Part shown: piece by piece, positions 1 to 64,000 of the stretch | How positions within the stretch are numbered: the stretch's first letter is position 1 | How the letters are laid out: every line of letters starts with the position of its first letter | DNA from: Blastomussa wellsi | Lineage: Eukaryota; Cnidaria; Anthozoa; Scleractinia; Plerogyridae | Assembly (NCBI GenBank): GCA_947652115.1 | Contig: OX393564.1 | Location: 11,180,373-11,244,372, forward strand | Direction of reading: 5' to 3' | DNA: 64,000 nt | The notes under the pieces: generated by a model | Database searches by the model: none | What the model saw: the letters and a program-made list of their open reading frames with translations, nothing else | What the model was told of the DNA's origin: nothing | Made by a program: the position numbers and the translations under genes

Positions 1-1370
1 ATTTATTAAATTTGACACTGATAAACAGAACAAAGATTAAGAAACTCAATACACAAAATTTTATTAACATTTGGAATCCGGTAGAAAAACTAACATACCT
101 TAATTAACTGCTCAAGAAAAATTATTCTTAGTGCACTTGTTGAGAGCTCGCTTACTTACTTTCTTATTATAAGCGTTCAAAAGAGTACAAAAGTTTCGGA
201 CCAATCAAACGTAGCACTCAACAGTTAATTTTTCTGGCTACGCTTATAATTGTCTTCAGTTATTTGTTATATGTCTTGTGTGTTGTTGTATGTGTGAAAA
301 CGTTTATAACTTACAAACAATCAGTTTTTTGGAAGATGATAATTATGCAAAAGGTACCATACTTGGTAATTCGCTTCTCATACGGGAATTTCAGCATTAT
401 GATGCCGGGTAACAATTTACAGCTAAAAGCTATCTCGCTTAATGTTCGAGGTATTTATTCCTTTAATAAGCGAAAAACGATATTTCACTGGCTTTTAAAG
501 CAGGGAGCCGACATGTTTTCTTCAAGAGACGTATAGCACACGACGAATAGTAATTCAGTGGAGATCTGAATGGCCCGGAACTTGTTTTTTTGTTCACAGC
601 TCTACACACAGTCGAGGGGTTGCCATTCTGATTACAAACACTTTTGTGATCTCTTAACAACAATGATCCTATAACATCGGATGACATAGCGAACCAAGTC
701 TCATGGAATAACAGATTCATGTTTATTTTGCAATTTAAATAATTTGTTGGCGATGAAAATTGTTGTGATTGTGATTGTGATTGTTGTCACACCACATATT
801 GTCATTGACAATAGGCTTACATGGGCAATGCATGTAGACCATGTGAAGACGTCTTTTGCACAGAAAGTGGGCGCATTAAAGAGGCCCTTTTAGGGTAAAT
901 TCCGACAGGAGACACGGCTCTGAAGCGGCATCAGGAAGGAATTGAAATGATGACGAACGACAAGACCGCTTCTGTGAAATGGCGACAGCAACAAAAATAA
1001 AAGCAAAATTGACAGCGACATTGGCGATTTAAAATAACACAGCGATTTGATGGCATTCGGGCAGAGGAGAATGTTGAGAACGGGTTTGCATTTTCAAAAA
1101 GTTCACCGTTCTTTCAGTTTTCTGTGTGGAAACACACTGAGTTACGACCCCTGAACTATGTCAAAACATTTTTGTTGGAGAAATGACCTCAGAAACGTTC
1201 CAAACTTTCCAAAATTGTGACATCGACATCAGTGTCACCGCATGAAATTCTGACAGTGACATGCGGCCCTTCCGAAATTGCGACATGTAAAGGTTTGAAA
1301 TTCAGACGGGGGACATAAAGACCCCCCTAACAGGGCCTCATTAAAAAGAACGAAGAAGCTTCCTGTCAAA
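1..1370. other. Non-coding stretch, no gene recognised
   Basis: I see no exon with convincing splice sites or a known protein motif here. The short open frames look random. A small (GTGATT)n-like tract lies near 760-785. Earlier exons of the OSBP-related gene that starts its recognisable part at 3679 could lie here, but I could not identify one. Confidence 0.5.
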
Positions 1371-2103
1371 GTGCTGGAGGAAATTTTCTTCAAATCCATT
1401 GTACCAGTGGCAACTTATGGTATTGTGGTGTGGAGAAACTGCAGTTACTCTATTATGGACTCCTTAAACCCTGCTCAAGGGAGAGCTGCACGAGTTACCT
1501 CTATCAGGATAAAATTAGTCTTGAAAAGCTATTTAAATTGGTTGCCAATTTCTTATATACATAAAAGAAGGCTCCTTCTCCTGATGCATGATGTTTTAAA
1601 TGATAAAGTCTTACATCCCCCTTTTAATTTGAGGTAAGGCAACAGACCATCGCGTAGGGGAGGGTTACAGATTGAAATCCCTAGGGTGATGCACAAAGTG
1701 GGAAAGGAATCAGCACAATACAGAGGTCCTGTAATCTGGAATTTTATTACTAGGTTGGTAAATTTTAATGCAAACATTCAAAATGACAGTTTTAAAAACA
1801 TTTTACGTACATGTAGGCTGTCACAAAACATAAATAGCTTCTCATTCAAAGCACCAATGACAGCTATGAAAGACCAAGATTTTGTATATTTTTAAGTTTT
1901 ATCATATTGTATGTAAATCTTTAGATTAATTTGTAATTTTTATTTTCCAATGAACTTCATTTTAATGATTTGTACTGAATTCAACTATGATTGGGTGATT
2001 TATAAATTATTTTGGTTTAGTTAATTGTAGGTCCACATCAGCCTTTATGGCTGCCATTTTGTAACCTGCATCACTAAATAAAATGATTGATTGATTGATT
2101 GAT
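1371..2103 (+). mobile_element. 3' end of a CR1/L2-like LINE
   Basis: The frame at 1371-1637 and a second at 1686-1895 together look like the C-terminal region of a non-LTR reverse transcriptase of the CR1/L2 type. It contains a tyrosine/valine-rich YGIVVW block, a NWLP block and a late WNF block, in the order usual for that tail. There is a stop between the two frames, and nothing of the RT catalytic core or endonuclease is present, so this is a 5'-truncated dead copy. The DNA after the stop is AT-rich and ends in a (TGAT)n run at about 2083-2103. A short tandem tail of this kind is typical of CR1/L2 3' ends and supports the orientation and boundary. Confidence 0.7.
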
Positions 2104-3678
2104 ACTTGCCAAACAGGCAAGTGATCTGTGGGCGAGTGCTTATGTCCAACCCTGGATTAAAGTAATTATTTCAAGCGTTTTTGGGGATGAATTGTGGGAT
2201 GAAGCAACAATAATATTGGTAGTCTATTACATTTTGACACAAAATCCCCAAGCAAAGTACATGACAGTAGCTAAATGTTATATATGTTTTGTTCAATGTG
2301 ATTTCAAATTGTTGTATGTTAGAAGTTCCAGTGAAGAAGTTTATTGTTGCATTTTCATGATTTTTCTTTTAATTTTTTTCCTGCTCTCCAGTTTCCTTTT
2401 TTTCTTTTCCCTATTTTGTTGTGGCTCATCTATGGCAAGAAACTCTTTAATTCACACAGTTTTAACCACACATCAACATCCTCATCCACATATCAACATC
2501 CTCATCATGCTCTACAGTGTAATTATAGATCTCTTGTGAATGCTATGTGGCTTTATTTTAACTTTGCTATATATAGCACTTGTTTCATGCAGTGCTAAGA
2601 TGCAAGCTTTTGATTTAAAATCTGTTACCTGGTATCACATCATCACAATTATCCATCAAGTGTTTCTTTTTTGTTGCGCATGATCACTCTAAACACAGCA
2701 CATGACATGGAAAAAACTAGGAAATACAACTGCATGATAACAGTAATACATGTATCCCCAGGTGATATTCCCTAGTTTTTGAACTTTATTAATTTTTACT
2801 TTTGTATATAATTTTGGCTTTGATACCAAGCAAAGTTAGAATGAAATTGAATGTTAGGCCATTACCAGTGAATGCCAGTGTTGCTAGCTTGTCCTTTGCT
2901 AATTTCACCACCTCTCCCCAGCTTCACCCTTTGTCCTTCATCTACCGAAGGGATGTAAATGGACATTATTACTTTGGTGTTCAAAAGCTTGGAAAAATTG
3001 TCTTCCAAAATGAGTGACCTTGTGCAAATTAAAATATTTGAAAGATAGTAAGCACACTAGCCTTCTTATTTGGATTATGAAACAGGATCAGACAAAAAAA
3101 TGGTGTTTAATTATTGTTTATGTACATAGCCCTGCCTTCCAAGGTTATGTAAGTACTGCCCTGCAGGCCCAGACATGAATAAATGATTACATGAAATAAT
3201 TATTATTCTGACTAATGAAATTTCATGAACAAGTACACTATTATTGATACCTGCAAATATGTCACTGACATTAGTTTTTATGTAAAAAAAAACTCCTAAC
3301 ACAAACTTCTGTTAATATACTTATCCAGGGCTGTCATTACGTTTTGTGTCACCTGTAACCTCGTTCTCCACACCCGTAGCAAACTTGTTTCTTTGTGGTT
3401 GAATTCAATCAACAACAGGCAATTTCACCCGTAGCACCAAGGGAAAATCAAGCATACTCAGCCGTAACAGCTGTTACGGGTTACAGCCCTCAATTACAAC
3501 CCTGTTAATATCAAATATAAATTGGTCATGAAGAGAAATATTCCAAGTAAAATCTCAAGGCCTAATGATATCTTGCAAACACAATTATTATAATAACTGT
3601 TGCTTATGAAATTTACTAGTAGCTGTAATTATAAGCGATATAAATTATTAATTTTTCATTTGTTACCTTTATTTATAG

Positions 3679-6600
3679 CGACTGGCTGAAGATTTAGAGT
3701 ATGCTGATATTCTTAACAGAGCTGCATGTAAGAAATGTCATTGATAAGAGTAGTTAACTTTTTTGGGGGTTGGTGCCATCTGGAAGTTGTGATTATAAGA
3801 GCTTTGGTATCAAGAAAGTTTTTTTTTTAATTGTCACCTTTCCAAACTTCATTTGTGTGTGTTCAATATAATAATGTGACCCTGCAACCCAGATGAGGCA
3901 TTGTGAACCAGAAATCCTTAATCCTAATAATTATGCATTGTAAAGGCTAACTGCAAGCTACCCCAAGCTAACCGGAATGCTATTTGGACTAACTTGAGTG
4001 CTATTTAGGCTAACCAAAGCGATATTTAGGCTGGCTCACATGACTCATGATTTACAAGCCATGCAAGCCAGAAATCCCCACTGTCAATGTACAGGCTAAC
4101 CACAAGCTACTTAAGCTAACTGCAGGCTTACCAGAATGCCATTTACATGTAGGTCATAGTTAATAGAGGGGAATGCTAAACCATCAAATTATTTATTATA
4201 ATAGGTTGACTGGTATGGCTTGGCAAATGTACTCAAAATGTGGCAAGAAACTGTGTGATTTTCCATAAGTGCTATTGCCACTGTCTTGTTGATCAATTTA
4301 ACTATTAATTTTCTTAACCTAAGTTTTCCATTTGTTATTACAATGTAACATATTGTATGCATCCTCCAAAGAAATTTTGATTCTTCATTGTAGTGAGCTA
4401 AAAATAACCCTGCACTTTACGAGAGTTGTCGAGCAAGTCAAGGGTCACTGTGAGGGCCTGTACATCACATGTGAATGCAGGGGTTTCAATAAAAGCCGGT
4501 TACCGGGGTCTACCACCGCTTATAAGGCCTTCCACTGCCGTCTTTGGATGCACAGAGTGCTGGAAATTTCATTTCCGAGCTTCTAGCTTTCACATTTTGG
4601 GGGGACAGGAAGGCTCTTTCACAGTTAGGCTAAATTTGTAGATGTTACTTCTATTAAAACAATAAATAAGGAATTAAAATTAAATTCACATGAACACCAC
4701 ACTGCTTATAATATAAAGAGGACTTGCTCATTGTTGTCAATGCACATGGGTTATAGGAACATTGTTTGATGTTGTAAGTGAATATATAATATGTCTATAA
4801 TTATTTACAGCATACTGTTACCAATTGTTCAGTAACTATATATGGTTTTAAATTCTCTTTATTCCACAGTTTGTAAAAATTCTTTGAGCCGTCTTGCTCA
4901 CGTGGCAGCATTTGCTAGTTCAACTTATTCAACTGTGCTTGGAAGGTAGGGTCAGCTATATTTTTCTTAAATGCAAATTGTTTTGAAAAAAATGCATGTA
5001 TTTCCCTTTTGTTGTTGTAGGTTCTGGAAACCTTTCAACCCACTTTTAGGAGAAACATTTGAGTTTATCAATCATGATGTTGGATATGCCCTTGTAGCAG
5101 AGCAGGTTAGAAAAATTCAAAAAACCTATTCGGACTTTTCACGCATTACATTAATGTTCAGTGTAATCAAGATCCAACGAAAGCAGAATTTGAAACCTAG
5201 AGTCTGAAAAATAATGTTTCTTGAAAGGTTAGGATAAACCTTGAAACCCTAGGCAAAGCATATAGGAAGAAAAATATATTATTATCGATGGTTTCCATGA
5301 GGCAGTTTTGACGAGATTGGGCTGTTTTTGTGGAATTCATGGAACTTCAAGTGTGGACCATTGGCTTACTAGGTGCCAGTCTTTTGCTTCGCTTTACTCC
5401 TAGGTAAACCTCTTGGAAATTACATGTAAAACTCGCCTACATGTAAATGTCTTTAAATAGACTCCAAGAACACAGAGACAAAAAAAATAATGCAAGTAAA
5501 ACACGCGTAGAGGTTAGGGCAATTTTCGAACTTTTCCCATACATTCCCTTACATTATGTCACATAAACCAGATACAATGTATGGGCTGTCTGTGGAATCA
5601 CGTCTAATTAATTCAACTCTTCATTCACGGATAACATTTCTGTCATAAATTGTGTTCATGTTCACATGAAAAGTTCAGAAAATTGGGAATCACATATCAT
5701 GAAAAAATTCCTCTTTCACAGGAAAAAAATTAAACAGTTGCAATCACGCTTTACATAAAAAGTATAAGGGACCAACTTTATTCATAACAGATTTTCTGAA
5801 TTCACCCAGGGAGTGATGGTGGCTGACAGTTCATTATTAATGTAAGTAATTACACTCTCATTCTTCTAGGTATCTCATCATCCACCCATTTCAGCTCTTC
5901 ATGCTGAATCTGACCACTGGATTTTCTGGCAGGAGTACAAGCTTGATACTAAATTCCGAGGACAGGTAACTGTATGTTTTGATGTTCCTTTTATCCAGGG
6001 TGGGAAGTGCTGTGTCTTAATGGCTAGTGCGCTGGACTCCGGATTGGGTGGTCCAAGTTCAAGCTCCAGCTAGGGTCACTGCATTGTGTTCTTAGGCAAG
6101 AAACTTCACTCTTTCAGTGCCTCTCTTCACCCGGGAGTAGACATGGGTACCCGCCAAATAATGCTGGGAGTAACCCTGCGATGGACTAGCATTGGCATGA
6201 GGCTTTGCCCTCATCCAAGGCAGAACATAAGTTAAATTACTTTGGACTTATTTATGCTTTATTTAACAATTATTCCACGAGCACACAATGGATATGAGGT
6301 GGTAACTCACAGCAGCATTTGAGCTTCCGGCTCTTCTCGTTGGCATGTACTCTTACCATATTTGTAGAGAATGGTGCAGTTGTGTATGTTGCAGGTCAAA
6401 ATTGTCTGCAGGTAATTTTTTTCAAACTAGGTAGTATTATTTTTTAACCTGCAGGTATTTTTTTGGAACCTGAGGTCATATTTTATTTTTATCTATAAAA
6501 GTCATCCATCCCTCCCCTACTACCTCACATCCCTTTCCCCCTTCTCAACCTTCCTTCTCCCCACAACCTATATGATCTCTTTACCGCACAATCTCGTTAC

Positions 6601-9600
6601 CCCAGTGTCTTTATATATTGTATACTTTACTAATGTGCACTTACAGGATTTGGAATCACAACCTCTGGATCTCAGTCCAGCCTCTTATCCACTTTGACAC
6701 ACAGGAAACACTGACAGAGCATTTATTTTTTAGCTATATTACTAACTTAAGACATTCTGAGACTCGTACCCAATCCCAAAGAGAAAAGTTAAAAAATGCC
6801 TAGGTTGAAAGATAATTAACTTGACCTTCAACATATACATGTATTCAACTCATATACCGTGACGGCTAAGCGCTAAACTCTTGATCTGGTTTCTGATAAT
6901 TGCAGATGTACTATTAATATAATTTTATTTATTTGTTTATTTGTGAAAACTAACATGTATTTATTTATCAATTTATCAATATTATTTATATGTAGTTTTT
7001 TAAGGTAATTCCAACTGGCATGTGTCATGTGAAGTTCAAGTTAGATGGGCATCATTTTACGTGGAGGAAACCAGTCACAACAGTTCATAATATCCTTGTT
7101 GGCAGTCTTTATGTTGATCAGGTGTGTGCAAATGAGCCACAGCTATCACATTTCTAAACTCAAAGTGATAGGAACTTTGTAGTTACAGTGTATTATCGAA
7201 GCAATTTATTGAGTCAGCCTTGATTACTTTCACTGTAGTAGCACTGAAAATCAGGAAGTGTTATTATTATCATCATCATTATTATTGAAGTTTAAAAACT
7301 CCTAATGCCAGATCCTAATCGCAAATACTGAGCTTGTAAATGTTATATGTATTTTTTACCATTTTGTACCGCTTGTTTGTTGTGGAAGGCTAGCGGGTTG
7401 AAATCACAGTGCCAAACCTCACCTTTGTATTCACACCAGAAGTCATACGTATATGTTGTGGTTTAAATTTATCCCTGGTTTAAAATTTTTTAAACCAGTT
7501 TGATATTGATTTATTTCAGATTATGCTAATCAACATGAGACAAAAGGAAATCAATATCAAACTGGTTTAAAAAATTTTAAACCAGGGATAAATTTAAACC
7601 ACAACATATTCAACAAAGTCATATCCTTAATGCTATTTCCTTCTACTTCTGGGGTAAAATTTGTAATTTATGTAGCTGCATTTCAAATAGCTGAATGTCA
7701 ACTTTTCTCAAGAGCAGAGGTTCCCTTTTAGTGGCCTTAATAAATATTTCTGATTGCTGGATTTTGGCGACAGTGTATGTGCATGAAATATTTCCTACTA
7801 CGAAATTTATTTTGACTTTTCAGAAAGGAAACCCTGTGTACGACAAGCTTTTTGTGAACAGTACACTTTATTCCTTCAACAGTTTCTTTTTCTCCTTCTT
7901 TGTAGGAAGGAGATGTTGTGGTGACAAATCACTTCACAAAAGAACAATGTATACTTCATTTTCAACCCGTCAGGAAAGTCCAGGACAACTTCAGAAGGCT
8001 AACAGGTATGGTTTAACAGTACACAGTGTACAGTTTTCTGAACAAGCACCATAAAATGTTTTTGGCCAAATTCCACTAAGTTTGATGAACATTAAATTAT
8101 TTCAGTTTAATTAATTTCTGTAAATTTTGAAGTGAATCATATGTTGTTTGAACAGGTCTAAAATTTCCCAGACTCGAGGAAAACTCCAGGCTGCCTCAAT
8201 TTGTCAGTGCAACTAAATTTTTGGCTTGCTGAGAAAATCTGATAAGAACAAACTTAAACAATGCATAAATGCTTTTTCTGTATGTTTATACATATGAACT
8301 GCTGTATTAAAGCAGAGAATGTAGGAAGGTTAAATATTTACAATAGCAAAAGGTGAAGTAATTTAAATAATGTTCTTGTGACCTGTAACCACAAAACAGA
8401 GGATTGTGGGAATGTGGCTGCCTGCTTGCCTGCTTAGTTACCCATGCTTAATAAACACATCCATAAATAAAAAAACTGCAACAGTGAAATAAATGTTAGA
8501 GTAACCAAGCTGAGATGGACATTTATGTGTAGGGTATTTAATCTGTTAAATAATTATGGTAAGAAATAAATTAAAGATTTTTTTGTTCTCCTTCACATGG
8601 TACTGTAATAATTTTCAGATATCATGCACAAGTAATGACTTAAACAGACATGGCCTGGTGCCTTGAGAACATTCCCATTTCAAATTCAATTCTGCAGAGA
8701 GGGTTAGGGGTAGGTGTGGCAGTGGCGGTGGTTGGGTGGGGGCTTCCATTTATTAGGTGCAGGGTTGGGTGGGTCAGAAAAATAACTGGGATGGAGTGGG
8801 TTGAGTAGTTACCCTTGAGAGAGGGTTTTATTTAAGTTTAAAATAATGTATCAGCACTGTACCTCCTGTTTTATCCATTTTTTAAGTAACATGGACATTA
8901 TGTTAATTGATTGCTTAAATACCTAAATCGTTATTCTGGTATCTTTGGTTATATTTTTCATTAGGTTGCTTGCTTTCATCATACATGAATACTATGCGAA
9001 TAATTAAAACTTAACTATGTGACTAGTTAAAACGAGAGACATGGCATTCATGGAAAACAGGTTTTATATATTTAGATTAATATAGTTTTAAAGTAGTATA
9101 GTATTTAGTATTTAATTAGTTTCAACCTGATGTATTGTTTACCGTGGATAAATAAATGTATGATTTGGTGTTATTGTGTTACAGGAGAAGTACGTGATGC
9201 AGAGGGCCGCATCAATTATCATATAGTTGGAGCTTGGGATTCTGGCCTTGAGTTACACTCAACAACTGGTAAAATGGCATGTTGGTGCATTTTAGTGTTC
9301 TATATTTCCACATTATTTTAACCAAATGATAGAACTAAAACTCAATTGCCAACATAATTGTTAAACTATGATAGAAATGGAGAAAGACGAAGAGAGGAAA
9401 GCTACAAAACCAGAATGAAATAAGGGATAAAAATAGCGACAAAAATGAAAATAAAAATTAGATTAGGCTAAATTAAATGAAAGTAAAGTAAATAAAAATA
9501 AAAATTCAATAAAATAAAATAATAAAAACAAGATTCAATTGAATTGAAAATAAAATAACTTAAAAGTAGAAAAGGAAATGAAATAAAATTAAATGAAAAT

Positions 9601-12600
9601 TTCAATAACATTGACATTAAGATAACACCGATTATGAATTCAATGTAATGACAATCAGTTGCCAGCACTAACAAAAAAGTGGTCCAGCCCAGAAGGTGTT
9701 CCCCACGATATGGAGCCGATGATCCTTGATGTCTTCAGTGTATCAGTAGTTTTATTATTTATAGTGTATACATAACATGTCTGGTAATTGTGTTTTTCAG
9801 ATGCAAATATGGATCCCATCGACCTGTGGACAGCAAATACTAAGCCAGAAGATTCATCAAGGTGCCAGATTCCTTTTATTCTAGACAGGCCTCTTACTTT
9901 TAATGTACAAGAAACCATGTTAGTGCATAGATGGGTCTTGGAATGTTAATTATTACTGAGATCATTTTAGTTTGTTCTAATTGTTAAAAAAGTGTGACCA
10001 TTGCTATGAAGTTCTCAGTTTTGATTAGAAGTATGCATCTTCCAACTTTGATTTGTGTCAAGTCATTATCATAATGTACTTGTACTTGCTGTGTCTCTTC
10101 TGTGGCAAACTATTCTTGTCCCCATTTTCCTGGGAAACTTCTACAAACTCAAACGACTTGTGTGTACTTTAATGTCACTGTTCTGTAGCAGAAATACCGC
10201 TGCATAGCACAATGAATCAGTTGATCTTTAACTCTTCCTGACTTTGCTGACTTTAGTATGTGATTCTGAATAAATGTAGGTAGATAAAATGACCAAACCA
10301 TGAACTGGCATCAAAGCAAGTTTTCTGTCTGCATGTCCTCAGGTTTTGCATGAATTCTTGCTACAGTTATGCATTATTTCGAACTTTCAAAATTTCACAG
10401 AAATTTAAATTAAATTAATTTATTAATTGTGTGCTAAAATTTCACACTAATTTTTGTTTTTAATTAGTTTACTGAAAGTTTCTTTATTACAAAGTAAAAG
10501 AAAATTGGCACTTTCAGACCTTTCTCAGGATCCTACATATTAACATACAGGTGTTGTAATGTTTTATTTCAGATTCTATGCCTTTACACAGTTTACAATT
10601 CAGCTGAATGATCCGGAATATGGTGAGTTTTGTGTATAGTAAAACCTGATTATAAACCATCCCAGATACAAGTCTGTGAGCTTATTATATTACACTTTAA
10701 AGCACAACTGAAGTAGAGCCCAGACTCTGATTGGTCAATTTAGCGTGTACTATTTACCCATGGGTAGACGCTGATGAATGTCTTCAACTTGAGTGGGCAC
10801 GCTGAAGAGATTTTTTTATACTTTTCCTGTATTTGCTATTGAATTTGAAAAGCTACATATAGAATACATCCCTCCATACCGCTGAATGATTTTTATTATT
10901 CCGGGCACTTACCAAGTTCTCACCCACCCCAGAGTCACGTGGTTAAGGTTAACCTACACCTTTGGCGATGTCTCCAGTCTAACAAATGTAGTGTGTTCTT
11001 CAGATTACATCACACATTCCCTCATTTCCCACAAGGCGATACTAACAATTTTTTGCATTGTTGAATCTTCTTTGATTCTCCGTTGCTTAAGAACATTCTG
11101 AATCTTGATTTTGGCTTAAAAAATTATCCTGGGTAAACTGTTTTCATTTTAAAACAGTGCTATTAGGCCACAAGAAGACACTTTGGTTATCCTCTTACTG
11201 ATTTGAAAACAACTCACAACAGGGCAGAATATGTATGGTATACTCTTTTGGACTGATTTTGGAGAACAAAAAAACAAGTGTTGAGCTCCACACAACACAG
11301 GTTTAGGGTTAGAGCTTTTAGGGGCAAAATTGCAGCAAAGTTTGTGGTACACAAGCTGAAGATTATCAGCACACACAAGGCGACATATTACTGCAACATG
11401 TCTTGGGACATGTGCTGTGGGGGGGGGGGGGGTGGGGGCTTCCATTAAAGGGACGGGGAAAGGTAATATATCCAAACCAGTGTCACAGATTTCCTTTGTT
11501 TTAACTTGATGTGTAATGAATGAGTATAAGAACATAACTATGAACATTTTTCTGTTTCACAGCAAGGGCGAGTAAATCCATGCAAATTCATAAGGGATGA
11601 AACTGTTGCAGTTTCCCATCTGGAGTTTCAAATGTCTTTCTGTCTAGGCCAAAGTGAACCCTATTTGCAGACACCCAGATTGTCAATGTACAGAAAAACG
11701 GAACATCTATGTTGCTGATTATCTTTGCATTGTGTTAAGATGCGACATGTTTTTCAGATGTTTCCTGCCACACTGACTGTAGAGTTAGAACAGACATACG
11801 GCTCCTGGAGTGTGGCAAGGTATTGTACAAATTACTCTTCTTATTAAAGCGCACTAAAAAATCAGGTACCTTGAGTCCGTAAGTTCTTTGTTTGGTCAAT
11901 CTATTTAACCGTCATTTTGTCAATTCATCCGTAATATTGTAATTGTTTCAAAAGATAACAAACAATTTTATATTTCATTTACACTTGAAAAATGAAAATA
12001 AGATCAGATTTAATTAGTAAAATTGTCAATTCTTTTATATGGAGATTATTTGCTGACTAAAAAAGTAGATTTAATAGAAATACATGTACCTGTGGCATGT
12101 GTTTAAAATATTGTTAGAAGAGCAGGTTTGTAACTTGACATGTAACGTTGAACTTCTTAAACTTGCACTTTAGTTGTCATACTTTGTTTAGTTTACTTGC
12201 AATAAGTTTATTTGGATAGTCATCTACTTAAAGGATTTTTTAGCAATTTTGCTGACCTTTTTTCTTGGAATTTGAAAAGAAACCATTCAATGCACACAAT
12301 TGTCTGTTACCTAACGAACTTAAAAAGATGCTACTCTTTGTCCAGTACATTGATTGTGACCAGTTCCGGCTCTTATTGAACCTTTCCTGCACTTGCTGCT
12401 ACTACAGTAATTCAATTCTTATCCCTGATCTGATTTTATGTGGAGTTAATTTACTTTCAGGTGTCTTACATGAGCCCACATAAAGTAGCAAAGTTCGACT
12501 ATCTGTGATGACAATTGTTACACGTGCTGAGTACCACCACTTTTTTATAGATAGATGCTTCGTCCAATGAAAAGCATCGCCTTGAAGAGAAGCAAAGAGC

Positions 12601-15600
12601 TGCTAGAAGGCAAAGGGACCTGTCTGGTGAGGCCTGGGCACCAAGGTAGGTTTGGTTTACCTCTGTTTGGCTTGAACTTATTCATCAAGGAACAGGTGCA
12701 TGATAGAAGAGACTCATGTTCGAGGACATGCACTATCATCTGAAAATGTGTTGTGTGAGAGTAGCATCAGTCTAATTATTCAGTATAGATATTCTAGTAA
12801 AACGTCCAAAGTTTTGCCTCCTTCCACAACAGTTTTCATGACAATGCGAGTGTACGACTATTAGAGTCCAGAGAAACTGACATCAAAATCTGTCTGCTAC
12901 ACTTTTCGAATTTTATCTTTCTGTTAAATCTGAAATTGTTTCATTTTATACCTTTGAATCTCCAAGGAACAAAATTTGTATTAATTTGTAAAGGAATTTT
13001 TCCCAATCCAAAATTCCTACATGTTGATGTAAACTTGGTAACGTTGAGCCGGCAAAGGCCACTATGCGGCCTGGCTTTTATTCAGCCTCGATATTTTTCC
13101 TGGCATCGTGGATTTTGTGTATCGTCTACGGTTAAATCCATAGTGAAAATAATCTTAAAAATCATATTTTTGAGCGCTGTAAAATATTCGCTTTTAAGAA
13201 ATTTCAGACCGGTTTATTTTTGGTTTTGCTCAAGCGCTTGTAGCTGAAATCTGTCAAATCAGACGAGGTCGGAGGAAGAAAGAGTCCTTTTTCTCGAGAC
13301 AAGTTGTTTCTTTTAATCAATTCTAAAATCGTCATTGTTTTTGTAAGCTCAATGATCTTATCAACACAAAAGAGCGCTAAAAGCAATGTAAAATATTAAT
13401 CGGCGGTGATTTGAATGTCGCTCTCGTATCTGTTCTGGTGGAACCGTGTTGGAAGAAATTTTAATGCAAAATGATTTCATTGATATTTGGAGAATTCAAA
13501 ACCCTGAATGCAGAAGATGGAGACAAAAAACCCCAACTATCCAGCGTCGACTTGACTGACTATTGGTTCATTCCTGGCTCTCTACGAGATGATATCGCTA
13601 GAGTTGATATCGTGCCTGCAGTGAGAACTTCTCATTCGGCAGCTTACTTAAGGATGCAGAGTACATCCAACTGATAAGAGAAACATTCCTTGATGGTCAG
13701 ACGAGATAAAATTTCGCACAGACTGCAGAGTAATATGGGAGTGGAAAGTATATCTGAGAGGAAACAAAAAGTGCCGAGGCATTAAAATAAAGTGAGGAAA
13801 AATCGAAGAACCATCTCAAGAAAATCTTCAAAACCAAGAAAGAGACAACAACGAATATGAAAGAAAAAAAAAAAGAATTGTTAAAATGTTGGCCTTAGCG
13901 AAATCTCACATTATGTCGGAAAAGATTCAAGTTATGAAGACGGAATCCATCAGGAAGTTGAGTAATATTTATTTGCGTTGGACAAAAATCGAATACCAGA
14001 ATAATTTCGATCATATTGCGTTATTTTTTACCCTTAATAAAAGATAAAGATGTAAGTAATTATCCGCGATAACACCGACAACAATTTCTTATCAGAGACC
14101 GAGAAAATGAATTTTAAAGATCACAAACTGTAGGCAAAATCTAACGTGTAGCCATTTTGTAAAATCATCTTTAAGCGATTCAGTCGAATTATAGTGGAAC
14201 TTCGAAATTTGTTTTCGATGTTTGGTGTTGTTAGAAAATATTTCTTTTGATAAGATGTTTGAAGCAGTAACTAAAAAGTTTGCAATAAGGTGTAAATAAT
14301 TTTGGTACAACAATTTCTTATCAGAGACTGAGAAAATGGATTTCAAAGCTCGCAATCTATAGGAAAAATCTCACATCTTTTAAGCTATTCAGTGGAATTC
14401 AGTGGAACGTCGAAATTTGTTTTCGATGTTTGGTGTTGTTAGAAAAGATTTCTCTTGATAATATATTTGAAGTAGTAACATAAATGCTTGCAATAAGGTG
14501 TAAGTCATTTTGGTACATAATTTTGTCCAATGAATGCTCGCAGTCCTAACGGATTCCGTCTTGAATCCTTTGCCATACCGGAAACTCTCTATCGCGTTTC
14601 TTTAGTCTCGTGCAAAAACTTTGCCAAAAAATTAATAAAGATAAAAGATTAAAGTGAAGAATGATCATCGCATTAAGCAATTGGAAAGAAGAACGGTGAC
14701 CACGAGATTCCAAACAACAACAGACCTATCTCGCTATTGCCCATCCTATCAAAAGTTTGTGAAAGAGCCGCTCACGACGAGCTGGTATCTTATCTCTCCA
14801 CCAAACAACGCCTGTCTGCACAACAATGTGGAAACAAGAAATGGATTCTACAGAAACTGCATTGATCCAAACTACTGATTTTATCCTTCAAAACATTGAC
14901 AAGAAAGAATTAACTGCTGCAGTGTTACTAGATATGAACAAAGCATTCCACAGCATTGATCATGGCATCCTGATCATGAAATTGGCGTTGGATTGTCTCC
15001 TTCATCAATAGAGTGGTTTAAGAGCTACCTGTCTTCACGTTATCAAGTAGTGAAAATCCAAGCATCTATTTCAGACCAACTACCTGTTACTAGCGGCGTC
15101 CCACAAAGGAGCATTTTAGGGCCTACACAAATGACCTTCCTCTGGTACCCAAACATTGTTCTACACAAAGCTACGTTGATGATACCAAACTTTTGCTCAA
15201 CTTCAGGCTAAAAGATCACCAAAATACAGTTAGTAAATTGAGCGAAGACCTGCAGAGAATATGCCAATGGACTTTTACCAATAAGCTATTACTTAACCCG
15301 GATAAGACAAAATTTGTTATCTTCGGCAGTCGACAGTTGGTCAGAAAGGTTGAAGGCCTTCACCTATCCTTACTGGGTAAAGAACTAACCCCAGCCAAAT
15401 CAGCAAAGGACCTTGGTGTAATACTCGACCCCAACCTAACGTACGAAGACCATATAACAAAAACTGTTTCAACTTGTATTTCTCGATTGAGACAAATAAA
15501 CCGTGCCAAGCATGTGTTGGACAGGGACGCCTTAACCATAGTAGTCAATTGTCTAGTATTTAGCAAACTCTTTTACTGCTCCAATGTATGGAGTGATACC

Positions 15601-17727
15601 ATCGAGAGAAACCTAGACAAAGTACAAAAAGTACAGAACTTTGCCTGTCGTATAATCAGTGGAGTAAAGAAATTTGACCACATAACACCAGTCCTAAGGG
15701 CAATGCAGTGGTTACCTATCAGGCAACAACTCTATTGCAGAAACGCTGTAATGGCTGGTTGCGCACCAGATAGTTTAACGGATCAGTTCATTAAACGCTC
15801 AGACGTTTCGACGCGCACCACAAGAAATTCACAGAAACTTCAGATTCCCTTCCTAAAGTCTGCAACTGGACAGGGATCCTTCTACTACAGGTCTGTAAAG
15901 ATTTGGAATGCGCTGGATCCTTTACTCAAATTAAGCAGAACACTACAAGAATTCAAAAGAAAATTAAATAACATTTTACTAAAAGACTTCATGGACAGTA
16001 CAACGTATCTTAATCACGTAATTTATTATGTAGACTTGATTATATGGCTTTTGTAAGATAGTATATAGCTCACGTTCTTTATCTTTTCTTTCTATTTTAC
16101 TTTATCAATATGTTTGTATTTAGATTTATATATCCTTTAGTATGTATTCTCTGAAAAGCCTTTTTGGGACGAGAATAAAGTTTGTATGGATGTATGTATT
16201 CGAACCCGTGACCTTCGCGATACCGCTGCAGTAAAAATAAAGTTAAGCGTACGGCCTTGGTAAATTCTATAGATTTGATGAAGGCGGTTTGATGCTACAA
16301 TGGAGGACAGATCTCCTTGGGACAGTTTCTGGAATCCTTTCATTTTCTGCATTTTACCCTTCCCGTCATTATAATGACCCTTCACCCACCCCCCTCCCCC
16401 AGGCAATGTTGAAAAGCTCTTAGCGAACATGGACACTTGCTTTGCTTGGCTAATGTCTGTCCAACGCTCCTGGCTCAACATTGTTGGTGGGGAGGGGGGA
16501 GGGGGGAATCGTATCGCATTGACCGTCCCAACACTTTCAGCCTGCACTGTAGACATCATTTCAATGATTTCCAGTCAGAGAATTCTCTGTATCGCTCGTA
16601 TTGTCAGTACCAATTTTTTCCGTCTGTAAATACTAATGCCTTTTTGCGTTCTGTTCTGTAAATTTCTTTTTATTCCCTCTGTTTTTACCTTTATTGTATT
16701 TTCTTTACCAATTTCATGTGTGGTAAAAAATGAAAAAATACACAAAAAAGTTTATCTAGATTTTTAAGAAGATTGCATATTAAAATGTACAAATGTGGAC
16801 TTGATGTTGTGTTGCTAAAATGGCATCAACGGTTTACGGTTTTAAAGGGAATGCGCTTCAGCGACCAGTGATGATGATGATGATGATGACGATGATGATA
16901 ATAATAATATGACGAGGATAATACTAATAATATTTGAATATTTGACAGCACTGAGCTGTACAGTCAAACCGGATGTTCTTTTGATGGGAACTCTGCAATG
17001 TAATGCAATGTGGTGTAATGTTACAATATTGATTGACAGTTTTATCTAACCAATTTGCATCTTTCAATTCAAATTTGCTCGAGCAAGTTGCCAAGTTCCG
17101 GTTTTCATTTTGCCTTATAAAATAAAGTAATACCAGCTCTGTTTCAAAGAAAGAGAAAGTAATTGCTCCATGGTCGACTGTTTATGGCTTTGTTCAAATT
17201 GCCAAGCTGGGAATTGTGCTTAAACATTCCAATTTTCTCTGAGTTACGGCTTACGTTTTTTTTCATTTTGAAGCGCGATTCCCAGTTTGGAAATCTGAAC
17301 TAAGCCTGTCGATAATTTCTCGCAGTCTGTTGATAAACAGTCGACAATGGAGCAATTATTTTCTGCTTCTTTGAAACAGAGCTGGTATTACTTTGTTTTA
17401 TGCGGCAAAATGAAAGCCGGAACTTGGCAACTTGCTCGAGCAAATTTGAATTGAAAGTTGCAAGTTGGTTGGATCAAACTGTCAATCAATATTGGAACAT
17501 TGCGCCGCAACATTGCAGAGTTCCCATCAAAAGAACATCCGGTTTGACTGTAAAATCTTAGAGTTCGAATAAGAATACCCCATATAGTTGATGTCTATAC
17601 TTTGTGTTCTAGATGGTTTGTCCCCAAGGAAGATGCGGATTCCGGTACGTTCTGCTATGTGTATAAAGGAGGGTATTGGAAGGCCAGGTTAAAAGGCCAC
17701 TTCTCTGACTCAGCCTATATCTACTGA
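3679..17727 (+). CDS. OSBP-related protein, lipid-binding (ORD) domain, 3' exons
   Basis: Twelve exons joined by GT-AG introns: 3679-3727, 4870-4945, 5021-5105, 5870-5965, 6996-7121, 7906-8005, 9185-9268, 9801-9861, 10573-10622, 11758-11819, 12551-12645 and 17613-17727. They total 999 bases and keep one frame through every junction. In order they give the LEYADILNRAA segment, KPFNPLLGETFEF, the family signature EQVSHHPP (split across an intron), TVHNILVG, TDCRVRTDIR, the LEEKQRAARRQR helix and a C-terminal YKGGYW block before the stop. This family moves sterols and phosphoinositides between membranes at contact sites. By eye the ORD is closest to the ORP3/6/7 group, but the subfamily is uncertain. 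Any N-terminal PH domain or FFAT exons are unseen and may lie upstream. The last intron (about 5 kb) carries two LINEs and a Tc1/mariner-type MITE. Confidence 0.9.
3905..4150 (+). repeat. Imperfect tandem duplication in an ORP intron
   Basis: A block beginning near CCAGAAATCC and running through GGCTAAC...CAAGCTA...AAGCTAAC occurs twice, about 160 bases apart, with substitutions. No coding signal is present. Confidence 0.5.
5870..5965 (+). CDS. ORP signature exon
   Basis: This exon encodes the VSHHPP half of the EQVSHHPP signature. The preceding exon (5021-5105) ends exactly after the codon for Q, so the intron interrupts the signature between Q and V in phase 0. The two histidines contact the phosphoinositide headgroup in characterised family members. 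The rest of the exon gives the ISALHAES and FWQEYKLDTKF strands. Acceptor TTCTAG and donor GTAACT are standard. Confidence 0.9.
6000..6200 (+). mobile_element. tRNA-derived SINE
   Basis: A tRNA-like head (TTAATGGCTAGTGCGCTGGA resembling an A box, then a GTTCAAGCTCC B-box-like segment) is followed by a body ending GCGATGGACTAGCAT. That is the layout of animal tRNA-derived SINEs with a conserved central part. It lies in the ORP intron between the exons ending at 5965 and starting at 6996. Boundaries are approximate. Confidence 0.5.
7452..7608. repeat. Near-perfect foldback palindrome (MITE-like)
   Basis: Two arms of about 61 bases, 7452-7512 and 7548-7608, are reverse complements with essentially no mismatch by eye. 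Each starts or ends TATGTTGTGGTTTAAATT, and a loop of about 35 bases separates them. Arms this clean suggest a recent foldback transposon. I cannot assign a superfamily. Confidence 0.7.
9360..9660. repeat. A-rich low-complexity tract
   Basis: Long runs built from AAAATAAAAT-type words fill this ORP intron interval. The reverse-strand open frame here is a by-product of the composition. No gene seen. Confidence 0.6.
13380..14040 (+). mobile_element. L1/Tx1-like LINE endonuclease fragment
   Basis: From about 13395 the translation gives GGDLNVAL, a form of the GGDFN motif of APE-type LINE endonucleases. After a frame change it gives a DYWFIPGSL block and a final SHSAAYL block resembling the terminal SDH motif. 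Stops and frameshifts follow, and no RT domain is readable. It lies in the last ORP intron, upstream of a different LINE. Confidence 0.6.
14081..14520 (+). repeat. Two-copy tandem repeat of about 225 bases
   Basis: The block CAATTTCTTATCAGAGAC... through GCAATAAGGTGTAA...TTTTGGTACA occurs at about 14081-14308 and again at 14309-14518. The second copy has small deletions. It includes the distinctive TTCGATGTTTGGTGTTGTT in both copies. No coding role seen. Confidence 0.7.
14650..16195 (+). mobile_element. CR1/L2/jockey-like LINE, broken RT
   Basis: Pieces of one reverse transcriptase appear in successive frames: a VLLDMNKAFHSIDH block (RT motif A), SGVPQRSILGP (motif B) and a 287-residue open frame at 15193-16056 covering the thumb and C-terminal region. 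The catalytic YVDD region is disrupted by frame changes around 15180-15195. The element ends in a short (TGTATGTA)-like tail near 16180-16200. It has no intact endonuclease. It sits in the last intron of the OSBP-related gene in the same orientation. Confidence 0.75.
16868..16915 (+). repeat. Trinucleotide microsatellite
   Basis: A run of GAT repeats turns into AAT repeats, next to the left end of the inverted-repeat element at 16961. Confidence 0.8.
16961..17550. mobile_element. Tc1/mariner-type MITE with long inverted repeats
   Basis: Arms of about 220 bases are inverted relative to each other: left from CAGTCAAACCGGATGTTC at 16961, right ending at 17550 with the complement. TA flanks both ends (16959-16960 and 17551-17552), the target duplication of Tc1/mariner elements. 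The 590-base element has no transposase frame and ends only 62 bases before the terminal ORP exon. Confidence 0.75.
17613..17727 (+). CDS. Terminal exon of the OSBP-related gene
   Basis: After a TTCTAG acceptor the frame reads WF, then a short acidic linker, CYVYKGGYW and a terminal SAYIY before TGA at 17725-17727. It joins the exon ending at 12645 by splitting an arginine codon (AG|A). That gives the APRWF junction expected at the end of an OSBP-related domain. This fixes the true 3' end of the coding region, even though almost 5 kb of transposon debris separates the last two exons. Confidence 0.88.
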
Positions 17728-18548
17728 CCACAGTGCTGCTGTCACTCGGGGACCACTGTTGAACATGTATCAATATTTGAATGAAGCCATAGGGCTAGTA
17801 GTATTTATACTGTTCACAGACTCTAAATGTTTTAGCACAAAAAACACAAGAAAAACGGCGAGCTAGAAGCCGTTTTGCGCTGTCCGGTGTGCTTTTGGTT
17901 AAGCATCCGTGCTCAATGACCGAATCTGAAACCTTTGAGGAAAGACTATCCTCTTGCTAGAGGGGGTAAGTTTCTAACGAAACTGGTGCTGCGTCGGTGG
18001 GAAGAATAACAATATAATTTGGTTTTATCCACTGGCTCCGACGAAGGGCTAACGCTCGAAACGTCAGGTCTCGAATCTCTTTACGGTGGCCAATTTACAT
18101 TATCAACCCAGTTGATAAAACCAAATTATATCCTCTTGCTAACCGAGCGTAAGGACTGTACTAGACTGTCTAGGGAATATTGGCCCAAAGTCATACCAGT
18201 ACGGACAGACGGCCAATATTCCCCACCCGGTACGGCTCGAGCAAGCTACTAGTGGGTTGGTATCCGGTCGATTCGCTTCAAAACCGTTTTGATACAAGTA
18301 GATTCGCTACATATTGAAAGTTGATTTGCTACAAATACAAATGAGTTTAGCTACAATCTTGCTCTTGCTGTTTATGTGAGCCTTTGTACAAACGAGGAAG
18401 GGTATCTGTTTGAAACAAGTTCTGACGACAAGTATTTTCTTCATTTATCGCTGAAGAAAGAGACGTCATTTACCCATTTGGGACAAAATCAAGTTTCTTG
18501 GTCTTGACCTTTGCTGGTGCACAAGAACGGTCAAGTCTATCCAAGACT

Positions 18549-18745
18549 ATTGTGGACTATAGTGGACGATAGTGGACTATAGTGGACTATAGTGGACTAT
18601 AGTGGACGATAGTGGACGATACTGGACGATAGTGGACTATTGTGGACTATAGTGGACTATAGTGGACTATAGTGGACGATAGTGGACGATAGTGGACTAT
18701 AGTGGACGATAGTGGACTGTTGTGGACTATAGTGGACGATAGTGG
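18549..18745 (+). repeat. 10-base minisatellite (AGTGGACTAT)n
   Basis: About 20 tandem copies alternate between AGTGGACTAT and AGTGGACGAT with a few other point variants. No gene reads through it convincingly. Confidence 0.9.
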
Positions 18746-18827
18746 AATAGATACCTACCATCAAAAAGCACAACAGCCGAAGTTCAACTTTCCTATCTTT
18801 CACCACGATAGGCAATAAGCACATCTT

Positions 18828-19229
18828 TAAGGCTACGTCCACACTAAGCCGGATAAATTTTAAAACGCAACCTTTTTTTGTCCGGATTGGCCTTCCGTCC
18901 ACACAAAAACGGCGTTTTCGGTCACCGAAAACGGAACTTTTTGAAAACGCTCTCCAAGGTGGATAAATTTGAAAACGCTGGCTAGGTGTGTTAGTGGGAC
19001 GGCAAAACGAAACTTTTTGAAAACGCTGACACCAGAACAATCGAATAACGTTGCTCGGACAATGTGGGCATGTTCTTGCATGTATTAAGCGTTTCTTGCG
19101 AGGCAGCATTTCAAAATCGATGGCGAAACAATTTTGAAAACGGTATAATGTGGACAGAAAACATTTTATCCGCTTTCGAGGCGAAAACGCCGTTTTCAAA
19201 TTTATCCGGCTTAGTGTGGACGTAGCCTA
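18828..19229. mobile_element. MITE with GGCTACGTCCACAC ends
   Basis: The left end, GGCTACGTCCACACTAAGCC followed by GGATAAATTT, is mirrored at the right end as AAATTTATCC then GGCTTAGTGTGGACGTAGCC. The interior carries further CGTTTTC/GAAAACG inverted words. No transposase is present. Confidence 0.75.
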
Positions 19230-20027
19230 AGATTTATTGAGTATAACGTCTGTATTGAACGACTTCAGTTTGTTGCGAAACGATTTGTGTTTGTAGCGAA
19301 TCGACTTTCGATGTGTAGCGAATCGACTTCGATTTGTAGCGAATATAATACTTTGACTTGTAGCGAAATGGTTTTGCTGCGAAACGATTGGTATAACCTT
19401 CTACCCAGTGTGCATTGGATGTACATCCCATGCTGAAGATCCTGACGTCACTAATCGCACCAAATCGAACATTCGATAAATCAAACCCAATGGAACACCA
19501 GTTACGAACATACTCGAACTCTCACAAAAAAATTTGAGCAATCGAGCGCAATCGAATTTCTAGTGGCATTTTTGATGTAGAGTAAATTTTAGATTTTTAG
19601 ATTGCGTTCGATTTGGTTCGATTAGTTTGAAAATTGAACTCAATCGAACTCTCTCACGTAACGTAAATTTTTCGGTTCGATTGTGTTCGAGTATCGAACC
19701 AATCGAACTCAATCGTTCGATTAAGTTTGATTGAGTTAAATTACTGAATGGTTTGATTAGTTACGTAGGGTGAAGATGTGCCAAAGGTTCTTTGTTGCTC
19801 TAACCTAACCAACTACTGTCATACAACAGTTACATAAAATGCACTAGGGCCCAGGCTGCTTTCTGTGCAAGTCTTTGTCTTTTACCATATAATCATTTAA
19901 AATCTTGCCATACATTTGGATCTTGAACTTTCTTGAACATTTGGATCTTGAACTTCCCCTCGCATCATCTGTACAGAGATTAGATGGAGAGGTCGCTATG
20001 TAGTTCTTTTTAGTTATTCCTTACTTT

Positions 20028-20300
20028 CCGTGAAAGATTAATTAATCAACATGGCACGAGCGTGGGACAAAGAAAGATTCTGAGTCCCCGACAGGAATCG
20101 AACCCATGATCTCCCGAACACCGGGCTGAGCTACGAGAACTCATGGAGAGCTAGTTCATTTTTACTGAGTTCCTATGTGACACGCGTCCCGCATACTGCA
20201 ATGACTCAGAATTTTTCTTTGTCCCACGCTCATACTGCTAGGACTCAGAATTTTTCTTTGTCCCACGCTCGTGTCATGTTGATTAATTAATCTTTCACAT
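20028..20300 (-). mobile_element. tRNA-derived SINE framed by inverted repeats
   Basis: Read on the minus strand, the centre gives a tRNA-like head with a GTAGCTCAGCC A-box-like segment and a perfect GGTTCGATTCC B box near 20095-20105. Flanking it, AACATGGCACGAGCGTGGGACAAAG (quoted in two parts: AACATGGCACGAGC and GTGGGACAAAG) is inverted on the right, where the unit is partly duplicated at about 20170-20280. A SINE inside or between foldback arms is an unusual composite. Confidence 0.6.
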
Positions 20301-23300
20301 TAAATTTACCGAGCTGAAAATTTGCCATCACTCTTGTGTAAAGGTTGGGTAAAGGTTCCTCTGTTATATTTCAAGACAGTGATGAAACAGGATCCCTTAA
20401 AAAAGGAAAGATGCCAATGAAGAATAGACTACATGCTATTAAAATTAAAGAGAAATGGAAACCCAAACATTGAATTGAATAGCAATACAGTAAATTGAAC
20501 TTTGTATAAAGGATTGCATTACTTAGCAGAGTAAACTTATAAGTGAGCCAAAGAAAGCCATATATCAATGTCTCCTATTCGTTGTCAATTGGTGAACCCT
20601 CCCCCCCCCCCCCCCACCAAAAAAAAAAACAGACAAAAGTATGAAACAGTCTCTCTTAATTCTTTCTAGGCTCTTCAGCATTAATCTTCGCTTTTGAACT
20701 GTTTTCTTTTCTCTTTCGAGATTATGAAGATTTTCCTGTAAATTTGGTATGAGAGAACCAACAGGGGTAGTCGAAAAAGCAGGTGACGGGGAGTACACTT
20801 AATATTTTCAGTAGGTGAGGGGGGTGTAGTTAATTTTTGGTTAGTAAGAGTAAGTGCGACTTAATTTTGAGCCCTATTTTACCCATTTCGCACCCTCCCC
20901 CCCCCTCCAGGTAATTATTGCACAGTCCCTAATATCACTTTAATAAATGCGTAGTATTCTACTTCTGTTGGAAGAGATAATCTCCCTTTTCGCACTCTTA
21001 AATAAATATATTAAATGAAGGCATGTAAAAAAATAACTATGAATAATGCAATAATGTGTAATTAGGTTAAGTGGCGAGGCATTGTAAAGTGTTTTAAGTA
21101 AGTATTGTAATTAAGGTTACTACTAACCTTTCGGGGTGCCTTACGGGAAATCTTTCGTAAGCGCGTTATTTTCGGTAAAACTCCAGCAAACAAAATATCA
21201 CCGTAAAGGTAATAAAATGAAGAATTCGAATATATTAACATTTAAATGCTAATGGATTTATTTGGCACGCGCGATGTTCACTTCACTGAATTACCTGCCT
21301 TCGGATTATCACGCACAACCAAACGAACTGTACCGCATGTCTCTGTGTTCATGGAGTCGATTTAAAGACATTTAGGTGAGTTTTACCTTCGAGTAAAGCC
21401 ACAGGTTACCCAAGCTCCTTTGGGAACCGTCAATATGACATCTCGTAACAGCGTTGTTACAAGAGTTTGTATGGGAATATAACGATCATACAAAATAGTT
21501 CAAAGCAAGGAGAAAAAGTAATAAAATCGACTTACATGCCCTGTTGTGTCTATAACTTGTGCTTTTATGGCGTTTGAAGGTGTTTCAGAGCGATTCCAGT
21601 GGATTTTAGCTTCTCTGTATCCCTCTCCATATAATAAATACAAATTTCGTATCTAAAATACAGAATTTTGGGAATAAAAAAATTATTCCAGTTTGCAGAG
21701 AATGCATCAACAAACATTGCGTCTGGATCGGGCCTCCACGAGGCGTATTCAAACGAGACGCAAACAAATCAATGATGCTGGGCTGACCGAATCGCTTGGT
21801 AATCGAGTGGAATGTTTCGGATTCTAAGGGACTGATCGTTTATTATGTAGGTGTTTCTAAACTGTACCCCCAAATAAAATAACTTAAGAAAATTATACCC
21901 CGCCCCCTTCGCAATTCTAATTTAAAAATTGTACCCCCCTCCCCTTCTGACCATGTTTTAAATAATGCAAAATTCGTTGCTTTGTTCTTCACACATACAT
22001 ATTTTCATCCTATTTTTTAAAATCTATTTTTATCTTTTCTCTCGTTTATTGTTTGTATTTTCAACCTTGTTTATAATACGTTTAGCTGTTTGTGTGTGAA
22101 TAAATTTGTTATCATTCTTCTTTATAGTTTTACATGCCTATAGGTAATCTGGTGGGTTACGGTACATAACATGGTACACGATAAAGCCCTGACCCAGGTG
22201 TGCACATTTAGTATGGCGACTATGTAGTGAGGCGCGGGAGCACCCAACGAGTCTGTTCCTCACGTTATCTGTTCCCCAGCGCAAATGTTGCTGGCTGGCT
22301 AGCAAAGTGGTTCGTTATATGTTTTCTCATGGGAGTTGTCACTGAAAAAAACACTCCTTTTGTGCTGGCAGATTGAAACTTGGAGGGGCGACTGAAGAAA
22401 CTGCTTGACGAAGGCGTGAATCTCGTTGAGAAGAGTGGATTTCAACGGTTTTCAGTGCCATTTCCGCACGTTTGTTTGTTCTAATTGCTGGCTGGGAAAA
22501 AATATGGATCATGTTCTGGCAAAAAGGTGCAGATAAATTTTTCCCAGCAACACTCAAGAACACCTGTAAATGTTTTAATATCATATATTTTCATTCATTT
22601 GGATAAAAGAATCTATTTTGCCCCAGTTTGTTCGTTGGGTGCCCCTGGAGGCAGAGATATCTCTGAATTGCAGAGCTACAGATTCCAACCCCTGAAATAG
22701 AAAAAAGGAAGGTTTTGGAAGCGAGCACGAGCGCAAAAGGCGCGAGTTTCTGCACAGGCGGACCACCCGATGCTTGAATTTGTTGCGTGACACCGATCAA
22801 TGGTTACAAAAGAAATATCTAGATGTACATAAATAGGTTGGCCGCTATTTGCTCTAAATAACAAGTTTAACCTACGAGTTCAATAAACGTTGAGGTGAAA
22901 TGTTAAATGAGTCTTGCGTGCTATTTTTTGCCCGTTCTGTGCCGTCTAAGGCGTCATTTCGCGAGATAATTTATCGATCCCTAGATCAAAAAGAAGAGAA
23001 AGAGACTCTCTCGCTTCGGGTCGGGGTGCTATTTTTCATTTCTCCGTTATTTTTTAAAATGTGTTGTTTGTCTTGAACGTTTTGATTATTTTTTTTTTGC
23101 TTTGTTGCCTTCTAGAAGGCTGCAAGACATTATGCTGGCGGATGAGAACAGCGATTGTCTAACAATAGGGAAATCGGACTAGCCAAGGCTAATCAAAGTG
23201 AATGGGATCACCCGAAATGAGAAAAAAAAACTCTACTGGAACTCGACACTCGAGTAGTAGGTTATTTACCTTTCGTCTTTGCTATGAGATATTCCTTTAC

Positions 23301-25014
23301 CTGAGAGGGTATTTTGAACTGTATTAATATAATATTTTTTGAACGAAAGCTGTAACAGTCGAGAAATCGGATATTCATTTGTCAGTCACTTTCCCAATAT
23401 TACGCTTTACCAGAGCACATGGACGCAGGGGACTTATGGATGGTTCAATTCTACCAGTAACCACCCCCCCCCCCCGGCAACCCTCGGAACAAGTCCAACC
23501 CTTTCGGCCCGGGGTGGGGAATTGTTTTAAGCAGCCTTGGCTCGAGAGGTAGGGGGTGGGGCAAATCCAAAGTGCCTTCTTGATGTTCTTCCTAGTTCGC
23601 TTATCGGTTGTGCCGTACCGCGTTTGGAAGATGTGTAAAAATTGTAGCCGACTGGTAAGAGAAGAATAATATTTTAAAATTTAAATACGCTTCTAAGGGT
23701 TTTTTGCTTTCCCTTTATCGTTCTGTTCGCTGGTTGCAAGCTTATTTCTTTCCTATTCTTTCGAATAAGTGGCGAGACGGACGGGTTAGATTTTCTTCTT
23801 AACTTATTCTTCATAAAATGTAGCCTTCATGATTTCTTATGCTATAAATGTAGTCTCTGTTGTTCATGATATATATAGTCTAGAAAAGCGTTCAAATTTG
23901 TGAGTAGACGCGTAACAAGTCGGTCCAGATGCGAGGCTAAGTCGCCAGATGCGAGGGGCTTCGCGGTCGCCTTCAGAAACGTGCAGATCTTGAAAAAACG
24001 ACGTCTTTTGCTATTTTTATAGAAATCAGTATTTTTATCTCGATTTTGTACACAAAATGACGTACTTGTGATCCACGAGGAGTCCCGGGGTGGGGAATAG
24101 ACCGCAAAATAAGAAAAAAATGGCAAATGCCCGGGGGGACTGGTAACATGTAGAATTAAACCACGCAGTACTTTTTGTTTAATTTTCCAATACTGTCAGA
24201 ATCACCGAATCACGGAACAGCAAAAAATAACCAAAGTAACCAAACGTTGGATGTTCCCTACACTGAAAAGAAATAAAATATACAATGAGACATCTAAGCA
24301 AATTTTATAGAGGTGTTAAAGTTGTAAGTGACAGAATTTATTTGATCGATATTGGCGATTTTGACCACGCGATCGTTTTCGCGGGAAATGCTAAGTGGGG
24401 GTTTCGATGTACAGCGGTCAAGCAACAAATAAGTAAAAATAAACATCCTCAACCTGGAACCGACCCCGGCCCCGGCTCCGACCCCGAGTGGGCGTTTTAC
24501 CGACATCCCTAACTGTGATCACCTGCACTGACACGGAAGAGATGAAAGAAATGGGTTTTTGATAAATCCGTGCACGAAATGCGCGGGTCAAAACAAAGAA
24601 AAAGACCGAAACCGGAAACCGCGCATGAAAAGCCTCTGGCACCCAGGGTAATCCAAGACATTTTAAAACACGTGGTCTGTGTGAGAAGTACCCTGTTCCA
24701 GACATCGAAATTTGCTTAGCGAAGCTAGATGTCGTATAAGCAAACCTGTAAAACAAAAGGCGCCGAGGTTTTATGGTATACTTCTATATTTGGTTTTGTT
24801 TCTTTGTATCAGGTCTCGAGAAATTAAAACAGTAAGTTTTGCTTGAATGGAAAGCGCCCATGATTGTTTTTATTTCAAATAAAAAAGCTTATGTTAGTAC
24901 TCTCTTATAGAATTTAAATATTAGATAATCTGTAAATGGAAGACATACAAATACGTCCTGGCGATCCTTACAATATCTTTCAATGAAGAAAGCGTAAATA
25001 ATGATCAACATGCA

Positions 25015-25309
25015 TTACATTGAGTCTAAGTTCAGGACTGGTAAGGGAGGCTCAGTTGCTCTGCTGTATTTGCTGTGTTTGATGAATTTTGAAATGCCAT
25101 TTGGTCTGGCCACTTTACGGGAGGCTGTCTTAACTGGTCTTAATGGAGCAGCAAATTTGGTATGTCCACCTAACCCATCATAGCCCCGCCTGAACACAGA
25201 TGGACCAGCTTCTTCTGTATGCTTTTTGGATTGTTGTTGTGTTGGCTTTAATGCTCCTCTGTTTGAAGGGGAAGCCACGCTTGTTGTCTTCACAAGTGAC
25301 AATCCCATT
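25015..25309 (-). CDS. TRAIP: Terminal exon of the TRAIP-like gene
   Basis: The exon follows a CTATACAG acceptor and reads [14 protein letters not shown]..., a Q/K-rich linker, [14 protein letters not shown] and a basic tail ending NLDSM before TAA (25017-25015). It splices in phase with the exon 26679-26542 (GA|A). The [10 protein letters not shown] block is the best family landmark. The extreme C-terminus does not show an obvious PIP-box FLW ending of the vertebrate kind. Confidence 0.75.
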
Positions 25310-28300
25310 CTGTATAGGGATGCAACAAAAGAATGATCATGCATCTCCAGAAACAAAGGTAACTAATAGGGATGGATATAAAACAGAGTTCAGTGGAAAT
25401 GTTACAGCCACAAGGAATGGTCCGAACTTGTTCCTTTAATTCTCCCTCACTTATAATGGATGTCCCATTTTTGAATTTGTACAGCACGCTTTCTTCAAAA
25501 CATTGGCAACTCCAAGAATCGATTGCTTGTGTTACATGCGTACTCCAAGAATACAATAACATTTTTGAAAAACTGGAAAGGAGCCTGTAAGCACCTGGCG
25601 ATGGAAAATATTGACTCGGGCACTGCTGTTAGAGTCATCGCAAGGATCATCTCAGTAAGGTGTTTGGCAAAATGTTAATGAAAGTATGCAAGGCTGGTTT
25701 TAATTTATTTTAATTTAAGGTTTAAATTGTTTCTTTAAGATACTTATTTGAGTTATTCATGTATTTGTCTTGCCCCGCCTCGACTAGATTGCAACACAGA
25801 TTACATTGAACTCTGAAAGTACAGCAGGCCGTTCACAAGTTGCATCATTTGGACAAAACGAATTCAGTTCTTGATTTTACATTTTTAGCCAATGTGGAAA
25901 CAGAGAAATGGGAAAGACAAACGAGAGCAAAAGAAAACCACGGTAAAGGAGTGAGAGACAGTACTCACTGTTCATACAAATATATTTTTGCTGTTTCGTT
26001 TAAAGACGAAACGGGGATTGAGTTAACGATATCGCCATGCACCACAACGTTTTCGATCATTAGATCATCGCAAAAACAAAACCGTGGGTTGTTATCACTT
26101 GGGCTTGCCTGAACGTTATGTAATGTCAGTTCCTATGGGAAACAAAGTCCCGGGGGGGGGGCTCCCCTATAAAAATGACGGGGATGCTCGTCGTACCTTT
26201 TTTTTTTGGGGGGGGGGGGGGGTAAAATTGGTGGATTGGTACTGCTTAGGGTACTTTAACCTAACAGTACCATCGCTAGAGTTGTCACGGTATCCTTTAG
26301 GGTATCAAGCCAAGAAATGACAGGAACTGTGTGTGCTGTTTTCATTTATGTGATATAGTTACAAACTTCCAGAATTTCGTGTACAACTAGATAAATATTA
26401 TGAATCAAACCCGGGGATCGATAACTCTGTGTTGTTGGTACAAAGTTGTCACTGTCACTTCCATTCTTTAATACTTTGATTATATACACTGAAGGAAGGA
26501 CGACAGGAGGTAAACAATGGAAAGCGAGACGGACAACTTACTCCTCTGCAATGCTCCTTAGTTCATTTTTGGCTTCTGGAATTCTGGGCTTCGGAGATGG
26601 CGTCTCGGGTATTACAATATTTTCTGAATCTTCGGCAGGACAGCTCAGTCGTGGCCTCTTGATATCCATCGGTGCTGGGCTACAAAGAACGTTGGTAAAA
26701 ACATTAAGACACAAAATAAGCACCAACAGAACTGAATGTAACACGTTTACATCAACATGTATTTTACACCAGTAAAACATCAACTGTAAAAATTAACTGA
26801 ATAAACTAAGGAATGCTATATTGACAGCAAGTCGAGTCTCCAATGGGATGAGCCATTCATCTCTTGCACTAATAATAATTAATAATATTAATTGACCACT
26901 CCCCATTGTGGCTTTTCAAAGCCAATGTAACCCAAAAAATAAAATTGTAACTAAACATAACAGGGTGAACAGGGGTTAAGAATCCCAACTGGTAGGAGGC
27001 AAACCTGTCCAGTTGGCTATTTACAAGCATAGCCGAGGAGTTGAACTCGGGGCAACCGAGAACAACACCAGCTCGTGGTCAGAACGGGACTTGAATCCGC
27101 GACTTATGGATTTCAATTCCAATGCTCTAAACAATCAACCACTCTGCCTCCTCCGCTGCCTCTTGTTGTTTTTATATATTAACAAACAGAACGTTCTCAG
27201 CAATTTTAATGAGTGAAGATGTTATAGTGAAACTGTGTGATGATGATTGATGAACCAAGTGTTTGCACATTAACTAAACAATCACCACTCCAAAAATGAA
27301 AGAGTAAGTATACTTGCTTCAAGGTCCCATTTAATTTAACAGTGCAAAAATAATTATTTAATACAATCAACTGTACACACCTCTCCCTGATAAGGCGACC
27401 AATGGCACTACTTCGTGGACTAGATGATGCAAATGCAGTCTCCATTGCTGTTAACTTCTTTTTATAACTCTGGTACAGGGTATATAAGATATGAATGCAT
27501 AAGTAGATATAAAGAGTAACCCAGGGGGCTTAACATCAGTCACTACCTTTTTTGAGTTTTGATATCTAATGAAATTTCATCAGAAGAAAAACATCATTTA
27601 AGAATATACTGATCTGGCGGAACAGTTCTGATTAATAAAATTCTCTTCACGAATGGATCAGTCTGCCTGGTAAGTTAAGGCTGATGGTAAGCACAATAAT
27701 AACTGGACAAGCAAGGAACAAAGGAACAAAGCAGATAGGTAGAAAAGTAGGTAGTTAGGTAGGAAGGTAGGTTCGCAAGTAACAAAAATTGTAAAAAAAA
27801 ATCAATATTTATAGAAGGAAAAACACAATAGGCCATTTCCGAGTTCTCTTTTGCCTCAATGTCAAAACGAGTCTAAGTGCAAAACCATTCATATGCAACT
27901 TTGTGTTGCCTGCATCTTCATTCTCATGCAAAACAAGCTCATTTCCATATGAATAGTTTCGCACTCAGACTCGTTTTCAAACAGAGGGAAAAGGGAACTC
28001 GGAAATGGCCTATTAATTGGCAAGTGGCAAATACATCCTTATAATGACTCAACAAAAATACTGAATTCTGATTGGACAAAGATTTTCCAAAGTTGATCCA
28101 GAGTCTTCCAAAGATTTCCAAAGTTACCCTGGATGGAGCATTCTGTGCTTTTTCTCCTTTTAGCCAACATGTTATGGGAACGCAGCAACTGATTTTTACA
28201 TTCAGGTAATACCATAAGTGTACTATGGAAAACAACCACTGAATTTACTTGCAGAAAAGAGAAACCTTTGGGAGATGTAGCAGCTCTCGTAAGGTCTCAC

Positions 28301-31300
28301 ATGAATGGCTCGATGCCCTGCGTGAAAACAATAAAACAAACAACAGGAACAATTCCCCAAGCCCCTAAAACAATAGCAACTGCTAACAGTAGAATTACAA
28401 GCTTACGAGAGCTGCTACACTACCGAAACCTTTAGGTGTTTGTTTTCACTGATACAAAACCTCATATTTAGAGCTTACAGCATTTTCTTTTTCCAGTCTT
28501 CTGATATCTTCCTCTGCCATTTTGAGATTTTCCTGACTTTTTGTCAGCTCCATTTCTTTGTAAGTTGCCTAGTAAGAAATTAACAAAATCTGCTCATTTG
28601 TAATAATTATTATTATACATACATGGGTGTGTAGCAGCCAGTCATCAAAACAAAGTGATCAAACATTTACAGAATTCTATCACCCTACCTCATTTTTAAT
28701 TCGGATGTTTTCCTTGTTAATTTTCTCAGCTGTTTCTATGGCTTGCTTGCATTTTAATTTTTTCTCTTCTAGCTTCCTGCCAACATACATGCAACATCGA
28801 AAGTCATTAAGAAGAAAATGATGCTTGACTCATTACAACATTCATTCGTTCGTTCTTTAATTAATTAATTAATTAATTAATTATATAATGGCCTATCAAT
28901 GGATTGCAGAGATGTAGGTAAAAAATTCTGCAATTACATAGCACTTACAATGTGGACATCTAGAATCATCTGCAGTCACAATTGTAGTCACAATTGCTTG
29001 TGATCATATGATAAATTACCTTCACAAACTCATTAATAATTCATCACATTAAAACAAAGGAAATCAGAACCGTAAGCATGGTTTGGAAATGTGATCTTAA
29101 TTAGTATAGATTTTTACGATTCTATTTCTTCGTTTTCTCTGTAGTTTTATTTTCGATTGAGAAGATATATCAATCACTCGAGACAGTGATTCATCACATT
29201 TCCAAACACCTCTAAGTTCGTCAAAAATACTCTGCTGCGCGTCGTATTTTCTCTTCTCGGTGTTTGGAAATGTGATGAAACACTGTCTCTCATGTTTGAA
29301 ATATTACCTATAATACAGTACAGTGTAATTTTTATGTACATGGTAATGTAATTCAATATTTTATAGGAAAGTTATATGTTATTTTTGCATTGGCTATTGA
29401 GAAGTTGTGGAGGAGAGTTGCAAGACACATGACTGTATGATTACATAGATGTATACAAACTAATGAGACAATCTTAGATAGTGCAGAGTGTTATCTACAA
29501 CTGAACACAGTGGCCTAGTGGCCTAGCCAGGGTTCGAACCAGGACCATCCGATCCAGAGTTTAGTTTACTAACCATTTGGCCACCGTGCCTCAAACGTTA
29601 CGGTTATTTAATTTCTGAAAAACTGTTGGAGACACACTGGTAATTTTGTGCTTTCAGGAATCTACAGGGGTCCATCAAGGGCCAGGCACCGGGAAAATCG
29701 ACCGGCTGTGAACGAGACTTAGGCATGACATTGCCCGTCTATTTAGTCTTCTCTACTCACTTTCTTTTAGATGAAAAAATAAAAATGCCAGGCTGAAAAA
29801 CCCTACTGATCTCCTGCACAAAAACTTAATGAAACCCCTGCATCTGGTCTTTCATTTTATATATTTTTGCTTTGTCAATAATTTCAGTGTTCTAAAACCC
29901 AAGTTGTGATCATGCTGATGTACATGCTGTCTTGTGTTAAAAAATCCTTATACTAACAGCTCCCCCTCCCCATTTGTCCATACTTGACAAAACCCTAGAG
30001 ACTGGCTTCACTGGTTGGGTACTGGCAGATGTGTTACAGATATCAGAAGTTGGAGAGCATGGCTTTCGTTTGGAGCCACCCATGGGGCTAACTGTTACAA
30101 GATGATGGAAAACAAACTTGAGGTATTCAAAGAAATGGTTGTGTACTTAGTACTTAGTACTTAGTCTTCGGTATATTACAGCCAAAAGCAAAAAACTGAC
30201 GTAATCGCTTTCTTGACACTCAGTGAATTGTACTGGTTGTTTTTCAACCTGAAAATGGTAAAACATTTTGGGAAACACAGGCTTAACTTTGAGCTCGAGC
30301 TTTAAAGTTGATACTTCTCTAACAAAGTAGATCTTGTGAAAAAGTGTGTTTGCTGCACAGGTTATGGGTCTAGTCACTGACGACAGACAAAAATCGACCC
30401 AGTTTATGAAACAGTTGGGCTCAACCCAGGCCCCAGTACTTAGTCTTCGGTATATTGCAGTTCCATCATGGGACATAAAGGTACCTTTTTAATGTGATCA
30501 GTTGAAGGATGACTTCAGGAAATGACTTGGAATCTAAATCTTGTAACATGGCCTCAGCATCACTTGTGTGATCTTCCATTAATGTCTTCATACTGAAAAA
30601 AAAGAAAAAACCTCAGAGACACAAAGGATAGTGCAGAATGTTGTTGAAACACCAAATGTCATACTTAGCCTTTTCTTTGCAAAAGCCACACAATGCTATT
30701 ATTTGATTGTAACATGATACTTTTGTTTTTCTTGGAAATGTTGTAATCACTGAGACATATATGGTAGCTGCTTTTCTTTCAATAATAAGACAAATTTATA
30801 ACATAAATATCAATATTTCAAACAGTTTCTAGTAAGACCTTCCGATGAGATGAGGAGATAACAGCTTGTCTTGTTTTTCTGCATGAATGATTTTCAACAT
30901 GAACATTAACATTTTAAACACACACAAAAGGCTTTTCTCGAAAAATAAAAAAAACGAATCAAATCAAAAACATGTCTTTTGAAAGACTTTTCAAAACACA
31001 GTACAGCTGACACAGTTGTTATCCCGCTGTTACTAAATTTGCTCCAAAAACCCCGGAAGATTTTACATATTCAGTTCAATTATGAATGGTCTGTGAAATA
31101 TTTACCAAAGCTGGCACCGCCGTGATGAAACCTGTTTCTACAGAATTGCTGTACCGTTTTGATCAACAAAGGTCTCTTTGGAAACCGTTTCCAAGGTGCT
31201 TAACAGAGAAAAATGATAAGTACACACATCTTACTTTAAGAAGCAGTTGAATATGCTTGTCAGTGTAAGAGTTGGGCAACCGCCGAGACGACGAGAGCGC

Positions 31301-34300
31301 AAATATTAATTGAAAAATGCCCCAGCAACAGACTTAAGACACATGCGTCCTAAAACACTCTAATCTACTGGAAGAAAAGGCATGTGATGACCGCTGGTCA
31401 AGAGGAATGCAAACTCTTGGACCAGTAACGTAGATTAAACTTCTACGTGTACGTTGAGAGCACCGTGCTTTGTTCTGGAAACTGCCACAAGGAAAGCAGA
31501 GGGTGTTCTGAAGCAAATACCGTGCGTTTTACCTGATACACGTCAGTATCTCCCCACCCCTACCCCTTTCGTGAGGATAATTAATTACTGGTAATCGATA
31601 TTTATTAATTTTCTATTAAAATTTGCACCATAGCACTTTAGCAGAAACGGGTTAGTCTGTTAGCAAAAAAACCCCACCAAACCATCCCAATAGTACATTC
31701 TGCACAAAAAATACCCCAGTGGAAGGCTTTGAATATTAAATTAGAAGTTAAATCCTAATTCAAGGAACAAGCAGAATTTTCATCAACCCATTGACACGTT
31801 AAACACCCTAAACCGCATTGAAAGAGCGTAGGCATTTGTCAAAGTTGTGACTTCATCATTTTTAAACAACAGCAGCAACATTTATGCTCTGTGAAGCAGG
31901 ACAAGATCTTTCCAATGATACCTAACCCAACACCATTAGGTTCATGGAACTTGAAATATGAAACTTCAAAATTTAAGTGAAAAATGTGGAGCAAAATTTC
32001 CCCATTACACCCTATTCTAGTCCAGTGTACAAATTTCTTTTCTCGTTTTCCCTCTCTCGAGGCCATCGTCTGAAAGGCAGCGATTTCAAAATGTACCAAG
32101 ATCTTACTCACGAGATAGTTGCAAGAAGAAGAAAACAAATGGGCGCGTTTAAAACACCTAGCAAGAACAACATCTCTGCTTCCTTTAGTAAGGCCCTACC
32201 GGGCAAACTGTTTATTCCAGGTAAACTCTGGCCACCCGGTAAGATTCTGGAAATGACTATTTGTTCATGCTTCTTTTTATTTATTTATTTTTTTGTAATT
32301 CTGCAAAATATTTTAAGATTTATTTCTACTTTCAGTTACTATCTCCGCTACCCAGGTTTTTTCCTTCACCATCAACTTTATCTTAGTTATCTAATATGAC
32401 AAAGCGACTGTCTTAGCTAGCCCTTAGTAGCTTTCAAAAAACCACTCGCTTTTCCTTTCTATGCCCCAAACTAAAAAGCTGTTTTACTCGTTTGTAAGTG
32501 TTTGTTTGTTTATCTTTCTATACATGCTATTTTGCCAAATATTTAACACTAAACAGAGCTACAGTGTGCAGTCATCGCATTGTGGGGGTAACAAAGCGAG
32601 AAGGAATTTTTTTTAAAAAAAATTCTTAAGAATCATTGTAGCTTTAACAATAGCTTCTTTGAATGTCAGGGGACTTAGAGATAATGCTAAACGAACAAAA
32701 CAATTTTCAATTTACATGCTACAGGAAGTTCACTGCACCGAAAATACTAATTCTATATGGTCTGCTGAATGGGGATACAAAACTATTTTTAGCACCTATA
32801 AGAGTAATAAAGCAGGACTATGTATCCTTTTTAATAATAACTTTAATTTACAAATTCAAAAACTCTACATTGACCCTGAAGGACGCTTCATTGTTTGTGA
32901 TATAAAAGCAAATGAGAAAATCTTAACCCTAGCTAACATCTATGCCCCCAACGAAGACAACCCAGCCTTCTTTTTAGATTTTTTTTGACCACCTCTCTGA
33001 CTTCACAAGCGAGGATATTGTCATAGGAGGGGATTTCAATCTAGTGCTTGATCTAGAAAAAGATAAAAGCGGTGGCCTTGCAAAATCTCACCAAAATAGC
33101 GTCAAAATTATCCACGAATTTTCTGAGAATCTTGATTTAGTGGACGCATGGAGGGTTTTGCACCCAGAAGCCAAAAGATATACTTGGAGACAACGGCACC
33201 CCAAAGTATAATGTAGATTAGACTTCTTTTTAGTGAGCCAAAGTGTCGCAAATATGACAGTCAACGCAGAAATATCTCCTGGCTATAAATCAGACCACTC
33301 TATGATAATGGTAAAAATACTACAACACTCGAATTCAAGGGGACCAGGCTTCTGGGAAACTTAATACATCCTTTTTGACCGAAATGAACTACGTTAATCG
33401 AATTAAGGCAACTATTCAAGAAACACTCGATGGGTATAGAGGAGATGACACCGTGAACCCTTCACCAGTGTATGAGAAATCACTATTATATACTAAGGCC
33501 GAAAGTAAACAAACAAAAAAAAACGAGAAAAAGACCTGGAACAAACAATTGCAAAATTAGAAGAAGAACTTGACAAAAGAAATTCAAACGATACTCAAAC
33601 TTCACACATCGTGGAAGAAATGTATGAACAAACGTGTGAACTTGAGAAAATTATTGAAGAACGCACCAAGGGTGCCATTTTGAGATCTAAAACGAAATGG
33701 TGTAATGAAGGAGAGAAGAATACTAGATACTTTTTAAATCTACAGAAACGGCACTATATCCAAAGCGCAATAAGCCAAATCAAAATAAGCGAAAACCAGT
33801 TTGTTACTTCTAACGAGGATATCGTGAACGAGTGCGCCTCTTTCTTTAAGAATCTTTATGGATCTAAAAGTGTGGCTGACAACTTGAACGATAAATCTCC
33901 CTTTTTCCATGGTGAAAATGACACAGTCCTTAAAGAGTATCAACAGGAAGCGTGCGAAGGTCCGCTTGCCTAGATGCTCTAAAATCTTTGGAATCAGAAA
34001 AAAACCCCAGGCACAGATGGTTTGCCAGCAGAGTTTTACAAAATATTTTGGAATGACATATCCACCACTCTCATCAGCGCTTTAAACTTTGCTTATGATA
34101 CAGGTCAACTTTCGGTCACTCAGAGAAGGGGAATCATCAAACTCATCCCGACGTAAGATGCAGAGCCTTATTTTATTAAGAACTGGAGACCCCTAACTCT
34201 TCTCAACTGTGATTATAAACTAGCGGCCAAGGCAATTTCTAAACGCCTTAAAGATTTCCTCCCCAACTTAATTAATAACGATCAGACAGGCTTTATTAAA

Positions 34301-37300
34301 GGTAGATTCATTGGAGAAAACATCCGACTAATCGACAGCATCATTCGCTATGCAAATGAGAAAAATATACCAGGGTTGCTACTGTTTCTTGACTTTGAAA
34401 AAGCTTTTGATACAATTGAATGGCCCTTCATCAGGAGCACTTTAGAATATTTTGGTTTCGGTACTGGTATAATAAAATGGTTAAACCTCTTCCACCAATC
34501 TTCTGAAAGTTGTGTCTTAAACAGTGGCTGGACAAATACCGCAGACTCTCTCTAATGGGTAAAATAACAGTCCTAAAGCGTCTAGTCGCCTCTCAAATCG
34601 TTTTTGTATTATCTCCTCTTCTTTCAAATGAGAAAGCCATCAAAGAACTAAACAAACTTTTCTTTTCATTCCTTTGGAGCGGAAAAACAGATAAAATTAA
34701 ACGGAATGCCATTATTAACGATTACCCGGGCGTCGGCCTCAAAATGATCGACGTAGACTGTTTTAGCAAATCCCTAAAAGCTACATGGGTAGAAAAATAT
34801 TTACACAAAGAGAATCAGGGAAAATGGAAACTTTTCTTTGATGTGGAGTTAGAGTCGCATGGAGGTCCAATAATCTTTACATCAAGTAATCTCAACACTG
34901 AAGACATAAAGATGCTTAGACTTAAGGATAACATCATCAAGGAAATTGCGACAATGTGGACAGAAGCTAATTTTGAAGATAGAATTATATCTGAGAATCA
35001 GTTCCTCAACCAAAAACTATGGCACAATTCACTGATCAGAATCGATAATTCACCCGTCTTCTACCCTGAATGGCAATATAAAGGTATAATAAAAGTGAAA
35101 CCTTTGAAAGATGATACAAATAACTTTTTATCTTTTCCTGAATTGCAGGAAAAATTCAGCCTTAAAACTTGTCCTCTCAGACACTGCGGTCTCATATCTG
35201 CACTTAAACGCCTTTGGCAAAGACACAAAAACGACTTTATTTTGGAAGACTCTGAATATGAAAGTTTTTCGGAAAAAGTAGAGAAATCACATAGAACAAG
35301 CCCACTCGAGTATAAAAAACTGGTTTCCAAAAAATCTGCGCCTCCTACTCAAACTCAACAGAAATGGTTTGATGATTGCAATACTAAAGATACAAAAGAC
35401 ATTAAATGGAATGAAGCCTATCTACTAGCCTTCCAATCCACCAAAAACCCAAAACGTATTGAGTTCCAATTCAAAATTTTACATAGACGGATATCAACTA
35501 ATGATTTCTTAACTAAAATTGGCGTACAAGATGAACCAAACTGCTCTTTCTGTAAAGAGGAACCGGAAAAACTAACCCAATGGTTCAAGCATTCCCAAGT
35601 AGTTCCAGAAAACTACTCGCTAAACATTTTTGCTGCTTTAGGACTGACACCGGACTGCTCGAAAAATCATTGCCAAATTAATTTCTGTTTTCTGCTGGCC
35701 AGATATTTTATTTGGATCCGTAAAAGTAAAAAAAAGTCTACCTAAAATAGAAGCTTTTGAACTCTATCTCAAATCAACTTTGAGCAAAAAGCAGGTGACA
35801 CAAACCAGGAAAAGTGGAAATGTTTAGAACCCCTTCTTATTACAGAGAAATAAAAAAGAAACTTAGGTATCTCGCTATCTTATGCACATAAGATTACTTT
35901 TCTAAATCCCCTGAAATAGGTAATTCCTTCACCGCTTTCCTGCTCCATCCATACGATGCCTGACACAAATTGCCTAAAGTTTGTAGCAAAAAGTTCATAA
36001 TGTTGTAAATAGAGTAATAAATGTATCATAAAAAATGTAGGTGGCGTACTGTAAATAGCTCATGTTGTATTGTAAGGAACGTAAGTATTGTATTGTATTG
36101 TCTGTTGATTACAATAAAAAAAATAAAAATTGTATCCGTTCGTTAGGATCAATTGGCTGATGCTGATAAGTGCACTGCTGTGCATGGAGCATCATGGGGT
36201 GATCACAGTGATGTTGTATCCGTTCGTTTGGATCACTTGGCTGATGATGATAAGTGCACTGCTGTGATGTTGTATCCGTTCGTTTGGATCACTTGGCTGA
36301 TGCTGATAAGTGCACTACTGTGCATGGAGCATCATGGGGTGATCACAGTGATGTTGTATCCGTTCGTTTGGATCACTTGGCTGATGCTGATAAGTGCACT
36401 GCTGTGATGTTGTATCCGTTCATTTGGATCACTTGGCTGATGCTGATAAGTGCACTACTGTGCATGGAGCATCATGGGGTGATCACAGTGATGTTGTATC
36501 CGTTCGTTTGGATCACTTGGCTGATGCTGATAAGTGCACTGCTGTGATGTTGTATCCGTTCGTTTGGATCACTTGGCTGATGCTGATAAGTGCACTGCTG
36601 TGCATGAAGCATCATGGGGTGATCACAGTGATGTTGTATCCGTTCGTTTGGATCAGTTGGCTGATGCTGATAAGTGCACTGCTGTGATGTTGTATCCGTT
36701 CGTTTGGATCACTTGACTGATGCTGATAAGTGCACTGCTGTGCATGAAGCATCATGGGGTGATCACAGTGATGTTGTATCCGTTCGTTTGGATCAGTTGG
36801 CTGATGCTGATAAGTGCACTGCTGTGATGTTGTATCCGTTCGTTTGGATCACTTGGCCGATGCTGATAAGTGCACTGCTGTGCATGGAGCATCATGGGGT
36901 GGTCACAGTGATGTTGTATCTGTTCTTTTGGATCACTTGGCTGATGCTGATAAGTGCACTGCTGTGCATGGAGCATCATGGGGTGGTCACAGTGATGTTG
37001 TATCCGTTCGTTTGGATCACTTGGCTGATGATGATAAGTGCACTGTAAACAATGTAGGTGGCGTACTGTAAATAGCTCATGTTGTATTGTAAGGAACGTT
37101 AGTATTGTATTGTATTGTCTGTTGATTACAATAAAAAAATAAAAATTGTATCCGTTCGTTAGGATCACTTGGCTGATGGTGATAAGTGCACTGCTGTGCA
37201 TGAAGCATCATGGGGTGGTCACAGTGATGTTGTCCAGCAGCTCCTTCAGCATGGAGCTGATCCAAATCTTGCTAACAAAGAGGGACGCACAGCATTAATC

Positions 37301-40300
37301 GCTGGAGCTTATATTGGTCATAAGAGAGTTATAGGAATTTTCATTAAAGACCGCAAATATCAACTTTCCAAGACTTTCATCACTGTAAGATATTGAGTTA
37401 CTAATGTCAGAAATGAAAAAAAGATTGCGGGTCACCAACTTCATTTTGGAGATAACATGCTCTGCTGAACACCCTAAATTGCACGAGAGTGACTCTAAGC
37501 CCAAAAATATTGCAAATAAATATCTGAAGTGAACGTGTCTCTGCCAAATGCTGTTCTGGTGGAGCCATTAAGTAAATTTTGACAGTAGACTTTATTCAGC
37601 TGCCATGTTCGTTTTTACGTTGTAATGCCAATTATGTACGTGATTTGTGAGGGGACAAACAAGCCAAATTCGATAAATTTCAGCTGGTTTCTTATCATGT
37701 CTGATAATTAAATTTCATAGTTATGCTTTAGTTTCAGTTTTGTAGTGAAAATATTTTGGCGCCTTTATAAAAAGAAGACGGCTTGCGTAGTTTGTTAGTC
37801 AAGTTACCGAGTGAAACTAACCTTATAATGAAATCACTATTCCATAACTTGCCTCTCAAATGTGGCTTTACGGTAGATACTTCACTATTTAGATGAGCTG
37901 ATTTTTCAAGCAACCGCATCATATTAATGTTTGCCCCCTGCCAGACAACGTGGCTTATTTGCATTATGATAAGAAAAACGTCACGGCGGCTATCGTGAAT
38001 AAGGTCTATTAGTGTGGTTCTTTAAAGGAAAAAAATGTATTTAATCTTTAAACTTCCCCCATTGATTTTTTGTTCGCTTAGGAGTCACCGACCATTTAAG
38101 AGAGTAAACTACAAGCGAAGTTAATGCAACAGCTTCTGGCCACCTCTTTTTCCCCAGCACATGCTTGATGGATGACTTGACATGAAATTGCAACATGAAT
38201 TGCATGCGCAGTAACGATACACTATAAACAATTAACATGAACATCCTTAGGCACGCTAGAAAACATTTTAAGGGTTTTATGTCTACACCATAACATCAAT
38301 CCCTCTTCATTTTTACAAATACATGTAACATTTTAAACTTATTTAGTCATGTACATGACTGTGTACATCACCAGATTGGCAGGCATCATATGCTAGTAGT
38401 CTGTTCACATTGTTTACACTTGTTCAGTGTTGTCCTTCATTACACTTGAGGTGTTATTACATTAGTGGTCAAACCCTGAAGTCTTTTTTGAAGGGTTATG
38501 ACGGCTTTTTTTAATTTTCACAGTCAGTCACAGCAAAATTTCTGCAATTGGAGATGAGGATTTATTTTGATTAATATTTGCGATGAAACCTTTCATCCTT
38601 ATGAATAACAAACTTAGCATAATTTTTCACAAATTATTAAGAACTAGCAAAAAAATATGGTGCACCACTTTTAGGCTTGGCTAAATCTACAGTTATCTTA
38701 CATTTGTAGTCAAGCCTTTGGGAGTGTTGCTACATAAATGCATTCTATTACCGGTAAGTTTTCATTTGTGGCTTCTACATGTACATGGTTAATTCTTCAT
38801 TGATCTATGATTGTTTAAGGTATATCATTAATTTGATGTTTATACGTTCCCCACCAAACTGTTCAAAAATCATAGGATAGGTAACTTCTATACCGCGACT
38901 TAAAGCTTGAGCTTAGTCAAGATATACAAAATCTTTGTAATTTTAAACAACCCAATGTATTTATTATCTTTCTGTTAGCTTAAGAACGATCAGAAATTAT
39001 TGTATTTGAATGTTTTCATTTCTTCAAGGTCTCATATGGAAGAATCATCTAAATTCATAAACTTACAATGTACATTCTAAGATACTACAATTATCAATGG
39101 CAATAAATTTATAGTACTCACCGTTTTAATTTCAAAAACTCTGTTCTTAGCTCGGAAGCTTCACTTTGTGCAATGGCAAGTTCTGTTTCTTTTTCTTTCA
39201 AGTAACACAATTGTTTCTGTCATTGAGAAAAATATTAACATGTAGCTTCAAAGGATCAATAGCCACCCAACAGAAAACACTGAAAGAGTTTCCAAAAGGG
39301 GAAAGGGTTTCAGTCAGCTACTGTTGAGAACCAAACCAATGAAATGTTTTTCGCTATTAAGACAAAGATTCTTCCCATTATTGATCCAGCTTTAGAAGGC
39401 AAAAATTTTGCAAAATATTGGCAAAATGTGAGTATTGAGGTTGCAAGACACAGGGGTTTCAATAAAATTTGAAGTAGGCAACTGCTTTGAGTAGAGTAGC
39501 CAACTGTTTTTTAATAATCTTTCTATTAATTCCTTCAATCTTGGAAAAAAAGGAGCCGACATTTCTAAGCAAAGTAGAGGAAAGTAGCCGACACTTTTCG
39601 CTGGTTGTCAGTGCTTATTGAAAGCACTGAAGACATGTTGAATGAACAGCAAAGTTGCAAGAAGTGAGAGCCTGTACATAGCCTTAGGGGGCTGACAACT
39701 TGGTGGCAACTACTTCACGAATCAAGTATCAAGTAGGAGCAAAGAAAATGAAAATAAAACTAGCAACTTGTGACATTTGTCATTCCCTTTTCAAAAAAGG
39801 TCCGCCGACCAATTTTGCTTCAAACTTGTTTCTGAAAGTAACACATGCTGTTGCTATAAGAGTCTTTTGATTTTTGTCTGGTTTGGAGTTTAGCAAATGT
39901 TTAAGATTATAGGTCTACATAATTTCCACTATTAAATTTTGCCTGACAGAATTTGACACCTCCATAACTTGCATACGTTTAAATCTGCCAGTATCTTTGC
40001 TCATAGGTAATACAGGAACCAACTTGTCGTCCGGCTTTGTCAGAGACAGCTAATGGTGCAATCTTGATAGCTTTAATTTGTATTAGCATGATATTTCCTG
40101 GTTGTACTGATTATAGTTATGCGAATCTAAGACCACTCGGCTTAAAGAATTTCGTTCCTGTGCTAATAACACTGTTCTGAGTTTGAAGGTTTAAGGGCTT
40201 TTCTTTGTGTTTTTGTAAATGTTTTCAGAGTTTTCACACACAAGGAATTATATGTACGTGTACCAGTCAAGTAAAATCAAGCCCAAATCCAAAAGAACAG

Positions 40301-43300
40301 TGCAAAATACAAACATGAGAACCTGCTAGCAGGCTCTACATACAGTTTGTTGTAATAGTACATCACATCTTGAGTGATTATAACATTTTTGTAACTTCAT
40401 TGGGCAGTTGTATATGTGGAGGCCACTGATGAGTGGGCCAACCCTGTGTTGGCCTATGAAACAGGCCTGCATTAAATAATTAAATAGACTGCAAAAACCG
40501 TGTACGAAGATCCTGCTTGATTGAACGTTGGATCTCGCAGGAGATCTACTCAGCCAAACTTGAAAAATTAATAAACGATGATAAGTCAAAGACTTCTGCA
40601 AGGCTGAAACAACGACTTACCCGGTGTAAAGTAATTTGATCATTTGAACTTCTGACCCTTGTTCCATTTCTTACCTTGAGTCCAGCAGTAGCTGATTTTT
40701 CTATTTGAAGTTTCTTCTCAAACTGTTTTCTTACTTCTTCCACAGCACACTCTTTAACCAAACAAAATGAAAACCAGCAATTATTCTATTGTAGTACCCA
40801 GGGCCCGGTTGTTCAAAACCGCGATTAGCGCTAATCGGGGATTAAATTGCTAAACCTATGATTAAAATTTAATCTGCGATTAGATTGCGTTGCTCAAAGC
40901 CCGATTAACGCTAATCTCACTCTAATCGGCGGGTTAAATTTAATACAACTCCGGAGGAAGATTAAATCGCGAATCGCCCAATTAATCAAACTTGAAACAT
41001 GGCTGACTTGTTATTTGACCTGCCTCGCACGAGACAAAGACGAGCACGAAGTTAGCATTCTCACTTACAACGACCAAGAACTTCGCGCTCGCTACAGATT
41101 CGGCAGAGCGTCTATTAATTCCATTACAAACCTCTTAGAGGCGGATTTACGGAGAAAAACGAAGAGTAATCACGCTCTGAAACCAATCGACCAAGTGCTG
41201 ATAGCACTACGATTTTATGCAAGCGGCAGTTTCCTGCAAGTTATTGGCGATACAATTAGAGTTGACAAGTCCACCGTTTCAAGGGCCGCGTCCATAACGT
41301 TTCCCAACTAATATCACCCAAGCAGAATGAATTCATAAAGCGACCAACAACTGCAGCCGCCATCAGGGAAAACAAGAACGATTTTTATCAAAGGAGGCAG
41401 TTTCCTGGGGTAATTGGTTGCATCGATGGGATGCACATCCGCATAATTGCACCAAGCAGCAAGGATGAAAGTGACTTTGTTAACCGGAAAAGTTTTCATT
41501 CCATAAATGTGCAAGGGGTTTGCGATCACAAAGGAAAGTTTGCTGTGGTGTGACTAATGTAAGGGCCATGTAAGCTTACTGAATTAAATTGTATGTTGAA
41601 TGAAACCTTTCCGCACCCGAATATAAAAGTCACGCAATTTCCCCCTAACGTTTTTAGGCCTCTTTGGTGATAAAGTAAATGCTACTGGGTAGCTTCCTCA
41701 CAAGAAAGGAATCTCTCACAGAAGAATGAAATAGTAAATCGACAAATTTCTGAACTTACCAGAAAAATTTTTGACAGAAAGAACACAGTAAATTATCGAC
41801 AAGCGAGACAGTGTAAGTGGTTTTACATGATGTACTAACCTTTAATCGGCGATTAACTAATCGGGCCTCAAATAGGACTTTGAACAACGTTTTCAATTCC
41901 ACCTATTAGCTAACCCAGTGTTAGTGATTTTAATCAACGATTAGACTTAATCGGGGGTTAGTTTAATCGCGGTTTTGAATAACCGGGCCCAGGTGAATTC
42001 AGTTGAATAAAACAGACATAGCTGTATCAGCTGGTGCAATTTTCAGTAATTACTGGTACCACAGGCATTTCCTTGAATAATTGCTGTAGGGATTGTTTCA
42101 GATAAATATTACTCTGTAAATTATTCCTAAATATTTTTTATCAATTCAGAATAACAAACAATAACTCCCTTGCCTAAGACAAAATTTTTCATGAATTAAT
42201 TTTTTAATCTTATTGAAAACAATATTGAAAATAAAATCAAATAATGTAAACTGAACATAGGCTTCCTATGTTTTCTTTAAACAATTTATAATACGATAAG
42301 AGTCTCAGCATCATACATAGACTAGATGTAATCAGTCAGTTTTGTTAGAATATTCCTCTAGCTGGGACAATTTCTGTGAAAGACTATTAAAGTGCTACTA
42401 TGATGAAATTTGGATGTCTCCAAACTAGGCCATATTAAAACATTAAACAGTAGTCTGCATGAGAAGAAAATTGCCGCTTACTTTTTTGAAATATCTTTCT
42501 TCGTTACAGAGATATTCAAGTTTTTAAAATATGCAAATTAGCTAATTGATGACGTCATAGACTCAACCAAATTTTAATCAAATAAATCTAGAAAGGAGCA
42601 GACTAGCAACAATTTTTATAAAAATAACGACACATTTGAAACTACGTTTGCAAGACATGTTTCGGTCGTTCAACGACCATCTTCAGTTGAAAGTAGAATT
42701 AATTTGAAGTTACATTTGAATTTATAATATAATGCTAAACAAAGATAACTAACAAGTGTGAAATAAATTGGGAACCTAACAAAATAGCCAAAAGTAACAA
42801 AAGAATGTACAATAGTAACATGCTGATTNNNNNNNNNNNNNNNNNNNNNNNNNNNNNNNNNNNNNNNNNNNNNNNNNNNNNNNNNNNNNNNNNNNNNNNN
42901 NNNNNNNNNNNNNNNNNNNNNNNNNNNNNNNNNNNNNNNNNNNNNNNNNNNNNNNNNNNNNNNNNNNNNNNNNNNNNNNNNNNNNNNNNNNNNNNNNNNN
43001 NNNNNNNNNNNNNNNNNNNNNNNNNNNNCTTTTCCCCAGTCATATCGTTGAGAGGGTTATTAGGCAGTATATTACTAAAACCCAGACCCTTTCGAACATA
43101 TCTGTTAGTCCTCCCTCTGATTCTACACATTTTTTCAAATTACCTTATGTTGGGCCCTTCTCTATTGTAGCACCAAACCGATTACGTGAACTAGTTAAAC
43201 GTTATTGTAACAATCTTGATATTAAGCTAGCCTTTTCTTCCTTTAAGATTCGTAACATGTTTAGTGTGAAGGACCCTGTGCCTGTTGACCTTCGTTCGAA

Positions 43301-46300
43301 TGTGGTCTACAAGTTTACCTGTGCAAGCTGTAATTCTTGCTATGTCGGCGAAACTAGCCGACACCTCTCGACACGCATTCGCGAACACCTAAACAGGGAC
43401 AGGACCTCACATATCTTTCAACACCTTCAACAATCTGAGGCATGCCACAAATCCTGCTCTACTGAATGTTTCAAAGTTATAGACCATGAGACCACAAAAT
43501 TCCAGGTCAAGATAAAAGAAGCGTTACATATCTCCTGGGAGCAACCTTCTTTAAACAAGCAATTATACCATGTTAATTTAACTCTCTCGTTCTAATCAGC
43601 ATGTTACTATTGTACATTCTTTTGTTACTTTTGGCTATTTTGTTAGGTTCCCAATTTATTTCACACTTGTTAGTTATCTTTGTTTAGCATTATATTATAA
43701 ATTCAAATGTAACTTCAAATTAATTCTACTTTCAACTGAAGATGGTCATTGAACGACCGAAACATGTCTTGCAAACGTAGTTTCAAATGTGTCGTTATTT
43801 TTTAATCAAATAAATGAAGTAAAAATATCTCACCCAGTTTGCATCAGAAATGTTTGATTCTTTGCATCATGACACTACTAGGTGAGTTGTGCAATATGCG
43901 ATTAACAATTATGTTACCATGGCAACATACTGGGTCCCAGACCTCCCTGATGTTAAAGACTATTATGGCCATTTCTGATATAGGAAAAGGAAAAAGTCCA
44001 CATGTTAAAGAAACAATGGACAACTGAGCAATCAGCTATTTGGGCGGCGACATGGGGGCCAGCAATGGTAGTATGACAACGATAGGCCAAACCTTGCAGG
44101 AAATCCAGTGTCTGACCAACTCCATCGGCACACCCAAACACTCGTGTGATGGGACAATTCAGGGTTCAAAATTTAAATTTTTTGTCCAGTTGCCCCTTGG
44201 GAAACCATAAGACTTGGTTTGGTTGCCCATAGAAATATTTTGGTTGTCCAAGCTCTTGTCCAGATCAAGCCAATAAACTACAGTACAGTAATATAGGTGG
44301 CCAAATAAAAAATACAATGACCTGTATTCAAAAGAGCGTCTTATATTTAATAAAATGTTTTGACCAGCCTGTACATATTTCCTATTTTTTAGTCCACCAG
44401 TAATGCAAACTTCTATTAATAATATTGTTTATGATATAGAGGGCAAAATTACTGAATGCTGATTGGCTGAGACAGAGGGCATTTTTTCATTAATATTGGT
44501 AAATGCCCGGGGCAAAATTACTTGATCCTGATTGGGCGAGCGTGAAATTTTCTCATTTCCAATTGGCTGAGCGCGCTGCACTGAGTTGGCTTCATGACGG
44601 CGGGATTTTGAACAAAATTATCAACCACAGCGCTCGCTTGTGTGTCGCCTCTGAATTTGCTTCAGTTTCCCAACTTATTTGGTGTAAAAAGAATGGAATC
44701 TTTGTGCTAGGTTAATGAAAACTTCCATCAGCAAGACACCGCAAGTTTGCGATGAAAATCATTCATGGCGATGGTGGCCAACTGACTTCTTGCTGCTTCT
44801 TCGTTTCGCTTCTGTCAAAAATGGTTTTACCACGTGCAACCGAAGTAAAGAGCACAGTGTTTGTCCAGAGAAGGAAGATGGTCAACTTTAACAAGCGAAA
44901 TTATCTCTGCTAGTTTGCTTGGACTCGCTATCGATGTCTAAGGATTAACATGTCAAGCACTTCGCAGTGGCAATCTTCAAAGCTTTATACAAACAGGTGA
45001 ATAAAATTACGCTTTTCATCGCTCATGGCTTGTACACTTATAACTTATTTATTTTCATGACTTACATTAAGATTTCAGCTTACATAACTGTCATCTTTAA
45101 GTAGTATAGGACTTAGCGGTTCGAGCGCATAAATTCAGCAGAAAAATTCAGTCAAAAAATTCAGTCAAAAAATTCAGCATAATTTTTCAATAATTTTCAG
45201 CAGAATTTTTTAGCAGAATTTTTCAATAATTTTTTGACTGAATTTTTTGACTGAATTTTTCTGCTGAATTATCAAACTGAAATCTCAGTATTGGATTTCA
45301 GTATTGGATATTAGTCCTGTTGTTAAAACTGGAGAAACAGAGGGGGGAATTGAATGATATTATCTATACGAAGTATAGATAATGTTCCATTACATAGTGT
45401 TAGATATATAATACTGGAATCCAGTATTATATATAAGTATTAAATCTCAGTATTGGATATTAGTGTTGGATTATAGGCCTGTTGTTGAAAATGGAGTTTA
45501 CATTAATATAAAACACCAATAGCAATAGTTTTATTCCCATCTCTTAAAATAATATTGGAATAGATACTGTTATTAGTATCTAGTATAAGACGGCATCAAT
45601 TATTTTTCCTTGACTGTTGTCTTTAGTTATGAATAAATTATTTTTTAGTTTAAATATTTCAACATCATATAATTTATCTTTTGTATGTAATTTACAAATG
45701 AAACCTTTTGTGATGATGTTTTTGATATTGCGAAAATTTAATTTGCTTTTAACTTCTTGATTATAAGGTTGAATTAGTTTAGTTTTACGATCAACTATAT
45801 CAATAGTATTTAAAGCTTCAAATAAAGAACAGTTAACTGAATTATTATATCGTTCTATAATATTATCTCCAAAATATGCTGATATTGGAACAAAAATAAC
45901 ATTTTTAAATCTGAATTTTTTTATCTTATTACTAAAGTCTTTTACAACATCATTGTATAGTTCTTTATTCCAATTAATAACATCCATCTTATTTATGCAA
46001 ATGATTAAGCAGTTGATTCCCATTCTACGAGCAATAAGAACATGCTCTAAAGTTTGTCCAGAGAGACCAGCTTCATATTCTCCTTTTCTAATTGATAAGA
46101 CTAAGACTGCAATATCAGCTAAAGCTGTTCCAAAGATCATTTCATTGACTAATTCTTTATGACCGGGCACATCAATGATACTATATTTTTTTTTCTTGAT
46201 AATTAAATGAAACTATATTGAAATTATGTGTTTTTCCTTTAACTTTTTCATAATTGTCTTCATCTAAAATGTGAGCCAACCACCATGTTGACATCTTAAT

Positions 46301-49300
46301 ATCATTAGCATTTTTCTTTATCTTTTCAATCTCTCTTTTATTAATGGTATTAGACTGTACTAATAGTTGACCACCCAATGTACTTTTACCATGATCTACA
46401 TTACCAATTAAAACAAATTTCATATATATATACATTATTATTATATGACATTTTATAGGCCTGAATATCAGTTGTGTAATTCAGTACTGTATATTAGTTA
46501 ATTAATTAAGTGTTGGATTTTATCTAGCTAATTTAGCAAAAAACTAAATTAGATAGATAATTCGGTATTGGAATTTATGAAATTATGAAAATTATTAGAA
46601 TCAGTGGAATTATTGGAATAAAGTAAATTAAAATTGTAATTATTGTTTTATATTATAATGACCATATGCATAACTAGTCTGGCCATCTTTATGAATATAT
46701 CTTTTATCATCAAAACAGCTGAGTGATATTTTATTAATCTCATAACTATATATCTGATGTTTTTCACTTCTGATTGTTTTCATCTTATGATACATCTGTT
46801 TATTATTGAATAGTGTTTCTTTATAGTGTTCATGTTGAATGTCTTTTTTAATTACATTCTTTTTTATTCCTTTAGCAGTCTTTCCACCTTTTTGGTCGTT
46901 TTTCATATAGCTGTACATTTTTGATCGTAGACCAACGAATTCACAAATAGGGACTCCACCTGCTTCATCTTTAAACTTTCCAATTACTTTTTTATTTGAC
47001 TTATCAAAGTAAGGTGAATTCTCTACGTAATCGCTATTATCGAATTTATCTTTATCAGCCCAAAAGTCTTTATAAGCATCTTCAGTTTCAATTTCATACA
47101 TTAGGCTGTCAGTATCTGTAAATAGTAATTTTGTTTTATTATTATATTTTTTCTGTATATAATTATAATGGAAATCATACATTAATGTTTTACTAAGTTC
47201 TAAAATGCACATACCAACATAAGCAGGTCTATTTAAAACCAGTTTTTCTTTAATTTTATGAACAGCAACTAAATTTTCATTAAATATCTTACAGCTGACA
47301 TAAGTTGGTTTGCTTGTGTATTTTAAAAGTTTCTTTTCATCTGTGATAAGTTTGACATCAACTCTCTTTCTTAGATTTTCCATTGTTTTTCCATAAACAC
47401 TGTTATTCATTAGTTTGAAAAAGTTTTTCTCAAAATTATTTTTAGCATTTGCTCTTTTTTTGTGTATTGTAATCAATATATTTTTTCAACCATGGAGATT
47501 GATTGAATTCAAGAACTCTATGAACTTTTTTTACTTTCAACCCTAGATCCATATATAGTTGAAGATTTCTATAATGAACAACATACTTTTCTTTGTTATT
47601 AAGAGTTGTAACTAATTTATAAACAAGACCAGTTGATATGTTGTATTTCTCAGATATATTTTTACAATATTCAGATAACATTTCTTTATTGATTTTGATT
47701 TTTTCTGGCGCAACTGGATAATCATTATGTTGATTGTGTAATTTTTTAGGATATTCTAAGTCGACTTCCAATATTAATCCTTTTTTACTATCTTCAGTGT
47801 ATTTATCTAAATTTAAATTATCAATCTTCTCCCTTTTCATCCATTTAAATCCACCAGTTGGAAGAGATTGACTCATAGCCCAACCGTATAGATTATTGGC
47901 GTCAAGATACATGATATATTTAGATGGTTCATTTTTATTATAATTTTTCATATATTTATTATTAGCTTTTCCATAACGATTAGCAATATAACTGATTCCC
48001 CCTCTCATTCCCTTTTCAATGAATAAAAACATGTCAATATCAGTTATTAATTCTAATTTAATATCAGTCATTTTTAACATAGCATCCCATGATAACCCTG
48101 GAGATGAGAAATAATGACATGGATCAAGTCTATAATATTCAAGACATGTTTTTCTGAAATTTTCAAATACATCAGCTAGTAGAAGTACATCTGTTTTTAA
48201 ATATAAATCATGATAATCACCCATATTTTTCAAAGAGAATGTTTTCCAAACATTTTTAGCATGTTGATAATCTTCATCTGAAATATCTTCATTGTTTAAA
48301 ATACTGCGGAACTGTTCTTTTGATGGAAGTGGAGAATTAAACTTATCAAAGCTGTCCATATAACCATATGGATAAACTCCTTTTCTCAACATAAGATTAA
48401 ATTGATTTTCATCTTTGAAAGCTTTTGATATATATTTGAATGAATCTTTTGGTGTATTGTTAACAAGTTCTTGTAAACTTGAACTCAAAAATTGGAAACT
48501 GTCAATAAAAGTTAGATGATTACCAAGCATGAAAGCGATATACTTTTCCATATTATTTGGAATTGCATTTATATTCATCTGGCATTTCTCTCCTTTCTTA
48601 TTTGTATATTCATAATTTTTAACGACATTGCCAATTTCTTGCATAATAAAATGGCTATCATAACCTCTGAGATTATGAAATATTACAGGAATTTTAATTT
48701 GTTCTGGAATTGTTTTAAGTTTAAGATTACATTCCGGATGAGCAGATCCTTTATATTTACCAGTGATATGACAATGATCTCTTACTTTGATATCTTCATC
48801 AGTGTATTCTTTATTACAGATATAGCATTTATCAGCTTTTTTGAAATCAACTTCATCTTCTTTTGTCATTTTTAAAGGTTTATTTAATTCATTTTTCATA
48901 ATAGTTTTACAATATTTAACTTCCATCAACATCCTTTTCATGAAAATGCTAACAGCTTTATCACCTCTATAAAGTGTAAGTGGTTTGCTATATTTATTAT
49001 TATAACAACATACCAATTTATAACCAAAACCACAATCTGTATGTTTTTGATATGATTCTGTATAAGATTTATTATTATCTTGTGAACAACTTGATATTTT
49101 CTCTGTTATTGCTTCAAAATCTGCATAAATTACAAATGGTATTGGTTGTTGTTTATCAAAGTTATTAAATTTTAAAATATTCTTTCCTTTCATTGGCATT
49201 TCAATAGCTTGTTCACCATTTACAAGTAAACAGTTTTCTTTATGTTTTGTTAGAACTTCATCTGAACTAAAACACTGAAGACAATGCATACAGAAATGTT

Positions 49301-52300
49301 TTCTTCCTTCATATTTTGTTTTTGAATACATTAATCTATTAAAATCTTTAATCAGAACATAATGTTTGTTCTCATTTTCTGTTATCAATAGTAAATTTAA
49401 TTCATTATTATTTTTTTCTTTTGATATATAAATAGGATATACCTGTTTATTTTCATATCCAAATACATTAATATTAATATTATTTTGTTTTTCAATTTTA
49501 TTATATTGTTTAATAGTCACTGGAAATTCAATTTCGGAATAATCTAACTTATTAATATATTTTATATCTGATTTTTTAATCCTCTGTGGATCTTTATCTT
49601 GTGGGTTTAAATACCGAATATGGCACCATCTAAAACATTCATTATCCTCATTCTTAATATTGATCAATCCTTTTTTACTATTTCTAAGTTCTGGTGGTAG
49701 TGGAATATAAGAGGATCCCTTCATTGGTTTATATATTACAATATTAAGATAATGATTATCAATAGATTTAATAGTCCAACCAGATCCTTCAGACACCCAT
49801 TGAGCAGTTTTATTTAATATTTGTTGTTTTGATAAATCCAATGATTCTTTTATTCCAGCTTCATTTATAATAGTTTGTGGTGTACTATTAAAATAAGCAG
49901 TTTTATTAATTTGTCCATCATTCGCTATTTTTTTAAATGTTACTTTTAATGTTTCAACGAATTTCAGACCTTTTAATTGTTTGAGAATATTATTTATATG
50001 AAATCCAATACCAATTCTCGTCTTTTTTAACTGTAATAATGGGTCTTTATCATTTATAATGCTTATTGTAAAAGACTTAGTATAACCCTTCAATGCTTGA
50101 TTCAATTGCTCTATCTCAGTTTTTGGTTTATATTGTTTTATTATTCTCTTGTGCTCTCTTTTGAGTTTTTTTAACTGTTCCAAGTGTTGTTTATTTTTGA
50201 TTTTATTTATGATTGTATTTTGCTTATGTTTATTAATAATTTCTATTCTTTGATATAATTTAACATTATCAATTACTTTTTGTCTGGTTGTTTTTTTAAC
50301 TAGATCTAACCATTTATAACCTAATTTTTTAGCGGTTTTGTAGTATCGAGTTGAGAGTAGCTTGAAAAAATACATTCTATATATTTAGATTAGATAATTT
50401 TTGTTTAAGTAGCTATATCTGAACATTTATTGATAAGGCATATAAATAAATATTATCTAATATAAATATATAGAACGACAACAATTACAATCAACGAGTG
50501 CGTTTATCATGTCCACCCAATATATGACTTATATGCAGCCAATAAAGATGGAGAGTTGATCCACATAATAAAGAAAACACCAATAAAAGGTAACAAGAAT
50601 CATAGTGGTTACTTGATTTGTAATGTAAGGAAGCACGCTCAGAACGGACAAAAAGCATGCCAGGTTCATCAATTTGTTTGGGAATGTTTTAATGGTATTA
50701 TACCAGAAAATAAAGTTATTGATCATATAAATAATAATAAGGAAGATAATCGGTTAATTAATTTACAACCTATAACACAAAAACAGAATTGCAAGAAGTC
50801 AACAAAAGAAAGAGATTATACATTCGTTGCTAATAATCATAAAAATAAGAAATGTGTTAAAACCACTAATTGTAACACAAATGAAGTTTCGTATTATAAC
50901 AGTATGTATGCAATTCGACAACATCTCGGTATTAACGCAGGTATTGTTAAGATGGTATGTGAGGGTATCAATAATTGTAAATCTGGTATATCAAAGAAAG
51001 ACGGACATTCTTACAAATTTGAATATGTTAAACCAGATGAATTACCTGAATATTGAGTACGTCAGTATCTTGACTGAGATTAGGCACTTTTGGTCCTACA
51101 TTCAATTCATCTTTCAGCAATACCTTTTCAAACCCAATCAGTTCATTGAAATTGCTTGCTGTTAAATCAAGTTGGTAATTTTCAGCTAATGTGACTGTGA
51201 CTCTGAATGTTGTATTGCTGAATTCAAGAGTGATGGGATAATCAACAGTATTTGGACCATTTGGTACAACTTTTTCAATCTTGGTTATGTCCTTAATGTA
51301 CGTATCGAAATCTGTATAATTCCAAACTCCTGCTGGGAAAGTAATTTCATGAAATGTTGAGCCGTTATCAGAGCTATACTTTATTAATTGATTATTATAT
51401 GAGGAATTTACATTAAACCATGTGAACGACATGTTAACGATTCGGTTAAGGCCTACCACATATTCATATTTTTTACTCAATATTATGGGATGTGTGAATT
51501 TAGTTGTAAAATTCTGAGGAGTGTTGTTTCCTTGATTTTTGACACTATATGATGACAATACAATCTCTCGATCCATGTGTATATAATACATTTACATAAA
51601 TTACACTTTGAAATACTTATTATACAATTTATTATACTGCGATCTATTAATTGTTGCCATTTTCAATAATGTGTCCAATATATTGACTCCTGTATTTCTC
51701 ATCTGAATTGATGTGTTACCTGCAATAACTTCACCAATGATTAATTCTAATTTCTTGAGAAGCTGCTTTACATCATTGAAAAACATAATATTACCACCTC
51801 TCTGTCTTCTTCGGCCTTTAATGCCTGAACCTTTCATTGTTTTCAGTTTATTATTATGTTTTATGTATTCATTTAAAGTAATTCTTGTATCGTCTATTAT
51901 TTTATTTTTCTCCTGCCTATCAGCTTCTGTGATAAGCCCTTTTTTGTATTGTTTTGTAACATTTGCTTTAAAACCCTTCAATTGATGCTTTTTATAGATT
52001 GCATCCTTTATTATTCTATTGAGATATTTGTTGGTTTTTTTAGCAGTCATTTCTTGCTGATTAAGAACCTTTTCAACATTTTCATAATCTGGAATACCAA
52101 TGTCATTTAAAATATATTTCATTTTATCCTCATCATCTATTTCATAATCAACTCCTTCATCATCATCATATTCAGGTGGCAGCTCCTGATGATCTTGGGG
52201 AAAATATTGGGGATCGACATAAATCTCCTTATTTCCTTCCATAATATCTTGTAAAGATTTTTCATATTTTGGTGGTTTTGGTACTATTTGTTTTTCTTGC

Positions 52301-55300
52301 TGTGGTGGCACATAATCACCAAAATCAACCAAACCTTCTACATCCATGTCTTCATATGGATCAACTTCATCCTCAGTATCGATACCATAATCCGGAACTT
52401 CCCCTTTCTTCGGTGGTTGTTTTCTCTTTCGAAGCATATTTGAAACCAAATTAGTTGTAATTACATCATCTAATTTACTTGTCACTGGTTTAAATACCTT
52501 CTGTAATGACTCTTGGCTTGTCTGCTGACCAATATTATGTTTTGTAATTGTATCATGGACATAATTGATTTTATTCCCTAATTCAGATTTACTTTTTGCG
52601 AGTTCTTTCCATCTAAGTAAACTCATTTGTTGTTATATTATTATGTTACATAAAAAATGAAAATCGTATATAAAAAATAACGTTAAACGTTATGTTGAAC
52701 ACCATGTTGAACACTATGTTGAACACTATGTTGAACACCATATTATATTAAATTTATGTAACATAATAATATAATGAAAATACCAAATTATGATGTTGAA
52801 GATAATGTAGTCTCAAACTTCAAACAACGATATAATTTCATGCCTCATCAATGTTTTCGGATGCTGATTTGTGGTCCAAGTGAATCAGGAAAACAAACAT
52901 ATTGATGCATATGATCTACAATCTACTGATTTATCTGAGTCAATGTTATTATAAGACGCCAAAAGACATAAGATTGAACTGTTCACACTTCTCCATTTAT
53001 AAATTCCCAAGTGCTAATGAGAATAGTTTAATTTGCCGTGAAAACAGTATTCTAAAAAAATCATTTGAGAAAGCAACGGAATAACCATACAGCTTCATAT
53101 ACATTGATAAACCAAGAAAATTCACAGCTAAAAATTTCAATGAAAAAATATAATCTAATTATATAATGAGTTATTCAAATGGACTTTTACCGACATCAAC
53201 AACAACAACAATGATGAGTTCACAACGGGGATTGCCTGGTATTGGTTTTAAATTGACAGATGATGGAAATTATAATCTCGATTATAAACTAATAAGGAAT
53301 CTTGAATCCCCACCAGATGTCGCCGAGGATGATAGTTATGATCACTACGTAACAGATCTGAAGTCGGGTGTTAATAAAGAATACCTCAATAGTAAATTCC
53401 TCAAAAAAGACAAAGATGGTAATTATTTTGATTTAAATCAATATGTTATTAGAAACACAGAACCATATCATGATGGGCTTTTTGGAGATAATGATTTGGT
53501 GAGCAAAAAATATGTTGACCTGACCAGTAATAGTTTATTACCTATTGATGGATCAAAACAAATGGCTGGTGATCTTGACATGAACAACAAACACATAAAC
53601 AACGTCAGTAGTCCTTCCACAAATTTACAAGTAGCAAATAAAGCGTATGTTGATTTGATCTCATTGTCAGTTCTCGGTGAGAATAAGATGCTTGCAGATC
53701 TTGACATGAACCAAAAAAAGATAATAAACCTAAAAGATCCCATTGATGATCAAGACGCTGCTACTAAACAATGGATAAACACTCAACTAAATACAAAGGT
53801 AAGCAAATCAGGTGATTCCATCAATGGCACTCTTGATATTTTTGGGCTATTAGACATGAACAATAATAAAGTTGTCGGTATGGCTAACCCTTCAGCTGCA
53901 CGTCATGGTGCTAATAAATCGTATGTTGATTCACAACTTGCTAAAAAACTTAACCTCTCTGGCGGGAATATGAATGGTAATATAAACTTTAATAATACTC
54001 ACAAAATAATCAATTCAGCAAATCCAACAACTGATAATGATTTAACCACTAAAAAGTATATGGAAGATCATGTGAGTCAATCACATGTAACCGCTTCCGA
54101 CAGATTAAATGTTTTCAAATATATTATGGATAATCCTGGCGGACAATTAACTGAAGAAGATGATGTAGAATTTGGAGATATGGTGACTGTGCAATCAAGT
54201 CCTCATTCAATAAATAAAAATGCTGTTGACACAAAACTACTTTTGGACTAGAATAAAGGATATTATAGTTCGAGAATAGCGGTTAATCTATATGTTTTAC
54301 CTAATAGTGATTACACAATGGCTTTTGAACTTATTTGGACTGATAACAATATCGATCGCGATACTATATCTATCAACGGTGTTAGTACCATTGAAACGAT
54401 TCATAATGTTTTGAAAAAGGTTTTTGATGATTATGCTAGATTAATCATTCAGTTCACTAAGACACAAAATATTGGAAACAACTATTTATATATCAATGTT
54501 ATTATGAAAATGAAAACTGGGGTATCATATCCTGCAAAACTTCAGACATACATACTATTTTATGGCGTTAAAGGTATTCAATCAAACGTAGCACCAAGTA
54601 TTTATGATGCTTTATGGACTGTTGGTGATGGTAAAATTGTAATGAATGAAGTCATTGATATGGATGGTAAGGAAATAAAGGGGATTAAAGAAGATACTAT
54701 GGATTCTGGAGCTGTTAATTATAAACAACTTGTTGCATACTGTTTGAGTCTTAAAACAAAATTGAATGATTTAATCAATAAAAAACAGAATCAAAGCTAT
54801 TATGAAGAGTTATTTGATGATTGGTTTGATTGTCTTGACCCAAATATGTTTAATATCAATAAAACAGCAAATGGCGCTGTTGTTAACAAAATAAATAACC
54901 GGTTGATTTTTGACCCGACAAAGGATCTGGATGATTTTGATATGTCTCAAGGTTTTGTGTTAGGCGCGTATTTTGACCTATATGATAATATAGACATAAA
55001 TGGTGATATGACGTTGATGGTTACTTTTAAGCATAGTGAAGCTATCCAATTTATTCAATTTTATGGGTTGCATAATCTCGGCTATATCCACATTTATAAA
55101 GATTCATTAAAACTTAGAATTGGTAGAAATAACTTTACTAAAGCAATATCATCAAATTATAAAGATAAACAATTAATGATTTGGTTTGCAAAAAGAACTA
55201 ATCTTTGGCAGCTTTGTCTATGTGATAACGCTGTTTTCATCAATGAAACATTGAATATAAAATGTCAACTTTAGCAGAATCAGATTTGCATTCTCACAAC

Positions 55301-58300
55301 ATGTTCAACGTATTGGATTCAGCCCCAAATTTTATGCTGTAAATAACCCAGAATTCCATAAAATATTATTTCTCGAGAAATTGAAAGGAACATATTTTAT
55401 ATAATCAATTAATATATGAACACTGAAAAGATAAGAATTTGGTTAAAAAAAGTAAAAGATTTCATTATTTGCTGCAGAAAAACAATAGATGAAGTTGAGG
55501 TTGTTGTTGAACAAATAGATTGAAGTATATATAACATAGATAATATATAATATGATAGAAGAATATATAATATATTATAAGATAAAAGAAAATATAATAT
55601 ATTATATATGAAAAATCAACGTAAAAGCATATTTAACTGGAATCACATATCAAACAAACTAACAGAGGATCAGATAAAGGAATTAAAATCATACTACCAC
55701 ACATATCATAGAAAGTGTTGGGTATATAAACAAGCTGTAAAACACTTTAAAAAATGGAAATTGTTGGGGAACTCACTGTCTATCATCTTTGCTTCTGGAG
55801 GTATAGCCTCAACTTTAACAACGGGTGGTGTTAGTTTGATTGCTATTAGTACTACAGCACTTCTAATCCAAGGTTGGATGAAGCATAAAGACCTTGATTT
55901 AAAAATACAAAATTCAACATATGCTTATCAAAGTTATAATCATCTATTAATTATGATAAAATATGCAATGAGATTAGGTGAATTTGACAGAGAATGTTTA
56001 ATTAATTCAATGAATAATATTGATAGTTATGTTATTGATATTGGACCTGTTGTTGATAAATTTTATAAAAAATATGATCAGATATTTTGTCCTGAAGAAT
56101 AGATTTAATTTTATCACCAATTAGATTCATTATTTCGTTCCAATATTTATTATAAAATGCTAGTGTCTTTTTTGATTTTGTTGAAGTGATATCTTTATAA
56201 TGAATATTCATCATCTTAAACAGTTCTATGATTAGAAATTTAATATTAATCATTCGTTTACGACTATTATTAACTAAATGTAGAACATTATCAATCTCAT
56301 TGAATGCTTTATAAATCCGTTCCCTTTGATTACAAGTTAATTGAACATTATTATTAAAATATAATTTATTAATCAAATTCTCAATATGGTATTTGCGATA
56401 ATATATAGATTTCCTTTTCATTTTATACATATTTTCATAGAAATTAAACTTATTCATTGTGAAGTTATAACCATCAACTAAACCACAACTTATACATGTA
56501 TTCATTCCATTTAAATCAATGACATTTTGATTATCACAACATTTTTCATTTTCCATCTTATTATTATATGTCAACTGTTTATCACAAAAAGGACAATTAT
56601 ATTGATCAATAATTTTTAATTCATTATGTATGTCATCATTGCAACTCATCTTATATATAATTATATAATCTATATTACAAAAATGCATAAATGTATACCC
56701 ATGTTCTGAGCAAAACTTGCCACCACATTTACATTCAAATGGTATCAGTCCATACTTTTTATTACATATTTTAAACGCACTTAAAGAAATATTTTTATAT
56801 AAATATATAATATAGAATGGAAAAAACTGTTGAATATTGGACATGTGAAATTTGTAATAAAGATTACAAATTAAATAGTAAAAAAAGTCATTTAAATACA
56901 CATAAACATATAGATAATGAAATAAAAAAAGATGAAATATGGAAAAACCTTTTAAATACATATACAGTTGGTTAAATGTAATTAGATAAAAATATCTAAT
57001 TAGATTATCTTATAAAAAACATTTTCATAAACATTTTCAACAACAGGCCTATAATCCAACACTAATATCCAATACTGAGATTTAATACTTATATATAATA
57101 CTGGATTCCAGTATTATATATCTAACACTATGTAATGGAACATTATCTATACTTCGTATAGATAATATCATTCAATTCCCCCCTCTGTTTCTCCAGTTTT
57201 AACAACAGGACTAATATCCAATACTGAAATCCAATACTGAGATTTCAGTTTGATAATTCAGTTTGATAATTCAGCAGAAAAATTCAGTCAAAAAATTATT
57301 GAAAAATTCTGCTGAAAAATTCTGCTGAAAATTATTGAAAAATTATGCTGAATTTTTTTACTGAATTTTTCTGCTGAATTTATGCGCTCGAACCGCTAAG
57401 TCCTATACTACTTCTTTATCGTATTTTGAACGTTTTTTGATCATGTTGTTTTGCCGCATGATGTTAGTAAGCTATGTTTTCATTCCGCTCGCTAGATTAA
57501 TAGCTACGAACCTTGAAGGTTTCCAGAAAATTTTGCCCTCTATGTCATAAACAAGTAATCACATGTTTCCTCGTAAAATTACGGATTAATATCACTTGTG
57601 TTTTCAGAAGCTGCAGAAATTGCCTTCATCGCTGCGCGACTCAGGCAAATATTCTGCAACTTCTGAAAACATGCGTGATATTAATCCTTAATTTTACTTG
57701 GCCCCATGCGATTACCTATACAAAAATCAACACACAAGGAGCAGAAGAGACTCATTAACACAGAATCGCACAACACTGTTTTAAACAAGAAAGGGCAAAC
57801 AACATGGTGCAAGTATTAAATTGCCATCAAACTTCAGAACAATCATGGCAGCATCACAGGGCAGATTTCACTACTGCATCATGGACTGCATTTAGAGATA
57901 CCAACTGCTGGTTAACGTACAACAGGCTTGTTTGGATTAAATGTGCAAAAGAATTTGAGTCAACTCGAAGAGTTTAAGGGAGGAATACCTTCCAACAGTG
58001 TGCGATAAACAGAAATTTCTTCCATAAAATTATTTGGTTTAATTTTGACTAACATTAACTAAATAAAGGTATCAATAACTCATCAAAGACAAAACATGTG
58101 ATATTAATTTATCCAACCTTTTGAATAGGGACTAGTGCCATGGCAGATTAGGTTGCCCATGGGGCAACTACTCAGCACAATTTGGTTGCCCCATCATAAT
58201 TTTGGTTGTCCTGGACAACCAGACAACCAACCCTGGACATTGGAATATACAGAGCTTGCACAGGGGAGGGAGAACAGCACAGGTGGCCAAAATGGACATA

Positions 58301-60289
58301 TTGGGGATTAGTGAGTGCAGATGGACAGGAGCGGGGAGAATAATGAGTGAGAGTGAGAGACAGAGGAGAGTGAGAGTTAGAGTGAGGAGGAAGTGGACAG
58401 TTTCACCTACCTTGGGGTGCAAGTGACAAAGGACGAAGGAGCAACCTTGGATATCAAGAAGAGGACAGCACTGGTGTATGCAAGCTTCAACAGGCTCAAC
58501 AAGATCTGGCATGCAACAAACACCAGTGGAAAGACAAAGGCAACACTTTTCAAGATGCTAGTGCTTTCAGAGCTTCTGTATGGAAGATGAAGTGAGAAGG
58601 AAGAGATGGTGCTGGACTGGCCATGTCCTGAGGAAAGAAATGAACAGCAACTGTGCTGTTGCCCTTTGATGGAAGCCAGATTGGAAGAGAAGCAGAGGCA
58701 GACCCAAAACTACCTGGCACGCAGTGTAGAGAAGGGACAGACAAGGATGGAACACAGAGACAAGAGCAAGGCAGGCAGCAAACAACCACTAGCAGTGACT
58801 GGAAGACGTCCGGGCCTTGTGTGCCTCCAGGTGTGAAGAGATGTTATTTACTTATCCACGGCTTGTATATGCAAGGATTGACCATGAATCTGTACATTTG
58901 AGAACCACTTTTGTTGTGGCCTGAAAGTTGCATGCATACCGAAATGCTATTATGAAGACTCGGCTCTTGTAATGACTGAATAGGATAATCACATGACCTT
59001 TGGAGGGCACATATGTTAGTTTATTTATGGTCTGAGTAGTATCATTTGCGCACGAGTGGAGTGAGAGCACAAATGAAGGGGGCAGAAATGCCGGCAGATC
59101 AACACAATTGTGACGGATGACAACAACCCATTACCAGAAGCATTTCCTTTTTCTTGACTTATGGATTATGGAATGTGGTATATTTATAAAAAAAGTGCTC
59201 TTGTTTAGGCTCATGGATTTAAGAACAATGTATATACATTCATGTTGGTTTTGCCTTCCAGTGTGATGGGTCAAGACAGTCGATCTGTGATGGATTTTAA
59301 TGACCTGGCAAACCATACTGTACACCATACATCACAGTGTCACCTTTTATGACCCGTTACAGATTGGGTGTATTGGGCATGAATGCAATTCTGTAACTGA
59401 AAATGTTCCCATTCATCAATTTGACATTATGTGGATATGGGTCAATCGCACACCACCTATTGCAGTGAAACATCAGCCATAATAATACAACTTATTCCAA
59501 AATGGCCATTGATTTATGCACATAAATTGGCTGTTTGGGCCTCATTTTTGAGCAAAAAATCAGAGAAACTAATTGCTACATAGGATTAATCATAAGAAGT
59601 GATAAACAATTACTTTCTGGACTTGAGTCACAAGAATTGTTGCGAATATCTGTCTTATGCAGTTGCCCTTGGATACAATCTTTTGAAAAATTGTTGAGAC
59701 ACTCAAGACATTTGAAATTGGGAAAACTCAAAGGTTTCCCTTCCTTATCCAAGAATAATAATTAAAAAACAGATCATTCTTTATTAGAGGGGCAAGCAGC
59801 ACCTCATTGAAGTGGCAATACCATTGGGCGTTGAAACAATAGAGAACACTCCTAAACAAAGCCTCTTGCAAAGTCTATTGTTAAGGAGAACGAATGAAAA
59901 AATATGTTCATATAAGGTGCTGGACTACTCTTATTAGACCCCCCCCCCTCCGCCAGTTCAGTATTGCCTAAAAAATGACTGCCTATTAAATGGGGGAGAG
60001 GGGGAAGACAAAAAAATATCACGCAAATTTGAACATCAAGCATATTGTTATAAATGATGTTTCAACACTCTTTGCAAAAGGTTGTAGATACATAAACAAT
60101 CAAACAACTAAATGGTTGAATGCATGAATGGAAGAATTAATGGATGAATAAAAAAAGTTCAATGCTTAAAATGAGACAGTCCGAATTTTGATGTTTGTCT
60201 TCATGGAAGATTTACAAAGAACATTAACATTGAATGCATTACTCACCTTTTTGTTTTTGTAATGCTGCCATTTCCTTAGCTAGCTCCTT
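25015..60289 (-). CDS. TRAIP: TRAIP-like E3 ubiquitin ligase, coiled-coil and C-terminal exons
   Basis: Nine minus-strand exons in coding order: 60289-60247, 40751-40675, 39216-39122, 30592-30485, 28776-28689, 28568-28479, 27469-27381, 26679-26542 and 25309-25015. They total 1023 bases and every splice phase agrees. The translation is a long charged coiled coil (such as [14 protein letters not shown], then [10 protein letters not shown]), then [28 protein letters not shown], and a C-terminal [11 protein letters not shown] block. The KKKLT...ESPAP and G(F/Y)DGLGG(R/H)TKF landmarks are those I know from animal TRAIP, a RING ligase that acts at stalled replisomes. The RING exons were not found and should lie beyond 64000 or in unread sequence. 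The intron 40752-60246 (19.5 kb) houses the Harbinger, Penelope and Polinton-like elements. Confidence 0.8.
27010..27170 (-). mobile_element. tRNA-derived SINE
   Basis: On the minus strand a tRNA-like head (GCAGAGTGGTTGATTGTTTAGAGC, quoted as GCAGAGTGGTTG and TTTAGAGC) precedes a GGATTCAAGTCCC B box and a CGTTCTGACCACGAGCTGG body. It lies in a TRAIP intron in the gene's own orientation. Ends are approximate. Confidence 0.55.
27827..28014. mobile_element. Short MITE, ends AATAGGCCATTTCCGAGTTC
   Basis: The left terminus AATAGGCCATTTCCGAGTTC is matched by its complement GAACTCGGAAATGGCCTATT at the right. Internal inverted words (AAAACGAGTCTAAGTGC and its near-complement) continue the foldback. 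The element is 188 bases, non-coding, in a TRAIP intron. Confidence 0.75.
28276..28419. mobile_element. Small foldback element
   Basis: TGTAGCAGCTCTCGTAAG at 28276-28293 is inverted at 28402-28419. GAAACCTTT occurs just outside both ends (28261 and 28425), which may be remnants of a target duplication. It is non-coding and lies between the TRAIP-like coding sequence on either side. Confidence 0.6.
29178..29293. repeat. Inverted repeat of about 116 bases
   Basis: GAGACAGTG...CATCACATTTCCAAACACC on the left is mirrored by GGTGTTTGGAAATGTGATG...CACTGTCTC on the right. A related single arm occurs near 29080. Probably a small MITE. Confidence 0.6.
29505..29600 (-). mobile_element. tRNA-derived SINE head
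   Basis: On the minus strand, GTGGCCAAATGGTTAG (A-box-like) and GGTTCGAACCC (B box) are spaced as in a tRNA. The acceptor stem is not intact, so this is a SINE or tRNA relic rather than a working tRNA gene. Confidence 0.55.
30593..31970. other. TRAIP intron sequence, no gene recognised
   Basis: The open frames here are short, without introns or known motifs. I see no transposon ends. This interval separates the exon at 30485-30592 from the LINE that starts near 32040. Confidence 0.5.
32040..36148 (+). mobile_element. L1/Tx1-clade LINE, near full length but broken
   Basis: An ORF1-like fragment (about 32080-32250, with [12 protein letters not shown] and [11 protein letters not shown]) is followed by ORF2. 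ORF2 has an APE endonuclease from 32640 ([10 protein letters not shown], then [33 protein letters not shown]) and an RT with [37 protein letters not shown] and [13 protein letters not shown]. Reading then jumps near 34500 to the Tx1-type C-terminal region (34510-35745, 411 residues, ending with a CxxC...H zinc-knuckle-like segment). The RT segment that should hold the catalytic DD pair is missing at that junction, and several frameshifts and stops occur. The 3' tail is TTGTATTG repeats, then an A-rich end at about 36115-36138. It is inserted in a TRAIP intron opposite to the gene. Confidence 0.85.
34510..35745 (+). CDS. LINE ORF2 C-terminal region
   Basis: This is the longest open frame of the LINE (411 residues). 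It begins in the thumb region with [20 protein letters not shown] and continues through the long C-terminal region typical of L1/Tx1-clade ORF2, with a cysteine cluster CSFCKEE near residue 355. It contains no RT catalytic motif, because the core lies upstream and part of it is deleted. Not a host gene. Confidence 0.8.
   Translation: MCLKQWLDKYRRLSLMGKITVLKRLVASQIVFVLSPLLSNEKAIKELNKLFFSFLWSGKTDKIKRNAIINDYPGVGLKMIDVDCFSKSLKATWVEKYLHKENQGKWKLFFDVELESHGGPIIFTSSNLNTEDIKMLRLKDNIIKEIATMWTEANFEDRIISENQFLNQKLWHNSLIRIDNSPVFYPEWQYKGIIKVKPLKDDTNNFLSFPELQEKFSLKTCPLRHCGLISALKRLWQRHKNDFILEDSEYESFSEKVEKSHRTSPLEYKKLVSKKSAPPTQTQQKWFDDCNTKDTKDIKWNEAYLLAFQSTKNPKRIEFQFKILHRRISTNDFLTKIGVQDEPNCSFCKEEPEKLTQWFKHSQVVPENYSLNIFAALGLTPDCSKNHCQINFCFLLARYFIWIRKSKKKST
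36149..37046 (+). repeat. 140-base higher-order tandem repeat from ankyrin-coding DNA
   Basis: ATGTTGTATC recurs at 36211, 36267, 36351, 36407, 36491, 36547, 36631, 36687, 36771, 36827, 36911 and 36995. The spacing alternates 56 and 84 bases, giving a 140-base unit, with two 84-base steps at the right end. The 84-base unit encodes [20 protein letters not shown], recognisable as part of an ankyrin repeat. The period is not a multiple of three, so the reading frame rotates and the array cannot be one long protein. It starts immediately after a LINE tail. Confidence 0.9.
37047..37145 (+). repeat. Second copy of the LINE 3' tail
   Basis: This is nearly identical to 36028-36138, including the TGTAGGTGGCGTACTGTAAA start, the TTGTATTG run and the A-rich end. 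It is followed by the same TGTATCCGTTCGTTAGGATCA junction. The junction as well as the tail is repeated, so a duplication of the array plus tail explains it better than two independent insertions. Confidence 0.85.
37146..37396 (+). pseudogene. Ankyrin-repeat coding fragment
   Basis: The frame reads [20 protein letters not shown], then [20 protein letters not shown]. This is one complete ankyrin repeat and the start of the next, with the usual TALHxAxxxGH and LLxxGADxN pattern. The frame runs into TAT and stops at 37396 without a clear donor. It is the probable source of the adjacent minisatellite. It lies antisense within the TRAIP intron, so it is more likely a captured or retro-copied piece than a host exon. 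Confidence 0.6.
37400..39121. other. TRAIP intron sequence, no gene recognised
   Basis: The sequence is AT-rich with no transposon ends, no tRNA-like element and only short random frames. The next TRAIP-like exon is 39122-39216. Confidence 0.5.
40802..41989 (+). mobile_element. PIF/Harbinger transposon, internally deleted
   Basis: The ends GGCCCGGTT...AACCGGGCC form inverted repeats of about 30 bases with internal AATCGC/GCGATT words. They are flanked by CAG at 40799-40801 and 41990-41992, the 3-bp duplication expected of PIF/Harbinger. Inside, 41015-41311 encodes [15 protein letters not shown] and a helix-turn-helix ending VDKSTVSRA. After a stop the reading resumes with [12 protein letters not shown], the first aspartate block of a HARBI1-like DDE nuclease. 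The remaining catalytic residues are missing, and the Myb-like second gene is absent. Confidence 0.85.
41015..41311 (+). pseudogene. HARBI1-like transposase, N-terminal part
   Basis: The 98-residue frame matches the N-terminal region of Harbinger transposases, with a KSTVSRA helix-turn-helix near residue 88. It stops at a TAA, then continues in another frame to about 41555 with the CIDGMHI block. The rest of the catalytic DDE domain is deleted before the right end. It cannot encode an active nuclease. Confidence 0.8.
42642..42696 (-). ncRNA. Hammerhead ribozyme motif, left copy
   Basis: Read on the minus strand it has CTAC...CAA, the core CTGAAGA (fits CUGANGA), stem II GGTCG/CGACC, GAAA, a minimal stem III AC-AT-GT, the cleavage-site C, and the closing TTG...GTAG strand of stem I. 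All conserved core nucleotides are in place. This is the minimal type I form described for Penelope-like elements. Confidence 0.7.
42829..43028. other. Assembly gap (200 N)
   Basis: Exactly 200 N, so probably a placeholder of unknown true length. It interrupts the Penelope-like element, and its RT domain is presumably in the gap. The gap also touches the inner edge of the left inverted terminal copy. Confidence 0.95.
43029..43595 (+). CDS. Penelope-like element, GIY-YIG endonuclease region (partial)
   Basis: The frame is open from the gap edge to the stop at 43595. It gives the connector [17 protein letters not shown] and [15 protein letters not shown], then [30 protein letters not shown] and a terminal EQPSLNKQ. 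The KFTC..C...YVGET pattern is the GIY-YIG nuclease as found in Penelope-like elements, with an N-terminal CxxC knuckle. The nuclease nicks the target and RT primes from it. The N-terminal RT part is hidden by the gap. The frame is intact over about 188 codons, so the copy is young or recently active. Confidence 0.85.
   Translation, partial: LFPSHIVERVIRQYITKTQTLSNISVSPPSDSTHFFKLPYVGPFSIVAPNRLRELVKRYCNNLDIKLAFSSFKIRNMFSVKDPVPVDLRSNVVYKFTCASCNSCYVGETSRHLSTRIREHLNRDRTSHIFQHLQQSEACHKSCSTECFKVIDHETTKFQVKIKEALHISWEQPSLNKQLYHVNLTLSF
43726..43780 (+). ncRNA. Hammerhead ribozyme motif, right copy
   Basis: It has the same layout as the left copy: stem I strand CTAC...CAA, CTGAAGA, stem II GGTC/GACC (one pair weaker, since G is replaced by A on the 5' side), GAAA, AC-AT-GT, C, and TTG...GTAG. 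It lies just downstream of the GIY-YIG stop, within the terminal repeat, in the sense of the coding strand. Confidence 0.7.
43806..45093 (+). other. Repeat-derived DNA left of the Polinton-like element
   Basis: No host exon recognised. Near 44948-44996 there is an ATG-led segment reading [16 protein letters not shown] followed by GTGAAT, which looks like a first coding exon and donor of a transposon gene. GGGCAAAATTACT words recur at about 44443 and 44510. The sequence runs up to the 6-bp target duplication at 45094. Confidence 0.4.
45094..45099 (+). repeat. Target-site duplication, left copy (TCTTTA)
   Basis: TCTTTA directly precedes the AG-starting terminal repeat. The same six bases follow the CT end at 57413-57418. 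Six bases is the length made by Polinton/Maverick integrases. Confidence 0.9.
45100..45493 (+). repeat. Left terminal inverted repeat
   Basis: It matches the complement of 57032-57412, with one 13-14 base indel at repeated ATTCAGT/ATCAAACTG words. It contains an outer hairpin-forming block (45132-45270, AATTCAGCAGAAAAATTCAG mirrored at the far end), a 25-base palindrome ATTATCTATAC-GAA-GTATAGATAAT near 45358-45382, and a second palindrome, ATATATAATACTGGA-A-TCCAGTATTATATAT, near 45405-45435. Nested palindromes suit a replication origin or resolution site, but that is inference. Confidence 0.9.
45580..46170 (-). CDS. EF1A/EF-Tu-type GTPase, main part (frame-broken gene)
   Basis: The 196-residue frame starts at the G3 box PGH, equivalent to D(A/V/C)PGH of translational GTPases. 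It continues with [15 protein letters not shown] and [14 protein letters not shown] (the Q-T-x-E-H-x-L helix of EF1A), then the G4 box NKMD near residue 62 and the G5-type PISAYFGDN near residue 95, and ends in a beta-rich segment like domain 2. EF1A, eRF3 and HBS1 share this layout, but domains 2 and 3 are clearly shorter than in EF1A (usually over 430 residues). The G1 half lies upstream in another frame (46181-46435), and the switch falls in a run of nine A (sense strand). It is the outermost minus-strand gene, 87 bases from the left terminal repeat. Related GTPases occur in some giant viruses; its role in this element is unknown. Confidence 0.8.
   Translation of the reverse strand: MPGHKELVNEMIFGTALADIAVLVLSIRKGEYEAGLSGQTLEHVLIARRMGINCLIICINKMDVINWNKELYNDVVKDFSNKIKKFRFKNVIFVPISAYFGDNIIERYNNSVNCSLFEALNTIDIVDRKTKLIQPYNQEVKSKLNFRNIKNIITKGFICKLHTKDKLYDVEIFKLKNNLFITKDNSQGKIIDAVLY
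46181..46435 (-). CDS. EF1A/EF-Tu-type GTPase, N-terminal part (G1 half)
   Basis: The first 84 residues of the GTPase contain a P-loop GNVDHGKST near residue 12 (the EF1A form GHVDHGKST) and the following TLGGQLL helix. The switch I segment reads [15 protein letters not shown] in place of the usual ERERGIT, which means the conserved G-I-T threonine region is altered to G-K-T. A shorter start at the second methionine (MKFVLIGN) is likely. The frame is lost at a homopolymer just before the G3 box, so as it stands the gene would make only this half. That could be a real mutation or an assembly error. Confidence 0.8.
   Translation of the reverse strand: MYIYMKFVLIGNVDHGKSTLGGQLLVQSNTINKREIEKIKKNANDIKMSTWWLAHILDEDNYEKVKGKTHNFNIVSFNYQEKKI
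46519..46560. terminator. Hairpin between GTPase and polymerase genes
   Basis: TTATCTAGCTAATTTAG and CTAAATTAGATAGATAA (one added base) flank an A-rich loop. The hairpin sits in the 200-base gap after the polymerase stop and before the GTPase start on the same strand. It could end transcription or process the polymerase mRNA; this is inferred only from position and structure. Confidence 0.35.
46640..47476 (-). CDS. Family-B DNA polymerase, C-terminal palm and thumb (frame-shifted half)
   Basis: This frame carries polymerase motif B ([20 protein letters not shown], with the invariant K...N..YG) at its start and motif C FTDTDSL near residue 120, where the two aspartates bind the catalytic metals. 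A thumb-like region with [10 protein letters not shown] follows, ending AYGHYNIKQ. It is the direct continuation of the 977-residue frame upstream, with a 35-base overlap. The switch falls in a run of seven A. All catalytic motifs of the protein are therefore present in the DNA, but split between frames in this copy. Confidence 0.88.
   Translation of the reverse strand: MITIHKKRANAKNNFEKNFFKLMNNSVYGKTMENLRKRVDVKLITDEKKLLKYTSKPTYVSCKIFNENLVAVHKIKEKLVLNRPAYVGMCILELSKTLMYDFHYNYIQKKYNNKTKLLFTDTDSLMYEIETEDAYKDFWADKDKFDNSDYVENSPYFDKSNKKVIGKFKDEAGGVPICEFVGLRSKMYSYMKNDQKGGKTAKGIKKNVIKKDIQHEHYKETLFNNKQMYHKMKTIRSEKHQIYSYEINKISLSCFDDKRYIHKDGQTSYAYGHYNIKQ
47442..50375 (-). CDS. Protein-primed-type family-B DNA polymerase, N-terminal, exonuclease and motif A
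   Basis: The 977-residue frame begins with a lysine-rich coiled region. It then has a CMHC...H...C zinc finger (about 361-386) and exonuclease motif I in IYADFEAI (about 421). A treble-clef HNH/endonuclease VII-like insert follows (CYIC, DHCHITG and AHPECN, about 516-550), then exonuclease II in [10 protein letters not shown] (about 575) and exonuclease III in [17 protein letters not shown] (about 722). Polymerase motif A is [11 protein letters not shown] (about 825). The combined length with the next frame is about 1245 residues, matching polymerases of Polinton-type elements. The Y-x-x-D and DxE residues for proofreading look intact. The gene is divergent from the HNH gene at 50475, and both start next to the same promoter-like motif. 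The reading frame is lost at a homopolymer A run near 47460. Confidence 0.9.
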   Translation of the reverse strand: MYFFKLLSTRYYKTAKKLGYKWLDLVKKTTRQKVIDNVKLYQRIEIINKHKQNTIINKIKNKQHLEQLKKLKREHKRIIKQYKPKTEIEQLNQALKGYTKSFTISIINDKDPLLQLKKTRIGIGFHINNILKQLKGLKFVETLKVTFKKIANDGQINKTAYFNSTPQTIINEAGIKESLDLSKQQILNKTAQWVSEGSGWTIKSIDNHYLNIVIYKPMKGSSYIPLPPELRNSKKGLINIKNEDNECFRWCHIRYLNPQDKDPQRIKKSDIKYINKLDYSEIEFPVTIKQYNKIEKQNNININVFGYENKQVYPIYISKEKNNNELNLLLITENENKHYVLIKDFNRLMYSKTKYEGRKHFCMHCLQCFSSDEVLTKHKENCLLVNGEQAIEMPMKGKNILKFNNFDKQQPIPFVIYADFEAITEKISSCSQDNNKSYTESYQKHTDCGFGYKLVCCYNNKYSKPLTLYRGDKAVSIFMKRMLMEVKYCKTIMKNELNKPLKMTKEDEVDFKKADKCYICNKEYTDEDIKVRDHCHITGKYKGSAHPECNLKLKTIPEQIKIPVIFHNLRGYDSHFIMQEIGNVVKNYEYTNKKGEKCQMNINAIPNNMEKYIAFMLGNHLTFIDSFQFLSSSLQELVNNTPKDSFKYISKAFKDENQFNLMLRKGVYPYGYMDSFDKFNSPLPSKEQFRSILNNEDISDEDYQHAKNVWKTFSLKNMGDYHDLYLKTDVLLLADVFENFRKTCLEYYRLDPCHYFSSPGLSWDAMLKMTDIKLELITDIDMFLFIEKGMRGGISYIANRYGKANNKYMKNYNKNEPSKYIMYLDANNLYGWAMSQSLPTGGFKWMKREKIDNLNLDKYTEDSKKGLILEVDLEYPKKLHNQHNDYPVAPEKIKINKEMLSEYCKNISEKYNISTGLVYKLVTTLNNKEKYVVHYRNLQLYMDLGLKVKKVHRVLEFNQSPWLKKYIDYNTQKKSKC
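50376..50474. promoter_or_regulatory. Divergent promoter region with mirrored TTATCTAAT...TATATAGAA motif
   Basis: Reading outward to the polymerase: ATTATCTAATCTAAATATATAGA then ATG. Reading outward to the HNH gene: ATTATCTAATATAAATATATAGA then ACG. (Each motif is 23 bases: ATTATCTAAT, one variable base, TAAATATATAGA.) The two copies are inverted and differ by one base. They sit immediately before each start, so they probably hold the core promoter and start site. A related TATAAATATATA...TAGAATG occurs before the small zinc-finger gene at 56817. Confidence 0.6.
50475..51056 (+). CDS. HNH homing-type endonuclease
   Basis: The frame encodes [25 protein letters not shown], then [11 protein letters not shown] and the HNH core [19 protein letters not shown]. 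This is the NUMOD4/HNH arrangement: H of VH, DH of IDHI and N of DNR. The C-terminal part, [20 protein letters not shown], resembles a NUMOD-type DNA-binding helix. The conserved N-terminal sequence begins before the first ATG/TTG at 50556. The expected start position, by analogy with the polymerase promoter, has ACG (50475-50477). Either this copy has lost its initiator or it uses a non-AUG start. The 3' end overlaps the convergent gene at 51028-51591 by 29 bases. HNH genes of this type often move as selfish insertions. Confidence 0.75.
   Translation, partial: TTTITINECVYHVHPIYDLYAANKDGELIHIIKKTPIKGNKNHSGYLICNVRKHAQNGQKACQVHQFVWECFNGIIPENKVIDHINNNKEDNRLINLQPITQKQNCKKSTKERDYTFVANNHKNKKCVKTTNCNTNEVSYYNSMYAIRQHLGINAGIVKMVCEGINNCKSGISKKDGHSYKFEYVKPDELPEY
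51028..51591 (-). CDS. Beta-rich virion-like protein (penton/minor-capsid candidate), truncated
   Basis: The 187 residues have the pattern of a jelly-roll or similar all-beta protein: alternating hydrophobic strands, [32 protein letters not shown], and [12 protein letters not shown]. There are no transmembrane segments and no cysteine motifs. A better start may be the second methionine in MDREIVLSS (51576). The frame ends inside the 3' end of the convergent HNH gene, and the protein stops in [11 protein letters not shown], which looks like read-through into unrelated sequence. I infer that the C-terminal half was lost when the HNH gene arrived. The gene follows the basic protein at 51601-52626 by 9 bases on the same strand. 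The virion role is inferred from context and fold pattern only. Confidence 0.5.
   Translation of the reverse strand: MYYIHMDREIVLSSYSVKNQGNNTPQNFTTKFTHPIILSKKYEYVVGLNRIVNMSFTWFNVNSSYNNQLIKYSSDNGSTFHEITFPAGVWNYTDFDTYIKDITKIEKVVPNGPNTVDYPITLEFSNTTFRVTVTLAENYQLDLTASNFNELIGFEKVLLKDELNVGPKVPNLSQDTDVLNIQVIHLV
51601..52626 (-). CDS. Basic/acidic virion-like protein with adenovirus-protease-type site
   Basis: The 341 residues have a helical N-terminus, a proline- and acid-rich middle ([21 protein letters not shown], quoted in part), a helical charged stretch, and at about residue 264 MKGSG followed by [12 protein letters not shown]-x-G-x-G is the consensus cleaved by adenovirus-type maturation proteases, and an RRRQRGG arginine patch next to it recalls adenovirus core or protein VI-type pieces. 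The C-terminal 60 residues are amphipathic helices ending [11 protein letters not shown]. No protease gene is seen in this copy. The start lies 5 bases inside the perfect inverted repeat of the central divergent promoter. Confidence 0.5.
   Translation of the reverse strand: MSLLRWKELAKSKSELGNKINYVHDTITKHNIGQQTSQESLQKVFKPVTSKLDDVITTNLVSNMLRKRKQPPKKGEVPDYGIDTEDEVDPYEDMDVEGLVDFGDYVPPQQEKQIVPKPPKYEKSLQDIMEGNKEIYVDPQYFPQDHQELPPEYDDDEGVDYEIDDEDKMKYILNDIGIPDYENVEKVLNQQEMTAKKTNKYLNRIIKDAIYKKHQLKGFKANVTKQYKKGLITEADRQEKNKIIDDTRITLNEYIKHNNKLKTMKGSGIKGRRRQRGGNIMFFNDVKQLLKKLELIIGEVIAGNTSIQMRNTGVNILDTLLKMATINRSQYNKLYNKYFKV
52627..52773. promoter_or_regulatory. Central divergent promoter with 22-base perfect inverted repeat
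   Basis: TTATATTATTATGTTACATAAA (22 bases, at about 52634) is mirrored exactly as TTTATGTAACATAATAATATAA before the ATPase start at 52774. Between the arms are about four tandem copies of a 14-base unit, ATGTTGAACACYAT. Each arm abuts a start codon on its own strand. The layout suits a shared operator with two outward promoters. Confidence 0.6.
52774..53153 (+). pseudogene. DNA-packaging ATPase relic (FtsK/HerA-A32 type)
   Basis: The start reads [11 protein letters not shown]... and reaches a Walker A-like GPSESGKQT at about residue 33 before a stop. In the +1 frame the text resumes with HMIYNLL and then jumps to [20 protein letters not shown]. In packaging ATPases that block sits well past Walker B, so the Walker B and arginine-finger region is deleted. 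A further stop precedes [13 protein letters not shown] and a final TAA at 53153. The Walker A itself deviates from GxSGSGKT. Packaging ATPases of Polintons and related viruses pump DNA into capsids; this one cannot be functional. Confidence 0.7.
53166..54251 (+). CDS. Fibre-like protein, repeat-rich N-terminal part
   Basis: The 361 residues include at least five repeats of the pattern LDMNxxKIxNxxxPxxxxDAAxKxYVD (examples: [47 protein letters not shown]). This resembles the triple-stranded beta repeats of phage tail fibres and viral attachment fibres. The start at 53166 follows an ATATA-rich leader, 12 bases after the ATPase relic. The frame ends at TAG (54249-54251), yet translation stays open in the same frame for another 22 codons up to the ATG of the next frame at 54318. 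The two frames are therefore one gene interrupted by a nonsense codon. Role as a surface fibre is inferred. Confidence 0.65.
   Translation: MSYSNGLLPTSTTTTMMSSQRGLPGIGFKLTDDGNYNLDYKLIRNLESPPDVAEDDSYDHYVTDLKSGVNKEYLNSKFLKKDKDGNYFDLNQYVIRNTEPYHDGLFGDNDLVSKKYVDLTSNSLLPIDGSKQMAGDLDMNNKHINNVSSPSTNLQVANKAYVDLISLSVLGENKMLADLDMNQKKIINLKDPIDDQDAATKQWINTQLNTKVSKSGDSINGTLDIFGLLDMNNNKVVGMANPSAARHGANKSYVDSQLAKKLNLSGGNMNGNINFNNTHKIINSANPTTDNDLTTKKYMEDHVSQSHVTASDRLNVFKYIMDNPGGQLTEEDDVEFGDMVTVQSSPHSINKNAVDTKLLLD
54252..55404 (+). CDS. Fibre-like protein, C-terminal head region (after the stop)
   Basis: The frame continues from the premature TAG through an ATG at 54318 to a stop at 55274. It reads [12 protein letters not shown], a central helical linker ([15 protein letters not shown]) and a beta-rich segment with [12 protein letters not shown] and [15 protein letters not shown]. 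That segment looks like a concanavalin/laminin-G-type sandwich. Near 55270 the frame shifts again: a different frame gives [16 protein letters not shown] and a stop at 55402-55404, probably the real C-terminus. Without the stop and shift the whole gene would exceed 700 codons. Head domains of this kind usually bind a receptor or glycan; there is no evidence here of the ligand. Confidence 0.55.
55416..55523 (+). CDS. Small conserved-looking ORF, function unknown
   Basis: 35 residues, [13 protein letters not shown] then a CC pair and a valine-rich end EVVVEQID. It starts 11 bases after the probable end of the fibre gene, on the same strand and before the membrane protein. It could form a short amphipathic helix. 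Not recognised; it is listed because it fills an otherwise tight gene row. Confidence 0.35.
   Translation: MNTEKIRIWLKKVKDFIICCRKTIDEVEVVVEQID
55608..56102 (+). CDS. Two-helix membrane protein (SLATT-like layout)
   Basis: In 164 residues, a charged N-terminal helix region ([20 protein letters not shown]) is followed by two adjacent hydrophobic segments, about residues 53-70 ([16 protein letters not shown]) and 72-90 ([16 protein letters not shown]). A soluble C-terminal helical part ends in a helix of tyrosine- and lysine-rich residues. The helix, two-membrane-helix, helix layout recalls SLATT-type pore-forming or effector proteins, but I do not claim homology. The 3' end overlaps the convergent VLTF3-like gene by 71 bases. 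The leader is ATATA-rich. Confidence 0.5.
   Translation: MKNQRKSIFNWNHISNKLTEDQIKELKSYYHTYHRKCWVYKQAVKHFKKWKLLGNSLSIIFASGGIASTLTTGGVSLIAISTTALLIQGWMKHKDLDLKIQNSTYAYQSYNHLLIMIKYAMRLGEFDRECLINSMNNIDSYVIDIGPVVDKFYKKYDQIFCPEE
56032..56790 (-). CDS. AN1 zinc-finger and VLTF3-like transcription factor
   Basis: The N-terminal part has an AN1-type finger: [19 protein letters not shown], then [11 protein letters not shown]. Next come two zinc-ribbon-like CxxC pairs (CPFC, and CC...CISCG), then [14 protein letters not shown] and [15 protein letters not shown]. The last two blocks resemble the helical core of poxvirus-type late transcription factor 3, found in many large DNA viruses and Polinton-like viruses. 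No methionine occurs between the divergent zinc-finger gene and the AN1 finger. The ATT at 56788-56790, in ISLSAF, is the likeliest original start position. The open frame continues upstream to 56961, but that part overlaps the opposite gene. Confidence 0.6.
   Translation of the reverse strand: MSLSAFKICNKKYGLIPFECKCGGKFCSEHGYTFMHFCNIDYIIIYKMSCNDDIHNELKIIDQYNCPFCDKQLTYNNKMENEKCCDNQNVIDLNGMNTCISCGLVDGYNFTMNKFNFYENMYKMKRKSIYYRKYHIENLINKLYFNNNVQLTCNQRERIYKAFNEIDNVLHLVNNSRKRMINIKFLIIELFKMMNIHYKDITSTKSKKTLAFYNKYWNEIMNLIGDKIKSILQDKISDHIFYKIYQQQVQYQ
56817..56975 (+). CDS. Small C2H2 zinc-finger protein
   Basis: 52 residues, [20 protein letters not shown] and then SHLNTHKH: a single C-x2-C ... H-x3-H finger, followed by a charged tail ending NTYTVG. 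The upstream sequence TATAAATATATAATATAGAATG matches the motif before the polymerase gene, which fixes this ATG. It is the last gene before the right terminal repeat and is divergent from the VLTF3-like gene. It may be a DNA-binding regulator. Confidence 0.65.
   Translation: MEKTVEYWTCEICNKDYKLNSKKSHLNTHKHIDNEIKKDEIWKNLLNTYTVG
57032..57412 (-). repeat. Right terminal inverted repeat
   Basis: Complement of the left repeat, from CATTTTCAACAAC at 57032 to CCTATACTACT at 57412. The same two palindromes lie at about 57090-57120 and 57143-57167. It is 13 bases shorter than the left copy because of changes in the repeated ATTCAG words. High identity between the two ends implies a fairly recent insertion or gene conversion. 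Confidence 0.9.
57413..57418 (+). repeat. Target-site duplication, right copy (TCTTTA)
   Basis: Identical to 45094-45099. Removing the element and one copy gives a continuous TCATCTTTATCGTATT reading. Confidence 0.9.
57419..57721. repeat. Inner arm of a long inverted repeat
   Basis: GTATTTTGAACGTTTTTTGA... to CCCATGCGATTACCTATA is matched in inverse orientation by about 63777-64000, roughly 90% identical by eye. The arm also holds a shorter hairpin (GGATTAATATCAC ... GTGATATTAATCC). The Polinton-like element is inserted at this arm's outer side. Confidence 0.75.
57722..58229. other. Non-coding repeat-derived DNA
   Basis: No exon or complete transposon. TTTGGTTGCCC and TTTGGTTGTCC words at about 58150-58210 resemble ones near 44175-44250 on the other side of the Polinton-like element, suggesting copies of one repeat. 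Confidence 0.4.
58230..58840 (+). mobile_element. Internally deleted LINE (endonuclease start joined to RT end)
   Basis: [32 protein letters not shown] (shown across two quotes: [14 protein letters not shown] and [14 protein letters not shown]) is the start of an APE-type LINE endonuclease. It is followed within 100 bases by [20 protein letters not shown], which belongs to the C-terminal region of such elements. A final WxGHVLR-like block sits in another frame near 58615. Nearly the whole RT is missing between them. Confidence 0.65.
58841..60246. other. TRAIP intron sequence, no gene recognised
   Basis: Short random frames and a poly-C run at about 59940-59948. No transposon ends seen. It ends at the donor site (ACTCAC on the plus strand) of the exon at 60247. 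Confidence 0.5.
60247..60289 (-). CDS. TRAIP: Short coiled-coil exon of the TRAIP-like gene
   Basis: A 43-base exon encodes [14 protein letters not shown] plus one base, between a TTTTACAG acceptor and a GTGAGT donor. It splices over 19.5 kb to 40751, and the split codon G|AG keeps the coiled coil in frame. The phase agreement and heptad-like pattern support it in spite of its size. Confidence 0.65.
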
Positions 60290-60419
60290 CTGTAAAATAA
60301 CCATTAAACGATATTGAGCATAAGGAAAGAAGGTATTCAACTTCATTATCCTGCTACAACTACCGCCACTGTGGTCACAGCACAGCATGGGAATAAATGC
60401 ATTAGACTGACAACAAGTA

Positions 60420-60485
60420 CCTGCATCAACAAAGAAATGGCATCAAAGTTTCCTTTGATGCCATTTCTTTGTTGATGTATTTCTT
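60420..60485. repeat. Perfect palindrome around TCAACAAAGAAATGGCATCA
   Basis: ACATCAACAAAGAAATGGCATCAAA is followed at once by its complement (TTTGATGCCATTTCTTTGTTGATGT, in two overlapping quotes of under 20 bases: TTTGATGCCATTTCTTTG and TTTCTTTGTTGATGT). A cruciform-forming foldback, non-coding. Confidence 0.6.
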
Positions 60486-60489
60486 TCAT

Positions 60490-61790
60490 TACTCTCCTGG
60501 AAACAAGTACCTAATAACTAAATTGCAACATCACTTGTTCATTTCCAATGAATACTAGGTTTTCATCTGATTCTAACTGTTTAGGCATGCCAGTATTGAA
60601 TTTGATAAGGATTGCACCCAGTGGATGCAGGGGCAGATCTAGGCGGAGGGTGAAGGGGGTGCGCACACCTCCCAGGGGATGACCTGTGGCTTTCTAATAT
60701 ACCATAATTCATGTTCTGCTTATGTCACCCATCAGTTACGCCATTCCTTAGTGGTGCACCCCTTCCTAAGGAAAATCCTGGATCTGCCCCTGGGGTTCTG
60801 GCAGAGTGAACACAAGATGGCAACATGTTTGGCAAAGCGACAGATTTGAGCTGTGTGAAAAAAATCACAATTGTTTTGAGGTTTCACTCATAACTGTTTG
60901 TAACCACAAGTGAATTTGCTTCAAATTGCCTTTTAAGTTTAGGTAGGTTAAATACTATTACATGCTGTAGAATGCTGTATTGCATACTGTAGAAGCAGTT
61001 ATAAGCCCTTCACTTATAAGGCCTGCTGGTTATAGGCATAAATAACCCCCTAGAAATAAGCCTTAATGATCATCCATCCAACTTTTCCATTATTATTCTA
61101 CCAATGTCCTCACAATATAGTGGTAATGAATGTCTAAAAAAGTTTGACCAGAGTGGATTACTTGCAGTACTAGTCCCTCGTCATTTTGAAGGTGTCTCCT
61201 GTCAACTCATAGTCATTTACAAACAGCTTTTTGCATGCCACTTACAAGCTGGTAGAGAAAAAACTCAAACTGAATCAACTAAAATTGCTGATTATTTGAA
61301 CTTTAGTCTGATCAACCAAGAATTTGATTATACGTTTTTGAATAAGAGTTCCCACTAGTTTTGATAAGAAAGGGTCCTTGGGACCCCCAGTTCCAAATAT
61401 TTGGAGGCCCTTTCCACTTTTCAGGGGTCGTTTGTCTATTACTAAAATTTCATTTTATTGCCTTAACAGTGAGGCAAAAACCAAGACTGGGCAGTAACAT
61501 AATTAAAAGCTTTATCTTTGGAATAAACGTACCCTTTGTTTTTTTAATGTCAACAGTTCTTGCATTAGTTTATTAAAGCCTCGCAGCACCTTGTCTTAGT
61601 TTATCATATAGAGAGATTTTCCTGGGTCCAAGGGATGCACTTTGCCAAAAAAACTATGTGTCCTTTTAATTTGTTGTGTGTATAAGACAAACAACTACCG
61701 GTAGGTACGTTAATGGGAACTCTGGAAATAGCAACTTGTAACAATAACTGCTGTATACCTAGTCACAGTGACCATTCAATAAATATGACC
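60490..61790. other. Non-coding, no gene recognised
   Basis: No RING-type exon for the TRAIP-like gene could be recognised on the minus strand here. A small repeat-like GGGGCAGATCTAGG / CCTGGATCTGCCCC inverted pair lies at 60629-60793. Confidence 0.45.
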
Positions 61791-62140
61791 ACTAAATTCC
61801 AGTTCAAGATAAAAGAAGCAGTCAGTCTGCTTCTATCCAGATATTTAAAATTCAATGTTCAATCCCCTAGTGGGTAGTGTTCCCAGATAGAAGATGAATC
61901 ATCTTTTTTTGCTTTGTCTGTTGCCATTCCTCATTTCACTGGGCTTACCACAGACCCTGTAATATCTTGGACACTGTTGTGAACAAGAAGGTTGAAGTGT
62001 TTGTCAATGGGAAACCCACATACTTCTCATGGGCGTTTTGTTTATAGCCCTCCACCGATCCCAGGTGATCACCAAAAACGGTCCTCAAGTCTATGACCAG
62101 TTTCACCAATGAACAACATGTGACAGCTGGCATGTGATGG
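61790..62140 (-). mobile_element. Decayed Penelope-like GIY-YIG fragment
   Basis: On the minus strand, 62133-61945 reads HLGSVEGYKQNAHEKYVGFP, the distal part of a GIY-YIG endonuclease of the Penelope type. A short plus-strand stretch, CCAGTTCAAGATAAAAGAAGC at about 61798-61820 (21 bases; core CAGTTCAAGATAAAAGAAG), resembles the end of the Penelope-like gene at 43500-43525. Both look like dead remnants. Confidence 0.55.
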
Positions 62141-62539
62141 TGTTGCCGGTACCGTGTCGTTACCGTGCTCGTGAAATAACGGAAACAAAAAATTGTTTCC
62201 CATTGACATGTTCAACCTTACCAGTCAAAATTCAACTGATATGAGCTTTATTCGACAGCAGTTGTCAACTAGCGGAGAAATTCTTTTGTCATAAGCCTGG
62301 GATTAGGGATATTCAAACTAAAACATTGTACCAATAATACATTATGTTGTGAATTAAGTCTAACTTTTTTAATTTGGTAATAAAACTTGTTGTTGTTGTT
62401 TTAGCAGCTATAATTTGAGTGTCCTCTCGTCTGCAATCTTGTATCCCAAATTGCATTGCACGCTTAAAATGTAGCGCACGTGGTTTCAACCGGTTTTGGT
62501 GGTGTCGCCTGAACAAATTGGACTTCAGTTACATAATAA

Positions 62540-63740
62540 TGGCTTCTGGAGCGAGGAAATAAGAGTTCAAAAGTGTAAGTTGAAGACGTTTCAAAAGTGG
62601 TCCTTCAGCGATGACTTCACAGTAGAAGAAACATGGTGATGGTCAAATCACTCTTTTGAAACTTGTTCAAAATCTGCAAAACACTTTTCACTTGAGTATG
62701 CTTCTTCTTCATTCTGCACTATTTACCAGTGGATGACTTCCTTATTTCTGGGGCCCCTCATATGACGGGTGTCTTTGGAATCTTTGCATGATCCAGGCAA
62801 TTGCAACTGCTCGTGGCTTGTCTCCTGCAGGAGAAAGTTGTCAGCCTTCAAGATCTGCTTCTCTCCTGATCCCTTGAGCATGTCTGCTTGCACCGTGACC
62901 TCGAGTCGAACCTCAAATTGCGATTTGCTTTGTGGCAGACATGCCAGTCTCAATTTATTAGCCTCAATTGCGACACTTGAGCCAATTTTGACAGGAACAG
63001 GAACAGGATCAGGATCATTTCTGCAGTTGTCTCACCTCTCAGACCTGCAAGTTTCGACGGATGCTGCTGGTGCTATGGGCTTTAGTGCCACGATGCGTCT
63101 TGAATGCAGGCTTCAGGGGATCAAACATTGTCACATCTCCAAGGAGCCTGCTAGACATCCTCACCAACCAGTGACCTTTGCTGCTGATTCATTCTTGTCT
63201 GAGCCTCACTGTCCCTGATGGCACTATGCTTTGAGTGGCCTTCTGTACAGCCCGGTTTGGCTTCCTTTGTGTCAGCGAATTTACCACCCTACCATGTGGC
63301 TTTGGTTTGTTCTTGCAACTCTCCATCAGCGACTTGGCAGTAGATTGCAATTTTCAAACCTCCGGGGTGGTTCCTTCAAGACAAACCCCTTCCACCAGGG
63401 CATGACCCTTTTTCTCCTGAGAACGGGTAGTGCACTCTGTCCATTTTCTAGGATTGTGGCCCACCTTCATCACCAAAGGAATTATTCTGGACCTTTCTCT
63501 ATCTTCTCAGATGGGATCCTGCTGTCCCGGTTTCAGGTAATGGACCACCTTTGTACCATTCTTTTGCAAGCAGGAGTTCAATGTAACTTCTCAAGCTTCT
63601 TGGATTGGTGCCGCCAAAGCTACTCATTAGGACTGATCTTGGACATTGGTCCCAGTACTACTCGTTTTTCCGTGCAAGAGTTGCAACACTGGGCAAAGGC
63701 CGAGACGATGTCTGTCAATAACATGTCATCGGTTAGTTAA
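62540..63740 (+). mobile_element. DIRS-like element remnant (RNase H and tyrosine recombinase pieces)
   Basis: VSTDAAGAMGFSAT at about 63050-63090 fits the RNase H segment of DIRS-type retroelements. Farther on, TNPFHQGMTLFLLRTGSALCP and a SDGILLSRF block match the tyrosine recombinase domain, followed in other frames by an IGAAKATH-like box (normally HSFRIGAATTA) and LGHWSQYYS near the nucleophile tyrosine. Frame changes and stops break it up. It sits just inside the inverted repeat ending at the window edge. Confidence 0.55.
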
Positions 63741-63776
63741 TCTCCACCAATCAGCATTTTTGGCACAAACATTACT

Positions 63777-64000
63777 ATAGGTAATCGCATGGGGCCGAGT
63801 TCTGCAACTTCTGAAAACACGCATGATATTAATCTTTAATTTCACAAGGAAACATGTGATTACTTGTTTAAGACATAGAGGGCAAAATTTTCTGGAAACC
63901 TTCGAGGCGGGTAGCTACATGTAATCTAGCGAGCGGAACGAAAACATAGCTTACTAACATCACACGGCAAAACAACATGATCAAAAAACGTTCAAAATAT
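63777..64000. repeat. Outer arm of the long inverted repeat (runs off the window)
   Basis: Inverse copy of 57419-57721, from TATAGGTAATCGCATGGGGC to the window end at AACGTTCAAAATAT. The arm probably continues past 64000. Confidence 0.7.

What the first reader, a model, noticed from the sequence alone, without database searches (positions are those of the whole stretch)
45100..57412. 12.3 kb Polinton-like viral element in a TRAIP intron, with intact ends
Both ends, the AG...CT termini, 0.39 kb inverted repeats and a perfect TCTTTA duplication are visible. The gene set mixes Polinton marks (PolB, packaging ATPase, virion-like proteins) with genes not usual in classic Polintons (EF1A-like GTPase, VLTF3-like factor, HNH gene). 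It may represent a poorly described lineage of Polinton-like viruses in this animal group.
Basis: partly seen in the sequence, partly recalled or inferred. Interest (0 to 1): 0.92.

Follow-up and report, generated by a model that had tools for sequence, protein, structure and literature searches.

The report
Defective Polinton carrying EF1A-like GTPase gene
This is a young but broken copy of a virus-like Polinton element common in this animal genome; it has lost its integrase and main shell genes by deletion, but carries a shortened cousin of a translation-factor GTPase that I found no report of in such elements.

The parts
45094..45099 (.). left target-site duplication TCTTTA
   Evidence: read directly
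45100..45494 (+). left terminal inverted repeat, with 13-bp tandem array
45580..46212 (-). EF1A-like GTPase, second frame (switch II, NKMD, start of domain III)
   Evidence: PF00009 4.2e-19
46181..46480 (-). EF1A-like GTPase, first frame (P-loop); frame changes in an A-run
   Evidence: PF00009 8.9e-12
46640..47485 (-). PolB, C-terminal frame
   Evidence: 89-92% to five relatives; PolB by recalled motifs
47442..50384 (-). PolB, N-terminal frame, with endonuclease VII-like stretch (residues 511-556)
   Evidence: PF02945 1.2e-5
50466..51056 (+). HNH_3 endonuclease gene
   Evidence: PF13392 9.5e-14; also beside PolB at C13 and C16:12.29 Mb
51047..51048 (.). junction of the ~5.9-kb deletion
   Evidence: whole only here among 40 scored of 77 candidates
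51028..51591 (-). penton-like minor capsid gene, 3' part missing (187 aa against 262 aa in a relative)
   Evidence: name by recall
51601..52632 (-). P20, presumed virion protein of unknown fold, open frame
52735..53150 (+). packaging ATPase remnant with ~0.25-kb internal deletion at 52927
   Evidence: relative is Pox_A32 1.8e-13
53154..54251 (+). fibre-like gene, first part (T7 tail-fibre-like)
54252..55274 (+). fibre-like gene, second part after an in-frame stop; one 749-aa frame at the matching place in several relatives
55608..56102 (+). P8, small protein found at this end in other copies
56032..57009 (-). open frame with VLTF3-like factor (about 56032-56652) and an AN1-type zinc-finger motif upstream in the same frame
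57031..57412 (-). right terminal inverted repeat (inner limit approximate)
57413..57418 (.). right target-site duplication TCTTTA
   Evidence: read directly

Best explanation
A recently inserted, defective copy of a Polinton (Maverick/adintovirus-type) family, usually 17-18 kb, of a probably anthozoan genome. Shown: element ends, duplication, a sister and relatives with the fuller gene set, two internal deletions, broken frames. Inferred: it was copied by protein-primed PolB replication and inserted by an rve integrase with a 6-bp staggered cut; without its own integrase, protease, capsid and ATPase it cannot now package or move itself. It belongs to a sub-lineage that carries a free HNH gene beside PolB and, next to the left repeat, a ~310-residue EF1A/eRF3-type GTPase made of G domain plus domain III without domain II. 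The GTPase is most likely an accessory gene that binds a domain-III partner (eRF1, Pelota or tRNA) or the ribosomal GTPase centre and so alters host translation or ribosome rescue during infection; that step is inference from architecture only.
Against: PolB, major capsid and penton names rest on recalled motifs, length and order; no profile search named them. The genome-wide count of the GTPase gene could not be obtained: that search did not complete (18 tries). Of 28 other repeat-flanking loci, each with only ~1.5 kb on either side, one held it; 15 of the 28 show VLTF3-like hits, so many are the opposite end, where it is not expected. The domain-III sequence match is weak (9.3 and 3.6 bits); the fold match carries it. 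Selection on the GTPase is unclear: dN/dS window against C13 is 0.39 over 204 codons of the second frame, but the 112-codon comparison with C4 has 9 non-synonymous and 1 synonymous change (2.2), and the 80- and 82-codon comparisons have no synonymous change. The gene is broken in the window and at C4.
Confidence: 0.87

Rival explanations
1. A self-standing compact 12.3-kb lineage of Polinton-like viruses.
For: Intact ends, duplication and nearly identical repeats; several open frames remain.
Against: No integrase, capsid or protease-like gene and only a gutted ATPase; three interrupted frames; junction not seen in the 39 other scored places; relatives hold the missing block in place.
Confidence: 0.04
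2. A trans-mobilised satellite: the deletions arose before insertion, and the short genome was inserted by integrase from full-length relatives with matching ends.
For: Repeat arms identical over ~220 bp, so insertion is young, yet two deletions, two frame breaks and one stop are present; longer relatives with related ends exist.
Against: The first junction was whole only in the window among 40 scored of 77 candidates, so no spread is seen; the second junction could not be tested; few informative sites, so decay after insertion is not excluded.
Confidence: 0.25
3. Assembly error: the frame breaks in A-runs, or even the deletions, are sequencing or collapse artefacts.
For: Both frame breaks sit in A homopolymers.
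Against: The first deletion junction is not at a homopolymer and the fibre break is an in-frame stop without a change of frame; no reads were available to test this.
Confidence: 0.1
4. The EF1A-like gene is a host gene or pseudogene captured by chance, not a working Polinton gene.
For: Found in a minority of the copies examined; broken in the window and at C4, partial or fragmentary at three other loci; one short dN/dS comparison is above 1.
Against: Same truncated architecture in other database proteins at 42-80% identity with conserved G motifs; sits between PolB and terminal repeat in the window and C13, and next to a repeat at C4; open frame in C13.
Confidence: 0.15

Closest known systems
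Polintons / Mavericks
   Same: 6-bp duplication, AG...CT ends, long inverted repeats; a relative has rve integrase with chromodomain, A32-type ATPase and a protease-like gene
   Different: window copy lacks integrase, protease-like gene and capsid; sub-lineage adds an EF1A-like GTPase
Adintoviruses, including the Stylophora coral adintovirus mentioned in PMC11071308 (passages seen)
   Same: animal host, rve integrase with C-terminal chromodomain in a relative, coral relatives of the capsid
   Different: no OTU-like domain was found in the window polymerase; the Starrett 2021 paper is not held, so gene-by-gene comparison was not possible
EF1A, eRF3, Hbs1 GTPases
   Same: G domain and domain III fold, G motifs
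   Different: domain II (about 95-115 residues) absent; about 310 residues in all
NCLDV VLTF3 (PF04947)
   Same: 13 of 14 family members scanned match PF04947
   Different: sits in a Polinton; the window protein itself does not reach the profile

Membership tests
Polinton/Maverick | long terminal inverted repeats with 6-bp target duplication | tested here: met
Polinton/Maverick | rve integrase | tested here: not met
   no hit in the window copy; present in relatives, e.g. P0013. So the window copy is filed as a defective derivative of the family, not as a complete member
Polinton/Maverick | protein-primed PolB | tested here: inconclusive
   recalled PolB motifs only; no profile match; two broken frames
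Polinton/Maverick | A32/FtsK-type packaging ATPase | tested here: met
   Pox_A32 1.8e-13 in a relative; only a gutted remnant in the window
Polinton/Maverick | double jelly-roll major capsid | tested here: inconclusive
   P0017 of a relative assigned by recall, length and order; fold not tested; gene absent from the window
Adintovirus | integrase with C-terminal chromodomain (definition from passages of PMC11071296) | tested here: met
   relative P0013; not in the window copy
Adintovirus | PolB with N-terminal OTU-like domain | tested here: inconclusive
   Pfam showed none in P0003; a divergent OTU would be missed
Adintovirus | hexon recognisable by BLASTP to reference adintoviruses | not tested
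   reference sequences not at hand
Polinton-like virus (PLV, as set against polintons) | mostly lacks pPolB and rve integrase (passage of PMC11071308) | tested here: not met
   relatives have rve and a PolB-like gene
EF1A/eRF3-type GTPase | G domain with P-loop, DxPGH, NKxD | tested here: met
EF1A/eRF3-type GTPase | domain II beta barrel | tested here: not met
   profile and fold alignments leave it out
VLTF3 | match to PF04947 | tested here: inconclusive
   13 of 14 members scanned match, but 12 of the 13 relatives chosen were already labelled PF04947; the window protein P0009 does not match

The most novel reading that the evidence does not exclude
Anthozoan Polintons carry, and swap among divergent capsid types, a working translational GTPase that has dropped domain II. 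It would act as a decoy or modulator of eRF1/Pelota or of the ribosomal GTPase centre, a way of interfering with host termination or ribosome rescue that the papers searched here do not describe for any Polinton as far as the listings show.
Probability: 0.3. Interest if true: 0.75.

Novelty: new variant of a known kind. Interest (0 to 1): 0.5.

Why it matters
Polintons are common in coral genomes (1.4-6.7% of three coral genomes are annotated Maverick in PMC12005156, passages). A domain-II-less EF1A/eRF3-like GTPase gives a testable link between an animal Polinton and host translation. The VLTF3 result offers another origin for the single NCLDV-like VLTF3 gene reported amid host genes in the anemone Exaiptasia (PMC5294986, passages): it may be a Polinton gene (inference). 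Copies whose polymerase and integrase are closely alike but whose capsid genes are 30-38% identical show capsid-module exchange within one genome.

Tried and rejected
TRAIP: searched six frames for a single-exon RING pattern (none), scanned ten ORFs outside the element with Pfam and read flanking ORFs; left unconfirmed. Compact-lineage idea: dropped. Polymerase identity by profile: Pfam, PHROGs and PDB gave none and a single-sequence fold of P0002 was poor, pLDDT 40, so not used. Viral contigs (IMG/VR): no relatives found for the GTPase, capsid or polymerase, a close-relative search only. Literature: 'Polinton' with 'GTPase' and 'elongation factor' gave one paper, on Thaumarchaeota; 'Polinton' with 'elongation factor' gave 11, none about Polinton-encoded factors by title and abstract start; only open-licence papers are held. 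Papers: passages only of PMC11071296, PMC11071308, PMC5294986, PMC12005156, PMC10586311; all others search listings. Starrett 2021 is not held.

Selections and limits: GTPase context was read only in loci held: 28 repeat loci other than the window's two (1 positive) and eight loci flanked (five positive, two of them fragments of 22 and 31 residues; one of the eight, C4:27.9 Mb, was chosen because it was already positive, and the other seven because their polymerase is among the closest to the window's). For one search I gave 14 sequences: P0009 and 13 of its 96 relatives, 12 of them already labelled PF04947; of all 96, 58 bear that label by my count. One search scored 40 of 77 candidates.

Full report
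What was checked. The element runs from 45100 to 57412. TCTTTA stands directly outside both ends and the first and last bases are AG and CT. The two arms pair at 96% over 357 nt. Aligned base by base (372 matches, 8 substitutions, 16 gap columns), apart from one base at the inner limit of the compared stretch, they differ in an array of 13-bp units, and the inner ~220 bp is identical. G+C is 27.7% in the element and 37.7% in the flanks. So the unit is real, and by its arms young; exchange between the arms could also keep them alike.

The ends recur. A search of the host genome (368 Mb, 124 contigs) with the left arm gave 160 matching stretches with 40 of 140 candidates scored, including nine opposing pairs 16.9-23.6 kb apart, seven of them 16.9-18.3 kb. 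Polymerase relatives gave 67 stretches with 47 of 1,899 candidates scored; fibre relatives gave 140 with 113 of 296 scored. These are lower bounds by the tool's own statement.

What a fuller relative holds. Five middle pieces were fetched, their frames listed and one was annotated. It has a Bro-N protein, rve integrase with chromodomain, PLA2-like protein, a protease-like protein (Peptidase_C5 at E 0.026, below the curated cut-off), P16, a 421-aa protein that I take for the major capsid, a small P18, a 262-aa penton-like protein, P20 and a Pox_A32-type ATPase. The capsid, penton and polymerase names rest on recalled motifs, size and order; no profile named them.

What the window copy lacks. 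Of those ten proteins, seven had no tblastn hit in the window at E <= 0.01; penton, P20 and ATPase did. Against the sister on contig C13 the window lines up on both sides of a ~5.9-kb gap (L050 988 to 6928) with a junction at 51047-51048, and again on both sides of a ~0.25-kb gap inside the ATPase. Adding both to 12.3 kb gives about 18.5 kb, near the usual spacing. The right end of the C13 element was not fetched. A 201-bp probe across the first junction matched whole only at the window; the other 39 of 40 scored places (77 candidates) matched only from base 98 on, 16 of them at 100%. So no spread of the deleted form is seen. The second junction could not be tested. Further damage: the GTPase and polymerase genes each change frame in an A-run, and the fibre gene has an in-frame stop where several relatives have one 749-aa frame.

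The neighbourhood is mosaic. Window against C13: GTPase region 93% over 1,168 bp, HNH region 81.5% over 676 bp, penton end 98.2% over 554 bp, ATPase end 96% over 274 bp. In three loci (L040, L045, L047) integrase is at least 94% identical while capsid is 30-38% over the parts held. In five loci the polymerase lies in the opposite orientation to the integrase gene (L039, L043, L045, L047, L049). These are signs of module exchange and inversion.

Host. Of the 120 capsid relatives listed (of 2,572 found) seven bear names: six from Oculina patagonica and one from Montipora capricornis, at 78-80%; both are stony corals. The host is therefore probably an anthozoan; its name is not given. Mavericks are known to be abundant in corals (PMC12005156, passages), and a coral adintovirus is mentioned in PMC11071308 (passages).

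VLTF3-like gene. Relatives of P0009 number 96 at E <= 0.001; 58 of them bear PF04947 by my count. In a scan of 14, 13 match (best 2.5e-10), though 12 of the 13 relatives chosen were already so labelled; the window protein itself matched only an AN1 zinc finger lying upstream in the same open frame. P0009-like hits lie near 15 of 28 other repeat loci. It offers another origin for the VLTF3 reported in Exaiptasia as an NCLDV-like gene amid host genes (PMC5294986, passages); that is inference.

HNH gene. HNH_3 (9.5e-14) lies beside PolB also at C13 (80.5%) and C16:12.29 Mb (97%). Homing endonucleases inside Polinton polymerases are known (PMC11071308, passage), so this is ordinary.

Verdict. An ordinary defective Polinton copy, correctly spotted by its ends, wrongly read as a compact lineage, carrying one gene of real interest.

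Noticed in passing
L040, L045, L047 (C4:28.05 Mb, C16:12.29 Mb, C16:9.80 Mb): Integrase at least 94% identical to the main type with capsid genes only 30-38% identical over the parts held: capsid-module exchange within one genome.
   Followed up: partly
L039, L043, L045, L047, L049: PolB gene inverted relative to the integrase gene, unlike C13 (L050) and the main-group piece L037.
   Followed up: partly
G000 C9:12399927-12425524: Four fibre and four penton copies at regular ~7.3-kb spacing, as of a tandem array of Polinton fragments.
   Followed up: no
window 42819-43595: GIY-YIG match (0.0003, just under cut-off) beside an N-filled gap, like a Penelope-type retroelement (Penelope label recalled).
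   Followed up: no
window 45119-45283 and 57242-57393: 13-bp tandem units in the terminal repeats, with unit changes between the two arms; many extra partial matches near other copies' ends suggest longer arrays there.
   Followed up: partly
window 36147-37396: Repetitive open frames followed by an ankyrin-like stretch (label recalled).
   Followed up: no
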